DNA from: a bacterium
GTDB taxonomy: Bacteria > Cyanobacteriota > Vampirovibrionia > Gastranaerophilales > Gastranaerophilaceae
Assembly: GCA_017467605.1 (NCBI GenBank)
Contig: JAFUSQ010000036.1
Coordinates: forward strand, 1-64,000
Reading direction: 5' to 3'
DNA length: 64,000 nt
Under the pieces are notes generated by a model. That model searched no databases. It was not told where the DNA came from and saw only the letters and a list, made by a program, of their open reading frames with translations. Both the position numbers and the translations under genes were made by a program. Below, piece by piece: positions 1 to 64,000 of this stretch; within the stretch, counting starts at the first letter, position 1; each line of letters starts with the position of its first letter.

Positions 1-140
1 AAAAAATCTTTTAAAAATAATTGGGAATAACATGTTTTACACTCTAAAACCAATAAATTATGGGCGAAAAAGGTTCAAAAACCCTAATCAACTACAATTT
101 CAGTGGGTCTTTACTTGATTATTTTTACGGGACAGTAGTG

Positions 141-205
141 CTACGGGAGAGGGTGAGGGGGCAAACAGGATTGCCGCGTCGGGCTAAAGCCCTCCTCGCA
201 ATGAC
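141..205 (+). repeat. Composite REP-like unit, copy 1
   Basis: The unit begins ACGGGAGAGGGTGAG, passes through ATTGCCGCG and ends CTCGCAATGAC. The same modules in the same order occur on the minus strand at about 20186-20260. This is an intergenic repeat rather than a gene; an open frame crosses it (60-266), but that frame only translates the repeat. Positions 1-140 show no gene. Confidence 0.6.
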
Positions 206-224
206 AAAAAGACTTAACAAAATA

Positions 225-300
225 TGTCAAAGTGACCGAATCACTTTGATATACGCTTTACATTAAATGGGGCGCGGGATTCACCTTCCGCGCCCCTTTC
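225..300 (+). terminator. Two consecutive hairpins, probable 3' end of an upstream transcript
   Basis: TCAAAGTGA (227-235) pairs with TCACTTTGA (241-249). Then GGGGCGCGG (269-277) pairs with CCGCGCCCC (288-296), followed by TTTCCCTTT. Both stems are perfect. The GC-rich stem shares its core with the hairpin at 35764-35799, so it may be a recurrent terminator type here. Confidence 0.5.
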
Positions 301-368
301 CCTTTGCGATAATTGTCACCCTGAACTGACTGGAAAATTATGTCATGTTTAAATAATTAGCAAATTAT

Positions 369-430
369 GTCACCCTGAACTCGTTTCAGGGTCTACATAA
401 AAATAGATTCCGAAACAAGTTCGGAATGAC
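369..430. repeat. Paired REP-like palindromes (modules A and B)
   Basis: Module A (369-393) begins GTCACCCTGAAC and ends TTCAGGGTC. Module B (406-430) begins GATTCCGAAAC and ends TTCGGAATGAC. Each is a palindrome around GTTTC/GAAAC. The A-spacer-B pair recurs at 602-663 and 6323-6384. A truncated A copy lies at about 315-331. Confidence 0.65.
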
Positions 431-554
431 ATAATAAAAGAATGACATAACTGCACCCCACCCAGCCTGCGACTCGCTGACGCTCCCTGCACGCAGTCTC
501 GCAAAACTCGTTCCTCGTTTGCTCGAACTAGTGTCCCCCTTTGGGGAGGAACAA

Positions 555-663
555 AGTTAATCTTCCCTCTCCCGCAGGGCGAGGGAATGACATTTACCCC
601 TGTCACCCTGAACTTGATTCAGGGTCTAAATTGAAATAGATGCTGAAACGAGTTCAGCATGAC
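555..663. repeat. REP-like cluster: modules C, A and B
   Basis: Module C (CCCTCTCCC...GGGCGAGGG) is followed by module A (602-626) and module B (639-663, GATGCTGAAAC...CAGCATGAC). Together with 369-430 these repeats fill most of the gene-free stretch before YjbQ. The base composition is more GC-rich than the neighbouring genes. Confidence 0.6.
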
Positions 664-675
664 ATAATGATGTAA

Positions 676-1092
676 TTAATAAATAATCTGTACGTTAACC
701 TGTCTTGCGCGAGCTTTGTTATCAAAATCAACCAAAATAACCTGCTGCCATTGACCTAATTGTAAAACCCCGTCAATCAACGGAATATGTGTTGAATTTC
801 CGACAATTGAAGCCCTGATATGTGCATAACCGTTGCCATCATGCCACATTTCATCATGATGATAAAAAGCATTTGCGGGGGCAATTCGTTCCAAGGCTTC
901 GGGTAAATCAACCAAAAGTCCGGGTTCAAACTCAATATTTGTAACTGAAACCGTACTGCCTTGCGCGTAAATAAATACAACCGCATTTTGTAATTGATGA
1001 TTGTAAACAACATTCCTAATTTGCGGTGTTATATCGATTATATCAGTATTACCTTTAGTATGCACAGTAAAAACATCATTAATTATAGTCAT
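676..1092 (-). CDS. YjbQ/UPF0047 family protein
   Basis: A 138-residue protein of the YjbQ/UPF0047 family, a small soluble fold tied in some bacteria to low thiamine-phosphate synthase activity; the true role is unsettled. Family landmarks are visible: an internal Q-G-S motif (AQGSTVSV), the His/Glu segment YHHDEMW-DGNGYAHIRASIVG and the ending LGQWQQVILVDFD. The start at 1092 gives the usual family length of about 138 residues and has GGGGAT about 10 nt upstream; an in-frame ATG at 1158 would add 22 atypical residues. It lies downstream of rsmG with a gap of about 100 bp. Confidence 0.85.
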   Translation of the reverse strand: MTIINDVFTVHTKGNTDIIDITPQIRNVVYNHQLQNAVVFIYAQGSTVSVTNIEFEPGLLVDLPEALERIAPANAFYHHDEMWHDGNGYAHIRASIVGNSTHIPLIDGVLQLGQWQQVILVDFDNKARARQVNVQIIY

Positions 1093-1190
1093 GACTAAAA
1101 AATATCCCCAAATTTCATACCTTAAAAGAATTTTATAAAGAAAATCATTTGTTTTCAAGGGGGTGGGTAAATGTAGGGTTCTACAAAAGT

Positions 1191-1781
1191 TTATCTTTTT
1201 ATAACAATCAAATTTCTCGTAATATTTTCTTCAAGCGGAAGGTCGTATTCAATTATATCAATCACTTTTGCACCGTATTTTTTTAAAATTGGTTTGGCTT
1301 CTTCAATTTCTTCCGGTGCTTTTCGGGATTTGTAAGCTATAAAATATCCGCCATGGTTGAGTTTTGGAAGTGCGTATTCGCTTATGGTTTTCAAGCTCGA
1401 TACCGCGCGGGAAGTTATTATGTCAAATTTTTCTTGAAGATTTTCTACCCTTATACATATCGGGTGAAGATTTTTTAGGTTTAATTTTGTCCCAATTTCT
1501 GTTACTGCTCGAATTTTTTTTGCGATACTGTCTGCTGCAGTAACTTCTATTTGAGGATATTTAATTGCAATCGGAATTGCGGGAAATCCCCCTCCCGTTC
1601 CTATATCAAGAAGTTTTGCTGATTTTACAGGGTATTTTTCAAAAAATTTCGATATCGCAAGTGAGTCAAAAATATGTTTTTCCCACAAAAATTTTTCATC
1701 ATTTTTAGATATCAGATTAACTTTGGAATTTTCTTCCAAAAATATTTTCATGTATTGAGTGTAATTTTCTTTATTTTCCAT
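1191..1781 (-). CDS. rsmG: 16S rRNA (guanine-527-N7)-methyltransferase RsmG
   Basis: SAM-dependent methyltransferase that forms m7G527 in 16S rRNA. The SAM-binding motif is LLDIGTGGGFPAIP, and the family segments SRAVSSLKTISEYALP and GGYFIAYKS follow. Two starts are possible: 1814 (44-bp overlap with the upstream ATPase gene) or 1781 (11-bp overlap). The shorter form is chosen because of the smaller overlap, but neither has a strong Shine-Dalgarno, so translational coupling to the ATPase gene is likely. Confidence 0.9.
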   Translation of the reverse strand: MENKENYTQYMKIFLEENSKVNLISKNDEKFLWEKHIFDSLAISKFFEKYPVKSAKLLDIGTGGGFPAIPIAIKYPQIEVTAADSIAKKIRAVTEIGTKLNLKNLHPICIRVENLQEKFDIITSRAVSSLKTISEYALPKLNHGGYFIAYKSRKAPEEIEEAKPILKKYGAKVIDIIEYDLPLEENITRNLIVIKR

Positions 1782-4173
1782 ATTTTTCTTGAAGTTTATT
1801 GAATTCTTGCTCATTTATTCTTTTTTGCAGGTCTTGAATTCTTGCTGTAATTTTATTGATATTATCTTTTGTGAAAGATGTTTTTGCAATATTATATGCT
1901 TCCATAAAGTACTTGTATGCCTGTTCAAATCGTTTACGCAAGAAATAAAAATCTCCGATTTCCAATGATGCTCCCGCTATATAAAAAGGTTCTTTTAAAA
2001 TGCGAGCATAGCCCAAAGCTTTCAGCATATATTCGCAAGCTTTTTCGTCATCTGTAGCGGAATAAATTTCGCCCAAATGTATTGCGCTATAATAAAGTCC
2101 GTTGTAATTCTGTGTGGCGGTATCTATTTCTATACTGTCATTGTAGTATTTTATTGCAAGTTTTGTTGCTCCTGCTTCGTCATATAGTTCTGCAAGATTT
2201 GAAAGTGACATAGAAAGATACGGATTGTTTTTAGGATTTGAATCCAATTCTATACATTTTTTGTAAAATTCTGCGGAGGTTCGCGGGTCATTTTGCTCAT
2301 CACTGGCAACTGCATATTTATAGTATAATTCCGAAACTATTGACTTATCAGTATTGATTTCGACAAGCGGAATTGACTTTTTGTAATATGAATATTCTGT
2401 TTTTGAATTATTGCTTAATCTGGCGCAGGCAAGATTAACCTTGATTGCAAGTTCGTTTGGTAAATTCGGATTTTTTTCGAGTTCGGAGAGTATAAATCTT
2501 GCATTTTCGTGTTTGTACATTATGTAGTAAATATTTGCAATTTCAAGTTTGAGCTCCCAAACTTTTTCCGTATTACCTGCATTGAAGTAAAAATCTTGAG
2601 CTTGTGTGTAATATTCCAAAGCTTCGTACCACTGTGAAAGATTTTGGTATGCTTTTGCAAGTTTTACGTAAATCGATGGAAGGAAGGTATAAAAATCTTC
2701 ATCATTAGTCTTTGTTAAAGCCTGTTGATAAAGTATTATAACTTGTTTAAAATGGTATTTTTTTTCTTCTTGTTTTGCTATGTTCAAAATCTGCTGCAAT
2801 GGCATTCCGACACTGGCTTTTTCAAGTTGGCGGTTTTTGTCGGTTGTATCTATAAAGTTCTTTATTGAGCCTGCAATATTATCAAGTATCGCTTCATCAT
2901 CTACAATGAAGCTTATTTTGTTGATTTTGTCTTCTTTAGTTTCGGTTGATGCTTCTTTTGGAGTGTCTTGCTTAACAAGTTCCGGTTCTTCCTGTTGAGT
3001 GATTGCAGGTTCTACAGGTATTTCCTGAACAGGAATTTGAGGCTTTTTAGGAATAAACATACTGTGATATTCTATTTCATTCCTCATAGTTTGACGCGAT
3101 AACATCAAATCACGCTCTAAAGGTTTTAACGGAAGCTGAGTATTATATAAATCAATACAAGCTCCGTGAAGTTTTATCATGACATTATCAGGAATTTGAT
3201 TTTCTATTATTTCCCTAAAATAATCTTTTAAATATATACAGTTTCCGTCTTGAGTCAGAATTGAATTTGAAATAAAAAAGTTTAAACGTTCTTCATCATA
3301 TAGATGAATAGATTTCAAAAGGTTTATGTGAATAGGAATTCTCATAACCGTTAAAAGTCTGAATAAATGAGTGCTTACAGGGTCAATCAATGCCAAAGCT
3401 TCTCTTATTATAAATTCAGAAAATGCCATGTAACTCTTTGAATAACCTTCCAAAAAATTTACTAAGGATAATTGTCGCAAGTTCATTATGTTAACTGTCA
3501 GAACTAAATTGTAGTAGTAACCTTTTGAAAGTTTATACAATTCGTTAGACATTACACCTATTTGTTTTATCCCTTTTGATTTTAAATATTTTTCAAATAT
3601 TTTTTGTGAAAGAGCAAGAATTGTTATTTTTTCATGTTCAATATTTTCAAACCCATCAGATTGAAATGTTTTTGATATCATTATAACTTTGATATTTTTG
3701 AATTTTATCAAATGTTGAATGAAGTTTATAATATCTGCGCGGTTTTCTTTTATAACTCCCTCAAATGAATCTAAAACTATTAAAATAGGTTTTTCTATCG
3801 AATTGAAATAGGAATTGATTTTTTGGGTAAAGTTTTCAACTCTGTTTTTGGGCGGGGTTATTTTACCCAGAATTGTATATCTTTTAAAAGTATCAAAAAA
3901 ACTTAGCAGCATATCATCAAGATTGGTTGTTTCTAAGCATGTGTAATGAAGCAAAATGACATCATTACAAAGATTATCTGTTATAAAATTTACAACCTGA
4001 GTTTTCCCGCTGCCTCTATAACCGCTTACAAGGAGTAAATTTTTATCACTTTGCAAAAAATTACAGGCTTGTCCGATTTGTTTTTCATTATTTTCAATAA
4101 GACAAATGTCAATAGGATATTCTTTAGGAATATCTTTTATTATTATGGGTTTTTCTAAAAAATCTTGTCTCAT
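1771..4173 (-). CDS. P-loop ATPase with C-terminal TPR repeats
   Basis: An 800-residue protein. The N-terminal third is a STAND/AAA-like NTPase with Walker A GYRGSGKT (51-58) and Walker B ILIVLDSFEGV (about 130-140). A Pro/Glu/Gln/Thr-rich linker (about 375-425) leads to a long helical TPR array (about 470-790; repeats such as YQNLSQWYEALEYYTQAQ). This architecture is typical of signal-sensing or scaffolding ATPases. It starts 5 bp after the diguanylate cyclase gene and overlaps rsmG, so it is probably co-transcribed with both. No effector domain is seen, so the output is unknown. Recruitment by the cyclase or by c-di-GMP is inference only. Confidence 0.8.
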   Translation of the reverse strand: MRQDFLEKPIIIKDIPKEYPIDICLIENNEKQIGQACNFLQSDKNLLLVSGYRGSGKTQVVNFITDNLCNDVILLHYTCLETTNLDDMLLSFFDTFKRYTILGKITPPKNRVENFTQKINSYFNSIEKPILIVLDSFEGVIKENRADIINFIQHLIKFKNIKVIMISKTFQSDGFENIEHEKITILALSQKIFEKYLKSKGIKQIGVMSNELYKLSKGYYYNLVLTVNIMNLRQLSLVNFLEGYSKSYMAFSEFIIREALALIDPVSTHLFRLLTVMRIPIHINLLKSIHLYDEERLNFFISNSILTQDGNCIYLKDYFREIIENQIPDNVMIKLHGACIDLYNTQLPLKPLERDLMLSRQTMRNEIEYHSMFIPKKPQIPVQEIPVEPAITQQEEPELVKQDTPKEASTETKEDKINKISFIVDDEAILDNIAGSIKNFIDTTDKNRQLEKASVGMPLQQILNIAKQEEKKYHFKQVIILYQQALTKTNDEDFYTFLPSIYVKLAKAYQNLSQWYEALEYYTQAQDFYFNAGNTEKVWELKLEIANIYYIMYKHENARFILSELEKNPNLPNELAIKVNLACARLSNNSKTEYSYYKKSIPLVEINTDKSIVSELYYKYAVASDEQNDPRTSAEFYKKCIELDSNPKNNPYLSMSLSNLAELYDEAGATKLAIKYYNDSIEIDTATQNYNGLYYSAIHLGEIYSATDDEKACEYMLKALGYARILKEPFYIAGASLEIGDFYFLRKRFEQAYKYFMEAYNIAKTSFTKDNINKITARIQDLQKRINEQEFNKLQEKYGK

Positions 4174-4178
4174 TGTGT

Positions 4179-5906
4179 TTAATTGACTCTGTTTCTTCCG
4201 TTTTCTTTTGCATTATATAATCTTTTATCTGCGCTTTCAATAATTTCTGCAGGAGTTTCTCCGTCAATTCCGAATGTGGAAACTCCCAAACTTATTGTAA
4301 CATTGCTTTCTCGGTTTCCGCTGAGTTTGCATTTTTTTGAAGCAACAATTGTACATAATTTGTTTGCAATACCAACGGCTTCTTCGTATTTTGTGTTTGG
4401 AAGAATTATACTCATTTCCTCTCCGCCGTACCTGCAAACAATATCGGTCATTCTGACATTTTTCTTTAATAAGGTTGCAACTTGTTTTAATACCGCATCT
4501 CCGGATTGATGTCCGTATGTGTCGTTGAATTTTTTGAAAAAGTCTATATCGATAATTATTAATGATAGTGGAACATTATAGCGTTTTGAATGTGAGACCT
4601 GATTTTGTAATTGTTCTTGGAAATATCTGTGATTGTATAATTCGGTTAGTCCGTCTGTTGTTGCAAGTTTATATTGTTGATCAAAATCTCTTGATTTTAT
4701 TAGATATTTAACAATTACTGTCAAAATAAATGATATAATTCCAAAAGATATCGGAAGAATAATGTCTACCCATATATAATTTGTTTTCATTATTCTGTAA
4801 GTGTATAAAATATAAAGAGCATAAATTGTTAATGACAAACCGAAAGCAACCGGCATTGATTGAATTTTCAATACACAAATTACAGTTAATACGGATAGTA
4901 TGATTATAAAAATTATATTTAAAGCCGTTGGAGCTTTTTGGATTAAGCTTCCGTCAATGATATTGTTAACATAAGTCGTTTGGACTTCTACCCCCGGATA
5001 AACTTTATCAACCGGAACTGTTTTAATATCAAATAAACTTGCTGCAGTTGCTCCAAAGTATACTACTTTCCCGCTGAAATCATAATTGAATTTTTCTTTG
5101 CCATCAATTGCTTTAAGCAATTTATACATTGGAATATTTTCAAAAGTTCCGGCAGGTCCGTACCAATTGAGAATAACACTGGCATCATCATCGGGGTATA
5201 TATTTTTAGGTTCAGGACTTTCAGTAAATCTTTGCAGGTAATGGTTTCCAACCAGATATCCAAGCTGGGGATAGAGTTTATTTTTGTATTTAAGGTATAA
5301 CGGCATTCTTCGTAATACTCCGTCCTCGTATCTTGATACATTTATCATTCCGATATTAGAAGTTGCATTTAAAATTCCTTCAAGAATTGTTCTGCAATTA
5401 GAAAATTCCATTGCCGGATAACTGTTATCAAAATCTTCTGTAATAGCAAGTTTTTTCGGTAATTCCACAGGTGTACGTAAATCTTCCGGTTGGTTATCAA
5501 GATTCATTGCCGTAAATACGTTTTTATATTTTTTAAATACTTCGATCAAAGCTTTGTCTGAAGCGGGGTCACTTTTCATTGATTTTACAAACATAAGATC
5601 AAATGCAATACTTTTTGGGTTTTGTGCTTCAATGTAGTCAACCATTTTAGCGTAAATATCTCGTCTTAGAGGCCATTCGCCGTAATTATCCAAAATATAT
5701 TCGTAACTTGCATCATCTATTGCAACAATTACAATATCTTTATTATGCTTTCTTACTCCTGAATTAGCAAGAATTTTCTGCCTAATATCAAAAGTACTGT
5801 TTTCCATAGAATTGATAAAAGACACGAAACTTCCGTTTTTAACACTGAAAATAATTAATAATGCAAAAACGGAAATCCATAGAATATATAAAAATTTCTT
5901 CAACAT
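4179..5906 (-). CDS. CHASE2-GGDEF membrane diguanylate cyclase
   Basis: A 575-residue sensor-cyclase. One N-terminal membrane helix (about 5-25) leads to an extracytoplasmic CHASE2 domain (IVIVAIDDASYEYI, PKSIAFDLMFV, GKVVYFGATAASLFDIKTVP). Then come a cluster of membrane helices (about 325-410) and a C-terminal GGDEF domain. The active-site loop is RYGGEEM (492-498), a GGEEF-type variant compatible with catalysis. No RxxD inhibitory site is obvious just before it. Predicted product: c-di-GMP from two GTP. Translation is supported by AAAGG about 9 nt upstream. It stands between a 55-aa gene (14 bp upstream) and the TPR-ATPase gene (5 bp downstream). Confidence 0.9.
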   Translation of the reverse strand: MLKKFLYILWISVFALLIIFSVKNGSFVSFINSMENSTFDIRQKILANSGVRKHNKDIVIVAIDDASYEYILDNYGEWPLRRDIYAKMVDYIEAQNPKSIAFDLMFVKSMKSDPASDKALIEVFKKYKNVFTAMNLDNQPEDLRTPVELPKKLAITEDFDNSYPAMEFSNCRTILEGILNATSNIGMINVSRYEDGVLRRMPLYLKYKNKLYPQLGYLVGNHYLQRFTESPEPKNIYPDDDASVILNWYGPAGTFENIPMYKLLKAIDGKEKFNYDFSGKVVYFGATAASLFDIKTVPVDKVYPGVEVQTTYVNNIIDGSLIQKAPTALNIIFIIILSVLTVICVLKIQSMPVAFGLSLTIYALYILYTYRIMKTNYIWVDIILPISFGIISFILTVIVKYLIKSRDFDQQYKLATTDGLTELYNHRYFQEQLQNQVSHSKRYNVPLSLIIIDIDFFKKFNDTYGHQSGDAVLKQVATLLKKNVRMTDIVCRYGGEEMSIILPNTKYEEAVGIANKLCTIVASKKCKLSGNRESNVTISLGVSTFGIDGETPAEIIESADKRLYNAKENGRNRVN

Positions 5907-5920
5907 AAATCCAACCTTTG

Positions 5921-6088
5921 TTAGTCTACGTTTTCAGTATAATTTAACAAAGAGACATTGGCAAGAATATTTTTTACGACAAATTTTTGTTCAAGAATTT
6001 TATTGTTTAATTTCAAAATTTCAGTTGCATAAGACAATTCATCAGGGTGTTTTAAATAACGCAGTAAACATTTTTCATGTAGATTCAT
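5921..6088 (-). CDS. Small 55-aa protein upstream of the diguanylate cyclase
   Basis: Not a recognised family. The frame opens MNLHEKCLLRYLKHPDELSY and is predicted mostly helical and amphipathic, without a signal peptide. Support: in-frame start with AGAGGA about 10 nt upstream, no stop until 14 bp before the cyclase start, coding-like amino acid use and common orientation with the following operon. It may be a small regulatory partner of the cyclase; that is inference from position alone. Confidence 0.55.
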   Translation of the reverse strand: MNLHEKCLLRYLKHPDELSYATEILKLNNKILEQKFVVKNILANVSLLNYTENVD

Positions 6089-6322
6089 CGACTCAAAATT
6101 CCTCTAAAGGTGATAACTATCTAATTATTTCAGAATCTTTGAAAATTTAAATCAACCTTTTATAGAATTTGAATAAGGTTTTCTAGTATAAATGTATGAT
6201 ATGGTGTGGATTCTGAATAATTTTTTATAGATATAACATACTCTTACCATAGAGGGAATAAATCCTATGCTCTGTCCCCCTGCGGGGGGAGAGTTGGAGA
6301 GAGGGAGCAAATATACTTTTAT

Positions 6323-6640
6323 GTCACCCTGAATTTATTTCAGGGTCTGTATTGAAACAGATGCTGAAACGAGTTCAGCATGACAAGACACGTCATTGTA
6401 AGCGTGAACGTAGCGAGCGCGTGGCAATTCAGTTGTTTTGGTTATTCCGAACTCGTTTCAGAATCTGTTAAGCTTTCCCCTACGGGTTGAGACCCATCCT
6501 TGAATTTCTAACACTCGTATACTCGTGTCGAAATTCTTTCCTCCCCTTGCTAGGGGAGACTTGGTAAAAAAGATTTTAACTTTCCCTCTCCCACAGTATC
6601 CATTTGGTGGGAGAGGGTGCCTGTAAGGCGGGTGAGGGAA
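6323..6640. repeat. REP-like cluster (modules A, B, D, B', C)
   Basis: Module A is at 6323-6347 and B at 6360-6384. A D-type unit (GTCATTG...CGTGGCAAT) lies at about 6388-6432, a second B-like palindrome at about 6443-6465, and a C-type palindrome (CTCTCCC/GGGAGAGGG) at about 6583-6640. The stretch 6089-6710 holds no other gene that can be supported. Confidence 0.6.
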
Positions 6641-6710
6641 AACGGGAGGGGTGTTATATTATATTTACCCCTTCCACTTTCAACTTTCTATTCACAATAA
6701 AATTCGTAAC

Positions 6711-6746
6711 TTCAAAAAAGTTGCGGGCAAATCGAAATTTGCCCGC
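6711..6746 (-). terminator. Intrinsic terminator of the protease gene
   Basis: GCGGGCAAAT (6723-6732) pairs perfectly with ATTTGCCCGC (6737-6746) around a 4-nt loop. Read on the minus strand, the stem is followed by AACTTTTTTG. It sits 25 bp past the stop codon of the S41 protease gene. Confidence 0.8.
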
Positions 6747-6771
6747 CGCTATTGCTTTACATTATACCGAA

Positions 6772-7992
6772 TTATTTTTTTACAACGTAGGTGCCTTTTG
6801 AAAGGTCTTGAGCAACTTGAATTGCTTTTTTAAGTTGTACGTCGTTTTTATTCTTTATGTCATCTTCTGTAACTTCAACAACTATATCAGGTGTAATCCC
6901 TTTTTTGTGGATATCTGTACCGTTTGGAGTTAGATATTTTTGAATTGTAATATTTATACCTGCATTATTTGGAAGTTTATTAATTTCTTGAACTAAACCT
7001 TTTCCGAAAGATTGAGTTCCGACAATTACCGCTCTTTTATTATCTTTCATAGCCCCTGAGAAAATTTCACTGGCTGAAGCAGAGCCTTTGTCTACGAGAA
7101 TAACGACAGGTTTTGTTGTAAGAACCCCTTTAGATGCTTTTTGTGTTTCTTTATAGCCGTCACGATCCACGGTGCTTACGATTGAGCCGCCGTCTAAAAA
7201 CATATCAGAAATGTAAATAGCATTACTTAACAATCCTCCGGGATTTGAACGTAAATCAATAATAAAAGCTTTTTTATCAGGAGAATTTGTTAAAATATTT
7301 GCAAATTCTTTTGATGCATTTCTGCTGATAAATGAACTAAGTCTTATATAGCCGATTTCATTAGGCATTGTAACATTTGATGAAATCTTTTGCGAAACGG
7401 ATTTTATTTCAATTTCCGCACGAGTTATTGTGTAAGATTTAGGCTCAGAATCCTTTCTTTTTATAACAAGAGTAACTTGGGTTCCTTCTTCTCCTCGGAT
7501 TTGTTCGGCAGCTTTATCAACGGTTATACCTTTTGTACTTTTCCCGTCAATTGAAAGAATTTCATCATCAGCCAAAAGGCCTGCTTTTTCAGCCGGAGTA
7601 TCTTCAATTGGGGCGATAACCATCAATTTGCCGTCTTTAACTCCGATTTGAATTCCTATACCTTTTAAAGAGCCTTTAATTGAAGAAGTTTCTTCCGTAA
7701 ATTCTTTTGGATTTAAGAATTTTGTATAAGGGTCGTTCAAACTTGCTACCATTGTTTCTATTGCAACGTAAGCATCTTGATCGGATTTTATAACGTTATC
7801 GTATTTATGACGCCATTTGTTCCAATCTTGTTCGTTGTTTGTTTGGTCTACGTATTTTGAATTTATAAGTCTCCAAACGTTGTCATAAAGCTCAACAGGG
7901 GTTGATGCCTGAACATTTGACTTAATTACCCAGCCAAACATAAAAAGAAATAAACTTAATGCTATAATACTTTTTTTCATAAATTTTCTCAT
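6772..7992 (-). CDS. C-terminal processing serine peptidase (S41, CtpA/Prc type)
   Basis: A 406-residue exported protease that trims protein C-termini in the envelope. A signal peptide or membrane anchor spans 1-29 (hydrophobic core IIALSLFLFMFGWVI). A PDZ domain follows (about 105-185, GIGIQIGVKDGKLMVIAPIE), then the S41 core. Catalytic serine lies in GSASASE (about 306) and the lysine in SFGKGLVQ (331). Start 7992 is preferred: GGAGGT stands 10 nt upstream, against 22 nt for the next ATG. It is monocistronic, with its own promoter and terminator. Cyanobacterial relatives mature PSII D1, but here the substrate is unknown. Confidence 0.92.
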   Translation of the reverse strand: MRKFMKKSIIALSLFLFMFGWVIKSNVQASTPVELYDNVWRLINSKYVDQTNNEQDWNKWRHKYDNVIKSDQDAYVAIETMVASLNDPYTKFLNPKEFTEETSSIKGSLKGIGIQIGVKDGKLMVIAPIEDTPAEKAGLLADDEILSIDGKSTKGITVDKAAEQIRGEEGTQVTLVIKRKDSEPKSYTITRAEIEIKSVSQKISSNVTMPNEIGYIRLSSFISRNASKEFANILTNSPDKKAFIIDLRSNPGGLLSNAIYISDMFLDGGSIVSTVDRDGYKETQKASKGVLTTKPVVILVDKGSASASEIFSGAMKDNKRAVIVGTQSFGKGLVQEINKLPNNAGINITIQKYLTPNGTDIHKKGITPDIVVEVTEDDIKNKNDVQLKKAIQVAQDLSKGTYVVKK

Positions 7993-8081
7993 TCTTATCT
8001 ACACCTCCAAATAATCCCTTCCAATTATTAGACGAAACAATTAAAAAAAAGTTTCATTGGGTACGGATTATCCTAGTGCTT

Positions 8082-8110
8082 ATTATAGCACACATAAAAC
8101 AAAATGTGAA
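8082..8110 (-). promoter_or_regulatory. Sigma-70 type promoter of the protease gene
   Basis: Minus strand: -35 TTCACA (8110-8105), 17-nt spacer, -10 TATAAT (8087-8082). The predicted start near 8075 gives a leader of about 80 nt. The -10 lies within a small GTGCT/AGCAC inverted repeat. Confidence 0.65.
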
Positions 8111-8154
8111 ATTTTAAATTCCACATTTGTATAAATAAAACTATTCGGTAACAC

Positions 8155-8775
8155 TTAGTCCTTGTTAAACTGAAGCAATTTAAATCCTAAAGCTTTTTTC
8201 TTCTGTTGGTTATTATCAGGCAGTTCATAGCATTTGATACATCTTGCTTCGTAAGTTTCATCTCCGCCAATCATTATTAGCGGGGAATTTTTATCTGCAG
8301 GCTGACCGTCAATCAATCTTTGAGTTCTTGTGGCATGCTCGCAGCCGCATTTCATACATACTGCATGAAGCTTATCAACCTTTGTTGCGATACACATAAG
8401 CTCGGGCATTGAACCAAACGGTTCAGCTTTAAAGTCAAGTTCCAACCCTGTACCTATAACTTTTTTCCCCTCATTCATAAGCTGCGTAATAACCTTTGCG
8501 ATATTTGAATCAAAGAATTGTAATTCATCTATTGCAACAACTTCGGCATCTTTCGCAAAACTTAGAATTTGGATTGAATGTTTGACTTTTATAGCATCAA
8601 GCCATAAACCGTTCCTGGATTCTATATAATCCCCTTTTGCTCTGGTATCAACATCAGGAGAAATAACTTTTACTTTTTTCTTTGCAATAATACAACGTCT
8701 TATTCTTCTTAGTAATTCTTCTGTTTTCCCGCAGCTCATGGGGCCTGTTATAAGTTCAAAACTGTAACCTTCCAT
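8155..8775 (-). CDS. tdk: Thymidine kinase (type II)
   Basis: Phosphorylates thymidine to dTMP in nucleoside salvage. The P-loop is GPMSCGKT (11-18), Walker B/catalytic segment AIDELQFF (with E84 as likely base), lasso-type nucleoside loop after GGDETYEARC. Four cysteines in C-x2-C-x-C and C-x2-C form the expected zinc site. The length (206) matches the bacterial family. It stands alone between the protease and the TrmB regulator, all on the minus strand, with separate intergenic gaps. Confidence 0.93.
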   Translation of the reverse strand: MEGYSFELITGPMSCGKTEELLRRIRRCIIAKKKVKVISPDVDTRAKGDYIESRNGLWLDAIKVKHSIQILSFAKDAEVVAIDELQFFDSNIAKVITQLMNEGKKVIGTGLELDFKAEPFGSMPELMCIATKVDKLHAVCMKCGCEHATRTQRLIDGQPADKNSPLIMIGGDETYEARCIKCYELPDNNQQKKKALGFKLLQFNKD

Positions 8776-8864
8776 TTTAATTTTTATCTCCCAAAACCAT
8801 GTCCAATTTTTATTAATTATAGAACGGAGAAATTTTTTTGTTAAGTAAAAAAATGTTAAGTCTG

Positions 8865-9665
8865 TTAATGAATATTTTGACCGGATTTTCTGTCTAAAAC
8901 TTTTTCTTTCAACTTTCTAAATCCTGAACCGTAGAAATATCGGAGTTGTTCAGGGAAGCAGGCGTAAATATCTAAAAGATACATATCATGTACAATAAAT
9001 TCTTTTAATAAAAACGCTATATCATTATTTTTTGTCCATACAACTTTTGATTCAATACACCCGAATATTGATTCGCTATTATCTGAAAGCAAATATATCA
9101 TTCTGCTTCCGGTGTAATGCTCAATTTCTTTGGCCCCATCATGTGCGTAAACAAGTCCGTATCTGGAGGAAACATTGTCATATCCTACAATTTTAATATC
9201 AACTCCTCTGTCGTAAGCTTCAGCAATTACTTGTTCCAGTTGTTTATAATCGTTTGACCAAATTTCTATATATAAATTATCTTTTGAGTTTTTAATTATT
9301 TCTTTTAACTTGGCAATTATATTTTCGTAACCGTATATGTTATGTATAGGTTCATTGTAATCTTCTTTTACGTTGGGAAGTTTTTTATCAAGGTAATCAA
9401 TTGCAGAGTTAAATTTTCTCTTAAACCTTTGAGTAAGTTCTTTTGGGGATATCGGATTATATTTTTGCGGTTTTTCATTGTCGGAAAAAACTATAGATTC
9501 GCTTTCTAATGATTTTAAGGCATCATATGCTCTTGATTGCGGAATATCGGCAATTTGCGATATTTCATATCCGGTTGCAGGATATTTTTTAAGCAGGGCA
9601 ATATATACTTTTGCTTCGTAAGAATTGAATCCGAATTCTTTAAGCTTTTCAACAATATCATTCAT
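8865..9665 (-). CDS. TrmB-family transcriptional regulator
   Basis: A 266-residue regulator. N-terminal winged helix (about 1-75; FGFNSYEAKVYIALLKKYPATGYEISQIADIPQSRAYDAL split over the recognition region) typical of TrmB proteins, then a PLD-like sugar- or effector-binding C-terminal domain (about 105-250). TrmB proteins usually sense sugars; no sugar transporter is adjacent, so the target is unknown. The start codon has no Shine-Dalgarno and sits 6 nt behind a -10 element, suggesting a leaderless message. Confidence 0.85.
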   Translation of the reverse strand: MNDIVEKLKEFGFNSYEAKVYIALLKKYPATGYEISQIADIPQSRAYDALKSLESESIVFSDNEKPQKYNPISPKELTQRFKRKFNSAIDYLDKKLPNVKEDYNEPIHNIYGYENIIAKLKEIIKNSKDNLYIEIWSNDYKQLEQVIAEAYDRGVDIKIVGYDNVSSRYGLVYAHDGAKEIEHYTGSRMIYLLSDNSESIFGCIESKVVWTKNNDIAFLLKEFIVHDMYLLDIYACFPEQLRYFYGSGFRKLKEKVLDRKSGQNIH

Positions 9666-9671
9666 AATTTA

Positions 9672-9700
9672 ATATTATCAAACATTTTGTTCAAAGTGAA
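9672..9700 (-). promoter_or_regulatory. Promoter giving a leaderless TrmB transcript
   Basis: Minus strand: TTCACT (9700-9695), 17-nt spacer, TAATAT (9677-9672), then 6 nt to the ATG. Transcription would begin at or within a base or two of the start codon. Confidence 0.45.
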
Positions 9701-9750
9701 ATTTTTAAATCGTACAGATGTTAATTTTTGTTAAAAAAATTTTTATCGCC

Positions 9751-9778
9751 TAAAGTTTTACCCATGAAAATCCGACAT
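9751..9778 (+). promoter_or_regulatory. Sigma-28/FliA-like promoter candidate
   Basis: TAAAGTTT (9751-9758), 12 nt, TCCGACAT (9771-9778) closely resembles the flagellar sigma consensus TAAAGTTT-N11-GCCGATAA. It lies 257 bp before the orphan gene at 10035. Downstream is a possible 11-codon frame (MSKVHSRAKPK) with AAAGG before it. The rest of 9666-10034 shows no other gene. Confidence 0.35.
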
Positions 9779-10034
9779 CAAACATGAACGGTTATACATT
9801 TTTGTGTAGAAAGGTCAAAATACATGTCAAAAGTGCATTCAAGGGCAAAACCAAAGTAAAAAACAGAATATCTTAACAATTCTTAACGTGTCAAAATATA
9901 CGTTATATAAGGGTTGTAGATATTTAGTATATATAAAGTAAATATTTTTTGTAAATTTTCGAGTACAAAAAACGTTTATAAAAACATAGTGAAATTTATT
10001 TAGTTTTTCTATAAGAAAAGAAAGGATTATGAAG

Positions 10035-12212
10035 ATGGCGAATGAAGTGAACAAAGTGCAAACACAAACAACTACCATTGCCCAAATGCAAGCTCAAATT
10101 AAAGAGTTGCAGACAACTAAACCGGAAGGTTATGAAGCAAAAATCAAAGAGCTTACGGAAGCAATTGGTAAAGCGTTGACACAGGCTACGGAAGAAAAAC
10201 CTATTGATGCCGGTCGTATGGATATTACGACTGAAATGGGTGCAAATTTCAAAACTGAAGCAAAGATTGCAGGCAAAAAAGAAATTGAAGATCAAAAATA
10301 TTACACTGATACCGATAATGTAAAAAAAGAATTCGGTGCAACGATGTCAAAAGAAGATTTTAAGGCATTAGGTAAAGAAGTTGACAGTTTGAAGAAAAAT
10401 ATCAAGGATTTAGACAAACAACTTAAAAAATCAAAACCGTCAGATCCTAATTATTCAAAATTAATGACTGATTATAATGTTGCGTTACAAAAGTATGAAA
10501 AAGCTCAAAAAGCTTACGATAAAGAAAAAGTTCGTCAAGATATTACAAACGGACACGGTGACGGTAATATCGCAAAAGCAGCAAAACACAACGTTAAAAA
10601 CTTTACAAATGTAGATAAACGTACAAATGTTTACTTGTCAAAACAAGAATATGAAAATGCAGTTGCAAAAGGCGATATTAAAGAAGGCGAAGCTGCATAC
10701 TTAACAGATAAACAACAAGTAGCATTATCAAAAATCAGTGCATATGCTCAATTTAAGATTGATCAGGCTAAAGAAACAGGTCAAGAAGCTGCAATTAAAG
10801 CTGCACAAGAAAAATGGGGCGAATATGCAGATATTTACCCTGTCAAAACAGATGCTAAAGGTCAACCTATGACAGAAGAAATTACTGATGCTGATGGTAA
10901 AAAACATACTGTTACATTGAGAGATTATTCAAAACCGGATACAAGAAAGGCTCAAAATGCTTTAGTTGATGAATCAGGTTTTGACCAAAGATTCAATGAT
11001 GATGAAGTTAAAGCAATGTCAAAAATGTATCACGTTAAAAAAGGTGATGTACGCGGAACCGTTAAGAAATTCGGTTTTGGCACAGAAAACTTGATTGGTA
11101 AGAGATTCTTGGCAGCAGGTGCAACCGCTGCGGCAGCTGCACTTGGCTCAGTATTCGGCTCATCTAAACATGCACATGATGAAGATCACAAAGTCGGTTT
11201 CGGCGAAGCAGGAAAAGCCGGTCAAACAGTTCAAGGAGATGTTCGTTGGCTAGCATCTAACGGTGAAGAATTCTATAAATACTACGAAGCACAAGGCGGA
11301 GCAGGCGGTGCCGGTGGTAAAGCCGTAGCAGACGCTGTAGCAGATGCAACTGCAAAAATTCCTGTAATCGGAAGAATTGCAGGGCCGGTTCTTGCAGGTA
11401 CAACAGCATTCTTCTTATGTAATCCTAAATCTGAAGATGCTTTCTTAGGTAATGCTGAAGCAGTTTTAGATGAAATAAATCTTGTAAAAGGTAAAGATAA
11501 CAAAGCAATTGTCAATAACATTCAAGATATGGTAATTACAGGAGATGAAGTAAAAGATAAAGCAATTAAAGCATCTGTATTAAAAGCCGCATTAGGTGAA
11601 AATACAAAGAGTGCAAATACAGAAGAATTGCTTGCTGCATATCAATCTTTGAAAGATACTAAAGACGTACTTGGTAAGATTAAGGTCGAACTTGAAAAGC
11701 CAAATCCAAATCCAAATCCAAACCCAAATCCGAACCCTAATCCGAATCCAAACCCGAATGAAGATTGTTACAATGTTGAGGACAGAAATCTTTATAAACA
11801 AATTCCGACAATTAAATTCGGCGGACCATGGCACTATTCTCAGTTGTACGTAAATGAAGACGGTTCAAAATTATCAGAACAAGACAGACGTGCATTACAA
11901 AAAGAATTGTCAAGCGGTGATAATGCAATTAGAAACCACGTTGATGAAAACGGCAAACGTAACGGCAGAGACTTGAAAGATGAAATTACTCTACCAAGCG
12001 GTAAAAAAGTCAAATTGGCAGATGATGCAGCTGACAGAGCAAGAAAACTTCAAGGTAAAGGCGGCGGTAAAGACAGAAAATATGATATTGCCCGCAACGG
12101 TAATCAAATGAGAGCCACAGATTGTAATACCGGCAAACCCTTAACACAATGGATGTCACCTTCTGAGTTCGAACAATGGGAGAAAAACAGAGCTCAAAAA
12201 CCGCAATCATAG
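10035..12212 (+). CDS. Large orphan protein with coiled coil and Asn-Pro repeat
   Basis: No family is recognised. The second ATG (10035) is chosen: AAAGGA is 8 nt before it, too close to the ATG at 10029. About 725 residues. Segment 1-180 is charged, helical and coiled-coil-like (QMQAQIKELQ, LKKNIKDLDKQLKK). At about 355-375 there is an Ala-rich hydrophobic stretch (AAGATAAAAALGSVFG), at about 450-470 a second hydrophobic stretch (IPVIGRIAGPVLAGTTAFFL), and at about 555-576 a run of about ten Asn-Pro units separating the C-terminal Gly/Lys-rich domain. No signal peptide is seen. The mix suggests a secreted or surface-associated structural or effector protein; function unknown. Strong terminator downstream; monocistronic. 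Confidence 0.75.
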   Translation: MANEVNKVQTQTTTIAQMQAQIKELQTTKPEGYEAKIKELTEAIGKALTQATEEKPIDAGRMDITTEMGANFKTEAKIAGKKEIEDQKYYTDTDNVKKEFGATMSKEDFKALGKEVDSLKKNIKDLDKQLKKSKPSDPNYSKLMTDYNVALQKYEKAQKAYDKEKVRQDITNGHGDGNIAKAAKHNVKNFTNVDKRTNVYLSKQEYENAVAKGDIKEGEAAYLTDKQQVALSKISAYAQFKIDQAKETGQEAAIKAAQEKWGEYADIYPVKTDAKGQPMTEEITDADGKKHTVTLRDYSKPDTRKAQNALVDESGFDQRFNDDEVKAMSKMYHVKKGDVRGTVKKFGFGTENLIGKRFLAAGATAAAAALGSVFGSSKHAHDEDHKVGFGEAGKAGQTVQGDVRWLASNGEEFYKYYEAQGGAGGAGGKAVADAVADATAKIPVIGRIAGPVLAGTTAFFLCNPKSEDAFLGNAEAVLDEINLVKGKDNKAIVNNIQDMVITGDEVKDKAIKASVLKAALGENTKSANTEELLAAYQSLKDTKDVLGKIKVELEKPNPNPNPNPNPNPNPNPNPNEDCYNVEDRNLYKQIPTIKFGGPWHYSQLYVNEDGSKLSEQDRRALQKELSSGDNAIRNHVDENGKRNGRDLKDEITLPSGKKVKLADDAADRARKLQGKGGGKDRKYDIARNGNQMRATDCNTGKPLTQWMSPSEFEQWEKNRAQKPQS

Positions 12213-12233
12213 AATAGCTGGTTAATATAAAAA

Positions 12234-12270
12234 GGAATACCTTCCAAGATTTTGGGAGGTATTTCTTTTT
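12234..12270 (+). terminator. Intrinsic terminator of the orphan gene
   Basis: AATACCTTCCAA (12236-12247) pairs with TTGGGAGGTATT (12252-12263) with one G-T pair and a 4-nt loop, followed by TCTTTTTG. Confidence 0.85.
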
Positions 12271-12336
12271 GTGAGTTATGAATAGTTTTTTACGTTTTAC
12301 AATACATTCGCTCTACAAGCTTAAGATGATAAGTTA

Positions 12337-12837
12337 TGTCACTACAGTACATGTCAAGCAATTAGTTAAATGTTTATTAAAAAAGTCATCTGGTTCGACC
12401 TCCACGAAGTGAGCAATAAATGTTATACGAAACAATAACAAAAGTGGATTTGTTTGAGCGAAGCGAGTTATCCGCTTTAGGTTGAGTATATTACATTTAT
12501 TAGCGAACGCAGTGTTGGTCGAGAGTTTCTTTCTGACCGCTTTCTTTGCGGTCAAAGAAAGCGGTCTACTAAAAATCAAACAAATTTTATTAAATAGAGA
12601 ATCCGTCTCCGACGGGTCCTCCGGACAGGGAAACTTTTGGCGTCAAAAGTTTCACAAAACCGGAGCACAGAACTCCGTTCGTAACCAACTGTAATGCTCA
12701 ACTAAAGGCAAGCAAACTCGCTTCGCTCAAACAATGCTTGCCCTGATATTGTTTTGCATACAGTTGCTAACTCACTGCGTTGAGTGCTCTTTCTGTATTT
12801 TTATGTAACTAATTGCTTGACCTGTACAGCAATGACA
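12337..12837. mobile_element. MITE-like element with terminal inverted repeats
   Basis: A 22-bp arm at 12347-12368 (GTACATGTCAAGC...TAGTTA) is matched inverted at 12806-12827 with one mismatch; similarity continues outward to about 32 bp. Sub-terminal inverted copies of TTTGAGCGAAGCGAGTT strengthen the pairing. Inside are two perfect hairpins: GACCGCTTTCTTTG (12535) with its complement ending at 12566, and GAAACTTTTG/CAAAAGTTTC (12630-12653). There is no transposase frame. It occupies nearly the whole gene-free stretch between the orphan gene and dxs, so a non-autonomous transposon is likely, though a structured RNA is possible. Confidence 0.5.
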
Positions 12838-12871
12838 TGTTTCCAAATGAGAAAGGGTAAAAGGCGACATG

Positions 12872-14629
12872 TCATTTTGATGCATATACCCTTAAATCAT
12901 TAACAATAAGTTCTGGTGTAAGATGGTAGCGTTGATAAAGTTCTTCAATCGGAGTTCTGTCGGTAAATTCTTTTTTGCTTCCGTAATTTAGTACTTTCAT
13001 ATCAGAATTTCCGTAGAATCTTGTTATTTTTTCTCCAAAACCGCCGTTCAACATTCCATCTTCAAGAGTAATTACTGTTTCGTGATCTTTTTTCAAATTT
13101 TCAAGTAATTCTTTGTCAATTCCTGTAATGAATCTTGGGTTAATAAGTGTTGCATCAATTCCTAATTTTGATTTAATTTCTTCTTTAACTTGTTTTCCAA
13201 GCTCGAAAAATCCGCCTAATGCTATAATCGCAATCTTTTCACCTTTATATTCAACTTTAAATTTGTTTAATTGAGAATAGTCGGTTGTATCTTTAATTCC
13301 TGTTGAATTTACAGTACCCATAGGAACTCTTATTGCAACAGGGTGCTCGTTTTGAGAATGGGCGTATTCAAGCATTGCAAGATATTCTTCTTTGCTTGTC
13401 GGTGCAAGATAAACCATATTAGGAATATTGCTGATTAATGGAATATCAAAAGAACAAAGGTGAGTTGCATCAGCTCCTGAAATTCCTCCCCAATATACAA
13501 GCATTGTTATTGGGGAATTATTTAAACATAAATCTTGCGACATTTGGTCATAAGTTCTTTGAATAAATGAACTCATCACGGCAAAAATCGGTTTTGCACC
13601 GTTTTTTGCAAGTCCTGAGGAATAAGCTGCTGCATGTTCTTCTGCAATACCAACATCTGTGTAATTTTTCCCTAAAAGTTCTCTGTAATTTTTGTCAAAT
13701 CCGAAAACTCCGGGAGTTCCCGCATTAACAACACAAGTCGCAGGATTTTCTTTAACTTTATTTAAAATAAAATCTTTTGTGATAGATTCATAGCATTCTC
13801 CGCTAATTCGTGGCGCAATTTCTTTGTTATCAAGAGTCCCCGGCATAATCCAGTGAAAAGCTTCCTTGTTTTCAACCGCTTGAGTTAATCCATGGCCTTT
13901 TTCAGTGTGAATATGAACAATTGTCGGGCAAGCTGCATCTTTAACTGTTTTAAATGCCGTAATCAGATCTGCTATATTGTTTCCGTTTTCTACATAACTA
14001 TATTTGAATCCTAAAGCTTTGAAGAAATTATTTTCAGCTAAACCGTTAGTTTCACGTAACAATCTTAAATTATCATAAATTCCGCCATGGTTTTCTGCAA
14101 TAGACATATCATTATCATTAACAACGATAATAATATTTCCTCCAAGCACAGATGCATTGTCAAGGCCTTCTAAAGCTTCTCCGCCTGATAATGAACCATC
14201 ACCGATTAATGCTATAACGTTTCCTTTTTCGCCTTTCAAATCTCTTGCTTTTGCAACACCAGTTGCAAGACTTACAGAAGTTGAAGTGTGTCCGACTTTG
14301 AATAAATCGTGTTCGCTTTCTTCCGGAGCAGTATAGCCCGTATACTTCAAATACAAATCAGGATTTGTAAATCCTTCTTTACGTCCGGTTAAAATCTTAT
14401 GCGGATAACATTGGTGCGAAACATCAAATATAATCTTATCAACAGGAGAATTAAATACATAATGAAGAGCAATAGTTGCTTCTAAAATCCCTAAGTTCGG
14501 AGCCATATGCCCGCCTGTTGTGTTTACTTTTTTTATTATAAGTTCACGCATCTCATCTGCCAGTGCGTTCATTTCTTCAATTGATAATTTTTTTAAATCA
14601 TACGGATTGTTAACTTTATCTAAAATCAT
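12872..14629 (-). CDS. dxs: 1-deoxy-D-xylulose-5-phosphate synthase (divergent DXS)
   Basis: Thiamine-diphosphate enzyme joining pyruvate and glyceraldehyde 3-phosphate, the first step of the MEP isoprenoid pathway. The ThDP motif GDGSLSGGEALEGLDN...VVNDNDMS and the catalytic region HQCYPHKILTGR are visible; transketolase central and C-terminal domains follow (GIAEEHAAAYSSGLAKNG). At 585 residues it is shorter than classical DXS (about 620), and the usual GGLSGF segment after GRK/GRR is replaced by EGFTNPDLYLKYTGYTAPEE, placing it in a divergent branch. Start 14629 has AGGAGA about 8 nt upstream, just after the DtxR stop. Last gene of its operon. Confidence 0.85.
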   Translation of the reverse strand: MILDKVNNPYDLKKLSIEEMNALADEMRELIIKKVNTTGGHMAPNLGILEATIALHYVFNSPVDKIIFDVSHQCYPHKILTGRKEGFTNPDLYLKYTGYTAPEESEHDLFKVGHTSTSVSLATGVAKARDLKGEKGNVIALIGDGSLSGGEALEGLDNASVLGGNIIIVVNDNDMSIAENHGGIYDNLRLLRETNGLAENNFFKALGFKYSYVENGNNIADLITAFKTVKDAACPTIVHIHTEKGHGLTQAVENKEAFHWIMPGTLDNKEIAPRISGECYESITKDFILNKVKENPATCVVNAGTPGVFGFDKNYRELLGKNYTDVGIAEEHAAAYSSGLAKNGAKPIFAVMSSFIQRTYDQMSQDLCLNNSPITMLVYWGGISGADATHLCSFDIPLISNIPNMVYLAPTSKEEYLAMLEYAHSQNEHPVAIRVPMGTVNSTGIKDTTDYSQLNKFKVEYKGEKIAIIALGGFFELGKQVKEEIKSKLGIDATLINPRFITGIDKELLENLKKDHETVITLEDGMLNGGFGEKITRFYGNSDMKVLNYGSKKEFTDRTPIEELYQRYHLTPELIVNDLRVYASK

Positions 14630-14639
14630 TTTTCTCTCC

Positions 14640-15182
14640 TTATTTTTTGTTTTTACAAGCACTACAACAATTTGAATTGTCAAAATTTTCACCTAAAGCC
14701 ATGCAAGAATTGCATTTTTTAGGCATTTCCCCATTTTTTGAATAATATTTGTAACTTTTTACCCATTTAGGTTCTTTGCAGGAACATTTTTCCATAAACG
14801 ATAAAAATTTTACAAATTTTTCCAACACATCTTCCGGCATGGAATATTCAATTTCGTTGGCGGATTTGTTTATTTTCTTACTGTCCACCATTAAAACTTT
14901 TTCTAAAAAATTTGAAATTATTTTATGACGATTAATTTTTGTTTGGGCTTGTTCAATTCCTTTTTGAGTAATGGTTATTATTCCGTAGGGAACGTAATTT
15001 ATAAATCCTTTTTTAGCCAGTGTTTTTACGGCATCAGAAGTAGAAGGACCGCCGATTTTGAGGTAATTTGATACATCTTTAACTCTTGCAGCCTGATTTT
15101 GTTTTACAATTTCGTATATTGCAAGTAAGTATTTTTCAAGGCTTTCAGTTAATTCTCCATTCATAAGGAAATTATATTTCAT
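14640..15182 (-). CDS. DtxR/MntR-family metal-dependent regulator with Cys-rich tail
   Basis: N-terminal winged helix (about 7-70; LTESLEKYLLAIYEI, then AARVKDVSNYLKI, a DtxR signature) and a dimerisation/metal-binding helix region (about 75-125; HKIISNFLEKVLMVD). The C-terminal 60 residues are cysteine-rich (CSC, CNSC, NCCSAC), unlike classical DtxR and suited to Zn or Fe-S binding. It probably represses genes in response to Fe, Mn or another metal. Start could be 15182 or 15164; neither has a clear Shine-Dalgarno. It sits 9 bp after the membrane-protein gene and 10 bp before dxs, so the three are one operon. Confidence 0.8.
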   Translation of the reverse strand: MKYNFLMNGELTESLEKYLLAIYEIVKQNQAARVKDVSNYLKIGGPSTSDAVKTLAKKGFINYVPYGIITITQKGIEQAQTKINRHKIISNFLEKVLMVDSKKINKSANEIEYSMPEDVLEKFVKFLSFMEKCSCKEPKWVKSYKYYSKNGEMPKKCNSCMALGENFDNSNCCSACKNKK

Positions 15183-15191
15183 TGTGTTTTT

Positions 15192-16760
15192 TTATGCAAT
15201 ATTATTTAAAAATTTTTCAAATGATATGTTTTTAGTATTCTTTTCACTGTTTAATATTTGAACAGGATAATTTTTCTGTTTGCTGCGTGTCATTATGATG
15301 TTTATCATTGGTAATACGATTCCGAGAGCAACCAGAGAATATGCAAGTCCTGCAGCATGTGCCAAGTTAAGCTTCCACATATTTTTCTTTGCAAATTCAC
15401 TTCCTTTTGCGGCAATTTCATTGTGAGATTTTAAAGAGATTTCGTTTAGCCAGTATTTAATTCCTTTTCCTTCACTTGAAATATTAAACAGATTTTCTCT
15501 TTTTGTATCCAGCAAATTTGCAACACCTTTGGCCGCAAAACCTCCAAAAACAAGCCAATTCAGGAATCCGAAATAATCTCTGAAAGTTGTTTCTCTAAGT
15601 TCGGTATCGTTATCGGAAGCCATGAATCTCCCGATAAGGGTTGATGCATATACGGTTTTAATTGCGTTTCCGCTTGTTACCGGGCCTGTAAGTTCGATTT
15701 TTTTGATGAAATCTTTTGGAGATTTAACTTTCATTACTGCAATTGTCATTGCAGCCATTCCGATACTTGCTAAGATTTTTTTTGCTAAAAACATATTGCC
15801 TGTATCTTTTGAAGATTTTTTATTCTTTATGTTTGCCTGATAATTTACATCTCCGACAAAACCTTTGGTGCCGGTTCGTTTTTCTGTAATTTTGCGGTTT
15901 ATGTATTGATTTGAAAGCCCGAGAGTTGAAGCAAGCGCGATTGCTCCAAGACTTTTGATTTTGTTAATTTGTATAATTTTTTCAATTGCATCTTTTGTAT
16001 TTACATCTTTATTTGTAAATACGTCTCTGCCAAGATCAATCATATCTCTCAAAAGATTGCTCATTGAAGTTGATAAATTTTCTCCGTTTGTAATTTTGCC
16101 GGCTTTCAGAGAATTTGTAAGTCGAACTTCCAAAATTTGTTGAAGCTTTTCTCTATCTGACTTTGAGACGGATTTATCATTGATAAGTTTGTTTATTAAA
16201 GAAATAATTGATTTCTTATCTTTTAATTTTGTATGAATGTTTTCAAATTCTTTGTTGTCCCATAAAATTTTATTCCATCTTTTTTCGTCGACCCAATCAA
16301 TTTTATCCCAGTCTATTTCTGAAAATTTATTTATATTTTTTCCGTCTCGTCCGCTTATATTATTAAGAACATTTTCAATATATTGGTTTATATTGGAGCT
16401 TTTTTTATTCATTTTTACTAAAAAATCCAAACTATCATTTGAAAACCATGAATTTGGATTTATTTTTATTTCAGGTTTTATTAATTTTGCTCCTAATTTA
16501 GCAATCCCTTTTGCAAAATAACTTGCAGAAAGGCAGACAATGAGTGTTCCGGTGAATTCTCTAAAAAATGTTTCAGCCCCGGAATATTTATTTCTTTTCT
16601 TTGTATCAATATAAGTTCGCGGTGTAACCATTGCTGCAAGGTCTATTCCAACTGCGTTTGCCATAGGGTTAGTATCAAGTGTTCTCAATCCTGAGGTTAA
16701 AAATCCGTCGAGTGGTCCTCTGAAACTTGGGGTATATCGTCTGTCATCTATTGTAAGCAT
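15192..16760 (-). CDS. Orphan polytopic membrane protein
   Basis: No family is recognised. 522 residues with about five hydrophobic segments: TLIVCLSASYFAKGIAKLG (about 72-92), SLGAIALASTLGLS (about 272-286), ILASIGMAAMTIAVM (about 332-346), FGFLNWLVFGGFAAKGVANL (about 393-412) and AHAAGLAYSLVALGIVLPMI (about 472-491). A charged helical region (about 110-260) separates the first two. Start 16760 has AAGGAGA upstream. It is the first gene of the operon with the DtxR regulator and DXS and lies directly behind a probable attenuator, so its level may follow cysteine or charged tRNA-Cys supply. Transport of a metal or cysteine-derived compound is only a guess. Confidence 0.7.
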   Translation of the reverse strand: MLTIDDRRYTPSFRGPLDGFLTSGLRTLDTNPMANAVGIDLAAMVTPRTYIDTKKRNKYSGAETFFREFTGTLIVCLSASYFAKGIAKLGAKLIKPEIKINPNSWFSNDSLDFLVKMNKKSSNINQYIENVLNNISGRDGKNINKFSEIDWDKIDWVDEKRWNKILWDNKEFENIHTKLKDKKSIISLINKLINDKSVSKSDREKLQQILEVRLTNSLKAGKITNGENLSTSMSNLLRDMIDLGRDVFTNKDVNTKDAIEKIIQINKIKSLGAIALASTLGLSNQYINRKITEKRTGTKGFVGDVNYQANIKNKKSSKDTGNMFLAKKILASIGMAAMTIAVMKVKSPKDFIKKIELTGPVTSGNAIKTVYASTLIGRFMASDNDTELRETTFRDYFGFLNWLVFGGFAAKGVANLLDTKRENLFNISSEGKGIKYWLNEISLKSHNEIAAKGSEFAKKNMWKLNLAHAAGLAYSLVALGIVLPMINIIMTRSKQKNYPVQILNSEKNTKNISFEKFLNNIA

Positions 16761-16780
16761 TTTGTCTCCTTGAAAATAAC

Positions 16781-16819
16781 TAAAAAAATAAGTTCCCGAG
16801 ATTTAATCGGGAACTTATT
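16781..16819 (-). terminator. Intrinsic terminator/attenuator in the 5' leader
   Basis: Minus strand: AATAAGTTCCCGA pairs perfectly over 13 bp with TCGGGAACTTATT around a 7-nt loop, followed at once by a T run. It lies about 20 nt before the start codon of the membrane-protein gene and 25 nt after the stop of a short upstream frame. A terminator in that place must be read through for the operon to be expressed. Confidence 0.8.
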
Positions 16820-16844
16820 GAAATATTAGTGTAGTAAAATTATT

Positions 16845-16922
16845 CTATTCAAAACTAATAATGTAAGTCCCGCTGCGAGCCTTACAACAACAAGTATTAT
16901 ATTTTTCAAATAGTTTTATCAT
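16845..16922 (-). CDS. Putative leader peptide with three consecutive Cys codons
   Basis: A 25-codon frame: begins MIKLFEKYNTCCCK and ends TYIISFE. AAAGGA stands 7 nt before the ATG. Codons 11-13 are TGT TGT TGT. The RNA right after them (TGTAAG...CTTACA, 16886-16862) can form a hairpin. Its 3' arm CGGGACTT can instead pair, with a one-base bulge, with AAGTTCCCG, the 5' arm of the terminator. This is the three-way arrangement of translation-controlled attenuators: stalling at Cys codons would free the anti-terminator. Similar poly-Cys leader peptides are known from actinobacterial sulfur genes. The peptide itself may have no other role. Confidence 0.65.
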   Translation of the reverse strand: MIKLFEKYNTCCCKARSGTYIISFE

Positions 16923-16942
16923 GAATTTTCCTTTGCAATTTT

Positions 16943-16971
16943 ATGATGACAAGAAGAAAAAATTTTGTCAA
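16943..16971 (-). promoter_or_regulatory. Promoter of the attenuated operon
   Basis: Minus strand: TTGACA (16971-16966), 17-nt spacer, CATCAT (16948-16943; four of six consensus bases). A start near 16936 would leave about 14 nt before the leader-peptide ATG. The -35 is perfect; the -10 is weak. Confidence 0.45.
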
Positions 16972-17073
16972 TAGTCTGTTGATTATTTTTTATGTTTATA
17001 ATCAAATTATATATAGTTGTTTAGGTATAGCAAAAATATTTTTATATATGCAAAAATATTAGAAAGGAATATA

Positions 17074-18141
17074 ATGAAAGTTTTAGTGGGATTGTCAGGC
17101 GGAGTTGATTCATCTGTGGCAGCTTTGATTTTAAAACAGCAAGGGTATGATGTAATCGGTGCAACAATGTCAATTTGGGGTAAAGACGGCATGGCATTAA
17201 AATCAGGTCATAAAAATGCATGTTATGGGCCTGACGAAAAAGAAGATATTGAGCAAGCCCGCAAAATCGCAGAACAAATAGGAATACCATATTATGTATT
17301 TAATTGTGTTGAGCAATATGAAAAAATCGTTTTAGAAAATTTTAAATCAGAATATATACAAGGCAGAACTCCAAATCCTTGCGTTTGGTGTAATGCTCTT
17401 GTGAAATTCGGCGTTCTTCCGCATATGGCAAAACTTAACGGTATAGATTTTGATAAATTTGCGACGGGTCATTATGCAAGAGTTGAAGAAGAAAACGGCA
17501 GATATCTTTTAAAACGCGCTATTGCTCCGAATAAAGATCAATCATATTTTCTTTACAGATTAAAGCAGGAACAATTATCAAATATAATTCTTCCTCTTGG
17601 GGGTTATACAAAAGATGAAATCAGAAAAATTGCACAAAATAACGGTTTGGAGGTTGCTCAAAAACCTGACAGTCAGGATTTTTATGATGGTGATTACAAT
17701 GAACTTTTAGGAATTGATGAAAAAGAAGGTAATATTGTTGATACACAAGGCAATATTTTGGGAAAACATAAAGGGATTTGGAATTATACCATAGGTCAGC
17801 GCAAAGGTATCGGTGTTTCTTCAACTGAACCGTTATATGTTCTGGAACTTCGTAAAAATACTAATGAAGTTGTTATTGGACCTGCTGATAAGACGTTCAA
17901 AAAATCTCTTACGGCAGTAAATTTGAATTGGATAGGAATTGAAAATTTATTAAAACCTATGAATGTGACTGCGAAAATTCGTTCAACTCAGCAGCCGGCA
18001 GAAGTAAAAATTATTCCGAACGGAGATAAGGTCATTGCTGAATTCGAACAATTACAAAAATCAATAGCTATAGGACAATCGGTAGTATTTTATGAGGGTG
18101 ATACTGTTCTTGGCGGGGGTGTGATTGATAGTGTTCAATAA
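17074..18141 (+). CDS. mnmA: tRNA-specific 2-thiouridylase MnmA
   Basis: ATP-dependent thiolation of U34 in tRNA Lys/Glu/Gln. PP-loop GLSGGVDSSVAALIL (6-20), catalytic region GRTPNPCVWCNALVKFG, FATGHYAR, DQSYFLYRL and IGQRKGIGV are all present; length 355 is usual. Odd: the second catalytic cysteine, normally in DSxxICF, is absent; the segment reads KPDSQDFYDG. The first site instead carries a CxxC pair (NPCVWC), so sulfur transfer would have to use this pair or a cluster. Start 17074 (AAAGGA upstream) is preferred over the in-frame ATG at 17017. Confidence 0.92.
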   Translation: MKVLVGLSGGVDSSVAALILKQQGYDVIGATMSIWGKDGMALKSGHKNACYGPDEKEDIEQARKIAEQIGIPYYVFNCVEQYEKIVLENFKSEYIQGRTPNPCVWCNALVKFGVLPHMAKLNGIDFDKFATGHYARVEEENGRYLLKRAIAPNKDQSYFLYRLKQEQLSNIILPLGGYTKDEIRKIAQNNGLEVAQKPDSQDFYDGDYNELLGIDEKEGNIVDTQGNILGKHKGIWNYTIGQRKGIGVSSTEPLYVLELRKNTNEVVIGPADKTFKKSLTAVNLNWIGIENLLKPMNVTAKIRSTQQPAEVKIIPNGDKVIAEFEQLQKSIAIGQSVVFYEGDTVLGGGVIDSVQ

Positions 18142-18228
18142 TTGAATAGTTAATTCTCCAAGTCGGGAGTTGTGAAATTTTTTCGGTGTTTGTAATAATA
18201 TGATGTATGTAAATAAAAGGAGTTATTT

Positions 18229-18636
18229 ATGAGCAGAAAATCATTAATTACAATCTTAGCTATTTTGGTTATCCCGGTAGTTGCATTTTGGGGTTTAACT
18301 TTTAACAAAGAAGATTCAACTGCTGCAGTTGCCGTTACGCAGATACAAAACACAGGCAAACCCCAAGTTATAAAATTTTCATCAACAATGTGTCTTGAAT
18401 GTAAAGAAGTAGAAAAAGTCTTTGAAGAACTTTTACCTCAATATAAAGACAAAATTACTTATACAGAAATTATTGTTGACAGCCGTAACGATATGAAAAA
18501 TAATTTAATTAAAAAATATAATGTTCAACTTGTTCCGACAGTAATAATGTTAAATTCTGACGGTACTCAAAATACTCGTATTGAAGGTGCAAGATCTAAA
18601 GAAGATTTTGAACAATGTATTAAAGGTTTGAAATAA
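18229..18636 (+). CDS. Membrane-anchored thioredoxin-like protein
   Basis: 135 residues: an N-terminal membrane anchor (about 5-26, LITILAILVIPVVAFWGLTF), then a thioredoxin fold with redox pair CLEC (about 55-58) and cis-Pro loop LVPTVIML. It would face the outside of the cytoplasmic membrane. The stop overlaps the start of a CcdA-like gene by one base, so this is a thiol-reducing couple in which CcdA passes electrons to the thioredoxin. Substrates are unknown; cytochrome c maturation genes are not adjacent. Shine-Dalgarno AAAGGAG upstream. Confidence 0.85.
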   Translation: MSRKSLITILAILVIPVVAFWGLTFNKEDSTAAVAVTQIQNTGKPQVIKFSSTMCLECKEVEKVFEELLPQYKDKITYTEIIVDSRNDMKNNLIKKYNVQLVPTVIMLNSDGTQNTRIEGARSKEDFEQCIKGLK

Positions 18637-19328
18637 TGGAGAGTTTAACTCAGATTTTTACAACACAATCAAGTGTTTATATTTTGCTTGGAGCATCATT
18701 TTTAGGCGGATTGATATCTTCTGTTTCTCCTTGTTCTTTGTCAATGCTTCCGTTGATTATAGGATATATCGGCGGGTATTCAGATTCAAAACCTCTAAAA
18801 ACTCTTTTGCAAATGATAATTTTTGTCTTGGGTACAGGGGTTGTTTTTTCAATAATTGGAATAATCTGTGCATTGACAGGCAGGGCATTTGTCGGAAATC
18901 CTTATTTTGCCTTGATTGTTGCTTCAATTATTTTGATTATGGGGCTGAAAATTTTAGAGGTTATCGATTTTGAACTTCCTGTTATGATTAAAGAAATTCC
19001 GCAAAATAATTTTAATAATGATTTAATTTATCCTTTTGTATTGGGTGCGGTTTTTGCGATAATAGGAACCCCATGTTCAACCCCAATTTTGGCAGGTATA
19101 ATGGGTTTTGCTTCAATTTCGGCAAATATCCCTCAAGCAGTTTTGATGTTGTTTTTATTTTCAATAGGTCAAGGGTTGATATTGATTCTTGCGGGCTTTA
19201 TCACCTCTAAAATAAAGACGAGCGAAAATTTTTATAAAGCCTCTGAAACTATTATGAAAATTAGCGGAGTCTTGTTGATTTTGGTTGCGTTATTTATATA
19301 CTATAAAATGTTTAGCGCGGTAATTTAA
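18636..19328 (+). CDS. CcdA/DsbD-like thiol-disulfide transporter
   Basis: A 230-residue membrane protein with six predicted helices. Two conserved cysteine motifs lie in the membrane: SPCSLSMLPLIIGYI (helix 1) and GTPCSTPILAGIMG (helix 4), as in CcdA. It carries reducing equivalents from cytoplasmic thioredoxin to the exported thioredoxin encoded just upstream (ATGA-type one-base overlap). It converges on the pilin gene with no gap. Confidence 0.88.
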   Translation: MESLTQIFTTQSSVYILLGASFLGGLISSVSPCSLSMLPLIIGYIGGYSDSKPLKTLLQMIIFVLGTGVVFSIIGIICALTGRAFVGNPYFALIVASIILIMGLKILEVIDFELPVMIKEIPQNNFNNDLIYPFVLGAVFAIIGTPCSTPILAGIMGFASISANIPQAVLMLFLFSIGQGLILILAGFITSKIKTSENFYKASETIMKISGVLLILVALFIYYKMFSAVI

Positions 19329-20351
19329 TTACCAAGGGTAATCTTTTTCAATTCTCCAGCCCGCGCGTCTGATTTTTTCGGCACACGTATAACCATAACC
19401 GTTTTTAGAACAGTCTGAGTTCAGCTCATCATCTGTCATTCCATATCCATAAAAACTTACTCTAGCCCCAAAATTATCTTCTATTCTTACAAATCTAAAC
19501 AAATCTCGTCCGTATTTATTTGGTAATTCACCGCCATTTATGTCTATAAAAATATCATTCTGTTTCTGAACAATATCTCCACCACCTGTCATAATAATAT
19601 ATACCATACCATCGTGTGTATAAAATGCAGTCCTTAAATTATTTAGTACAACATGAAGCCCATTTCTTGTTCCATTTGCATTTTTATAAGGTTGTGCATT
19701 GTTGTAACCGCATTTTTGGTAGGTATTACAATATTGAAGCATTTTAATATACGGCTGCCAATATTTTTTAAAATACGCTTCACTTCCCATATCAAATGAA
19801 TTTTCAGGTTCACCCTGTTCGTCAAATGATAGTCTATAAGCCTGATTTATTACTGAAATTCCTTTTTGTAATTTAGTAACAGTTGCACGTTTTTGATGTT
19901 CTTGGATTAAGTTTGGAATAGTCATTGCACTGACAACTCCGATTATGCCGATGGTTATCAAGACTTCAGCGAGCGTAAACCCCGCGGAGCGCAGTAGTCG
20001 TGGAGTCTTGCCAAAGTTAGCAGCAGAATACCCACTCTCTTGCCCGACTCGCATTAAACAGGTATCGCTCACGCTTTCACCTTCTGCTCGTCGGGCGTTC
20101 CGGTGAGGAGTAAAGGCTGCTTTTTTAAAGTGGATAAGTTGATAAGTAGATGAGTTGATAAGTTCTTTACGGTTATTATTCCCTCTGTCATTGCGAGGAG
20201 TGAAGCAACGTGGCAATCCAAACTGCCCCCTCACCCTTACCCTCTCCCGTATGGCGAGGAAATTACATTTACCCCTGTCATGCTGTACTTGCTTCAGGGT
20301 CTGCTTAATCTCTGATTTTAAATTCTTATTATTATAAAAAATATGAACCAT
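19329..20351 (-). CDS. Type IV pilin-like protein with repeat-expanded leader (pilin 1)
   Basis: The mature part is a pilin/pseudopilin: cleavage motif SAGFTLAEVLITIGIIGVV at 122-140, helix, then a Cys-containing globular domain ending DYPW. The frame is open for 123 residues before the motif, far longer than any working prepilin leader. That extension translates REP-like modules and a short direct repeat (about 20117-20165). It contains KKAAFT, which looks like the old leader now cut off by an insert. A strong promoter places the transcript start at the ATG at 20351. An internal ATG at 20054 would give a 24-residue leader but has no Shine-Dalgarno. Which start is used is unresolved. It is divergent from an XRE regulator. 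Confidence 0.7.
   Translation of the reverse strand: MVHIFYNNKNLKSEIKQTLKQVQHDRGKCNFLAIRERVRVRGQFGLPRCFTPRNDRGNNNRKELINSSTYQLIHFKKAAFTPHRNARRAEGESVSDTCLMRVGQESGYSAANFGKTPRLLRSAGFTLAEVLITIGIIGVVSAMTIPNLIQEHQKRATVTKLQKGISVINQAYRLSFDEQGEPENSFDMGSEAYFKKYWQPYIKMLQYCNTYQKCGYNNAQPYKNANGTRNGLHVVLNNLRTAFYTHDGMVYIIMTGGGDIVQKQNDIFIDINGGELPNKYGRDLFRFVRIEDNFGARVSFYGYGMTDDELNSDCSKNGYGYTCAEKIRRAGWRIEKDYPW
19968..20033 (-). repeat. Leader cassette shared with pilin 3, copy 1
   Basis: 66 bp that match 37541-37606 with about eight differences. On the minus strand it encodes YSAANFGKTPRLLRSAGFTL-like residues directly before the pilin cleavage site, ending in TGCGCTCCGCGGGGTTTACG. Confidence 0.7.
20186..20305 (-). 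repeat. Composite REP-like unit inside the pilin 1 leader, copy 2
   Basis: Minus-strand order: A-like palindrome, C (ACGGGAGAGGGTAAG), GTGAGGGGGCAG, then D (GGATTGCCACG...CTCGCAATGAC). It matches the unit at 141-205 module for module. It lies in the open frame of pilin 1. Confidence 0.6.
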
Positions 20352-20360
20352 AATACATAT

Positions 20361-20389
20361 ATTATATGATATTAAATACAGTTTATCAA
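20361..20389 (-). promoter_or_regulatory. Promoter of pilin 1
   Basis: Minus strand: TTGATA (20389-20384), exactly 17 nt, TATAAT (20366-20361). The start site would be about 3 nt before the ATG at 20351, giving a nearly leaderless message. Confidence 0.6.
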
Positions 20390-20460
20390 TACTAATACTG
20401 AATTCAAGTTCATTAAATAACCCGAATTAAAATACTAAAATAATAAAAAAGGTAATGTTT

Positions 20461-20775
20461 ATGAATAAAAATGAGTGTCTTGGTGCAAAAATTAAAGCTT
20501 TAAGAAAAGCTAAAAATTTTTCTCAGGAGGTGCTTGCAGAAAAGGCAGATTTAAGTCCCAGACAAGTTGTCAAAATTGAAAATGCTCAATCATCTCCAAA
20601 TATTCAAACTATACAAAAAATTGCATCTGCACTTGGGGTCAGTATTCAACAGATTTTAGATAATGACAGTTACGATTCGCTTGATATTGTTAGAAGCAAA
20701 GCACATTATATTCTTGATAAAATGAGTGAAAATAATTTGCGTTTGGCTTTGCGAATACTTTCTTGTTTTGAATAG
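20461..20775 (+). CDS. XRE-family HTH regulator (a), divergent from pilin 1
   Basis: 104 residues. Helix-turn-helix of the Cro/CI type at about 10-62 (LRKAKNFSQEVLAEKADLSPRQV split by the turn, then ENAQSSPNIQTIQKIASALG), plus a 40-residue helical tail. Start 20461 is chosen over 20455 because AAGGT lies 7 nt before it. It probably controls the divergent pilin gene and itself through the 109-bp gap. Confidence 0.8.
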   Translation: MNKNECLGAKIKALRKAKNFSQEVLAEKADLSPRQVVKIENAQSSPNIQTIQKIASALGVSIQQILDNDSYDSLDIVRSKAHYILDKMSENNLRLALRILSCFE

Positions 20776-20811
20776 ATTTTATAATTTTTTATAAGTTTTT
20801 ATCCTTTTTCC

Positions 20812-20862
20812 TTGTAAAATATCCTTAAGTATTGTAGAATTTGTGTATAAAAGGATATTTTT
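20812..20862 (+). promoter_or_regulatory. ribH promoter with overlapping inverted repeat
   Basis: TTGTAA (20812-20817), 17 nt, TAGAAT (20835-20840). AAAATATCCTT (20817-20827) is repeated inverted as AAGGATATTTT (20852-20862), so the promoter lies between the arms. This could be an operator or a leader hairpin. No FMN riboswitch is present. Confidence 0.5.
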
Positions 20863-20876
20863 AAGGAGTAGGTATT

Positions 20877-21341
20877 ATGAAAACTTTTGAAGGTCAATTG
20901 ACAACTACAGAGGAAGATAGATTTTGTATTATTATATCAAGATTTAACGATTTTATCGGGTCAAAACTTTTATCAGGTGCTATTGATGAATTAAAAAGGC
21001 ATGGTGTCAATGAAAATAATATTGATGTGGTAAAAGTTCCGGGAGCTTTTGAAATCCCTGTTATTGCTCAAAAATGTGCCAAAACAAACAAATATAATGC
21101 GGTTATTACTCTTGGTGCAGTAATTAAAGGTTCAACTCCTCATTTTGATTATGTTAGTGCAGAAGTTTCAAAAGGTGTTTCACAAGTTAGTCTGCAAACT
21201 GGTGTTCCTGTAATATTTGGAGTATTAACTACCGATAATATTGAACAAGCAATTGAAAGAGCAGGAACAAAAGCCGGAAATAAAGGTTCTGATGCTGCTA
21301 AAACCGCTATTGAAATGGCAAATTTAGCAAAATTATTATAG
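20877..21341 (+). CDS. ribH: 6,7-dimethyl-8-ribityllumazine synthase
   Basis: Penultimate step of riboflavin synthesis, joining the pyrimidine intermediate and 3,4-dihydroxy-2-butanone 4-phosphate. Motifs: [44 protein letters not shown] and [16 protein letters not shown] with GNKG. Length 154 is typical. Shine-Dalgarno AAGGAG. No other rib genes are adjacent. Confidence 0.95.
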
Positions 21342-21384
21342 TTTGAAACGTATATTTGTTTTAGGTGTTTATAAGGAGTGAATT

Positions 21385-22278
21385 ATGACAGAAGCAATTA
21401 CCGAATACAGAAACGAAAATACTAAAGACATTGATTTGTTATCAACAATTGATATGGTTCGTAAAATGAATGAAGAAGATCAGATTGTTGCAAAAGTTGT
21501 AGGAGATGAAGCTCCAAATATTGCTATAGCAATTGATATGATTGCAAAAGCTTTTCTAAAAGGAGGCAGATTGTTTTATTTTGGGGCAGGAACTTCAGGC
21601 AGACTTGGTATTTTAGATGCTTCTGAGTGTCCTCCGACATTTAGTGTTGACCGGAATATGGTTCAGGGAATTATTGCAGGCGGTAAAGATGCTATGATTA
21701 CTGCGGTTGAAGGTGCTGAGGATAGTTTTGAAAATGGCAGAAAAGATGCCGAAGTTTTAACTGATAAAGACGTTTGTGTAGTAATTTCTGCAAGCGGAAA
21801 TCCTAAGTATTTGCTTGGAGTTTTGGAACGTGCTGATGAAATCGGTGCTGCAACAATTGGTATTACTTGCAACTCTAAAGGGGCAATAGCTGCTGATGCA
21901 GGTCATGTTATCTGTGCGGAAGTCGGGCCTGAAGTTATTGCGGGTTCCAGCCGTCTTAAAGCCGGTACCGCTCAAAAGATGATTTTAAATATGCTTTCAA
22001 CAGGTTCTATGATTAAAATCGGTAAAACTTATGAAAACTTTATGATAGATTTGAAAGCAAATAACGAAAAATTGAAAGACAGAGCAATAAGAATTGTTTC
22101 ACAAATTGCGCAAGTCTCTCACAGTGAAGCTTTAAGTGCATTGTTAAAGTGTAATTGGGAAATTAAAACTTCAATAATAATGATAAAAATGAACTTGGAA
22201 GCAGAAAATGCGAGATTAGAATTGAGAAAACATGGCGGAGTATTAAGAAAACTTCTTAATTCTCAGGCAAGTGTGTAG
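21385..22278 (+). CDS. murQ: N-acetylmuramic acid 6-phosphate etherase MurQ
   Basis: Cleaves the lactyl ether of MurNAc 6-phosphate to GlcNAc 6-phosphate in cell-wall recycling. The SIS-domain motif FGAGTSGRLGILDASECPPTF and the segments GGKDAMITAVEGAEDS and AGSSRLKAGTAQKMILNMLST are diagnostic. 297 residues, normal length. The product feeds amino-sugar metabolism, as do NanE/NanK further along. Shine-Dalgarno AAGGAG. Confidence 0.95.
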   Translation: MTEAITEYRNENTKDIDLLSTIDMVRKMNEEDQIVAKVVGDEAPNIAIAIDMIAKAFLKGGRLFYFGAGTSGRLGILDASECPPTFSVDRNMVQGIIAGGKDAMITAVEGAEDSFENGRKDAEVLTDKDVCVVISASGNPKYLLGVLERADEIGAATIGITCNSKGAIAADAGHVICAEVGPEVIAGSSRLKAGTAQKMILNMLSTGSMIKIGKTYENFMIDLKANNEKLKDRAIRIVSQIAQVSHSEALSALLKCNWEIKTSIIMIKMNLEAENARLELRKHGGVLRKLLNSQASV

Positions 22279-22295
22279 TTGAGGAGGGATTATAG

Positions 22296-23297
22296 ATGAA
22301 GTTAACGGTACTTGGAGCCGGTTGTTGGGGACTTACTCTTGCTTGGCTTTTGACAGATAATTTTGATGAAGTTACTGTTTGGGGCAGATCTGTTGATTTA
22401 TCACAGGATTTGATTGAAAACAAACACTGTTCAAAACCTTTAGAAGTTCAATTAAGCCAAAAAGTTTATGTAACGTCAAACCTCGCGGAAGCTATTGAAA
22501 ATGCCGACATAATTTTATCAGTTGTTGCAACATCAGGAACTCGTGATGTATGCGAAAATCTTAAAAAAGCCGGTATAAAACCCGAACAAATTTTAGTAAA
22601 TGCTTCAAAGGGTATTGAGCTTCCATCATTAATGCGTATGTCAGAGGTTATCAAAGATGTTTTACCTGAACAAAAACTTGTTATTTTATCAGGTCCTACT
22701 TTAGCAAAAGAAGTGCTTCAAGGTAAACCGACCGCAGCTTGCGTTGCTTGTGAAGATCTTTCTGCTGCAGAATTTGTTCAAAAAGCTATGAATGTTCCAA
22801 GCCGTTTCAGATTATATACAAATACTGATGTTATTGGAGTAGAGCTTGGCGGAAGTTTGAAAAACGTCATTGCAATTGCTTCAGGATTCGCGCATACAAT
22901 GGGGCTTGGTGATAACTGTTCCGGAGCACTTTTAACTCGCGGAATGGCTGAAATTGTTCGTGTAAGCCTTCAACTTGGGGCTAATCCATCAACTCTTTAC
23001 GGATTGTCAGGCATGGGTGATTTAATTGCAACTTGTTCATCTCCTATGTCAAGAAATTATACAGTTGGTTCTATGCTTGCAAAAGGTAAAAAAATAAATG
23101 ATATTTTAGCAGAATTAGGGTCTGTCGCAGAGGGTGTTAAAACATCAAAAGCAATTTGCGAATTGGCTAAAAAATTAGGAATTGAGGTTCCTGTTTCAAA
23201 CGCAATTTATGAAGCGGTTTATACGGATATAACTCCTGATGAATTGTTGTCAAAACTAATGAATAGAAAATTGAAAGAAGAAGAAAGATACGTATAA
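22296..23297 (+). CDS. gpsA: NAD(P)-dependent glycerol-3-phosphate dehydrogenase
   Basis: Makes sn-glycerol 3-phosphate from dihydroxyacetone phosphate for phospholipids. Rossmann motif VLGAGCWGLTLAWLL, catalytic region ELGGSLKNVIAIASG, plus NCSGALLTRGMAEI and GLSGMGDLIATC. Length 333. GAGGAGG stands 8 nt upstream. The stop overlaps the ricT start. Confidence 0.95.
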   Translation: MKLTVLGAGCWGLTLAWLLTDNFDEVTVWGRSVDLSQDLIENKHCSKPLEVQLSQKVYVTSNLAEAIENADIILSVVATSGTRDVCENLKKAGIKPEQILVNASKGIELPSLMRMSEVIKDVLPEQKLVILSGPTLAKEVLQGKPTAACVACEDLSAAEFVQKAMNVPSRFRLYTNTDVIGVELGGSLKNVIAIASGFAHTMGLGDNCSGALLTRGMAEIVRVSLQLGANPSTLYGLSGMGDLIATCSSPMSRNYTVGSMLAKGKKINDILAELGSVAEGVKTSKAICELAKKLGIEVPVSNAIYEAVYTDITPDELLSKLMNRKLKEEERYV

Positions 23298-24223
23298 TGA
23301 AATTTGCAGTACGATATTTGAAAAATACATATTATCCTTTAAATGTACCGGATACTATAACACTGTTCGACGGACAAATGGTTCTTGTCCGTACGGAAAA
23401 AGGCGAAGAAGCCCTAAAAGCTTTTGTTGTCAATTCCCAAATTGAACAGATTTGGAATAAGTCTAAACAAAAACCTGAAGCTTTGAATATAATAAGAGTT
23501 CTTTCACAAAGAGATTTACAAACTCTTGATGATATAAAAAAAGAAGAAGTGGAAGCGTTTTTCAAATGTCAGGCTCTTGTAAAACAACATAAACTTGTAA
23601 TGAATTTGGTTCAATGTCGTATAACTTTTGACAGAAAGAAAATAACTTTTTATTACACTGCTCCTGAAAGGGTTGATTTCAGAGCTTTATTGAAGGATTT
23701 AACTCAAACATTTACAAGAGTCAGAATTGATTTACGACATATTGGTGTTCGTGATGAAACCTCTATTTTAGAGGGTGTTGGACTTTGTGGTCAACCTTTC
23801 TGCTGCTCAAGTTTTTTGAGAAAATTTGCTACAATTAATGTTAAACTTGCAAAAGATCAGGGAATGCCTATTGCACCGGGTAAGATTTCCGGAACTTGCG
23901 GAAGATTGTTGTGCTGCTTAACTTATGAATATTCAAATTATATTGATGCGGCAAAAGGAATGCCTCCGATTGGCTCATCAGTTATGACTGCTGATGGTTT
24001 GGGTAAAGTTTGCTATCTCCAATTTATGAGCGGTAAGGTTGCCGTAAAACTTGAAGATGGAAAGACTAAAGAATTTGATAAAACAGACATTGAAATGGTT
24101 GATGCAGATGTTAACGTAGAAATTGATACTCCTGTGATAAATAATTACGTTGAAGATGATGGTTCAAATATTGATATCAAACAATTAGAGGACGATAGAA
24201 ATAGTTCAACGGGTAATATTTAA
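23297..24223 (+). CDS. ricT: PSP1-domain protein RicT (YaaT-like)
   Basis: 308 residues with a PSP1 domain. Cysteine clusters GQPFCCSSFL and CGRLLCCLTYE are those that hold Fe-S clusters in the RicAFT complex of Firmicutes, which acts in RNA maturation and development. The start overlaps the gpsA stop (TAATG). RicA and RicF partners are not in view. The acidic C-terminus is variable in the family. Confidence 0.85.
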   Translation: MKFAVRYLKNTYYPLNVPDTITLFDGQMVLVRTEKGEEALKAFVVNSQIEQIWNKSKQKPEALNIIRVLSQRDLQTLDDIKKEEVEAFFKCQALVKQHKLVMNLVQCRITFDRKKITFYYTAPERVDFRALLKDLTQTFTRVRIDLRHIGVRDETSILEGVGLCGQPFCCSSFLRKFATINVKLAKDQGMPIAPGKISGTCGRLLCCLTYEYSNYIDAAKGMPPIGSSVMTADGLGKVCYLQFMSGKVAVKLEDGKTKEFDKTDIEMVDADVNVEIDTPVINNYVEDDGSNIDIKQLEDDRNSSTGNI

Positions 24224-24225
24224 TT

Positions 24226-24501
24226 TCAAGTTTCTGTGATGTGAAAATCTTTGCCAAGCTTGGTTTCTACAGCTTTCATAAGTTCTGATACCGGAATTCC
24301 CAGAGCTTCAGATATTCGCCAAAGCATAGTAAGTTTTGGGTCGGTTTTGCCGTTTTCTATTCTGGATAAATTTCCGGAATCCAGTCCATATTCAAATGCG
24401 AGCATAGTCTGAGATTTGTCTTTTAGTGAAATCCTTTTTTCTTTTAAAACCTTTCCGAAAATATTTATTAATTGTAACGTTTTTTCGTCTTTGTATTGCA
24501 T
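24226..24501 (-). CDS. XRE-family HTH regulator (b), divergent from pilin 2
   Basis: 91 residues with one Cro/CI helix-turn-helix (about 15-75; MLAFEYGLDSGNLSRIENGKT region, LWRISEALGIPVSELM). It is clearly related to regulator (c) at 37730 (shared LKEKR, LSRIE/IALLE, TLWK/MLWR and ALG segments). The ATG is 6 nt behind TATACT on the minus strand, so the message is probably leaderless. It sits back to back with pilin 2. Confidence 0.8.
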   Translation of the reverse strand: MQYKDEKTLQLINIFGKVLKEKRISLKDKSQTMLAFEYGLDSGNLSRIENGKTDPKLTMLWRISEALGIPVSELMKAVETKLGKDFHITET

Positions 24502-24546
24502 ACATACAGTATAATTTGTATAATGTTTATATAGCCCTGTATGTAT
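24496..24546 (+). promoter_or_regulatory. Pilin 2 promoter with XRE-type operator
   Basis: TTGCAT (24496-24501), 17 nt, TATAAT (24519-24524, extended by TG). ATACATACAG (24500-24509) and CTGTATGTAT (24537-24546) are perfect inverted repeats that bracket the -10 region. A regulator bound there would cover both divergent start sites. Confidence 0.6.
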
Positions 24547-24566
24547 ACAGGAGAAAAGAGGACGTT

Positions 24567-25622
24567 ATGATATTTTTCTGGGGTAAATATAGTTCCCTCT
24601 CCCCTTGTGGGACACTAGCTGAGCCAAATTTTTTGAAGATTCTGAATCAGGTTCAGAATGACAAAAATTTTGAGCGAGATTACGTGCAGGGAGCGACAGC
24701 GAGTCACACAGGGTTAGGGAGAGAGGGCAAGTGTAGTTATTCCCTCGCTCTAATGGAGGGTGTCCAAACTGTTAACTTATCTGCCCCGATTGGGGAAGTG
24801 GCACGTAGTGCCGCAGGGGAAATCTCCCGTAGGGATAAAAAGTTTGAATTCTGTCACCCCCTCACCCATTCCCTCACCCGGTTTCGCTTCGCTCAACCAC
24901 CCTCTCCCACTAAATTGATGTTGTGGGCGAGGGAAAGTTACAAACTTAATTTTCGGAGCCTCTCCCATAGGGCGAGGGCCGGGTTTACCCTTGCAGAGGT
25001 TCTTATAACAATCGGCATAATCGGGGTTGTAGCGGCGTTAACTATTCCGTCATTGATGACAAAGATTACAGAACATCAAACTATTTCAAAATTAAGGGAA
25101 ACGCAATCAATTCTTCAGCAAGCTATGCGTATGGCGGAAGAAGAATATGGTGATGCTGAAAGCTGGGGGCTAGATGAATTTAGAGAAAAAAGTGTATTAA
25201 AAGTTGCTGAGTATTTAAAACCTTATTTGAAAATTGTACTTGATTGCCGGACTTACGATATAGATTTGAAATGTTTACCGAGTGCATCATATCCAAGAAA
25301 AAATAATAGTATAATTTATAATTTTGCAACGTCACGGGTCTATTATAAAGTTATTTTGCTAAATTCTACTGCTGTATGGTGGGGTATATCATACCCAAAT
25401 AATTCGATAGTAATAGATTTTTATGTTGATGTGAATGGAAAAAGTAAACCTAATACTGTAGGTATTGACCTTTTTGCTTTTAAATATACTGATAAAACTC
25501 TAAAGCCTTATGGTGCTTATGATAATTATAACTATAAATCTTCATGCTTATCAGAAAACGGGGACGGTTGGGGTTGTGCGTATTATGTATTGAATTTCGG
25601 TAACATGAATTATCCGAAATAA
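24567..25622 (+). CDS. Type IV pilin-like protein with repeat-expanded leader (pilin 2)
   Basis: The pilin core begins at G139 of a 351-residue frame (RARAGFTLAEVLITIGIIGV), followed by a Cys-containing globular domain. Start 24567 has GAGG 6 nt upstream and a good promoter, yet the first 138 residues translate a chain of REP-like palindromes kept open in one frame over about 410 bp. An internal ATG at 24918 gives a 21-residue leader, a workable prepilin length, but lacks a Shine-Dalgarno. Either the long form is made and not processed normally, or initiation is internal. Confidence 0.7.
   Translation: MIFFWGKYSSLSPCGTLAEPNFLKILNQVQNDKNFERDYVQGATASHTGLGREGKCSYSLALMEGVQTVNLSAPIGEVARSAAGEISRRDKKFEFCHPLTHSLTRFRFAQPPSPTKLMLWARESYKLNFRSLSHRARAGFTLAEVLITIGIIGVVAALTIPSLMTKITEHQTISKLRETQSILQQAMRMAEEEYGDAESWGLDEFREKSVLKVAEYLKPYLKIVLDCRTYDIDLKCLPSASYPRKNNSIIYNFATSRVYYKVILLNSTAVWWGISYPNNSIVIDFYVDVNGKSKPNTVGIDLFAFKYTDKTLKPYGAYDNYNYKSSCLSENGDGWGCAYYVLNFGNMNYPK
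24570..24980 (+). repeat. REP-like chain within the pilin 2 frame
   Basis: Successive modules: a C-type palindrome (about 24595), B-like GATTCTGAATC...CAGAATGAC (about 24640-24662), then GGTTAGGGAGAGAGGG, TCTCCCGTAGGG, CACCCTCTCCCAC and CCTCTCCCATAGGGCGAGG (24960-24978) as the last piece. No stop occurs in the pilin frame. Confidence 0.6.
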
Positions 25623-25641
25623 TTTATTACTTCTATATTAT

Positions 25642-26610
25642 TTATCCCAAAATTATTGCAATGCAGGTTAGCAGCATAAAATATGTTGAAATATTTCTTG
25701 CATAGAAAAATCTAAAGAAAAAGGTTGCAGTTTCGCTATGTTGCAAATCTTTCCAGTTATCAAGCGGATAATGCCAGGGGCGGGCTTTGGGTATTAAATT
25801 AGGATTTTCATTATAAAGCTTCAGAGAATTATAAAGGTCAAAAATAAGCGGAATAGTTAAAAATGTCAGAAAATAAAACATATTTGAAGATTTTAACGCA
25901 AGAATTCCCATCATAATGTATCCTGTAAAATAGAAAAACATTAAGCCGTAGAGTGCATTTTGCTTACTTCCAAGTCTTGTGCAAAGGCTTATTTTATTTG
26001 ATGCGGTATCGCTATCATAATCCATTAACATGTGAGCATAAAGTATTGAATTAACGTACATTGCGCATGCAAAAGAAAGATATAAAACATCTAAAGATAA
26101 TTCTCCGCGCATTACATAATATACCCCTTCATACATTAAAGGCCCGTATGCCAGAATTACTGCAAAATCACCAAGGCCGTTGCTTGATAATTTTGAATAA
26201 AAAAGTGCAATAGGTAAAACCGCAAGAGCAAAAAGTATAACCTTCCAGCCTGATAAAAAGAATAAAATTCCACCCATAACCCCTGCAATTGCAAGCAGAA
26301 TAATTATAACATTTCTTAAATCTTTTATGGTTGCTTTACCGTCTTTTAAATATTTGCATTTGTTGGCTTTTTCGTTATTAATGAATTCTCCGTTGTGGTT
26401 TAGGCGGAGGTAATCCAAATAATCATCAGACAAATTTGTTGCAAGATGTACAAGAGCAATTCCAATATATGCAGCAATGCCGTAAATTGCATTTCCTCCT
26501 TGTTTGAGGGAATAAATAAAAATTACAAGCCAACTAAGTGCCGTAATCGGAATTGTATACGGACGTGAATTATTATACCAAAATTTTATATTTTCTAAAA
26601 ATTTATTCAT
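25642..26610 (-). CDS. UbiA-family prenyltransferase (MenA-like)
   Basis: A 322-residue integral membrane protein with about eight helices. First prenyl-diphosphate motif NLSDDYLDY (about 60-68) and second motif DYDSDTASNKISL (about 194-206) mark the UbiA superfamily; the N-terminal NSRPYTIPIT resembles MenA. Likely reaction: attaching a polyprenyl chain to a quinone precursor or related acceptor. No men or ubi genes are adjacent, so substrate assignment is open. The start overlaps the stop of the 74-aa gene by one base (coupled). Confidence 0.8.
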   Translation of the reverse strand: MNKFLENIKFWYNNSRPYTIPITALSWLVIFIYSLKQGGNAIYGIAAYIGIALVHLATNLSDDYLDYLRLNHNGEFINNEKANKCKYLKDGKATIKDLRNVIIILLAIAGVMGGILFFLSGWKVILFALAVLPIALFYSKLSSNGLGDFAVILAYGPLMYEGVYYVMRGELSLDVLYLSFACAMYVNSILYAHMLMDYDSDTASNKISLCTRLGSKQNALYGLMFFYFTGYIMMGILALKSSNMFYFLTFLTIPLIFDLYNSLKLYNENPNLIPKARPWHYPLDNWKDLQHSETATFFFRFFYARNISTYFMLLTCIAIILG

Positions 26611-26834
26611 TATTTTGCAAAAATATTTTTCATTGCTACTACTGATTCGTAACTTGCCCCTGCTTCAAGAACTTCTTCCGCGTTAAGCCCGAAAAGAGTA
26701 ATAAGTGAACCTGCATCAATCGGATTGTTGTCATTGAGGTGATTTGCTGCTTTTATGATAGCCTCATCACGTGTAATTTTTGGAATTTGGTTATTTATTC
26801 CTTTTCTTAATATTCTGGTTTTCGATTTACCCAT
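26610..26834 (-). CDS. Small basic conserved-looking protein (74 aa)
   Basis: Not recognised. Begins MGKSKTRILRKGINNQIPK (basic), followed by two helices (DEAIIKAANHLNDNN; GSLITLFGLNAEEVLEAG). No membrane segment. AAGG stands 5-6 nt before the ATG, and the gene is coupled to the UbiA gene. The pattern of a basic tail and a small helical bundle suits a nucleic-acid or ribosome-associated protein, without proof. Confidence 0.6.
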   Translation of the reverse strand: MGKSKTRILRKGINNQIPKITRDEAIIKAANHLNDNNPIDAGSLITLFGLNAEEVLEAGASYESVVAMKNIFAK

Positions 26835-26894
26835 AATTACCTTTTTAAATTTTCTATAATTTTACCCTAAATTTGTACTGTGGTCTGTGTTAAT

Positions 26895-27764
26895 TTACGA
26901 ATTTAGTGCCAAAAGTCCTGCTCCAATCATTCCGGAATAATTTCCCGCCTGAGCTTTTTTAATTTTGACCGGAGTTGTGACAATTTCTTTGTTAACATTT
27001 TGTTCTATTTTATCGGTATTTACAAATTCTGCCATAGAACCTGATAATACAACGCAATCAGGATCAAGAATATTAGCAAGTCCGATTATCCCGTTTGTAA
27101 TATCATTTTGCCACCGGTCAAGGACTTCCTGCATTTTTTTATTTCCGTTTTGAGCTCCTTCTACAACGTCATAAGTTGTAATATCTTTGTTATCAAGCAT
27201 TTCTTGGGCAGTTAATTTCAACCCTGTACCTGATGCGTATATTTCAAAGCAATCCCAGCTTCCGCAAGTGCATTTTCTTCGTTTATCTGTGTACATTTTA
27301 AAATGCATTTCTCCTGCAGCCCCATTTTGACCTTTTAAAAGTTTATCGTTTATTATAATTCCGCCGCCAACTCCTGTACCAAGGGTTATCATAACTGAAA
27401 CTTTTGTGTTTTGAGATGCACCGATTTTATATTCGGCCCAGGCTGCGCAATTAGCATCATTTTCTACAAAAACAGGCTTTTGGGAAAGAGATTGAAAATT
27501 CATTTTTGGATATTCTTTTGCAATATTACCGGTTGAGCCTACAATACCTGTGTTTTCATTGTTTACTGCGCCGCAAGTCGAAAAAGCTATAACATCAACT
27601 TCATTTTCATGTTTTTTAATTATTTCAATGAAAGTGTTTTTAATTTCTTCAAATGTTTTTGGGGTTGAATGTTTTTCTATTTCGCCCAAAATTTTGCCGT
27701 ATTCATCTACAATAGCATTATATATTTTTGTTCCGCCGACATCTATTGCAAGAGCTTTTTTCAT
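26895..27764 (-). CDS. nanK: ROK-family kinase, probable N-acetylmannosamine kinase
   Basis: 289 residues. ATP-binding DVGGTKIYNAIVD (8-20), sugar-binding NDANCAAWAEYKIG, GTGVGGGIIIN, and ROK zinc site CTCGSWDCFE with upstream His (GEMHF). The start is 2 bp after the nanE stop, which suggests ManNAc as substrate; glucokinase or GlcNAc kinase activity cannot be excluded within ROK. The product would be used by NanE. Confidence 0.85.
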   Translation of the reverse strand: MKKALAIDVGGTKIYNAIVDEYGKILGEIEKHSTPKTFEEIKNTFIEIIKKHENEVDVIAFSTCGAVNNENTGIVGSTGNIAKEYPKMNFQSLSQKPVFVENDANCAAWAEYKIGASQNTKVSVMITLGTGVGGGIIINDKLLKGQNGAAGEMHFKMYTDKRRKCTCGSWDCFEIYASGTGLKLTAQEMLDNKDITTYDVVEGAQNGNKKMQEVLDRWQNDITNGIIGLANILDPDCVVLSGSMAEFVNTDKIEQNVNKEIVTTPVKIKKAQAGNYSGMIGAGLLALNS

Positions 27765-27766
27765 AA

Positions 27767-28471
27767 TTATATTGTTCCTCTATTTCCCCTAAATACGAAT
27801 TTTTTAGTGATTAACTGCGGTCTTGTGATTGCTGAACCTATAACAACACAATGTGCACCTAGTTCAAAAGCTTTAGTAACATGTTCCGGAGTCCATATTC
27901 TGCCTTCTAATACAACAGGTAAGCTGCTTTGTTTAACCAGATTTTTTAATAACTCAAAATCAGGCTCACCAGAAGGGGAATTAGCAGATTCTAAAGTGTA
28001 TCCCGCAAGTGTTGTTGAAAGGATATCTGCTCCGCATTTTTCAGCCTCAATACCTTCTTCAACTGTTGAAATATCTGCCATTGCTATTCTTTTGTTTATA
28101 TGAATATATTTAATCAAGTCCGTTAATTTTTCTTCGTTCGGACGTTTTCTCTGGGTCCCGTCAAGAGCCACAATGTCTGCCCCTGCTTCAATTAAAGATA
28201 CTACGTCTTGAATTGTAGGAGTAATATAGACAATTTCTTTCCAGTTTTGAGGAATTTGGTTAGGTTTTGTAATCCCAATAACCGGAACTTTGAAAAGTTG
28301 TTTGGCATTTTTGACATCACGCACCCCTGCAACTCTTAATCCTCCGGCTCCGCCTGTAACGACAGATTTCATCATTGCTGCCATACATTTTTCTAGATAT
28401 AATGGTTCTGACGGCATTGCTTGAACAGATACAACCACTGTCCCTTTTATTTTTTCAATAACGTTATTCAT
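27767..28471 (-). CDS. nanE: N-acetylmannosamine-6-phosphate 2-epimerase
   Basis: Converts ManNAc-6-P to GlcNAc-6-P in sialic-acid/amino-sugar use. A TIM barrel of 234 residues with family motifs GGAGGLRVAGV, IVALDGTQRKRP, ADISTVEEG, TTLAGYT and EGRIWTPEHV. NanA is not in the window, so the pair may salvage ManNAc or cell-wall sugars. The ATG follows TATAAT by 6 nt with no Shine-Dalgarno: probably leaderless. Confidence 0.93.
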   Translation of the reverse strand: MNNVIEKIKGTVVVSVQAMPSEPLYLEKCMAAMMKSVVTGGAGGLRVAGVRDVKNAKQLFKVPVIGITKPNQIPQNWKEIVYITPTIQDVVSLIEAGADIVALDGTQRKRPNEEKLTDLIKYIHINKRIAMADISTVEEGIEAEKCGADILSTTLAGYTLESANSPSGEPDFELLKNLVKQSSLPVVLEGRIWTPEHVTKAFELGAHCVVIGSAITRPQLITKKFVFRGNRGTI

Positions 28472-28477
28472 AACAAG

Positions 28478-28483
28478 ATTATA
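28478..28483 (-). promoter_or_regulatory. -10 element for a leaderless nanE message
   Basis: TATAAT on the minus strand ends 6 nt before the nanE ATG. No good -35 is visible. The divergent M16 gene has its own TATAAT at 28510-28515 on the plus strand. Confidence 0.4.
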
Positions 28484-28537
28484 TATTAAACAAAACTTTT
28501 TGCATTATGGTATAATATTTTCAAAAGAGGTAAATAA

Positions 28538-29869
28538 ATGAAAAAAACTTTAGTTAAATATCCGTTTTTGACAAAAGAAGTAGAAATTTATGAACGTGAT
28601 AACGGGCATAAGATAGTTTTGGCTCACAAAGAAGGAGATATGGTAAACATATCATCTTGGGTAAAAACCGGTTCTATAAATGAAGATGATACTAATAACG
28701 GAATTTCGCATTTCCTTGAACATTTGATGTTCAAGGGTACTAATACTTATAAAGTCGGAGAATTTGACAGAATGCTCGAATCTAAAGGAGCAATTGTTAA
28801 TGCTGCGACTTGGAAAGATTATACTTTTTATTATGTAACTTTACCAAAAGGTATAAATAATAAAGATTTCAAGTTAGCTGTTGATTTGCATTCCGATATG
28901 ATGATGAATCCTGTTTTTCCGTATGAAGAATTGGGTGCTCCGTTTGATATAAATGATAATACGGTAACTGATAAACGGGAACGCCATGTCGTAATTGAAG
29001 AAATCAGAATGCGTAAGGATCAGCCTTGGACTAAAGTTTATAATGTTTGTAATAAAAATATGTACACTTCTCACCCTTATAAACGTGATGTAATCGGGAC
29101 TCCTGAAATTATTTCTCAGGTTACAAGAGAAGAAATAGACGAGTATTACAGAAAATTTTATACTCCGAAAAATGTTACAACCATTGTTGTCGGGGATTTT
29201 GACCACGAAGAAGTATTGAATACTCTTTGTGAAAAATTTGATTTCCCGAACAGAAAAGAAACTGAAAATAGGGTAAATACTATTGATAAACCTGTCAGTA
29301 AAACAAAATATATTGAGACAGAAGCTAATGTGCAAACTTCGTATCTTATGTTTGGCTGGTTAGGCCCTAAAGCAAATGATTTAAAAGCTTCAATTTGTTT
29401 GGATTTAATAAGTATAATTTTCGGTGATGGTTCAAGTTCAAGACTTCAACAAAATTTAATTGAAAAATTACCGGAAAAAATATTTAATTTTATCAGTTCT
29501 GAACATTATCAATTCAAAGACGGTAATAATTTCTTTATACAAGCTAATTTTAATTCGGAATTTAAAGAAAAAGCAGTTGAGCTTGTAAAAGATGAGCTTT
29601 CTAAACTTTTAACAAATAAAATTACAGATGAAGAATTGTCAAAGGCAAAAAAACGTACAAAATCAAGATTTGCGTATTCTGCCGAAACTGTTTCCGAAAT
29701 TGGTGAAACAATAGGGTATTATATGACAGTTTGTGATGATTTAAAACTTATAGAAGATTATCTTGCTGATTTAGATAGTATTACTGCTGAAGATTTGGAA
29801 GAAAATATCAGAAAATATTTGTCTATAAATAATGCGGTTATTTCTGTGTTGGTTCCAAATAAGGAGTAG
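28538..29869 (+). CDS. M16-family zinc metallopeptidase
   Basis: 443 residues (one full M16 half-pair: N-terminal catalytic and C-terminal substrate lobes). Inverted zinc motif HFLEH (58-62) with the third ligand in VVIEEIRMRKD (about 154-155). An insertion of roughly 15 residues (about 131-148, GAPFDINDNTVTDKR) precedes this helix. No signal peptide. Resembles processing-peptidase-like bacterial M16B enzymes; substrate unknown. Shine-Dalgarno AGAGG. Confidence 0.9.
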   Translation: MKKTLVKYPFLTKEVEIYERDNGHKIVLAHKEGDMVNISSWVKTGSINEDDTNNGISHFLEHLMFKGTNTYKVGEFDRMLESKGAIVNAATWKDYTFYYVTLPKGINNKDFKLAVDLHSDMMMNPVFPYEELGAPFDINDNTVTDKRERHVVIEEIRMRKDQPWTKVYNVCNKNMYTSHPYKRDVIGTPEIISQVTREEIDEYYRKFYTPKNVTTIVVGDFDHEEVLNTLCEKFDFPNRKETENRVNTIDKPVSKTKYIETEANVQTSYLMFGWLGPKANDLKASICLDLISIIFGDGSSSRLQQNLIEKLPEKIFNFISSEHYQFKDGNNFFIQANFNSEFKEKAVELVKDELSKLLTNKITDEELSKAKKRTKSRFAYSAETVSEIGETIGYYMTVCDDLKLIEDYLADLDSITAEDLEENIRKYLSINNAVISVLVPNKE

Positions 29870-29870
29870 T

Positions 29871-30464
29871 ATGGAAGATTTTAGCAGGCAGCTTGAAGAA
29901 GTAAAACAAAAATGTTTAAAATGCGATAAATGTTCACTTTGTCATACAAGAACAAATACGGTATTTTCAGCAGGTGTTCCAAACTCTAAATTAATGTTGG
30001 TCGGTGAAGCTCCGGGATATTATGAAGATATGCAGGGAGAACCGTTTGTCGGGAAAGCAGGTCAGCTTTTGGATAAAATTTTGGGTTGTGTCGGTTTTTC
30101 TCGTAAGGAAAATATTTATATCTGCAATACACTAAAATGCCGCCCCCCGGAAAACAGAGATCCTTTGCCTGAAGAAAAACTTGCATGCAAAGAATATCTT
30201 GATAAGCAGGTAGAAATATTGAAGCCTCGTATTATTCTACTTTGCGGACGAGTAGCCGTTAATTCATTTCTTGATACAAAATTAGGAATAACGAAGCTTA
30301 GAGGTAATTGGTTTGAAGGTCCTTATTATTCAAAGATGATGCCGATTTTTCACCCGTCATATTTGCTGAGAAATGACAGCAGAGAAAAAGGTTCTCCAAA
30401 ATGGCTTATGTGGCAGGATATTAAAGAAGTCCGAAAAGTCTATGACCAAATGAACGAAGGGTAA
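29871..30464 (+). CDS. Family-4 uracil-DNA glycosylase
   Basis: Removes uracil from DNA in base-excision repair; 197 residues. Active-site motifs GEAPGYYEDMQGEPFVGKAG (45-64) and HPSYLLR. Cysteines at 15, 18, 21 and 24 plus later ones (YICNTLKCRPP) suit the 4Fe-4S cluster of type-4 enzymes. The chosen ATG directly follows the M16 stop and has AAGGAG; the longer in-frame start at 29832 would overlap that gene. Confidence 0.92.
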   Translation: MEDFSRQLEEVKQKCLKCDKCSLCHTRTNTVFSAGVPNSKLMLVGEAPGYYEDMQGEPFVGKAGQLLDKILGCVGFSRKENIYICNTLKCRPPENRDPLPEEKLACKEYLDKQVEILKPRIILLCGRVAVNSFLDTKLGITKLRGNWFEGPYYSKMMPIFHPSYLLRNDSREKGSPKWLMWQDIKEVRKVYDQMNEG

Positions 30465-30472
30465 GACCGGTA

Positions 30473-31636
30473 TTATTTGAACTGGTCTAACAATAGGTTA
30501 TGTTCTTCAAGATATTTTAATAACTCTTGTCTGTCGGCGGGAATATCCGCTCTTGTTTTTCCTTGCAATATCTTATCATCTCCGTATGTGCCGTTCATTT
30601 TTTCCATTACTTGCATAAAATCACTTTGGTTTAGGTTCCAATCTTCTGAGTCAAAATCTTTTCCCGTAACAGATTCTATAATATCTATATATTCGACTAT
30701 TTGTCTGACAGACATTAATGAGTTATTTTCAAAAATTTTGCGTTGATTTTGATTTTCAGGTTTTAATAATTCTCTAAAATCACTTGCTTTCATATCTCTG
30801 ATTTCATTCCATTGAGCTTGGTATCGTCTATATGCCATAGGAGACATATTTTGTACCTGTTCTTGCACAATAGTCCTAAACATAGCCCAGGCAAGTCTGT
30901 TTTTTACTTCATATGCTGAATTCACTGCTCCCTCATTGTCCATAGAACTAAAAATCATTGCACAACCTTCCTCAGGATTTTGCGGGCCTATTGGCGGTTT
31001 GTCAATATTGCCCCCGCAGCATGAAACGGTTTGTTCCATTGTAGCTAATCTTGTATATGAAGTATTTGGCAAGTTGTTATATAGTGAATCTTGTTTAAAT
31101 AACCATTTGTTCATTTGAAATTTCATCGTATCGTATAACAATTGAGTTTCATCGTCTGTCAATTCTTTGCCGTAACGCTCTTTCATCATTGCTTTTATTC
31201 CGCACATAGGTTCTTTATCCGTAATCCATGAATCACACCAACTTTTCATATCATCATAGTTTTTTCCATCAAATATGAGATTGTTCATTTTTGCAAATTC
31301 TTCAGGTGAATAATCTTCAATTTTATTATCAGGATTATTATTGTGCAGTCCCCACATAGAGACTTCTATATTGTCTGTTGTTCCGTTTTTGTTTTTATCC
31401 AGAGTAAACCATTTATTTACATTTCTTTGAGCAAAAAATAACGCTTCGCTCATAACCATTAAATCTTTGTCTCTATAACCTGCGTTATATAATTCTTCGT
31501 CGGATATTTGTCCGTCTTTGTTTTTATCTAATTTAATAAATAAACTTTGTTTAGGTAAATTTTTTTCGGATTTGCTGCTGCTTGATAGTGTAATTTTACT
31601 TTGATTTGAATTGTTAGTACCATTAATTTTTGTCAT
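30473..31636 (-). CDS. EF-hand protein of unknown role
   Basis: 387 residues, start 31636 (GGAG 8 nt upstream; 31693 lacks one). Two EF-hand loops near the N-terminus: DKNKDGQISDEE (complete) and DKNKNGTTDNIE. A Ser/Thr/Asn-rich first 35 residues and a large helical C-terminal part with a CCGG motif follow. No signal peptide. Calcium-dependent regulation or a secreted effector are possible. It is divergent from an XRE regulator across a palindromic operator. Confidence 0.75.
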   Translation of the reverse strand: MTKINGTNNSNQSKITLSSSSKSEKNLPKQSLFIKLDKNKDGQISDEELYNAGYRDKDLMVMSEALFFAQRNVNKWFTLDKNKNGTTDNIEVSMWGLHNNNPDNKIEDYSPEEFAKMNNLIFDGKNYDDMKSWCDSWITDKEPMCGIKAMMKERYGKELTDDETQLLYDTMKFQMNKWLFKQDSLYNNLPNTSYTRLATMEQTVSCCGGNIDKPPIGPQNPEEGCAMIFSSMDNEGAVNSAYEVKNRLAWAMFRTIVQEQVQNMSPMAYRRYQAQWNEIRDMKASDFRELLKPENQNQRKIFENNSLMSVRQIVEYIDIIESVTGKDFDSEDWNLNQSDFMQVMEKMNGTYGDDKILQGKTRADIPADRQELLKYLEEHNLLLDQFK

Positions 31637-31722
31637 AAAACACTCCTTTTTTTTGATATATTTATAAAATTTTTCGATTTGAATAAATTGCATTATAAGC
31701 GGGTTTTTGTTACAAAAATTTA

Positions 31723-31754
31723 CTTATAGTAAATAATTTATAATTTACTATAAG
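31723..31754. promoter_or_regulatory. Perfect 12-bp palindrome, probable operator
   Basis: CTTATAGTAAAT (31723-31734) and ATTTACTATAAG (31743-31754) are perfect inverted repeats with an 8-nt A/T spacer, midway between the divergent EF-hand and XRE genes. The half-site resembles the TTTACTATAA site at 55300-55309 near another XRE gene. Confidence 0.65.
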
Positions 31755-31793
31755 GCAATAGATAGATTTTAAAATTCGATTTACGCTATATTT

Positions 31794-32129
31794 ATGTCAT
31801 TGAAAAAATTGTTTGGTAAGCATTTAAAATCAATTCGTCAGTCTCGAGGTTTAACACAACAGGAGCTTGCAGAATTGATAAATTTGCAGCCGAATACTAT
31901 CGGACAGATTGAAATAGGGTATAAAGCCGTTTCTTTTTCAACATTAGAAAAACTTGCGGAAAAACTTAATATTGATTATAAAGAATTTTTTAATTTTGAG
32001 GAGAATTCAATAAGGAAAAACGGCATATCTAAAGGTATTGTGAATGAAATTCAAAGCCTTGATGATATGTCACAAAAATATTTATTATCCGTAATCAAAA
32101 ATTTTTTGAAATATAAAAAGAAAATTTAG
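31794..32129 (+). CDS. XRE-family HTH regulator, divergent from the EF-hand gene
   Basis: 111 residues. Classic HTH at 7-62 (IRQSRGLTQQELAELINLQPNT region, LEKLAEKLNI), then a helical tail ending LKYKKKI. No Shine-Dalgarno before the ATG, so initiation is from a short or leaderless message. The palindrome 40 bp upstream is its likely site. Confidence 0.82.
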   Translation: MSLKKLFGKHLKSIRQSRGLTQQELAELINLQPNTIGQIEIGYKAVSFSTLEKLAEKLNIDYKEFFNFEENSIRKNGISKGIVNEIQSLDDMSQKYLLSVIKNFLKYKKKI

Positions 32130-32137
32130 TATTCTGT

Positions 32138-32165
32138 TTGAAAATATATTGTATGGTGATATAAT
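32138..32165 (+). promoter_or_regulatory. Strong promoter for a leaderless histidine kinase message
   Basis: TTGAAA (32138-32143), 16 nt, extended -10 TGATATAAT ending at 32165. The ATG begins at 32172, where transcription should start; there is no Shine-Dalgarno. Confidence 0.65.
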
Positions 32166-32171
32166 CGACTT

Positions 32172-33977
32172 ATGAATAGCAATAAAAAAATCAGTTTTAC
32201 GACTCAGAACAGGTTAATTATTTTCGGTCTGGTTATTAGTACACTAATGATTATGGCTATTGCTATTTTTGCTACTTTTAATATCCAAAAAAATTTAGAT
32301 GACAGTTATCAGGATTTTGGTCAGGTAATTTCAAAGGTTTTGGCTATTGAAAGTGTTGAAATGACTAAAGATGTTTCACAAGATCAGGCTTTAAAAATAT
32401 TAAAATCTCATACAAATTCTATTTTAAAATCTCATCAGGAAATTGTTTTTATTGAATTTAGAGATAGTAACGGAGAGCTTATTTATAAAGCGAATAATAA
32501 AAAATTGTCTCACAGCACAAAGCCAAGTATTTCGGTATCTTCTCCAATGACAAATGCTATAGATGATTCAAATATGGGTTCTGTTGTTGTTGGTTTATCC
32601 GGCGCGATTACGGATAAAGTTTCTAAAACAACGAGGGCTTCCATTTTATTTGTATTTGTAATTGTTTGGCTTGTATTTGCTTTTGTAATTCTTATAAATA
32701 CTTATCTTATTACAAGAGAATTAAGAATATTGCATGATGGTGTAAGTAAAATTTCTTCAGGTGAATTTGGCTACAAAATAGAGGGTAAGGACGTAAGTGA
32801 AGAAGTCCAAGAATTATTTAATGCTTTCAACGATATGTCTGCAAGATTAAATACTTATGATGAACAAAATGTAGAACAGTTAACTTTGGAAAGAAATAAA
32901 TTGGAAGCTGTTTTGATGAGTATTGTTAACGGGGTTGTTGTTTGTGATAACAATGATAATGTCGTTTTGTTAAATAATCATGCAAAAGAGCTTTTAGAGC
33001 TTGAGGGTGATCAGTTATTAAATACAAATATTCAGCAATATGTTGATACTGAAGGAGATTATTGTTTCTCTGAAAAAATTGATGAATATAAAAAATTATC
33101 ATTAGAAGAAAAATCAAAGAAATCCATAATTTTCAATGTAAATATCGGCGGACGAATTTTGAAATCAATAATATCGCCAATGTTTACTAAAAATCACGAT
33201 TATGTAGGTTACATTATTGTATTGATTGATGTAACAAGAGAAACCGAAATGGATCAAATGAAATCTCAATTTATATCAAATGTTTCTCATGAATTAAGAA
33301 CTCCTGTTACTGTTTTGAGAAGTTATATTGATACTTTGTATAATTATGGTAATGAATTTGATTTTGATACTCAAAAAGAGTTTATCGGAACAATTAATAA
33401 TGAGATTATCAGATTAAATCGAATGGTTAATGACATTTTGGATTTTTCAAGACTTGATTCCAATGCTAAAGTTGATAAAAACGAAAATGATTTATCTCAA
33501 CTTGTTGATGCTTGTGTTGGGCAAATTCAAGTTTTATTGAAAGAACACAATTTAAATATTGATGTTCAAAAAGAAAATGACATACCTTTGATAAAATTTA
33601 ATTATGACTTAATTTTTAGGGCTTTGACAAATTATTTGTCAAATGCTATAAAGTATGCCCCTCAAAATTCTACAATTACTGTGAAATTGTACAAAGAACT
33701 TGATAAAAACCAGCTAACCGTTACGGTTAGAGATGAAGGTATTGGGATTGCTCCGGAATTTCAGAAAAAAGTATTTGATCGTTTTTACAGAGTCGAAAAT
33801 GATACACATACAGTAAAAGGTACGGGGCTTGGACTTCATCTTGTAAAAACAACTATCGAAAAACACCACAAAGGAAATGTTTTTGTTAATTCACAACCTA
33901 ACCATGGTTCAACTTTCGGTTTTTCTTTGCCTATAGATTTAACTCTTGTTGATAGTAATGATAACGAATTAGTATAA
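32172..33977 (+). CDS. Membrane sensor histidine kinase (HAMP-PAS-HisKA-HATPase)
   Basis: 601 residues. Two membrane helices (about 13-36 and 156-180) flank an extracytoplasmic sensor; HAMP (about 180-235); PAS (about 240-355); HisKA with phospho-acceptor H373 in NVSHELRTP; HATPase with N box NYLSNAIKYAP, DEGIGI and GTGLGLHLVK. A WalK/PhoR-like layout. No response regulator is nearby, so it is an orphan kinase. It converges tightly (3 bp) on the TPR gene. Confidence 0.93.
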   Translation: MNSNKKISFTTQNRLIIFGLVISTLMIMAIAIFATFNIQKNLDDSYQDFGQVISKVLAIESVEMTKDVSQDQALKILKSHTNSILKSHQEIVFIEFRDSNGELIYKANNKKLSHSTKPSISVSSPMTNAIDDSNMGSVVVGLSGAITDKVSKTTRASILFVFVIVWLVFAFVILINTYLITRELRILHDGVSKISSGEFGYKIEGKDVSEEVQELFNAFNDMSARLNTYDEQNVEQLTLERNKLEAVLMSIVNGVVVCDNNDNVVLLNNHAKELLELEGDQLLNTNIQQYVDTEGDYCFSEKIDEYKKLSLEEKSKKSIIFNVNIGGRILKSIISPMFTKNHDYVGYIIVLIDVTRETEMDQMKSQFISNVSHELRTPVTVLRSYIDTLYNYGNEFDFDTQKEFIGTINNEIIRLNRMVNDILDFSRLDSNAKVDKNENDLSQLVDACVGQIQVLLKEHNLNIDVQKENDIPLIKFNYDLIFRALTNYLSNAIKYAPQNSTITVKLYKELDKNQLTVTVRDEGIGIAPEFQKKVFDRFYRVENDTHTVKGTGLGLHLVKTTIEKHHKGNVFVNSQPNHGSTFGFSLPIDLTLVDSNDNELV

Positions 33978-33980
33978 TTT

Positions 33981-35648
33981 TTATAATTCAAAAAGGCTGT
34001 GAAGTCTTTCTTGAATATCATCTTCGTCTAATTCTTCTGTCAATCTGTTTAAATCTATTGCCATTTGATAGTAATTTGCAGCATCATTAGTAAAGCCCAT
34101 TTCCTGACTTGCACGTCCTGCGTTGAAATATGCAAGGGTGTAGTTAGGGTTTAGGGCAATTGCTTCTTCAAAATACTCTAAGGCTTCTTCTGCATCTGAT
34201 AATCCGTCAAGATATAATATTCCCAAATTATTTTGTGCAAATTCATTTTCAGGTTTTATTTCAACGGCTTTGTGATATGCTACTAAAGCTTCTTCAAGAT
34301 AATCTTTTTCCCAAAGTGCAATTCCGACTTTTGAATATCCTCTGAAATCTTCAGGATTTAAAGTGATTGCATCACAGTATGATTTTATGGCTTTGTCAAG
34401 ATCATAATCTGCCATATAAATATCTCCCAGTGCAATATATAAATCATAATTGTTCGGATCTAATATTATCCCTGCTTGATAAGTTGAAACTGCTGCTTCT
34501 ACATTACCTTTTTGTTCAGCATAAATTGAGCCCAAAGCCTGACAAACAATTGATGTCCATTCGGCATCAGGGTTTATGGCAATTGCTTTTTGATAATGCT
34601 CTATTGCATCATCATATAATTCTGCCTTTGCATAAGCGTAACCTAATGAATTGTTGAAAAATGGGTTTTCAGGTTCACGTTCTACTGCGAGTTTGAATGC
34701 ACTGACAGAGTTAAGTTTATCATTTTTTGACATATATAAATGTCCCAATTCATAATAAATTTGGGCTGTATCTATGTCAAATTCCAAAAGCTTTTCGTAG
34801 CAGTCAATAGTTTCTTCTGTATTTTCCGGATAGTATGTTTGCAAGATTGTTGCAAGTTTTACTAAAATTTCTCTATTAAGCGGATTTGCTTCAAGAACTT
34901 TTTTATAACATTCAACAGTTGTATCTATGTCTTTGCTTTTTAAAGCAAGATCTCCAATTCTGTTATAGAAATATTCACTGTTTGTAGTATTTACTAAAGC
35001 TTTCTTGTACAATTTTTCGGCGGAATCGTACATTTTGAATCTTTCAAGAAATTTTCCGACAGTGTTGTATGAAAATATTGAAACGTCATTTGTCATGCTT
35101 TTGTAAAACATTTTAATTGTAGGTCTGTCCCAAGCAAGCATCACACTTCCTGTTAAAAAGTAATACAAAAATCCTATATAATCTTTGTAAGAGCCATTTT
35201 GAGAATTGATTTTTTGTAAAATTGATTGGGATAAAATCATTCTCGGTCTGCCGGAGGTTAACGGATTCATTGCAATTGCAGACTTAAATTCTTTTTCTGC
35301 AGATTTGTAATCCTGTGCCAATTGCATGAAATAACCGGTATAAAGGTGTGCATCTTTATTGCTTGGACAAAGTGTTATAGCTGTTTTACACTGCTCAATT
35401 GCAGTATTAATACTAATTTGTCCCTGTTCCCACATTAAAGTTGCCAATCGATAGTAAGTCTCAGGAATTGTCGGATCATATTTAACTGCATCAACATAAT
35501 GTTCAACGGCTTCTTGTAAGTCATTATTACGTTGTCCCAGAAGATATTTTTCATGTGCAATTCTGGCTTTCTCTAACGAATCCTTTGCCCTTTCTTTGTT
35601 CTCTGTGTTATCTGTGCCTATCATTGGCATTAAAACTTGTTCTGACAT
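33981..35648 (-). CDS. TPR-repeat protein
   Basis: 555 residues, almost wholly TPR-like helical hairpins (about 12; e.g. AIEHYQKAIAINPDAEW, AIKSYCDAITLNPED, ALEYFEEAIALNPNY). No signal peptide, enzyme domain or membrane segment. A scaffold for a protein complex; relatives in cyanobacteria serve photosystem or pilus assembly, but nothing here decides the partner. GGAG upstream. Confidence 0.88.
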   Translation of the reverse strand: MSEQVLMPMIGTDNTENKERAKDSLEKARIAHEKYLLGQRNNDLQEAVEHYVDAVKYDPTIPETYYRLATLMWEQGQISINTAIEQCKTAITLCPSNKDAHLYTGYFMQLAQDYKSAEKEFKSAIAMNPLTSGRPRMILSQSILQKINSQNGSYKDYIGFLYYFLTGSVMLAWDRPTIKMFYKSMTNDVSIFSYNTVGKFLERFKMYDSAEKLYKKALVNTTNSEYFYNRIGDLALKSKDIDTTVECYKKVLEANPLNREILVKLATILQTYYPENTEETIDCYEKLLEFDIDTAQIYYELGHLYMSKNDKLNSVSAFKLAVEREPENPFFNNSLGYAYAKAELYDDAIEHYQKAIAINPDAEWTSIVCQALGSIYAEQKGNVEAAVSTYQAGIILDPNNYDLYIALGDIYMADYDLDKAIKSYCDAITLNPEDFRGYSKVGIALWEKDYLEEALVAYHKAVEIKPENEFAQNNLGILYLDGLSDAEEALEYFEEAIALNPNYTLAYFNAGRASQEMGFTNDAANYYQMAIDLNRLTEELDEDDIQERLHSLFEL

Positions 35649-35763
35649 TTTGAAGCTCCAATAAATATATATAGATTTACATGTTAAAACGGGGCTAAAT
35701 TTTTTAACTTTAGTAACTTGGCTAAATTTTCATACGTTTGTATGAGATTGTCAGATAACAAAT

Positions 35764-35799
35764 TAGAAGGGGCGCGGTCAATAGACCGCGCCCCTTCTA
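35764..35799 (-). terminator. Perfect 16-bp GC-rich hairpin after the BI-1 gene
   Basis: TAGAAGGGGCGCGGTC pairs perfectly with its complement (35784-35799) around AATA, 19 bp past the BI-1 stop. The minus-strand tail is only ATTTGTT. Its GGGGCGCGG core also occurs at 269-277. The remainder of 35649-35817 shows nothing else. Confidence 0.6.
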
Positions 35800-35817
35800 G
35801 TATTCATAAGTGATTTT

Positions 35818-36558
35818 CTATTGTCTGCTTTGAACTTTCATTAATAAATTTAAAATTTCGATATACATCCAAATGATTGTAACCATTAAAGAAAATCCAA
35901 AATACCATTCAAAGTGTTTTGCAACTTGTCCGTTAAATCTTTCAATATTGTCAAAATCTATGATAAGGTTAAATGTTGCAAGTGCTGCAACCAAAATACT
36001 AAACCCTATTCCTAATGGTGAATTTGAGAAAATGAAAGGGATTTGTATATGGAAAAGGTTTAAAATTATTTGCAGCAAATATATTCCAAAAATTGCAAAT
36101 GTAGAATTAACAATAATCATTCTGAATTTATCTGTACATTTAACCAGATTTGTTTTATATAGCAAAAACATTCCAAATAATGCAAAGAAAGTTCCCAAAG
36201 CCGCTTGAGATGCAACTCCCGGATAATATTTGTTTGCCAGAGCTGAAATATATCCTAATGCCAAGCCTTCACACATTGCATATAAAGGAGTTGTAATTAT
36301 TAAAAATTTATTTTTAGGTGCAAAAATAATTATTAATGCAAGAATTAATCCGCCCCACAAGCCTCCATTATATAGCATTACCGCCTTGTCTGCATATCCG
36401 GCCATAATTAAAAACCATGAATATGCAAAAGTTAATGTTGCTAACAATCCTAAAAAACAAGTTTTTAAAATAGTTCCGTTGATGGTCATTGTATGACTGT
36501 TTTCAAGCGAATTGAAAGAATTTTTTAAAATATTTTCATTTAAAGTAGGATTAGCCAT
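35818..36558 (-). CDS. Bax inhibitor-1/YccA-family membrane protein
   Basis: 246 residues, seven predicted helices, starting MANPTLNENILKNSF at 36558 (AGGAG upstream; the ATG at 36621 is in front of any ribosome site). Family features: cytoplasmic N-tail, MTINGTILKTCFLGLL in helix 1, YPGVASQAALGTF, FDNIERF and C-terminal charged end. Bacterial members are proton-sensitive calcium leak channels or associate with FtsH; physiological role here unknown. Confidence 0.88.
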   Translation of the reverse strand: MANPTLNENILKNSFNSLENSHTMTINGTILKTCFLGLLATLTFAYSWFLIMAGYADKAVMLYNGGLWGGLILALIIIFAPKNKFLIITTPLYAMCEGLALGYISALANKYYPGVASQAALGTFFALFGMFLLYKTNLVKCTDKFRMIIVNSTFAIFGIYLLQIILNLFHIQIPFIFSNSPLGIGFSILVAALATFNLIIDFDNIERFNGQVAKHFEWYFGFSLMVTIIWMYIEILNLLMKVQSRQ

Positions 36559-36726
36559 ATTATAACTCCTTTCTAAAAACATTATCCAAAGACATTCTAG
36601 CATATAAAAAGAAAATCTCAATTCAGCTTAATTTTATTTTAATTATTGCGTAAAAATTTCACCTCTAACTTATGGAGATGTTGAATATTACCCTTATATT
36701 TACGGAATTGTTACTAAACTATTGTT

Positions 36727-36815
36727 CGCCCCCTCACCCCACCCCTCTCCCATTGGGAGAGGGAGCCGTTGTTAGCGAGCTTTGCGAGGTGTACAACGGC
36801 GGGAGAGGGTATAAA
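36727..36815. repeat. REP-like C-type repeat after pilin 3
   Basis: CCCCTCACCCC, then CCTCTCCCATTGGGAGAGGG, and a further CCGTTGTTAGCGAGC...ACAACGG inverted repeat ending GGGAGAGGG. It fills most of 36559-36858, where no gene is seen. Confidence 0.55.
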
Positions 36816-36858
36816 CTTAGCAATAAAAAAGTAACAATGCCTATATTTACCCCTACCC

Positions 36859-37650
36859 CTATTTCGCAGTATTAAAAACATATACACTGGCATTATCACC
36901 GGGAATTACCGTTGAATTATATAGATAAACTAAATAAATATCATGAATATCTTTTGTTTTAACTATACATGGATTTTCTAATCCTCCTTCATCTAATCCT
37001 AAAGAACCGCCTTCCGGACATACTGTTTCTTTATTAGGTTTAGATATACCGTTTACATCTATATAAGCGGGAATTAAAAAATCTGCATCAGATAAACTAT
37101 TTACACTATCATCTTTAGAATATCCTCTATATATGTTATTATCTGTAATTACGAATAATATTGAACCATCTGATAAACTCCAAGCATATCTGTTATAATA
37201 ACCTATATTAGTATCTTTATATGCTTCAGATAATTCATTATTGTCTGTGACTGAACCAAGATAAGTCGCACCTGTTAAAGTTCCGTTGAATAATGAACAT
37301 ATTGTTTTAACCTGTTCGGGATTTTGTTTTGCACATTCGTCCATTCCTTCAGCAAATGAGTAATCGAGGTCAGCAAAATTAAAATCGTATTGTGCTTGAG
37401 CCATTCTTACTGCTTGATTCAGAGTAGATACAGTTTTTTTGAATTGGCTTCGGTATTGCATTCCTCTTATATTAGCCATCAATGTTGGAATTGTCATTGC
37501 TGCGACTACGCCAATAATGCCGAGAGTAATCAGCACCTCCGCGAGCGTAAACCCCGCGGAGCGCAAAAGTCGTGAAATATTGACAAAGTTGGTAGCAGAA
37601 TACCCCGTCCGGCGAGGACTTTCCGCAAGCGTAAAACCGTTATTTTTCAT
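36859..37650 (-). CDS. Type IV pilin-like protein with duplicated cleavage motif (pilin 3)
   Basis: 263 residues; AGGAG 7 nt before the ATG makes the start firm. The protein opens MKNNGFTLAE, a normal prepilin leader, but after E10 a 28-codon insert follows and restores GFTLAEVLITLGIIGVVAAM at 33. The motif is therefore present twice; only the second is followed by the hydrophobic helix. The insert carries the cassette shared with pilin 1. The globular part has Cys pairs and ends NTAK. It is divergent from XRE regulator (c). Confidence 0.85.
   Translation of the reverse strand: MKNNGFTLAESPRRTGYSATNFVNISRLLRSAGFTLAEVLITLGIIGVVAAMTIPTLMANIRGMQYRSQFKKTVSTLNQAVRMAQAQYDFNFADLDYSFAEGMDECAKQNPEQVKTICSLFNGTLTGATYLGSVTDNNELSEAYKDTNIGYYNRYAWSLSDGSILFVITDNNIYRGYSKDDSVNSLSDADFLIPAYIDVNGISKPNKETVCPEGGSLGLDEGGLENPCIVKTKDIHDIYLVYLYNSTVIPGDNASVYVFNTAK
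37541..37606 (-). repeat. Leader cassette shared with pilin 1, copy 2
   Basis: Matches 19968-20033 with about eight differences. CTCCGCG and CGCGGAG, 7-bp inverted repeats about 11 nt apart, frame the second GFTLAE codons on the minus strand. With the first GFTLAE it looks like an insertion of about 84 bp. Confidence 0.7.
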
Positions 37651-37665
37651 GTCAATCTCCTTTCT

Positions 37666-37710
37666 ATGATTAATAAAACATGACTATTAAAACATGATTA
37701 ATATATCATG
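37666..37710. promoter_or_regulatory. Repeated operator-like sites between pilin 3 and XRE (c)
   Basis: ATGATTAATA occurs directly repeated at 37666-37675 and 37694-37703, with AAACATGA repeated between. The second copy lies in an inverted repeat CATGAT (37693-37698)/ATCATG (37705-37710). Confidence 0.5.
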
Positions 37711-37729
37711 CCTTATTAAACTTGTAAAT

Positions 37730-38014
37730 ATGGTAAATAAAATAAAGCAAGATAAAGGCAATAGGGATTTGTTGTTAAAGGTAATGGGTGAAATAATAAA
37801 AGAGAAACGCAAATCTGTAAATAAAGGAATACTGTTATTGGGATATGAATATGATATATCAAGCAGTTCAATAGCATTGTTAGAGAAGGGTACAAGAGAC
37901 GTTCAGATAACAACATTATGGAAATTAGTAAATGCATTGGGAATGACATTTCCAGAATTTATAACCGAGGTTACACACAGGTTACCAGAAAAGTTTAATA
38001 TGATATCGGAATAA
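37730..38014 (+). CDS. XRE-family HTH regulator (c), divergent from pilin 3
   Basis: 94 residues from the ATG at 37730; an in-frame ATG at 37694 lies within the operator repeats and would add 12 residues without matching regulator (b). HTH region about 20-80 (LLGYEYDISSSSIALLEKGTR region, TLWKLVNALGMTFPEFI). Related to regulator (b). No Shine-Dalgarno. Confidence 0.78.
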   Translation: MVNKIKQDKGNRDLLLKVMGEIIKEKRKSVNKGILLLGYEYDISSSSIALLEKGTRDVQITTLWKLVNALGMTFPEFITEVTHRLPEKFNMISE

Positions 38015-38030
38015 AAATCTAAAAGGGGGG

Positions 38031-38059
38031 TTTACAACAAAAATCTTTGTGTATATAAT
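38031..38059 (+). promoter_or_regulatory. Promoter of tRNA-Asn
   Basis: TTTACA (38031-38036), 17 nt, TATAAT (38054-38059); predicted start near 38066, about 20 nt before the mature tRNA. Confidence 0.65.
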
Positions 38060-38085
38060 AAAGGAGTAAGCCGAAAGGTAAGTAA

Positions 38086-38157
38086 TCCTCAGTAGCTCAA
38101 TGGCGGAGCATTCGACTGTTAATCGAAGGGTTGCTGGTTCGAGTCCAGCCTGGGGAG
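38086..38157 (+). tRNA. tRNA-Asn (anticodon GTT)
   Basis: Acceptor TCCTCAG pairs with CTGGGGA (one G-T), discriminator G; anticodon stem TTCGA/TCGAA with loop CTGTTAA; T arm GCTGG-TTCGAGT-CCAGC. CCA is not encoded. Its 3' part is overlapped on the other strand by the serine recombinase frame, marking it as the attachment site of the element to the right. Confidence 0.95.
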
Positions 38158-39752
38158 AATTTTTCATTTAGAGGTGTTGAAGGTGCTTCAACACCTTTTA
38201 TAATGCTTGTTTCAGCGTTTCGATTGTTGCTCATTTTTTGTGCAGAAATATACTGATTTTCAACTATAGATTGGAATACAGGTTTTAGTTTTATATTTAA
38301 TTCTCCATCTTTATACGTAATTCCATCTGATATTATTTCTAATATTCTTCTTCTCTGCTCAAAATTACCTTTTTTGAAATATTCATGTACGTTTTCAGTA
38401 AATCCTAAAAGCATGTCAGTTTTTTCATAGAACTGTCTGTCAAGTTCATTCATTTCGTTTAGTTGAATGAGTAACTTATCTTTTTCTGTTAAACATTCTT
38501 GATTTTCGGCTTTCCATTGCTCATAGGTCATATCTTCATTTGAATATAAATTAAGTATTGTTTTAATTTTTCTCTCAAAAAAATTTATTCTCTGATTGAT
38601 ATTATTTCTCTTGTTTTCAGAATATTCATACTTCTTTTCATGAAGTAATTTTAACCTTTTTAAGATTTCTTCTTTTAAATTTGGTGGAATAACAATCAGT
38701 TTAACAACTTCTGAAATGGCCGTATCGATTTTTTCTTCGGTAGTATAACACTTCTTACAATCACCACCTCTATTACCTGTACAGTGATAATATATGTATT
38801 TAGGTATACCTTGCCTATTCCTTTTTATTTCTGCTGTTAATTGACAACCACAGTGCCCACAGTTAATTATGCCTGTATAGGCAAAATCTATATCGTGTTT
38901 TCTCGTTTTATTCGTATCACGTAGTCTATCTTGAACTCTATAATAGAGTTCCTTGCTTATGATAGCAGGATGTTGAGCATTATCTCGGATTGTACCATTA
39001 TATACAAATACTCCTGTATAAAAGATATTTTTGAGCATGCGTTCAATACAAGATTTTGCAACTTTGTTTCCTTTTGAATTCCTTAATCCATCGTCATAAA
39101 GTTTTTTTGTTAGACTTCTTAAGGAATATAGTCCACTATCGTAGAGTTTAAAGGCTTGTTCAATATATGGAGCCTTTTCATTATCAATAATAATTGATTT
39201 TGTTTTATCGGGATTTGTAATATTTTTGTAACCTATAGTAACCTTATGAGGGTATTGCCCTAAGTCTGCTTTTTGATTCATTGCAGCTTTAGTTCTTTTA
39301 CCAATTATTTTTCTTTCATATTCTGCAAAATCAATGCCAATATTTCGCATAAATTCGGCTTCTATAGTATCGTCATTTGATTCTGTTGCTGATAATAATT
39401 TAATTCCTGTTTTATTTAAAAAAGGTTTTAAAACCCCGTGAAAATCAGTTGTGTTACGTGTAAATCGATCTATTCTCCACACAATAATAGCATCAATATT
39501 ATTTTTGCTCTTTCCACAAAATGATTTCATTTCACTTAATTGTGGTCTATACAAATCTTTTGCTGATTCACCTTCATCGGAAAATATTTTTACAACAGTA
39601 TATCCCATATTTTCTGCAAAATTCAGACAATCTTTTTTTTGCTTGTCTATGCTATATCCAAAATCTGCTTGTTTGTCAGTTGAAACTCTGACATATATAA
39701 CCACGCGTTTAATCATATCTAATGTTTTAATTTTTTTTAATATTTTACTCAT
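38097..39752 (-). CDS. Large serine recombinase (integrase)
   Basis: 551 residues. Resolvase catalytic domain with nucleophile Ser24 (YVRVSTDKQ), recombinase domain, zinc ribbon (CGHCGC ... HCTGNRGGDCKKC) and a coiled-coil region. It integrates and, with a directionality factor, excises the element. The last 20 or so residues (SPGWTRTSNPSINSRMLRH) are simply the antisense of tRNA-Asn: the frame runs out of the element into the target. In the circular form the C-terminus would differ. GGAG precedes the ATG by 11 nt; TATAAT lies just upstream. Confidence 0.92.
   Translation of the reverse strand: MSKILKKIKTLDMIKRVVIYVRVSTDKQADFGYSIDKQKKDCLNFAENMGYTVVKIFSDEGESAKDLYRPQLSEMKSFCGKSKNNIDAIIVWRIDRFTRNTTDFHGVLKPFLNKTGIKLLSATESNDDTIEAEFMRNIGIDFAEYERKIIGKRTKAAMNQKADLGQYPHKVTIGYKNITNPDKTKSIIIDNEKAPYIEQAFKLYDSGLYSLRSLTKKLYDDGLRNSKGNKVAKSCIERMLKNIFYTGVFVYNGTIRDNAQHPAIISKELYYRVQDRLRDTNKTRKHDIDFAYTGIINCGHCGCQLTAEIKRNRQGIPKYIYYHCTGNRGGDCKKCYTTEEKIDTAISEVVKLIVIPPNLKEEILKRLKLLHEKKYEYSENKRNNINQRINFFERKIKTILNLYSNEDMTYEQWKAENQECLTEKDKLLIQLNEMNELDRQFYEKTDMLLGFTENVHEYFKKGNFEQRRRILEIISDGITYKDGELNIKLKPVFQSIVENQYISAQKMSNNRNAETSIIKGVEAPSTPLNEKFSPGWTRTSNPSINSRMLRH
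38100..38165. other. Probable left attachment site (attL)
   Basis: Integrase-proximal boundary at the tRNA-Asn 3' half. The exact core cannot be fixed because no second copy of the tRNA end is found up to position 64000. Confidence 0.4.
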
Positions 39753-39782
39753 AATTTTATGGTCTCCATTATAACGCTAAAG

Positions 39783-39938
39783 TTAATTTTTAGTACACTT
39801 TTTCAAATTTAATCCATCATATATTTCTTTTACAGCATCCACATAATCAACAAGCAACTCAAAATCCCTCTCTGCACTATTTTGAGTGGGGTTATCTATA
39901 ATATTTACTGTTAAATTATTTAGCTTTATGCTAATCAT
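39783..39938 (-). CDS. Small acidic protein (51 aa)
   Basis: Unrecognised. Frame opens MISIKLNNLTVNIIDNP and ends LKKCTKN, just before the recombinase promoter. AAAGGA stands 11-12 nt upstream. Coding-like composition with an amphipathic helix (ERDFELLVDYVDAVKEIY). A recombination directionality factor would fit the position next to the integrase, but there is no sequence proof. Confidence 0.55.
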   Translation of the reverse strand: MISIKLNNLTVNIIDNPTQNSAERDFELLVDYVDAVKEIYDGLNLKKCTKN

Positions 39939-40053
39939 ATTCAGAGTAAATCCTTTCAGCTTAAATCTGCCCCTATAAAGGGAGTTGTTTGTTGTATATA
40001 GTGGATAAATGTAATCGGCTATAATTTGGAATATAATGAACTACATTTTATTA

Positions 40054-40146
40054 TTAAATACTTCTGAAGATATATTCAGTTAACATGTATCTATTATCTG
40101 AATCTACTGATTTTTCCTCAAAAATTCCAATTAGTTTAACTTTCAT
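40054..40146 (-). CDS. Very small protein (30 aa)
   Basis: Opens MKVKLIGIFEEKSVDSDNRY. An excellent Shine-Dalgarno (AGAAAGGA, 6 nt before the ATG) is the main evidence. The gap between it and the next small gene (39939-40053) holds nothing further. Function unknown. Confidence 0.45.
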   Translation of the reverse strand: MKVKLIGIFEEKSVDSDNRYMLTEYIFRSI

Positions 40147-40212
40147 AATTTTCCTTTCTAGTTGTTAATTCTTATTTCCTATGTAAATATATGAGAGGAT
40201 ATCCTTTTTACA

Positions 40213-40920
40213 CTAATCACAATCAGGGGGAATCTCATCTAAAAGTTCATTTTGTTGTTTTTTTAGATTTCTATAAGCAATTTCCAGTTGGTTAGTGACC
40301 TCTTGAATTCCATTTCTACTATTATCTTTTGTTGCACATTGCTGTATAAAGTCATCCATATCCGAAAAAACTTCAAAAATGTTACCATCAATATTCTCAT
40401 AACATTTAACCCAATAATTCAAAAGTAGATACTCCAACATCGGTATGCTTTTTGGGTTTTTAGCATTAGTGTCAAAATAATGCTTAATTTTTAAGGTCGA
40501 TTCAGAAAAATCTACCTTTTTATGTATGGGGTTTACACTTGCTAATAGTCCAGCATCCCAGTCGTTGTTAAAGTTTTTGACTTCAAGTTCTTTTTTAAAG
40601 TTTAATATATTATCGTCATAAACTCTTATATATAAACTATCAGCTAGACCAATACTATCAAATATAATAAATTTTAATTCATGCAAGTATTCTAGTTGTT
40701 CTACAATTGTTTCAACTGCTATATTTAAGACTTTAGATGCTCGTTCAACATCAAAAATAAATCCTAAATAATCATCTACTTTGTTATTGCTTGCATAATT
40801 GTATTCTGCAAGTATTTCAGACAATATTATTGATGCCGTAAATCCTATTTCCTGTAGAAAGATGTATGGGACCAAAATTCTTGCACCTTTGCAAAATTCA
40901 GAATAAACTTTTGCTGTCAT
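40213..40920 (-). CDS. Unrecognised helical protein of the element (235 aa)
   Basis: Start 40920 (MTAKVYSEF) has AAAGGAG at 9 nt; the ATG at 40929 is directly on the Shine-Dalgarno. The N-terminal half resembles a winged-helix arrangement (IILSEILAEYNYASN; VERASKVLNIAVETIVEQLEYLHELKFI), as in replication or plasmid-copy proteins of the DnaD/RepA-like kind; the rest is acidic. It is the last of three closely packed genes. Confidence 0.6.
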   Translation of the reverse strand: MTAKVYSEFCKGARILVPYIFLQEIGFTASIILSEILAEYNYASNNKVDDYLGFIFDVERASKVLNIAVETIVEQLEYLHELKFIIFDSIGLADSLYIRVYDDNILNFKKELEVKNFNNDWDAGLLASVNPIHKKVDFSESTLKIKHYFDTNAKNPKSIPMLEYLLLNYWVKCYENIDGNIFEVFSDMDDFIQQCATKDNSRNGIQEVTNQLEIAYRNLKKQQNELLDEIPPDCD

Positions 40921-40921
40921 T

Positions 40922-41161
40922 TTATTCATCTCCTTTCAATTTTCTTTTAATTTCTTCAATTCTGTGATTGTCCCGAATATGCTTAGTTTTATCCTTAATA
41001 AAGGCTTTAAACTCCTTTAACGCTCTTGATTTTTGGCTGTCATCTTTTTCTGACAAGTCCGTTTCTCTGAGCAAATGTAACTTTATATCTCGGATGTCGT
41101 AGTTGCACGTTTCACAAATTTTAAGGATACCATTTTGTTTTATATATTCGCTAATCTTCAT
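40922..41161 (-). CDS. Small charged protein (79 aa)
   Basis: Unrecognised; Lys/Glu/Asp-rich helical protein (MKISEYIKQNGILKICETCN..., then a charged tail IEEIKRKLKGDE). The N-terminal 25 residues could be a minimal HTH. AAGGT is 5 nt upstream. It overlaps the preceding gene by 11 bp and leaves one base before the next. Confidence 0.6.
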   Translation of the reverse strand: MKISEYIKQNGILKICETCNYDIRDIKLHLLRETDLSEKDDSQKSRALKEFKAFIKDKTKHIRDNHRIEEIKRKLKGDE

Positions 41162-41918
41162 CTTTTACCTTCATTTCATTATCTACTAGCTCACAGAACT
41201 TGTTATATACAGGGTTTCTATCGGATTTTAGTATATCCATAAGACATGGAATGTCATATTTTCTAATTCCGCAGAATTTTCGCATATCGTCAAAACTACG
41301 TAACTGCAATTCAAATCTAAGGATGCGATCAGTCTGAACAAGAAATCCATGGTCTAGTTGCTGACGATATTCTCTGTCCTCGGATGCTCTTATTTCAGCC
41401 CCTTTTATGTATATAGCAAATCGTTCATTCTTTTTTGCTTTAGGGACAACAGCCAAACTACTTGGTTTACTCAAGACTTGCAGTCCCTTTTCATATACAA
41501 CATCATCGTATCGATATACATCATATTTGTCGGTTTCTGCTTTGGCTACTTCACGTATATCAGATAAATAATCTTCTAGTTTTTCTTCCTCGGTATATAT
41601 ATCTGTCTTGAGATGCACTTCGTATATGGGAGCTTCTTTAAGCAGATAATCGGAATCTATTTTTACATTTGTCTTTTGTTCTATTACTTCTGCTATTTGA
41701 TCAGCATTTTCGATAGTGATTGCGCCAAGTGAATTTGGCATTACAAATAATTTGCCCGAAAATTGAAGCCCAAGTCCATCTGAATGCCTCCATATCTGCA
41801 CCCCGATTTTGTTTGTAAAATATGGCAAATCATCAGGGTAAGAGCAATATGAATTGGGTATTTTTGTTTTAATTTTATCTATATATATTTTTGTTCTAGT
41901 GAAATCTTGTAATATCAT
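41151..41918 (-). CDS. Possible replication-initiation protein of the element
   Basis: 255 residues from 41918 (AAAGGT 7 nt upstream); an open extension to 41999 is Arg/Lys-rich and spans hairpins, so is doubtful. Segments GLGLQFSGKLFVMPNSLG, EAPIYEVHLKTDIY and LRFELQLRSFDDMRKFCGI recall the gpII/Rep-type rolling-circle initiators of phages and plasmids. No clean HUH motif is visible, so this is a weak call. The inverted repeats just upstream would suit an origin. Confidence 0.45.
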   Translation of the reverse strand: MILQDFTRTKIYIDKIKTKIPNSYCSYPDDLPYFTNKIGVQIWRHSDGLGLQFSGKLFVMPNSLGAITIENADQIAEVIEQKTNVKIDSDYLLKEAPIYEVHLKTDIYTEEEKLEDYLSDIREVAKAETDKYDVYRYDDVVYEKGLQVLSKPSSLAVVPKAKKNERFAIYIKGAEIRASEDREYRQQLDHGFLVQTDRILRFELQLRSFDDMRKFCGIRKYDIPCLMDILKSDRNPVYNKFCELVDNEMKVKDED

Positions 41919-41942
41919 TTTTTTACCTTTCTTTTTCCTGTA

Positions 41943-42019
41943 ATTGACATTTTTTGTCAAAAAAAATCGTGCAAACTTACGGCGGCTAAGCCGCGGCATT
42001 TTTCATTAAAGAAAAATGC
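41943..42019. repeat. Cluster of inverted repeats upstream of the Rep-like gene
   Basis: TTGACATTTTTTGTCAA (41943-41959), GCGGCTTAGCCGC read on the minus strand (about 41982-41994) and GCATTTTTC/GAAAAATGC (41996-42004 and 42011-42019). Three hairpins in 80 bp; origin, attenuator or terminator are all possible. The rest of 42020-42107 shows nothing. Confidence 0.5.
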
Positions 42020-42107
42020 TCTATCTTTTTACCTTCAAATTTAATTTTTTGATCTTTTTTGTAAAGATTTATATAATGCTATAGTGGGCAAGTGCTTTCT
42101 TTATTAA

Positions 42108-42350
42108 CTATTGAGACAATTTGAATTTTTGCCGATAGTACCCGTAGTGTTTCCTAGTATCTAGAATATAGTCAAGTTCTACTATATTCGGATCAATTTC
42201 ACGAAGCCCCTTTAGCATCCTTTCTGCTGTGCGACGGCTAACATTAAATTCATCAATTATGTATTGATAAGTTATTCCGTCTGTTCTTCGCTCAATTGTA
42301 ATAAGAAGCTCGAGCAGATCTGATACCCTGCTATATCGTGGTTTTTGCAT
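42108..42350 (-). CDS. Mini HTH protein 2
   Basis: 80 residues from the ATG at 42350, which has AGGAGG 8 nt upstream (longer starts up to 42428 lack this spacing). The HTH resembles the N-terminal domain of DeoR/YafY-type regulators (LLELLITIERRTDGITYQYII, NVSRRTAERMLKGL). It ends soon after the wing; there is no effector domain. Overlaps mini HTH protein 1 by 20 bp and looks paralogous to it. Confidence 0.65.
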   Translation of the reverse strand: MQKPRYSRVSDLLELLITIERRTDGITYQYIIDEFNVSRRTAERMLKGLREIDPNIVELDYILDTRKHYGYYRQKFKLSQ

Positions 42351-42576
42351 TTCCATTACCTCCTGTTCGTCCGTATCGTACATATGCATCATTTCGTTTA
42401 GTCCACTTATCGACGTGAGCATCAACATTCAAAATCGCATGCAGACGTCTTTCTGCGGAGCGACGACAGATTCCGTATATAGATTGAACATCTCTAATGG
42501 TAATTCCTGTCTCTGTGCCGAGTATCCGACGCCTAAGGTCTAGTATTTCTTTTGTTTTTGCTATTGTTGCATTCAT
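42331..42576 (-). CDS. Mini HTH protein 1
   Basis: 81 residues; AGGAG 6 nt upstream. HTH segment GITIRDVQSIYGICRRSAERRLHAIL parallels GITYQYIIDEFNVSRRTAER in the next gene, so the two are tandem relatives that may act as a heterodimer. Its leader contains the RNA structure at 42683-42843. Confidence 0.65.
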   Translation of the reverse strand: MNATIAKTKEILDLRRRILGTETGITIRDVQSIYGICRRSAERRLHAILNVDAHVDKWTKRNDAYVRYGRTGGNGNAKTTI

Positions 42577-42682
42577 TTGTTACTCCTTTTTATTTTTTTC
42601 AATGTTTTTTTATTTTTTACCAAATTTGGCACGAAAAAGGGTGATTGCCTGATAGAATCTATAAGGACAATATTGATTTTTT

Positions 42683-42843
42683 ATAAAAAGAAGCCCATGG
42701 GGTTGTATTTAAGTATGAAATGTGTTATTCTATTTTTGAAAATTTAATTTTGGACCACGGACTTCTTGTTTCGTGGTTTGTTTTTTTGTCTCCTTTTAAG
42801 TAAATTGCAAGCTCAATATAACTCAAAAACCCCTTATAGTCAA
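42683..42843 (-). promoter_or_regulatory. Promoter and structured leader with competing hairpins
   Basis: Minus strand: TTGACT (42843-42838), 17 nt, TATATT (42820-42815). The RNA can fold ACCACG (42777-42772) with CGTGGT (42759-42754), or pair AGAAGTCCGTGG (42766-42755) with CCATGGGCTTCT (42700-42689), the latter followed by TTTTTA as in a terminator. The two folds exclude each other. The rest of 42577-42991 is A/T-rich without genes; around 42930-42955 is a faint resemblance to the small-RNA promoters at 57491-58863. Confidence 0.45.
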
Positions 42844-42991
42844 GACTGTGGATGATTTTGAAAATAAATTTTTGAAAAATTTTTATTCAGAATATATAAA
42901 TATACTTACATATTGTTTTGATTCTTATAAGTATAAGCTAATATTCTGAAAATTATATAACCATAAAAACTATGTTAATATATACTCGAAT

Positions 42992-43966
42992 TTATACATT
43001 GTACTTGCTTTTAATCAATTCGACACATTTATTATACTTACGTTGTATATCAATATCTTCAAGTTGCTCATTACTTATTAGTTCAAGGTATTTAAGAAGC
43101 TTAACACCTCTTTTGCGAATAGTATCCTCTAAATTATCTTTTTCTTTAATTTTTGTTATTTCATTATTAAGGTACTTTTCATTATATCCACCTAGGTTTT
43201 CAAGAATAAAATTCTTAATAAAAACACAGTCGTCATTTAGTCTTGGGCGTGATTTTGGTGATGGTTTTAATAAATCATCTGGATTACACCAAGGACAATA
43301 TTTTTCTTTTTTAAATTCTAATAGACCTTCAGATAAGGCTTTATAAATTGTTTTATAACGTTTTAAACCGTAATTAGATGAAGGCATTTTTTTTACTTTT
43401 TTTTTGATTTCTATATCTTTATTTTCTTTTTTAATATGAATTTTGTCATTTTCTTGAAGTATATCTAAAGATTTGAAATAATCTTGAGGTTCATAATCAA
43501 TGTCTTTTAAATCATATAAGTTAATATAATGTAATAAATGTGAACACCATTTTACATGCGAATCACACCAACATATAAGCTGTTTTGTATGATATATTTG
43601 TTCTATTGTAGCCTCCATATATTTACTAATTATAGAATATTCTTTTTTACGGTACATTATATGCTGATTTATGAAAACTAATGTTTTTAAAAAATTTATT
43701 AAAATTAAATTCATCTTACATAAATCTTCTTTTAAATATTTTTTTTCACAAGTAAGTAACCAAAATAAAAAATATTTATAATCATTAATATTATAATAAA
43801 ATTCAGGTAATTCTAATTCGAAATTTTGACAAATAAAATCATATATTATTTTAAAATTTTTATCATTTGCATATTCTAATAATATAAAAAATAGTCCTAT
43901 ATGATTATCTTCTTGCAATAGATAACACCCACATTTTTCATTATGATCTATCATATATTGTTCCAT
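42992..43966 (-). CDS. Unrecognised protein with Cys/Trp motifs (324 aa)
   Basis: Very A/T-rich gene; high in Tyr, Lys, Ile. N-terminal two thirds are helical (FFILLEYANDKNFKIIYDFICQ region). CWCDSHVKWCSH and CPWCNPDD could bind zinc. Located 50 bp after res on the same strand, so possibly the last gene of the restriction operon. The base composition differs from its neighbours, suggesting separate transfer. Confidence 0.6.
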   Translation of the reverse strand: MEQYMIDHNEKCGCYLLQEDNHIGLFFILLEYANDKNFKIIYDFICQNFELELPEFYYNINDYKYFLFWLLTCEKKYLKEDLCKMNLILINFLKTLVFINQHIMYRKKEYSIISKYMEATIEQIYHTKQLICWCDSHVKWCSHLLHYINLYDLKDIDYEPQDYFKSLDILQENDKIHIKKENKDIEIKKKVKKMPSSNYGLKRYKTIYKALSEGLLEFKKEKYCPWCNPDDLLKPSPKSRPRLNDDCVFIKNFILENLGGYNEKYLNNEITKIKEKDNLEDTIRKRGVKLLKYLELISNEQLEDIDIQRKYNKCVELIKSKYNV

Positions 43967-44016
43967 TATAAAAACTGCCCCTTACATTATCTAATACTTT
44001 TAGAAATTTTAATTAC

Positions 44017-47000
44017 TTACACCTTCACCTTAAACTCTTTCCAATCTGTTACAGGTTCTTCGGAGAATTTGACGTTATCCAAAGAATCAAAGTGTTGTTT
44101 GCCGCAGTGGATTTTGAGTTGTTCTGTTGTTCTTAAATCAAACAGGCTTGTTGAACCTTTTGATTCAAGTACAAAATAAAGTTTTTGTTCTCCGTTCTTT
44201 TCTAAAAATACTGCCCAATCAGGATTATAAGCTCCTATTGGTGTATCTATTTTAAACCGTTTCGGTATCTTGAAAAACATCTTAACATCAGGATCATCAT
44301 CAAGAGATTTCGCAAATCTGCTTTCTATACCACTATCGTAAATCAGGTAATCATAGACACTGTGCTCAACGGCAACAGCATTTTTATCAAGGTTTGCTAT
44401 AAGTTCCTGACTATCAAATATTTCTTGAACATAATATTCCTGACCTGCAAGTTTAACGTACTTTATACCGTCTATAGCAAGTGCATGACGGTTTCTTGAT
44501 ATTATTTCCAATGCTTTTTCTAAAAACAGTTGTGGATTATTTATAAAATCTTTTATTCTACCGCTTTCTTGTAGAATTCTGATTACTGTTTTACGTGTAA
44601 GTAGTGTTTCTGCCGTAATCAAACGTATTATATCAGGCAATGTCTGATAAGTTTCTTGTAAATCGAATGTTTGCAGATGGTGTTCTGAGTGTGTAATTCC
44701 TGCATTTTCTATATTCAAATCTGCAATTTGTGATACGAGTTTTGCTTTCGGTATATCAGGCATATTACGAAAATCTTTTACACAGTTTTCAACAAGTTTT
44801 TCTGTATCGATTTCTACTCTGTAAGTGGTTTTTTGTTTTATCTTATCCCAAAGTTCTCTAAATTCAGGAGAAATCATTGCTTGTTTTTTAAGTCTTACTG
44901 TAACTTCTTTATTAGCATCACGAAGAACTGGTCTGTTATCAGCTTTTTCAAGTGCCTGAATAATTGCTCTTTGTGCAGCTTTTGAATATCTTTGGCTAAG
45001 GTCAAGTTTTCCTGCTGCAAGTTGAGCTTTCATTGTGTCTTTAACCTTGCCCTCTTTAGTGATAATTTTACTTTCTTTCAAGTCTTCATAGAGCTGTTGA
45101 GCTTCTTCAGGAGTGAATGATTTTTCTTCAACCTTAACTTCTGTGCATTTGATTGTTTTAAATTTCTCCAAAGAAATCGGTTCTGATTTTCTTTCTATAA
45201 TCTGTTTTTTAATTTCTTTTTGTAAAGGCTCGGTTACGTTAGGAATATTAATTTTTTCGATATCGGCATTTTGGTTTATATTTCCGTCATTGTCGATAAT
45301 TCCTTCAACCTGCAACGCACCATAAGCCATTTGTGCATCAAAATCATCCATTTGATGTTCGATTTCAACTTGTTCTTGGTAAGTTAAATCAATTAAAGTT
45401 GATAACTGAAGAACACCGAATTTCATACCTGTTTCATCTTCAATTTCTTTTTGGAGAGTGTCGGCAAATTCGGCAAAACTTTCATTAGCCATTACATGTA
45501 GAATGTTTATATTTCTATCTTCTATACGTTCACCGTCTTGATTTACACACAATCTTAATCCACGTCCGATTTTTTGGCGGCAGGTGAATGTTGATTTTTG
45601 ATCTATAAGTGTACAAACTTGGAATACATTAGGGTTATCCCAACCCTCTTTAAGAGCTGAGTGAGAGAATATAAACCTCATAGGGCATTCAAAGGATAAA
45701 AGATATTCCTTATCTTTCATAATTGTATTATAAGTATTGTCATCAGCCTGAGTGTCGCCTTTTGTGTTTTTATAGATACCTTTTTTATCTTGAGAAAAAT
45801 AACCGTCATGTGCTTTTTCTACATCAGTGTTGAAATATGTTTTCAAAACCTGATAATCAGGCTTATTGATAAGTTCGTTGTAGCATTCTTCAAACATTTG
45901 AGCATAAATACCTTTTTCTCCTGTTTCGGTACGGTATTTTTCTACACGGTCAATAAAGAATAACGACAAGACTTTTATACCCTTTTCAAAGTATCTTAAT
46001 TCTTTTTGTAAGTGTGCTTCAATTGTTCTATAAATCTGAGCACGTTTTATAATATTTTCATCCACACTACCAATGGCTTGACCGAGTTTTACGGATTCGG
46101 TATTTTCAAACTCCAAACATTCTGATCCAGGAGTACAGTCGATTCCTGTTATAGTATAACCTTCGTAAAGTTCTCTTTCTCCTGATTTAACAAATAGGTC
46201 ATCACCTTGCTTAACTGTGATAGTTTTTCTTTCAACTTTGCTATCTTTTCCTTTAATATCTATTTCGATTTTTGCACTAAAACCGTTTTGATTAGATACG
46301 GATTTTAGCATTATGTAAGGTTTATTAAAATCGTTAGAAATAGAATTAGAAGATACACATATTTGTTTTACTAATCCCATTTGATAAGCATCAACAGGAG
46401 TTAATCTATATAAAAGATTAATCTTTTCTCGGTGAGTTGCAGAATATCTCAAAACACACATCGGATTTAGTGATTGAATAGCCTCTTTTGCTTTAGGAGT
46501 ATTATCTACTGATTGAGGCTCATCAATAATAACAATCGGATTGGTATCCTGAATATATCTCATGGCAGTTTCGCCGTTGAGCTTATCTTGTTGTTGGTTG
46601 ATGATATTTTCGGATTTTTTGAAAGCATCAATATTTATAATCATTATTTCAATGTTATCTGACATAGCATATTGTCTAACGTCTGATAATTTAGATGAAT
46701 TGTAAATAAAATAATGATAAGGTATCCCGTCATAAATATCTTTAAAATGTTCTTCTGTAACCTGTAAGGATTTATAAACCCCTTCACGAATAGCAACTGA
46801 TGGAACTACAATAATAAATTTAGTAAAACCGTATCTTTTGTTCAATTCTAAAATTGTTTTTGTATAGACATAAGTTTTCCCTGTTGCCGTTTCCATTTCA
46901 ATAGAATATTGATGAGTATCAAAATCTCTTGTAACAGGGAGTTTATTTCTGCGTTGAATATTGTGCATATTGGCTATTAAGGTATCATTATCTATAAGTA

Positions 47001-47163
47001 ATTCATTTCCTGAGCCGTAATCATTCATTTTAAGATTAAGTCCACCGAAGTTTTTATCCACAGAAAAAGTCATACTTGTTTTTTCTTGTCCTTGAAACAA
47101 GTCAGCAACGGCATTAACTGCATCTGTTTGATATTGTTGATTCTTTTTAAATTGTAGTTTCAA
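44017..47163 (-). CDS. res: Type III restriction enzyme, Res subunit
   Basis: 1048 residues. SF2 helicase: Walker A ETATGKT (91-97), DEPQ box (214-217), SATHRE, helicase C with FIFSHSALKEGWDNPNVF and QKIGRGLRL. C-terminal nuclease of the PD-(D/E)xK type in YNPDWAVFLEKNGEQ...FVLESKG (about 990-1014). Cuts DNA with Mod when sites are unmethylated in head-to-head orientation. The start is TTG, directly after the Bro-N gene stop, with AAGGAT upstream, so translation is coupled. Confidence 0.93.
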   Translation of the reverse strand: MKLQFKKNQQYQTDAVNAVADLFQGQEKTSMTFSVDKNFGGLNLKMNDYGSGNELLIDNDTLIANMHNIQRRNKLPVTRDFDTHQYSIEMETATGKTYVYTKTILELNKRYGFTKFIIVVPSVAIREGVYKSLQVTEEHFKDIYDGIPYHYFIYNSSKLSDVRQYAMSDNIEIMIINIDAFKKSENIINQQQDKLNGETAMRYIQDTNPIVIIDEPQSVDNTPKAKEAIQSLNPMCVLRYSATHREKINLLYRLTPVDAYQMGLVKQICVSSNSISNDFNKPYIMLKSVSNQNGFSAKIEIDIKGKDSKVERKTITVKQGDDLFVKSGERELYEGYTITGIDCTPGSECLEFENTESVKLGQAIGSVDENIIKRAQIYRTIEAHLQKELRYFEKGIKVLSLFFIDRVEKYRTETGEKGIYAQMFEECYNELINKPDYQVLKTYFNTDVEKAHDGYFSQDKKGIYKNTKGDTQADDNTYNTIMKDKEYLLSFECPMRFIFSHSALKEGWDNPNVFQVCTLIDQKSTFTCRQKIGRGLRLCVNQDGERIEDRNINILHVMANESFAEFADTLQKEIEDETGMKFGVLQLSTLIDLTYQEQVEIEHQMDDFDAQMAYGALQVEGIIDNDGNINQNADIEKINIPNVTEPLQKEIKKQIIERKSEPISLEKFKTIKCTEVKVEEKSFTPEEAQQLYEDLKESKIITKEGKVKDTMKAQLAAGKLDLSQRYSKAAQRAIIQALEKADNRPVLRDANKEVTVRLKKQAMISPEFRELWDKIKQKTTYRVEIDTEKLVENCVKDFRNMPDIPKAKLVSQIADLNIENAGITHSEHHLQTFDLQETYQTLPDIIRLITAETLLTRKTVIRILQESGRIKDFINNPQLFLEKALEIISRNRHALAIDGIKYVKLAGQEYYVQEIFDSQELIANLDKNAVAVEHSVYDYLIYDSGIESRFAKSLDDDPDVKMFFKIPKRFKIDTPIGAYNPDWAVFLEKNGEQKLYFVLESKGSTSLFDLRTTEQLKIHCGKQHFDSLDNVKFSEEPVTDWKEFKVKV

Positions 47164-48006
47164 TTATTTCTCATCCTTATTTTTAATTTGTTTTGCCTTT
47201 TTGGTTTTTGGTAGGAAATTACTATCTGTTACGACTTTTTTCCCTGTTTGAAGTTCAAGTTTTTCTCTTGCTTCTTTTGCAATTTTGCCACCTTTTTTTG
47301 CTGAACGTTTATTTTCATCTAAACCCACAGAGTTTTCACTTTCTGCAATTTGTCTTGTTGATAATTCAGCAAGTGCTGTAAAGATTAGTTCAGCCTCACT
47401 CATGTGATCTCTCAAATTTTGAGATTTTAACCCTTTCAAGTTTTTATGTTCTTTTACGGATAGTCCTGACCATTCTTGATGAATAATATTTGTTAGAATA
47501 GCAAATTCTTCACTTTCGGTTATTTCGTGGTCTTTCCAATAATCTGTAAGTTTATTACGAGTTTCTTGCCCCATCATACGTTGCTGAATCCATTTTTCAG
47601 AACGTCCGAGCTTTTTGTAAGTTTCTCTTGCTCTGTCAATAGCCGTTGACGGGTCAGACATTTCTTTCATACGTTCATAGCCGACTTTTGCAAGCCATAA
47701 TTTAACAGGTTCAGCTTTAGGACTTGGAACAGATTGAACTAACCTTAAACAACCCTCTACATCAAGAGCATCAGTTTTATAAAATTTACCATCTGTTGCT
47801 TTCATTTTCAGTTGACTACAATTTGTAGTCAACTCGCTTCCTTCTTTTTTTAATCGTGTTTTAAGCACACTCCAATATTTTCTTGGTTCTTTGCTTTCCG
47901 TTAATATAGCAATTAAATCTACAACAGAAAAATACCATTTTTCGTGTTCTTCATCATAGACAGACCTGATCTTACTATTTTCAAAAACTTTTAGTTCGTT
48001 TTTCAT
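47164..48006 (-). CDS. BRO-N family protein between mod and res
   Basis: 280 residues. N-terminal Bro-N domain (about 5-110; WYFSVVDLIAILTESKEPRKYWSVLKTRLKKE style, LRLVQSVPSPKAEPVKLWLA), C-terminal helical region with a basic tail (KTKKAKQIKNKDEK). Such proteins are phage antirepressors or DNA-damage proteins (DinD-like). Here it stands inside a restriction operon (3 bp after the upstream gene, abutting res), suggesting regulation or self-protection of the system. Confidence 0.82.
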   Translation of the reverse strand: MKNELKVFENSKIRSVYDEEHEKWYFSVVDLIAILTESKEPRKYWSVLKTRLKKEGSELTTNCSQLKMKATDGKFYKTDALDVEGCLRLVQSVPSPKAEPVKLWLAKVGYERMKEMSDPSTAIDRARETYKKLGRSEKWIQQRMMGQETRNKLTDYWKDHEITESEEFAILTNIIHQEWSGLSVKEHKNLKGLKSQNLRDHMSEAELIFTALAELSTRQIAESENSVGLDENKRSAKKGGKIAKEAREKLELQTGKKVVTDSNFLPKTKKAKQIKNKDEK

Positions 48007-48009
48007 ATG

Positions 48010-48744
48010 TTATATTCTCTCTCCACATTCTGCCATTACTTCGTTGTATATACTTGTCATTTCCCCTGTCATATCTTCTAAATAACCTGTTATACAATCA
48101 AATTCATAACTAATTCTTTTTACCCAAACATACAAATTTGTTAAATCCAAAGTAACATTTTCTCTTGAAACATAAAAATGAGGATCTTTCGTGCTTTTCG
48201 ATTTCCCAATAGGGTATCTTCCAAATGACATGTCATCAGTATACTCGTAAATAATATCAATAAATTTACGAACATATAATAACGATTTCTTAAACACCTT
48301 ATCATGGTTGTTATTTATTAAACTCATTGCAACGTTGTGTAGTTGTTTTATATCGTGTTTCCCTTTAATACTACTTTCTTCAATTCCCTCAAACTTTTCA
48401 AGTTTTTTGTATATAGGATAAAGAGAGTTAAATCCTTTCAAATAAAGCTCAATACCATGAACAATATTAAACAATATCGGGAATATCCAAATATCTAAAA
48501 TGTTATGTGTTCCAGTTGCTTCAATACATTCTCTCAACAAATAAATAGCAACTTCAAAATATCCCTCTGCTAACCTAAAAAAATGAGCTTCTACTCTGTC
48601 ACTTGGGTCAAATCTCCAATTCAAAAAAGCTGTTGTATCAAGTGAATAACATGTGTCAAAAGGATTTTTTGCATCCTTCATTAATTCATCTAAACTATAA
48701 GCCTGTATTTTTTTATCTAATGATTTCCATTTGTCTTTATCCAT
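48010..48744 (-). CDS. Unrecognised helical protein between mod and res
   Basis: 244 residues, mainly helical (YFEVAIYLLRECIEATGTHN; IVHGIELYLKGFNSLYPIYKK; KHDIKQLHNVAMSLINNNHDK). The pattern recalls HEPN-like four-helix domains found in defence genes, but no clear R-x4-6-H motif is seen, so RNase activity is not claimed. GGGAG 6 nt upstream; 10 bp after mod, 3 bp before the Bro-N gene. Confidence 0.65.
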   Translation of the reverse strand: MDKDKWKSLDKKIQAYSLDELMKDAKNPFDTCYSLDTTAFLNWRFDPSDRVEAHFFRLAEGYFEVAIYLLRECIEATGTHNILDIWIFPILFNIVHGIELYLKGFNSLYPIYKKLEKFEGIEESSIKGKHDIKQLHNVAMSLINNNHDKVFKKSLLYVRKFIDIIYEYTDDMSFGRYPIGKSKSTKDPHFYVSRENVTLDLTNLYVWVKRISYEFDCITGYLEDMTGEMTSIYNEVMAECGERI

Positions 48745-48754
48745 TTTTTCTCCC

Positions 48755-50638
48755 TTACAATAATTTCATCTCAATATCTCTATCTTTCAAGATATAGTGT
48801 GCATTGGATAGGGCGGTGTCGTCTTTGAAAGATTTTTCGGATGATACGATTTTTGCAGGTAGAAATTCACACATCTTTTCCATATCTTCAGGAGTTATGC
48901 CGTCTTTGCCGTAATCCAAACAAACTAGGACAAGACAATTTTCTCCGATTGAATATCCTTTTTTATCGTTTATTTGAATTTCATTTATCGGAAAATCAAG
49001 TGGAATACCGAGTTTGAGCATAATTTCATAAACGACATCAAGATCAGTTCTATCAAGTTTTATTGTATCCTGCATAGAAATCATACGCTGAATAACCTCA
49101 TCATCACTTGAAGTTGGTGTGCTATCCCATAAAGTTAGGTTTGAAGTATCAAGTTTGAATACTTTGAATCCTGTATCAACGGACTCGTTTTGCTCATGAA
49201 TTTTAGCTCCTGCACGTCTGATACGTTCTTTGCCGATTTCACAGATGTTGTGAGGTTTTCCTATTGAAGTTAAGAAGTTAATGGAAACTTCCAATTGCTG
49301 TTTTGTCTTTCCTGAGGCTACTTGGTAGTTTGCGTCAAGGTTTTCAGGAAGTTGAACAACAATAAAATGCCTTTGTTTATTATCTTCTGAGTTTAACTGC
49401 ATTACTGCTTGAGCCGTTGTTCCTGAGCCTGAGAAAAAGTCTATGACTATATCATCTTCTTGAACATTTGCTATTTGAATTAAGCCTCTTATAAGTTCTA
49501 CTGGTTTTGGATTGCTAAATACATTTTTTAAACCTAATAAATCTGTTAAAGAGTCATTCGCTCCCTGATTATGTCCAAATTTTACACAGTCCCACCAGTT
49601 AGTTGCGCATTGTCCTTCTTCTTCTCTCTCAAATTGAAAATATTTTTTTCTTGGCATACCATCTCCACCACGAGGGAATATTATACGATTATCAGCTAAA
49701 AGTTCTCTGTATGTGCTTTCTTCACCCATCCACTCTTCATCAAGTTCAACTCCATTAGGCGTAACAATTTTATATCTAGAGCCTGATTGGTCTGAGCCTA
49801 CTTTCCATGGTTTTGAAGCCCACGCTCCTCTTGGGTCATTATCAGGGTTTGAAAAATTCCCAGTTAAATCAATTTTACCAACTCCCTTTTCTCTAAGTAT
49901 ATTGCTATTCTTTGCATATACTACAATATGCTCAGCAACTAAACCTATCATTTTGGTTTTATCATTAGGCTGATTATGTCTTCTTCTCCAATGTATATGA
50001 CCCTCAAAATTTTCTTCTCCAAAGACTTCATCACATAATTTTCTCAAATTATGTATTTCATGGTCATCTATTGAGATACATATTACCCCGTCATCACGAA
50101 GAAGATTTGATGCTAACCTCAAACGTGGATACATCATGTTAAGCCAATTTGTATGGAATCTTCCCATTGTTTCAGGATTGGATTTTGTTGTTTGTTGGGT
50201 TATTTCCTTATATTTTTCAATCGGATCTTTAAAATCATCCTCATAAACAAAATCATTTCCAGTATTGTATGGGGGGTCAATATAAATCATTTTAACCTTG
50301 CGGCTGTAAGATGTTTGGAGTAGTTTCAAAACTTCAAGGTTATCCCCTTCAATATAAAGGTTTTTGGTAGTATCAAAATTTACACTCTCTTTTGGGCAAG
50401 GTCTTAAAGTACCTGTCGAACGTTTGCCTGCAAGTTTATAACACTCAGCTTTTCCCGACCACTCAAACTTATATTTTTCAAAATCATTGTCGATATATTC
50501 TCCACAAAGATTCAGCAACTTATCTATATCAAGTTTGCCGTCATTAAAACACTGTGGAAAAACTGCTCTTAATTTTTCTCTTTCATCAAGCTCTATATCT
50601 TTACTTAACCCTGAAATCTTTTCAATATTCTCAACCAT
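48755..50638 (-). CDS. mod: Type III DNA methyltransferase, Mod subunit
   Basis: 627 residues, beta-class adenine-N6 methyltransferase: catalytic DPPY (121-124, IYIDPPYNTGND) precedes the SAM motif FFSGSGTTAQAV (about 388-399), with the target-recognition region between. Recognises the site and methylates one strand; needed for Res activity. AAGGGG upstream. First gene of a four-gene operon (mod, helical protein, Bro-N, res). Confidence 0.94.
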   Translation of the reverse strand: MVENIEKISGLSKDIELDEREKLRAVFPQCFNDGKLDIDKLLNLCGEYIDNDFEKYKFEWSGKAECYKLAGKRSTGTLRPCPKESVNFDTTKNLYIEGDNLEVLKLLQTSYSRKVKMIYIDPPYNTGNDFVYEDDFKDPIEKYKEITQQTTKSNPETMGRFHTNWLNMMYPRLRLASNLLRDDGVICISIDDHEIHNLRKLCDEVFGEENFEGHIHWRRRHNQPNDKTKMIGLVAEHIVVYAKNSNILREKGVGKIDLTGNFSNPDNDPRGAWASKPWKVGSDQSGSRYKIVTPNGVELDEEWMGEESTYRELLADNRIIFPRGGDGMPRKKYFQFEREEEGQCATNWWDCVKFGHNQGANDSLTDLLGLKNVFSNPKPVELIRGLIQIANVQEDDIVIDFFSGSGTTAQAVMQLNSEDNKQRHFIVVQLPENLDANYQVASGKTKQQLEVSINFLTSIGKPHNICEIGKERIRRAGAKIHEQNESVDTGFKVFKLDTSNLTLWDSTPTSSDDEVIQRMISMQDTIKLDRTDLDVVYEIMLKLGIPLDFPINEIQINDKKGYSIGENCLVLVCLDYGKDGITPEDMEKMCEFLPAKIVSSEKSFKDDTALSNAHYILKDRDIEMKLL

Positions 50639-50684
50639 TTCACTACCCCTTTATGAATTTTATTTTAGCATAAAAACTTCAAAT

Positions 50685-51842
50685 TTACCCCAAACAATCA
50701 TTTATTGTAATAGAATTAATTTTTTGCCGACATCGTGTTATTTCAGCGGATAATTTATGTTTATCATAAAAAGTCTTTGGTATTCTAACGAAAGAATGAG
50801 CTAAATCAAAACTGTGCATTTTTGTTAAGTCAAACAAAACATTGTATGTCAATGGAACACATGCATTAGGGTTTTCATATATGATAGTTTTATATGGCAT
50901 CATTAAAATAGCTGCTGATATATTATTGCTATGCTCCCTATTAAACATTCCGTCAAAAGTCATTTTAGGACAATATCCACCTCTGTATTCTTCTAAAATC
51001 TTGTCACCTTCTTTCCCGTAAAATGCTTGGAACATATTACCTGAATAAAAAGCACAACCTTGATGTGAGACAAATAGAGGTTTAAAATGAATTAAATCAA
51101 CCAAATCCATTTCTTCATTAAATAAATTTATTACCAAAATATTCATTTTATTAAGTTTAAATTGTTCGCTTTTAGCCTTAATATTTGATATTTTACTAAT
51201 CCAATTCTCAGCAGTAGTTCGATATTTTTTGTTTGTACCTGCTGGACATACTGAATAGAAATCTATAAATACACCTTTTTTATCACTATTAATATATTTT
51301 TTCCTACTTTCTTCTTTGTGCTTTTTGATACCATCTTTTTCATCATCATTCATATTTTGTGTATTTACTTCAAATATAACTTCTTCATTATTTATCAAGC
51401 ATTTAAAATCAGGAGTTTGAATGTTCTTTTTAGCTTTCGTTTTTACAGGTATGATAGAATCTACAAACATACGAGCAATATATCCGACCGTATAAATTTC
51501 TCCTAAGATTGCATTTTTATTTGCAGTATTTGATTTTGATTTTAAATATTCTGATTTTTTGGTTTCTAACCAATTTCGATAGTCAAAATAATCAATTTTT
51601 AATAAATATTCAATACAAACGCTTAACTGTAATGCTTTTTCATGTAATCGCACTGATTTAGATGAATTATTTGATTTGTCGTAATATAGTTCAATTCCAT
51701 GTATAAATATTAGTTTTAAAGGATCTTCGTCATCCAATTCATAAACTTTAGACATAAAATCATCATCAAATATACTCCCTAATGGTTGAAGTAAGTGAAG
51801 TTTTATTGATTCTTTTATTAATTTACTGTCGTATTTAGTCAT
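50685..51842 (-). CDS. Unrecognised protein with a possible nuclease fold (385 aa)
   Basis: No family is recognised. The central segment GEIYTVGYIARMF ... QTPDFKCLINNEEVIFEVNTQ has the order E, PD, ExN of a PD-(D/E)xK fold with Asn in place of the usual Lys, so it is either an inactive variant or a chance likeness. The C-terminal part contains PLFVSHQGCAFYSG and a conserved-looking RIPKTFYDK. Weak ribosome site. It is divergent from the SNF2 helicase across 81 bp and 46 bp upstream of mod. Confidence 0.6.
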   Translation of the reverse strand: MTKYDSKLIKESIKLHLLQPLGSIFDDDFMSKVYELDDEDPLKLIFIHGIELYYDKSNNSSKSVRLHEKALQLSVCIEYLLKIDYFDYRNWLETKKSEYLKSKSNTANKNAILGEIYTVGYIARMFVDSIIPVKTKAKKNIQTPDFKCLINNEEVIFEVNTQNMNDDEKDGIKKHKEESRKKYINSDKKGVFIDFYSVCPAGTNKKYRTTAENWISKISNIKAKSEQFKLNKMNILVINLFNEEMDLVDLIHFKPLFVSHQGCAFYSGNMFQAFYGKEGDKILEEYRGGYCPKMTFDGMFNREHSNNISAAILMMPYKTIIYENPNACVPLTYNVLFDLTKMHSFDLAHSFVRIPKTFYDKHKLSAEITRCRQKINSITINDCLG

Positions 51843-51923
51843 GATTAATTTTTATCCCCATATAAATATTCTATTATGAATAAATACATTTTGGACAATT
51901 TTTCGTGCTAAAATCATTACAGA

Positions 51924-54539
51924 ATGGCAGAAGTAAAATGTAAGTTCAATAACAAATATAGTGCTATTGTTGAGGCTAATCGACTTGAAAGTTTTGTCGG
52001 TGATAAAAGTTTTATCCCTGTTTATGCCTCAGCTAATGCTAAAATTTACCCATACCAAGTTGCAGCAGCAAGGTTTGCTCTCCGTTCTGATTATTTAAAA
52101 GGTTGTATTCTCTGTGATGAAGCCTCTTTAGGTAAAACTTACGAGGCACTTTTAGTTGTATGTCAAAAATGGTACGAGGGCAAAGAAAATATTTTAATTA
52201 TTCTGCCACCAAACCTTGTTCCACAATGGAATAGAAAATTAGAAAAAGATTTTCCGACAGTACCGCACATATTTTGGAATAATTCAAAAACTTTACCATC
52301 TGAAGAAGGAATCGTTATAACAACTTATGATATAGCCGAAAGACGTGCAAATGTTATAAAAGAACGTGATTGGGATTTAGTTGTATTTGACGAAGCTGAC
52401 GTTTTATCTAAACCTGATAAAAAGATGGTGCAAACCCTAAAGGATGCAGTAGGGCTTGCATACAAATTACTCCTTACTCCAACACCTATCACAATGAGTA
52501 TTATGGATATTTATGGACTAATTCACTTTATAGATGAAAGTCTTTTGCCTGATGCTGATTGGTTTTATAAAAGATATTTCAGGCGACCTGAAAATTATCA
52601 CGAACTAACAGAATGGGTTACTCAATTTTGTTTCCGTACTTTAAAATGCCAAACTACCGATTATGTGAATTTTAGCCGTAGAATTCCGATTACGGTTGAT
52701 TATGAACTGTCAAAAGAAGAAAAACTTATCAATAATATGCTTAATGCCTATATAAAAGCTGATGACAAAGTTGCATATCCTGAAATAGATGAATATAACC
52801 TTAGTTTAATGCTTTTTAAATCTTTTTCATCCTCTCCACGGGCCTTATCTAACATTCTTGATGGTGCTATAAAACGTACTTACGGACACGAAAAAGATGT
52901 CCTGACTGAAATCCAAAAACTTGTTGATAATATCCATATAAATTCCAAAACTGCCGAATTATTAAAAATTTTAAAAACTACTTTCAATCATCTAAAATCA
53001 ATGAAAGTAAAACAAAAAGCTATAATTTTTGTAGAACATAGTCTAAGTTTTGATTATTTGTATAAAATCTTTTTAGGACAGGGTTACAACGTTATCAAAT
53101 ATAAAGATAATGACACTATTGAACAATTTAGAGCAGATGATGATATTCAGATTTTAATAGCTAATGATGAGGCAGCAAAAGGAATTGACCTTGAATTTTG
53201 TCCTGTTATTGTGAATTATGATTTACCTTATGACACCCTAAAAATTGAACAGAGAATTTGCCGATGCCACAGGCAAGGTCAAGAATCCGATGTTTTAGTT
53301 ATAAATATGTTGAGTAAAGAAAACTTTGCAGATGTCAGGATTTTAGAACTTATAAATAAGAGAACGCTACAATTCAACGGGATTTTAGGGATGTCAGATG
53401 ATATTGTCGGGAATTTCGGGGGCAAATTAAAAGATATACTTCAACAGTTCCGAAATATTAACGATGTTGCTCAGGATTTCAAAAATAATTTATCATTGCA
53501 CAAACAAAATAACACAGAACTTGTAAAACATACGGAAGATACGCTGTTTACAACTTTTTCAAAATCAATATCCGATAAAATCTCCATTAGTCCTGATTAC
53601 ATAGAAGATAAAATTGAAGAACTTAATGCTGATTTGTGGGAAGTTATAAAATATTATTTTCTAAATATAAAACCAAATTGTTATGACATAGATGACGAAA
53701 AACAAACACTAACACTTTATGACGGGCAAGAAAGACCTTATTTATTCACATATATTGGAGATAGACCACGACAAAAATATCAAGGGTACCAAAAATATGG
53801 GATGGATTCGGATTTTGTGCCCGTAAAAGGTCGAATTTCATTGATGTCTATATTTGCAAAAGGGATATTGGAACAAATGGATATGGCTTGTCCTAACGAA
53901 GCCAAAATAACGGTAAATTCTGATATTGAACCATGTGAAATAGCTTATTATCAGACAAATATATCTGCCACAAAAGGTAATTGGTATAAAAAGAATATTT
54001 TAATCGGGCAAACACAATCGGGGAAATTTCTTAGTGAAGAAAAATGTCGTGAAATACTATCCTTGCCGATTATCCAAATTGAAGAAAGAAATTCTATTGA
54101 TAAAATCAGATTAGGTGAACTTCTAACCGATTTTGACGGAGTTGAAAATATAGATAATAAAATATCCAAAGACGAAATTTTACAAGAATATTTTAAAAAT
54201 AAAGAAGGTTCTATTGCTTATGAGGTTGAAAGATTAAAACTGCTTGCAGGACGTAAAAAAGCAGGACTTGAAGTCCATTTGAAAGATATAAAAACAGAAA
54301 TAGATGAACTCAAGAAAAAACTAAACAACAAAGATACAGACCGTTTGCAAGAATTAGAAATTACAAAACAAATTAAAATTTTAGAAAACGATCTAAGAAA
54401 ACAGGAAAACGATTTATTCTTTGATATGGCTCAAATTGATGTAGATACTGAAAAAGAAATTGCCGCCCTAACGGATTCCTACAACTTTCAGGTAAATACA
54501 GTTAGAAAATTTAAGGTACAAGTTTTTGGAAAAGATTAG
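51924..54539 (+). CDS. SNF2-family helicase/translocase
   Basis: 871 residues. Walker A DEASLGKT (65-72), DEAD (156-159), LTPTPITM, then helicase C with AIIFVEHSLSFDYL, DEAAKGIDLEFCPVIVNYDLPYD and QRICRCHRQGQ. A C-terminal coiled coil (about 770-850) follows an unassigned domain. Bacterial SNF2 proteins of this size often occur in defence loci with a nuclease; here the neighbour at 50685 could be that partner. No Shine-Dalgarno; an extended -10 (TGCTAAAAT) ends 9 nt before the ATG. Confidence 0.88.
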   Translation: MAEVKCKFNNKYSAIVEANRLESFVGDKSFIPVYASANAKIYPYQVAAARFALRSDYLKGCILCDEASLGKTYEALLVVCQKWYEGKENILIILPPNLVPQWNRKLEKDFPTVPHIFWNNSKTLPSEEGIVITTYDIAERRANVIKERDWDLVVFDEADVLSKPDKKMVQTLKDAVGLAYKLLLTPTPITMSIMDIYGLIHFIDESLLPDADWFYKRYFRRPENYHELTEWVTQFCFRTLKCQTTDYVNFSRRIPITVDYELSKEEKLINNMLNAYIKADDKVAYPEIDEYNLSLMLFKSFSSSPRALSNILDGAIKRTYGHEKDVLTEIQKLVDNIHINSKTAELLKILKTTFNHLKSMKVKQKAIIFVEHSLSFDYLYKIFLGQGYNVIKYKDNDTIEQFRADDDIQILIANDEAAKGIDLEFCPVIVNYDLPYDTLKIEQRICRCHRQGQESDVLVINMLSKENFADVRILELINKRTLQFNGILGMSDDIVGNFGGKLKDILQQFRNINDVAQDFKNNLSLHKQNNTELVKHTEDTLFTTFSKSISDKISISPDYIEDKIEELNADLWEVIKYYFLNIKPNCYDIDDEKQTLTLYDGQERPYLFTYIGDRPRQKYQGYQKYGMDSDFVPVKGRISLMSIFAKGILEQMDMACPNEAKITVNSDIEPCEIAYYQTNISATKGNWYKKNILIGQTQSGKFLSEEKCREILSLPIIQIEERNSIDKIRLGELLTDFDGVENIDNKISKDEILQEYFKNKEGSIAYEVERLKLLAGRKKAGLEVHLKDIKTEIDELKKKLNNKDTDRLQELEITKQIKILENDLRKQENDLFFDMAQIDVDTEKEIAALTDSYNFQVNTVRKFKVQVFGKD

Positions 54540-54547
54540 TTATCCTG

Positions 54548-54590
54548 ATACGGTTTCGGAACTCCGTTCCGGAACCGTATGTTATAATTT
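54548..54590 (+). terminator. Intrinsic terminator of the SNF2 gene
   Basis: ATACGGTTTCGGAA (54548-54561) pairs with TTCCGGAACCGTAT (54567-54580) with one G-T pair, then ATAATTTTTTTA. The T run is also the 3' end of the converging S24 gene. Confidence 0.85.
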
Positions 54591-55244
54591 TTTTATTACT
54601 CCAATTATTTGACCAACAACTCTAAAATCACCATCCTGTTTAATCTCAAACGGTTCATATTCTTTATTCAGTGATATGGCTGTCAAAATATTAGGACGTT
54701 TTTGGATTTTTTTACAGTAAAGTTCTGAATTATACACAAATGCATATATAACACCATCATTTACAAATGTTTTTGATTCATCAACTAAAAGATAATCCCC
54801 AGAACTTATTTTATCTTCCATACTATCACCTTTTGCAAATACGATAGAAACGGATTTAGGATTACCACCTAATTTTCTTATAAAGTTAACATCAAACCCT
54901 AATGTATCCGATACAAAATCAGCATTAGGCACAGCACCCGTTCCACAGCTTAATTCTACTTCATCCCGTATAGGAATTTGTATTATCTGATTTTCAAGAG
55001 GCATTGAAGCATAATCCAAAAATTTAGTCGGAATATTATTTTCTTGAAGATTATCACGTAGTAAATCAAGTTCTTTTACTGATAACATACTACCTTTTTT
55101 CATTCTTTGTCCTAAATTTTGTTTTGTTGTATTTATCAATTTTGCAAAAATTTGTTTTTCAAAATTCGGTACAATTCGTGAAATTTGCTCATAGCAATAT
55201 TCTAATGTTAGATTTGTGTCCTTTGTGTAGTTATATCTTGCCAT
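54582..55244 (-). CDS. S24/LexA-like repressor
   Basis: 220 residues from MARYNYTK (GAGGA 8 nt upstream). N-terminal DNA-binding region (about 10-65, NTTKQNLGQRMKKGS) and C-terminal S24 peptidase: possible cleavage site SCGTGA (about 99-104), nucleophile S141 in GDSMEDKISSGDYLLVD, lysine near 178 (LYCKKIQ). CI/LexA-type self-cleavage on RecA activation is expected. It may also serve as the UmuD-like partner for the UmuC encoded on the other side of the operator. Confidence 0.88.
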   Translation of the reverse strand: MARYNYTKDTNLTLEYCYEQISRIVPNFEKQIFAKLINTTKQNLGQRMKKGSMLSVKELDLLRDNLQENNIPTKFLDYASMPLENQIIQIPIRDEVELSCGTGAVPNADFVSDTLGFDVNFIRKLGGNPKSVSIVFAKGDSMEDKISSGDYLLVDESKTFVNDGVIYAFVYNSELYCKKIQKRPNILTAISLNKEYEPFEIKQDGDFRVVGQIIGVIKKL

Positions 55245-55272
55245 TTTATTTCCTCTTGACAATATAAAAATA

Positions 55273-55318
55273 TTTAGTAAACTATTGTATAAGATTAGTT
55301 TACTATAAATTTACTAAA
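55273..55318. promoter_or_regulatory. Multiple operator half-sites between repressor and Cro-like gene
   Basis: TTTAGTAAA (55273-55281) is inverted as TTTACTAAA (55310-55318); TAGTAAACTA (55275-55284) is inverted as TAGTTTACTA (55296-55305). This nested arrangement is like the OR region of a lambdoid switch. Confidence 0.65.
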
Positions 55319-55372
55319 ATTGCAAGTTAATTATATCAGATTAAATCAAAAGAACAAGAAAGGAGTATCATA

Positions 55373-55759
55373 ATGGGGAAAATAGCAATCAAGTTAAAAG
55401 CGGCAAGAGAATCTTTAGGATTTACTGAACAAACATTATCTATGGAATTACAATTAAAAGGTTATTCTGTAACAAAAGAAGCCATAGAAATGTATGAAAG
55501 TGAAGAAATTGAACCACCTGTGTCTTATTTAAAAGCACTTGTTGATATTTTAGATGTAAGTCCATATTTCTTATTATCAAACGATTCACAGGTTGTTAAA
55601 ACTATGAGAGAACCAATGGTATTTATACCGTTTTTTGATGAAAACGAAACATCATCTTGGGAGGCTTATCAAAAGGCACACGAATATCCAACTAAATATG
55701 TTGCTATGGCGGCTAACGTATTTGAAAAAATCATGTCTGACGATAAGGAATTAAAATAA
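55373..55759 (+). CDS. XRE/Cro-like regulator
   Basis: 128 residues. HTH at about 5-60 (LKAARESLGFTEQTLSMELQL; VSYLKALVDILDVSPYFLL). AAAGGAG 8 nt upstream. Divergent from the S24 repressor; first gene of a three-gene run ending in umuC, all overlapping. Confidence 0.8.
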   Translation: MGKIAIKLKAARESLGFTEQTLSMELQLKGYSVTKEAIEMYESEEIEPPVSYLKALVDILDVSPYFLLSNDSQVVKTMREPMVFIPFFDENETSSWEAYQKAHEYPTKYVAMAANVFEKIMSDDKELK

Positions 55760-55980
55760 TGTACGATGCTTTTGGTCATAATATTTCTGCACTTTATTTA
55801 ATGGTACAGATGCAAAATAGTAATAGAATCGTAAAATTTAAAACTGAAAGCATTGATTCAGCTATTGGATATTTGCAGTGGCATATTAGGCGTTACAGAC
55901 GGGGATTATTGCTTGAAATTGCTACTCTGAAAAAATTTTATGATTGGAGAACTAAATCCGTAAGGTATTCTTATGAGTAA
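55759..55980 (+). CDS. Small protein between cro-like gene and umuC (73 aa)
   Basis: Unrecognised. MYDAFGHNISALYLMVQMQ, basic middle WHIRRYRRG. Starts by TAATG overlap and overlaps umuC by 8 bp, so strongly coupled to it. It is too short and unlike UmuD. A polymerase accessory factor is possible. Confidence 0.6.
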   Translation: MYDAFGHNISALYLMVQMQNSNRIVKFKTESIDSAIGYLQWHIRRYRRGLLLEIATLKKFYDWRTKSVRYSYE

Positions 55981-57190
55981 ATATATTGCTCTCATAGACT
56001 GTGATAGTTTCTTTTGCAGTTGTGAAAGAAAATTAAATCCCGAATTAAATAACAAGCCTCTTTGTGTTGTATCTTCAGAAAGGGGCTGTGTTATAGCACG
56101 GTCAAAAGAAGCTAAAGCTATGGGAATAAAAATGGGTGATCCGTTATTTAAAGCAGTTGAAGAACACCCAACATGTATTTATATGGTTGCTAATCATTTT
56201 AATTATCTGAGTATATCAAAACAGATAATGTATATTCTTAAAGACCTAAGTCCTAATGTTGAAATCTACTCAATAGATGAGGCTTTTGTTGATGTTACGG
56301 GCCTTGTTAAACTTTACAACAGAAATTATTTTCAGTTGGGTAAATATATCCAAAATAAAATATGGAATGAAGTCGGTATGCCTGTAAGTATCGGGATAAG
56401 CCGTTCAAAAACTCTTGCTAAATTAGCATCCGATAGAGCCAAAACGACAAAAGATAGAGTTATCTTATTAGGGAAAAAGAAGTCATATCGGTATTTACAA
56501 GATGTTGATATATCTGAAATATGGGGTATAGGTGGCAGATTAACAATTCGTTTACATGGATTTGGAATAAGGACAGCAGCACAGTTTGTTAAAATGCCTG
56601 ATAATTTATTAAAAAAGAATTTTGGGATAAACGGTTTAACAACTAAATATGAGTTATTAGGGAATTATGTTATTCCGATAGTAAATAATCCTCCACCACC
56701 AAAATCAATATGTGATACACAATCTTTTTCCGAATTTACATCTGACTATGACTACTTAAAGAATGAATTGCAGGTGCATATTCATTCTGCTTGTAGGAGA
56801 TTACGGCAAGCTGGGTGTAAATGTAATAAGATTGGTGTAATTGTTAAAACAAAAGATTTTAAATGCTATTTTCTTGATGCAGAATTGGAACATCCGACAG
56901 ATTTTGAACTTGATATTTCAAAAGTAGCTTTCAAGCTCCTTTCATACATGTATGCACCTGATATTTTGTACCGCAGCATAGGAATATTGTTAGAAGATTT
57001 TATTCAGGTTGAAAATCAACAGTTGAACTTGTTTGAGGATCAAACTAAAAAAGAAAAAAGTGAAAAACTTGGCAGAGCCATAGATAAGTTAGAAGAACGT
57101 TTCGGAAGAAACATTGTTCAGGTTGGATTTACAAATAAAGAAGTACCGAATAAGCAAGGATTTATGACAGCACCAAAACTTGTGTATTAG
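55973..57190 (+). CDS. umuC: Y-family DNA polymerase (UmuC/ImuB-like)
   Basis: Translesion polymerase, 405 residues. Catalytic D9 (IALIDCDSFF), D102-E103 (YSIDEAFVDVTG), GIGRSKTLAKLASDRAK-like SIGISRSKTLAKLASD, HhH region EIWGIGGRL; the little-finger domain follows. Segment QQLNLF near 350 matches a sliding-clamp motif (QLxLF). It is encoded on the mobile element under an S24 repressor, as in plasmid-borne SOS mutagenesis cassettes. Confidence 0.93.
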   Translation: MSKYIALIDCDSFFCSCERKLNPELNNKPLCVVSSERGCVIARSKEAKAMGIKMGDPLFKAVEEHPTCIYMVANHFNYLSISKQIMYILKDLSPNVEIYSIDEAFVDVTGLVKLYNRNYFQLGKYIQNKIWNEVGMPVSIGISRSKTLAKLASDRAKTTKDRVILLGKKKSYRYLQDVDISEIWGIGGRLTIRLHGFGIRTAAQFVKMPDNLLKKNFGINGLTTKYELLGNYVIPIVNNPPPPKSICDTQSFSEFTSDYDYLKNELQVHIHSACRRLRQAGCKCNKIGVIVKTKDFKCYFLDAELEHPTDFELDISKVAFKLLSYMYAPDILYRSIGILLEDFIQVENQQLNLFEDQTKKEKSEKLGRAIDKLEERFGRNIVQVGFTNKEVPNKQGFMTAPKLVY

Positions 57191-57321
57191 TAAAATAAGA
57201 CTACTCGTTGTACGCAGAACTGTTTCATCTGCCAACAGAATAGTCCTATTCCTTTTCTATTCATCAAAAACCTTTCAGGAAACAGCAATCCTTAGTCACT
57301 CTGCTATTGTTAGTTCCAAAT

Positions 57322-57484
57322 AGAACAAAAGAACAATCATAAAATTGTTCTTTCGGCAGGGTTCCATATTCTACTATACTGTTGTTTGATGGTCTTTGCA
57401 GAGAGTGGCACAAACATTAGAATTACCACCATCCGATTGGTTACGGCATTGTCATATCTCAGACTTCCTGATATTACTATCATT
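57322..57484 (-). ncRNA. Putative small RNA 1 (about 160 nt)
   Basis: Promoter at 57519-57491: TTGAGA, 17 nt, TATACT. Terminator-like stem AAAGAACAAT/ATTGTTCTTT (57328-57353) followed by TGTT. Shares TATCAGGAAGTC and TGCCGTA-A/G-CCAATCG with RNA 2. The segment from 57191 to 57321 and from 57485 to 57597 shows no gene. Confidence 0.45.
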
Positions 57485-57597
57485 ACTAACAGTATAAACT
57501 TATTTTCTGCAAATCTCAAGTCCGCACAGAATAATTGTAAAGAAATACGTTACCACATAAATACATGAAATTTATCAATTGATAATTTCGTTGATTT

Positions 57598-57640
57598 TTA
57601 TAAAAACTCATTCTTTTTGAATTTTAATGAGTTTTTATAA
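57598..57640. repeat. Perfect 15-bp inverted repeat
   Basis: TTATAAAAACTCATT (57598-57612) and AATGAGTTTTTATAA (57626-57640) with a 13-nt loop. A/T-rich, with partial T runs both ways; may be a terminator or recombination site upstream of the tyrosine recombinase. The rest to 57794 is without a gene. Confidence 0.5.
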
Positions 57641-57794
57641 TATGTCTTAATTGCTTATTCTGTTTGTGATTGAGGTTAATTCTTACATACTCAAATGCGT
57701 CTCTTTGTAACAAAACTCATAGTATTGTGCTGCGTTTTGGAGAAAATAGCGTTAAACTGTAGACAAAAATTACGTGAAAATTTGAGGTAAAAAA

Positions 57795-58430
57795 ATGGTA
57801 AAAAAGAAATCAACTTTTAAACGAATTGATAAAAATACAGGAATTGAATCAGAAATTTCTACGGCAACAGCAGCCGAACCAATAAAAGACCGTTCTATTA
57901 TTGAAGGTATTAAAACGGCACTCAATACTAAAAAGACAAGAAAATATTATGCACTTTTTTGTACGGGGATAAATACGGCTCTTAGGATTTCGGATATATT
58001 AAAACTTCGGGTGTCAGATGTTGAAACGGGATACGTCCATACAACAGAAACAAAAACAGGTAAACGTAAACAGTTCCCGATAAATGACGGATTAAAAGCC
58101 GTTTTGGCTAATTACATCAAAGAATTTAAACTTAAAGATAATGATTATTTATTTTTCAGTAACAGAAAAGACGGAATAAGGAATATCCAATATATTGACC
58201 AATCACAGGCTTATAGAAAGCTAAAAGAGGTTGTGGAGAATTTGTACCCTGAAATTCATTTTTCAACACATGTACTTAGAAAGACATGTGGTTTTTGGTT
58301 ATACAATCAAACAAAAGATATAACCCTTGTGATGCACGCACTTAACCATTCTTCTGTTGCCGTAACAATGAGGTACATCGGATTGACACAAGAAAGTGTT
58401 GATAATGCATTTAATGGGTTGAATTTATAA
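57795..58430 (+). CDS. Catalytic-domain-only tyrosine recombinase
   Basis: 211 residues. All catalytic residues are visible: Arg in TALRISDILKLR, Lys in TKTGKRKQ, H-x-x-R in STHVLRKT, His in LNHSSVAVT, Tyr in MRYIGLT. It lacks the arm-binding and core-binding domains of full integrases, so it may act on simple sites or with partners. GAGGT upstream. It lies between putative RNA genes 1 and 2. Confidence 0.88.
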   Translation: MVKKKSTFKRIDKNTGIESEISTATAAEPIKDRSIIEGIKTALNTKKTRKYYALFCTGINTALRISDILKLRVSDVETGYVHTTETKTGKRKQFPINDGLKAVLANYIKEFKLKDNDYLFFSNRKDGIRNIQYIDQSQAYRKLKEVVENLYPEIHFSTHVLRKTCGFWLYNQTKDITLVMHALNHSSVAVTMRYIGLTQESVDNAFNGLNL

Positions 58431-58439
58431 AGATTAAAA

Positions 58440-58580
58440 TATCTGTTAAACCATAAAGGCTATTGCTGACATTAAGGGGCTTACAATATTTAATTAACAA
58501 GCCTTCGATTGGCTACGGCACTATCTCCCCGTTATAATTTATCATACGGTTACTGACTTCCTGATACTTGAAATACCATT
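58440..58580 (-). ncRNA. Putative small RNA 2
   Basis: Promoter at 58614-58587: TTGAGA, 16 nt, TATACC. The RNA begins with TATCAGGAAGTC and TGCCGTAGCCAATCG, both shared with RNA 1. GGCTT/AAGCC (about 58506-58475) can form a stem, but there is no T run, so the 3' end is unknown; the copy may be shortened. Confidence 0.4.
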
Positions 58581-58660
58581 AACTACGGTATAACATATTT
58601 TCAAGATTTCTCAAGTCTTTGTCCAAAGCGGATAATTGTTAAATAATAAGACTATTGAAT

Positions 58661-58828
58661 AAATTTAAAAAGACATGCACTGTTACCATGCATGTCTTTA
58701 ATACATCTAAACAACCCTTTCGGGATAGTAACTATCTATGGTCCGCTCGTTACTTTTACAGATAGATTGCATCCCCTGTTTAGCATTACTGCTTCCAGTG
58801 CTGTCCGTAGACCTCGATATTTCTATCT
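58661..58828 (-). ncRNA. Putative small RNA 3 (about 165 nt)
   Basis: Promoter at 58863-58835: TTGCGA, 17 nt, TATACT. A clear terminator: AAAGACATGCA/TGCATGTCTTT (58669-58699) followed by TTAAATTT. Internal pairings: CTAAACA with TGTTTAG enclosing most of the RNA, AGTAAC/GTTACT and a CCC-GAAA-GGG tetraloop. Shares the promoter layout and GACCAT...CCCGAAAG-like 3' part with RNA 1. 58864-58931 has no gene, only AGTCC/GGACT. Confidence 0.5.
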
Positions 58829-58931
58829 ATTATAAGTATAATGCTATTTTCAGAAAATCGCAAGTGCTTGTGCCAATTCAATACATATTAAACTAGTCCT
58901 TAAGGGACTTATATACTTAATTAGCAAAAAT

Positions 58932-59132
58932 TTAAATCAACCCTCTTTGAAAAGATAAAGACAATAAAAGAATTTTGTCAGTATCTCTCAATCCTTGATC
59001 TAAAAGTTTTTCCATTCTTATTCTGTTAGCATCAGTTTTTAAAGTATCTGAAACACCTCTGATAAAATCAGAGTTATCCCATATTTCTTTTAATTTTTCT
59101 TTTAATCTTGTTTCAATATTTGTTTCATTCAT
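58932..59132 (-). CDS. Small helical protein (66 aa), paralogue of the next gene
   Basis: Opens MNETNIETRLKEKLKEIWDN and ends LSFQRGLI. It aligns with the frameshifted protein just upstream: LK-K/E-IWD--DF, M--LL, D--I, S----GL at matching spacing. Function unknown; last gene of the WG/phosphatase operon. Confidence 0.6.
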   Translation of the reverse strand: MNETNIETRLKEKLKEIWDNSDFIRGVSDTLKTDANRIRMEKLLDQGLRDTDKILLLSLSFQRGLI

Positions 59133-59137
59133 AATTA

Positions 59138-59369
59138 TTAAACTAACCCTTTATCTATTTTTACAGAATAAGGAATAACATCGGCAGAATCATTCGTACC
59201 TGTTTTTATAAGAAAATCGAGCATTTTCTGTAGTTTTATCTTCAGTGTCTAAATATACCATAGTACATAATAAAAAATCTTCTTGATCCCAAATTTTCTT
59301 CAATCGGTCAAATACTTCTTTGCCTAAATCGGAATATCTTTCTCTATCTAAATATTTATAACCTATCAT
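59138..59369 (-). pseudogene. Frameshifted small gene, paralogue of the 66-aa gene
   Basis: From the ATG at 59369 the frame gives MIGYKYLDRERYSDLGKEVF and stops after 59 codons (59190). Removing one A from the AAAA run near 59238 keeps the frame open into LQKMLDFLIKTGTNDSADV..., ending at 59138, 76 residues in total, and restores the likeness to the 66-aa paralogue. So this is a one-base insertion, a programmed shift or a read error. It starts 3 bp after the phosphatase gene. Confidence 0.6.
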
Positions 59370-59372
59370 AAC

Positions 59373-60008
59373 TTAGTCCTCTTTTGTCGTTATAAATGTT
59401 TCATCATCACAGATTAGTGCTGTTAAGTAGCCGTCAGGTTCTATTCCACAGCCTGTATTTATCCCGATTTTGTCATTATCAACATAGGGAGTATAAAACG
59501 GAGTATGCCCGAAGATTACTTTTTGCTTTAGGCAATGCTTATTATAAATAAAATTATCCCTAATCCATAGTAAATCTGTTTTGTCTTGTTTTTCTAACGG
59601 TTTATCAGGTCTTACCCCACCATGGACAAACAGATATTTATCTGTCAAATGATACAATTTTAGTTTTTTGAAAAAATCCATGTGTTGTTTAAAAATTTCT
59701 GTAAAATCTCCATAATCTTGCAAGGTATGGAAACCTCCACAGAAAACCCATTCTTGGATATCTTCTTCTTTTTTTGTTTTGAGAATTTTCAACAGCATAT
59801 CCTCATGATTTCCACATAAAAATATACAGTTTGTTCCTTTGGATAATTCTATTAACTTGTTTATAACGGCTTTAGAATTTTCTCCACAATCAATATAATC
59901 CCCTAAAAAGATAACTGTATCGTCTTTTTGTGGTTTTAATTTATCTAATAATTTATTCAGGTGATTAATTTCTCCGTGAATATCACCGATTGCTATTGTT
60001 CTCCCCAT
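59373..60008 (-). CDS. PPP-family serine/threonine protein phosphatase
   Basis: 211 residues. Metallophosphatase motifs GDIHGE (8-13), GDYIDCGENS (36-45), GNHEDM (about 66-71), then HGGVRPD and FGHTPFYTP: two-metal active site complete. Related to bacteriophage-lambda-type PPP enzymes. It dephosphorylates proteins or nucleotides such as ApppA. GGGG upstream; 2 bp after the orphan gene, so part of the WG operon. Confidence 0.9.
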   Translation of the reverse strand: MGRTIAIGDIHGEINHLNKLLDKLKPQKDDTVIFLGDYIDCGENSKAVINKLIELSKGTNCIFLCGNHEDMLLKILKTKKEEDIQEWVFCGGFHTLQDYGDFTEIFKQHMDFFKKLKLYHLTDKYLFVHGGVRPDKPLEKQDKTDLLWIRDNFIYNKHCLKQKVIFGHTPFYTPYVDNDKIGINTGCGIEPDGYLTALICDDETFITTKED

Positions 60009-60010
60009 AA

Positions 60011-60706
60011 TTATTCCCCATACTTCATTTTTACATATTCATCATATCGTTTTTGATCCGCATCTGCATACTTTTGCATTGTGCGAATCATATTATTGCA
60101 GGTATCGTAGAAATAATTTTTATTAACAAGAATATCAAAAACTGTTTCTACATCCTGATTTCTGTAATCCTGTTGAATAAGTCTGATTTTATTATCCCTT
60201 ACCCACGCAAGCCATTTGAATGGTGAATACTCATCATTTATATAAACTGCATGTTTATTACTTTCTAATTTCTCCAAAAATTTAGGAAGATATTTTACAA
60301 GCAACTGAGCAACTATCCCCAACTCATTCTTTTTGTCGGGAGAAAATATAGTAGCAATATCTGTCCAAAGTTCTTCCCCACGATAAACCTCATCATAATC
60401 AACATCATAAAATTCTTTTTCATCTTCCCATTCCATAAATATTTCAAATTCATCAACGGGTGTGGGTTCATTTTCAGGATATGGAATTTCTTCTTCGGGC
60501 AAGTAATATTTGCTATTAAAAAGAACAATGCTCGTTAGCAAATGCAAATCTGTTGCATCATAAGTTGATAAATCCTTGATGCTGTATTCAAAATATCCTT
60601 GAGTTTTAGCATAATCTTCCCACTGCTCTACGGGCAAATCAGGTCTTTTAGAGTGCCAATGGTCGTTTTCATCCTTTTTGTAAAATAATGCGTAGTTGTT
60701 ATTCAT
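60011..60706 (-). CDS. Unrecognised acidic protein of the WG operon (231 aa)
   Basis: Start 60706 (MNNNYALFYKKDENDHWHSK) with AAGGT 8-9 nt upstream. A strongly acidic middle (EEEIPYPENEP, EWEDEKEFYDVDYDEVYRGEE) and a helical C-terminal half. No membrane segment or known motif. The acidity is reminiscent of immunity or DNA-mimic proteins, which remains a guess. Confidence 0.6.
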   Translation of the reverse strand: MNNNYALFYKKDENDHWHSKRPDLPVEQWEDYAKTQGYFEYSIKDLSTYDATDLHLLTSIVLFNSKYYLPEEEIPYPENEPTPVDEFEIFMEWEDEKEFYDVDYDEVYRGEELWTDIATIFSPDKKNELGIVAQLLVKYLPKFLEKLESNKHAVYINDEYSPFKWLAWVRDNKIRLIQQDYRNQDVETVFDILVNKNYFYDTCNNMIRTMQKYADADQKRYDEYVKMKYGE

Positions 60707-60711
60707 AATTA

Positions 60712-61848
60712 TCACCTTTTGTATTTTATATTTTCTATTTCTAACGGTTTCCCAAGGTTATCAATATAACCGTATTTACCGTTTTTTAATGCTCCGTTGA
60801 AATCGTTTCCATCGTAGAAAAGCCAATCATATTCAAATGGAATCAATACATTTTTATCTATATCAATAACTCCAAATTTATTATCTTTTACCATAAGTAT
60901 TGTATTCCCGCGTGTGTACATAAATCCATTATTTTTGTACCCTGCATCAAACGGTATAATAATTTCTCCATCCTGATTTATTAGAGCTTCTTGAAAATCT
61001 TCATTCTGAGCCATAGAAACATAAGTTCCGTTATCAAGTTTGTAGAAAGGATCAATGCCCTGGAATTTTCCTAAAGGTATTTTTATATTGCCAAATCTAT
61101 CTATGGCACAATATTTAAAATTAATCCTTGCTTGATAATACCCTTCTCCTAATTCAAAAATATCATCAAATTCTTGTTCACATACCTGCTTGTTATCCTG
61201 ATTTATTATGATTACATTGCTTTCATATTTTTTATGGGCAATAAATGTTGGATTATCCGATAAAGATATTTCATACATATCTTTACCCTCAGCAAACGGT
61301 ACCAATTTTTCATAATCATACGGAATAATTTGATTACCTTTATAATCTACCATTCCATACAATCTGTCTTTCTCAACAATAGCAAAATCTTTTCCAAGTT
61401 TAATATTATTAAATTCAAACGGTAAGATAATTTCATTATTCATGTCAATACAGCCAATTTTATTGTCTTTTTGTGCAATTAAATAATCATCATTACTCTC
61501 ACTTGAAATAAATTCATAATCAAAAGGTATAATAACCTCACCTTCAAAGTTAATGACTCCAAGTTTAGAATTTTTCTCGGCAATAATAAGACGTTTATTT
61601 TTGTTTATATATGCTAATGAATCATATAAAAAAGGAATAATAACCTTTTCATCCTTATCTATTACATACCTTTTGTTATTTCGCTTACATATAAACAAAT
61701 TTTCATAAATCAACCCTAAACTTTGGTAATGTGGTTTTATTACCCATTTACCTGATTTATTTATAGCACCCCATCTGCTGCCAAATTTCACTGCTGCCAA
61801 ATCTTTGTAAAATGGTTGTACTTCATTAAATATAAAACATTTCTCCAT
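60712..61848 (-). CDS. WG-repeat protein (378 aa)
   Basis: About ten degenerate WG/KWG beta repeats along its length (SRWGAINKSGKWVIKPHYQ; KIGCIDMNNEIILPFEFN; KYGYIDNLGKPLE). A beta-propeller-like binding protein, no signal peptide. AGAGGT 6 nt upstream; the start overlaps the preceding WG gene stop by one base. Confidence 0.82.
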   Translation of the reverse strand: MEKCFIFNEVQPFYKDLAAVKFGSRWGAINKSGKWVIKPHYQSLGLIYENLFICKRNNKRYVIDKDEKVIIPFLYDSLAYINKNKRLIIAEKNSKLGVINFEGEVIIPFDYEFISSESNDDYLIAQKDNKIGCIDMNNEIILPFEFNNIKLGKDFAIVEKDRLYGMVDYKGNQIIPYDYEKLVPFAEGKDMYEISLSDNPTFIAHKKYESNVIIINQDNKQVCEQEFDDIFELGEGYYQARINFKYCAIDRFGNIKIPLGKFQGIDPFYKLDNGTYVSMAQNEDFQEALINQDGEIIIPFDAGYKNNGFMYTRGNTILMVKDNKFGVIDIDKNVLIPFEYDWLFYDGNDFNGALKNGKYGYIDNLGKPLEIENIKYKR

Positions 61849-63713
61849 TATCTTACCTCTTCAAATATTGTGTAATCACAATGATCTGTTTTTATTTCTA
61901 ATCCATATCCGTTTTCAAATTCAAATCGGATTTCATCAAACATATCATCCCCATCTTTACGTTCTATCCCTAAATGCGAAAAGTTCATAAAATAAACTTT
62001 ATCGGTCTTGTTTATTTCAATATCTATAAGTTTTTTGCCGATAATATTTCTCATGAAATTTTTGCTTACATCGGCTCCGTACAAATCCGTATCAATAGAA
62101 TTAATATTTACGTTAACCAAACTGCCCGTCCAGTATTCGATTTCTAATCTTGTACCCTCAAAATCTAATATGACAGGGCTATCTAGCCATAAAACCGTCC
62201 TGCTTTCTTTCCACGGATAATATGATGGTTCATTTGATTTTTCACCCTCACAGTACCATTCGCCATTTTTATATTCAAAGTGTTCATCCCACATAGAGTT
62301 ATATAATTCACCTGTATAAAAGATTTTATCTATAGTTTTGCCGATGATTTTATCTTTTATTGATGCAAAATATTCTTCTAACGGTTTTGCATTTATAATT
62401 CTTGTGGACTTCCATTCTTTTGGTAAATTTTTGCGAGGAAATTCATATCCAATATTTTTAATAAGTTTACTAATCTCACCATAATCAATTATTTCCTGAG
62501 TCCAATATAATAGAATAGCAAGTTTATTTACTTCTATCCAATGCTTTAAATTTTCCATAATATATTCATTAAATCTCGGTTTAACTCCGTTAATTATTTC
62601 TCCGTTCAATTTCATTTTTATCCAATTATAATTACGTTTATCTTCGTAATCGTTTTGAACTATCAGATATGGCGGTTCATTTTCAATCTTTCCCATACTT
62701 TGTAGCACTAACTCAACATTCATCGGTAAACCTGTTTGAGTTTTATCTAATGGTGCTGTTATCCAACCAATTTGTTGATTTGGGGTTTCGTAATACAAAA
62801 TATTTTCAGGGTTCAACTCATCCCACATTGCAGCAGCATAATCATAGAAACAAATTTCTTCGTTCAGATATTTTGTAGTACCATTAGTTATTTTTCTGCG
62901 GATTTCTTCAATATATAAGCGTTCTAAGTCCGAAATTTTGTAAGGGCTTCCATCTACTGCAATAAGCCTTTTATAATTAATACCACAGGAGATAGTTAAA
63001 TATAATTTCAAAACGACATTAAAACCATTCAGGGATATAGCTTTTTTGAATTTCTTTGCATACTTATCCTTTACGGCAACATTAAAATAAGCATCCGAAT
63101 CAGGCTTTTCTGCCGTAACATAATAAATGAAGTGAGTAGTTTCGGTTATTACTTTTATTATTGGTTTACCTTCCTTATTTATATATACTTCACCTAAATC
63201 ATCAGAGTTTACCTGTGCCATTCCATTATTAAAAGAATGGCAGTCTTTAAATTTTCCAAACGGCACAACTACATTATTATACTTATCAATAAAGCCTTCT
63301 TCGTTATCAAAATTTGTAACAAGCATCAATTCATCACTAATTCCTGTTACGGATTTATATTCAAACGGAACGATAACTTTTCCGTTTGTATCAATAACTC
63401 CGACTTTTCCATTTTGCACGACAGGATATACCCCTTTATGCAATCTGTAATGCATCAAGGCCTCTTTTGTGAAATTATTCGGATAATATATCGGAAAATC
63501 TATTTTATTACCCTGAGTATCAATCACCATATTTTGACCATCTTTTCTGACAACAAAGTAGTTTCTTACAGGGATATAAGAGATTTTTTCAAACAAATAA
63601 TCCGTAATGAATTTCTGTTTCTTATTAGAATAGATAGCATATTTGCCATCTTTACAAGGTGCCATAAATTCGTCAGTATCTTTGAATATCATCTTATCTT
63701 GAATATTATCCAT
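61848..63713 (-). CDS. WG-repeat protein with unassigned C-terminal region (621 aa)
   Basis: WG repeats in residues 1-175 (KYAIYSNKKQKFI, KVGVIDTNGKVIVPFEYKS). Residues about 180-621 form an unassigned domain rich in Trp/Tyr (NYNWIKMKLNGE, LLYWTQEIIDYG, HFEYKNGEWYCEGEK) ending in an acidic beta-type module. No signal peptide. GAGGA upstream. It may be the sensor or effector of the operon. Confidence 0.75.
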   Translation of the reverse strand: MDNIQDKMIFKDTDEFMAPCKDGKYAIYSNKKQKFITDYLFEKISYIPVRNYFVVRKDGQNMVIDTQGNKIDFPIYYPNNFTKEALMHYRLHKGVYPVVQNGKVGVIDTNGKVIVPFEYKSVTGISDELMLVTNFDNEEGFIDKYNNVVVPFGKFKDCHSFNNGMAQVNSDDLGEVYINKEGKPIIKVITETTHFIYYVTAEKPDSDAYFNVAVKDKYAKKFKKAISLNGFNVVLKLYLTISCGINYKRLIAVDGSPYKISDLERLYIEEIRRKITNGTTKYLNEEICFYDYAAAMWDELNPENILYYETPNQQIGWITAPLDKTQTGLPMNVELVLQSMGKIENEPPYLIVQNDYEDKRNYNWIKMKLNGEIINGVKPRFNEYIMENLKHWIEVNKLAILLYWTQEIIDYGEISKLIKNIGYEFPRKNLPKEWKSTRIINAKPLEEYFASIKDKIIGKTIDKIFYTGELYNSMWDEHFEYKNGEWYCEGEKSNEPSYYPWKESRTVLWLDSPVILDFEGTRLEIEYWTGSLVNVNINSIDTDLYGADVSKNFMRNIIGKKLIDIEINKTDKVYFMNFSHLGIERKDGDDMFDEIRFEFENGYGLEIKTDHCDYTIFEEVR

Positions 63714-63722
63714 ACTTATTCC

Positions 63723-64000
63723 TCAAATTTTTATTTTCAAAATTTTGCCTGTTTTATCTATATAGACATCGCCCTGATCTTTTGTCCAAACACAAACAAA
63801 ACCGTCTTTAAATCTTGAACACCAGTGTACGTGCATATCTTCACTGAAAGTAAGCACAATGTTATTGTGCTTATCAATAAAATATTCATTCTCACCCTTG
63901 CGGGCATATATTAAACCTTCACAGCAGAAGTTTAGTCTGTCATATTCAAATGGTATTACTACCTGTCCATCTAAATTTATCATCCCTGCTTTATTATCTT
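63723..64000 (-). CDS. WG-repeat protein, partial
   Basis: C-terminal part of a WG protein; the frame continues beyond the window edge (DNKAGMINLDGQVVIPFEYD spans the last bases). The internal ATG at 63983 is not the true start, because it lies inside a repeat. It ends 9 bp before the next WG gene. Confidence 0.8.
   Translation of the reverse strand, partial: DNKAGMINLDGQVVIPFEYDRLNFCCEGLIYARKGENEYFIDKHNNIVLTFSEDMHVHWCSRFKDGFVCVWTKDQGDVYIDKTGKILKIKI

Follow-up and report, generated by a model that had tools for sequence, protein, structure and literature searches.

The window, i.e., the whole 64,000-nucleotide stretch of Gastranaerophilaceae DNA that was analysed, carries on its minus strand a leader which can be read, with a probability of roughly 90 %, as a trp-type ribosome-mediated transcription attenuator of the downstream gene, designated MEM, predicted to be induced by a shortage of cysteine or, in most relatives, of serine. 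That this attenuator is an evolved device is close to certain; we infer that its leader is translated, that ribosomes stall on it, and that starvation is what induces the gene. It is also probable that a single attenuator family has exchanged the residue it senses between Cys and Ser at least twice with its RNA architecture and target family kept, some genomes containing both types, that the composition of the encoded protein avoids the sensed residue, and that MEM belongs to a new type of membrane protein made in response to Cys or Ser shortage. The Cys-to-Ser change and the protein composition matching it are the novel parts.

Elements of the leader in the window

The TTGACA sequence, the AAAGGA sequence, and the 25-codon ORF with three TGT codons described in the initial annotation are all present on the minus strand, with the minor correction that the −10 hexamer is weak. 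The promoter-like site (16943..16971) consists of TTGACA (16971-16966), a spacing of 17 nt, and the hexamer CATCAT preceded by TG; a TTGAC box is located at most 110 nt upstream in 96 of the 98 distinct leaders. The Shine-Dalgarno-like AAAGGA (16929..16934) lies 6 nt ahead of the ATG of the leader ORF (16845..16922; MIKLFEKYNTCCCKARSGTYIISFE), which has homologs in relatives, and the putative regulatory Cys codons TGT TGT TGT occupy positions 16884..16892. Arm 1, TGTAAG (16881..16886), overlaps the last of these codons, and five of the six pairs of the 1:2 helix have changed on both sides among relatives. Arm 2, CGGGACTTACA (16862..16872), has arm 1 or arm 3 as its partner: its core CGGGACTT spans 16872-16865, and arm 1 is complementary to the 3' part, CTTACA (16867-16862). 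Arms 3 (AATAAGTTCCCGA, 16807..16819) and 4 (TCGGGAACTTATT, 16787..16799), both identified by pairing and compensatory change, are the 5' and 3' arms of a 13-bp intrinsic terminator (16819-16787), which is followed by a T run (16782..16786) and lies approximately 20 nt ahead of the MEM start codon (ATG 16760). The 1:2 hairpin, the terminator with its T run, and the likeness of arm 2 to the terminator 3' arm, which enables arm 2 to pair with the terminator 5' arm, had likewise been pointed out before and were all recovered.

The window leader folds better than 200 of 200 shuffled sequences (z −3.2), and in a stretch of 381 nt, one terminator was found where 0.1 would be expected; chance is excluded because relatives keep the leader. 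No curated covariance model in Rfam matches it. A partial transcript ending before arm 4 folds as 2:3, and afterwards 1:2 and 3:4 are formed. The completed terminator is thermodynamically stronger than 2:3 in the window, and antitermination must therefore be decided during transcription.

In trp-type attenuators, a run of regulatory codons lies within a leader ORF, the RNA arms pair as 1:2, 2:3, and 3:4, and there is an intrinsic terminator. Judged by sequence, the leader of MEM combines a translatable ORF with a start codon, a ribosome-binding site, and a codon run, an intrinsic terminator 3:4 between this ORF and the first gene, and a mutually exclusive antiterminator 2:3, and its arm 1 lies on or directly next to the regulatory codons, where a stalled ribosome would mask it and leave arm 2 free. 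With charged Cys-tRNA available, the ribosome would pass the Cys codons and reach the stop codon close to arm 2; arm 2 would then be covered or paired with arm 1, the terminator 3:4 would form, and transcription would stop before MEM. If Cys-tRNA were in short supply, stalling on the Cys run would place the ribosome over arm 1; arm 2, left free, would then pair with arm 3, no terminator would form, and MEM would be transcribed. The same device with Ser codons, as found in a derived clade, should respond to serine.

Conservation and covariation among relatives

Relatives were sought in 45 genomes from the genus of the window and in named genomes, mostly Candidatus Gastranaerophilales or Melainabacteria MAGs. 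MEM homologs are present in most of the 45 genomes, and all 37 MEM genes read in the genus (at least 40 % identity) are preceded by a small ORF containing a homopolymer run, one of these runs being CRCC. At the named-genome MEM loci, whose genomes are partly shared with the genus set, a leader with a Cys or Ser run occurs in 79 of 80 cases. Strict runs are present in 77 of these 80 (CCC in 15, SSS in 62) against an expectation of about 1.2 from dinucleotide shuffles (0.04 for CCC and 1.18 for SSS), and homopolymer runs of most other residues stay near the shuffle expectation. The 98 distinct leader sequences comprise 68 with Ser and 30 with Cys. As the run codons are mixed (TGT/TGC for Cys; TCC/TCA/TCG/TCT/AGC/AGT for Ser), it is the residue that is kept and not one codon. 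Conservation of the run, one of the checks proposed in the initial annotation, was obtained, with Ser instead of Cys codons at the same place in most relatives.

The leader was found in several genera of the family and, with Cys runs in both cases, in G040 and G048, two genera that belong to another family. No leader was found with the distant MEM homologs in families f2-f4, nor with the tandem distant MEM paralogs of the window's own genome (G000:C62, L128 3470-6962; 23-29 % identity). Such a tandem pair is also present in G034, G062, and G001. Among the named-genome loci, only L156 has neither a recognisable run nor a terminator: its TTGACA box leads to the gene with no attenuator in between, a loss within the Ser clade. 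In L281, the run is reduced to CC, and the computed 2:3 pairing is weak in L161, L192, L197, L140, and L211. Many Ser runs are broken by Asn, Thr, or Cys (L143, L147, L162, L161, L174, and L199), giving forms such as SSSNSS, SSSNCS, TTSSSC, and SCSSSSS; these interruptions may modulate the response or be left over from the residue change.

Searching with the DNA of the leader only returned few matches because the arms diverge; those in G043, G040, and G045 and at a second place in G025 were rejected, as no leader is located there. A loose Cys pattern matched mostly unrelated sequence and was also dropped. A search of the genus for CCCCK or SSSSK yielded no second target among the loci examined, which cover part of the CCCCK matches: nearly all noncoding matches there are MEM leaders.

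In an alignment of 59 leaders, arm 1 lies at the last run codon and the Lys codon next to it, and its partner is the 3' half of arm 2. Arm 2 itself (CGGGACTT and variants) also pairs with arm 3, which in turn forms a helix with arm 4. Helices 1:2 and 3:4 are paired in 89.5 % of the cells, with 13 of 14 pairs changed on both sides and 68 double-change cells vs 21.0 after shuffling; for the terminator 3:4 taken separately, 97 % of the cells are paired and double changes occur in all eight pairs. Antiterminator 2:3 is paired in 95.3 % of the cells, with 27 double-change cells vs 5.7 after shuffling, and the 2:3 duplex has a median z of −3.5 over 116 leaders. Sliding the partner by one column lowers the pairing of 1:2 and 3:4 to 50-56 % and destroys that of 2:3 likewise. 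Variants of arms 2 and 3 change together, as in CGGAACTT/AAGTTCCG, AAGAACTT/AAGTTCTT, CGAGACTT/AAGTCTCG, and TGCGGGGC/GCCTCGC. Compensatory changes, which the initial annotation had named as a check on arms 1-4, were consequently obtained in all three mutually exclusive helices and, together with the conservation of the run, strongly support its reading of the leader as a Cys-codon attenuator.

The distance from the last run codon to arm 2 has a median of 13 nt, and the stop codon is located at a median of 8.5 nt beyond arm 2. Given the known ribosome footprint, a ribosome on the run would be expected to mask just arm 1 and, at the stop codon, to cover part of arm 2.

Putative sensed residue and target protein

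When 99 MEM proteins are placed in a tree, the Cys or Ser label of the leader needs two changes, which the starred branches force; the mean for shuffled labels is 26.5, and none of 500 shuffles was as low. The deep lineages, including that of the window, have Cys leaders, and one large clade of 64 has Ser leaders. L144 has a Ser leader inside a Cys group, separate from this large clade. The position of the outgroup, on long branches, and the presence of Cys leaders in the other family make Cys to Ser the likely direction of change. One Cys-type and one Ser-type copy occur side by side in the MAGs RUG14285, RUG13389, and RGIG4827 and in the genus genome G023.

The composition of MEM follows the residue of its leader. 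Cys makes up 0.17 % of Cys-type MEM vs 0.58 % of Ser-type MEM and about 1.5 % of neighbouring ORFs; Cys-type proteins usually have no or one Cys, with none in 12 of 14 members of one clade and a single Cys in most others. Ser amounts to 7.3 % in Cys-type MEM vs 4.4 % in Ser-type MEM and about 6 % in the neighbours of both types. From Cys-type to Ser-type MEM, Cys shows the largest rise and Ser the largest fall of all residues. In four same-genome pairs, the Ser-type copy is lower in Ser all four times (pooled, 140 of 1974 residues in Cys-type vs 84 of 2012 in Ser-type copies; p 6e-5), and the Cys part of this comparison is not significant alone (p 0.23). The Ser depletion reflects few independent switches and largely one evolutionary event, with little effect in L144 and a low Ser content also in L211, which is of the Cys type. 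A low content of the cognate residue is a known mark of starvation-induced pathways, those of Ser and Cys included (PMC4209129). The composition of MEM fits what is expected if the protein is made during starvation for the sensed residue, and its avoidance of the cognate residue thereby gives indirect support for induction when the cognate aminoacyl-tRNA is scarce.

MEM itself (15192..16760, minus strand) is a probable membrane protein of 522 aa, for which hydropathy suggests some four membrane segments. It has no credible match in Pfam, NCBIfam, or PHROGs and no relative in the PDB by sequence. The AF2 model is confident (pLDDT 86.9, pTM 0.82), and no PDB fold matches it; the transporter names in the fold list had TM-scores below 0.25 and were not used. 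Targets of trp-type attenuators usually make, charge, or import the sensed amino acid, although this is not strictly defining. MEM is most likely a lineage-specific membrane protein made for Cys or Ser shortage and might serve, e.g., in uptake or scavenging. An F-(K/T/S/N)-G motif within the first 30 residues is seemingly shared by MEM and some neighbours of other families (window 15192-16760; L109, L095).

Downstream of MEM, the minus strand of the window encodes a DtxR/MntR-like regulator with a Cys-rich tail (14640..15182) and a DXS-like protein of the NF008968 subfamily (12872..14629; likely start ATG 14629). The unusual C-terminal tail of the regulator (CSCKEPKW...KKCNSC...CCSAC) is common to its homologs near other Cys-type MEM genes; these homologs lie before or after the leader. 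The gene mnmA points away from several Cys-type loci in divergent orientation, an arrangement that no Ser-type locus seen has. In the window, mnmA, which is divergent from the leader, is followed by genes for thioredoxin-like and CcdA-like proteins (17074-19328, plus strand), a thiol/sulfur neighbourhood; the synteny of mnmA is kept at the Cys-type loci L134, L135, L137, L139, L211, G001, and G010. Beyond these genes, on the minus strand (19329-20351), a protein with the type IV pilin-like segment GFTLAEVLITIGIIGVVSAMTIPNLI is encoded, with an odd N-terminal extension before this segment. The leader of MEM does not precede sulfur-assimilation or cysteine genes, and only about 80 nt separate cysE of the window's genome from its preceding ORF.

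Alternative readings and known systems

It is unlikely that the attenuator responds to a stall caused by the nascent peptide, or to a drug or stress that slows ribosomes, rather than to a shortage of charged tRNA. In its favour, clades keep some positions besides the run (MIKLF, SGLGGFSV, RNLL), but the family-wide feature is a homopolymer run with mixed synonymous codons in which a thiol side chain is exchanged for a hydroxyl one, the residues flanking it diverge freely, and arms 1 and 2 account for the common Lys codon and for the residues that come after the run; the target protein also avoids the cognate residue. The least probable of the alternatives is that the small ORF encodes a functional product, for instance a Cys-rich peptide that binds metal, next to hairpins that form an ordinary terminator. 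Some Cys leaders do contain at least six Cys residues (CCCCKSCC), and the Cys-rich DtxR-like regulator adjoins some of these, but most relatives have Ser in place of Cys, covariation of helices 1:2 and 2:3 extends across the ORF, and the stop position of the ORF shifts relative to arm 2. A Cys-rich functional peptide was dropped.

The remaining alternative concerns what is controlled. The initial annotation had assigned the attenuator to an operon of the membrane protein, DtxR, and DXS and had proposed a link between cysteine and isoprenoid synthesis. The tight spacing of the three genes in the window and the presence of DtxR beside several Cys-type loci would suit control of a three-gene operon for the sake of DXS or the metal regulator. 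Against this, DXS follows MEM in the window's genome alone among the loci examined, which leaves the isoprenoid link unsupported, DtxR adjoins only some Cys-type loci, before or after MEM, and no Ser-type locus, and MEM is the sole constant neighbour of the leader. An operon with such a purpose is accordingly improbable, slightly more so than the nascent-peptide or drug-induced stall; DXS and DtxR were dropped as conserved targets, and the conserved unit downstream of the leader is MEM alone.

The specificity of attenuators is usually regarded as tied to the pathway that they control. In the leaders of MEM, it appears that a conserved device has been re-tuned from one amino acid to the metabolic precursor of that amino acid, that the RNA arms co-evolved, and that the composition of the protein followed. 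Neither a serine leader-peptide attenuator nor an attenuator with a changed sensed residue was found described in the open-licence literature; a serine-responsive attenuator is predicted here, and codon swaps make this re-wiring of nutrient sensing directly testable. The leader also provides a first clue to the role of MEM, a membrane protein widespread in Gastranaerophilales of gut and rumen.

Actinobacterial leaders with Cys runs precede cys operons or sulfur genes and have no conserved terminator hairpins (PMC1262725), and short upstream ORFs with consecutive Cys codons act as cysteine-responsive attenuators in mycobacteria, as summarised in PMC9094748 (citing Canestrari et al. 2020). The leader of MEM shares with these the short upstream ORF and its consecutive Cys codons; it differs in having a full hairpin set, in its target, and in occurring in a different phylum. 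The uORFC-8-2 motif ahead of cysS in Rhodobacterales likewise joins two tandem Cys codons to a leader with a terminator (PMC8632094), but its target is cysteinyl-tRNA synthetase, its Cys codons are only two, and its lineage is another. In sinR of Bacillus subtilis, slow TCN Ser codons serve as a signal of serine shortage (PMC3862929). TCN codons dominate the Ser leaders of MEM too, whereas those of sinR are located within the regulator gene, with no leader peptide or attenuator. The design also resembles that of the ribosome-mediated transcription attenuators of the trp, his, leu, thr, and ilv type that control amino-acid operons, with which the MEM leader shares an ORF containing a codon run, the alternative pairings 1:2, 2:3, and 3:4, and a terminator before the first gene; it departs from them in that its target is no known biosynthetic enzyme or tRNA synthetase and in that the sensed residue differs between relatives.
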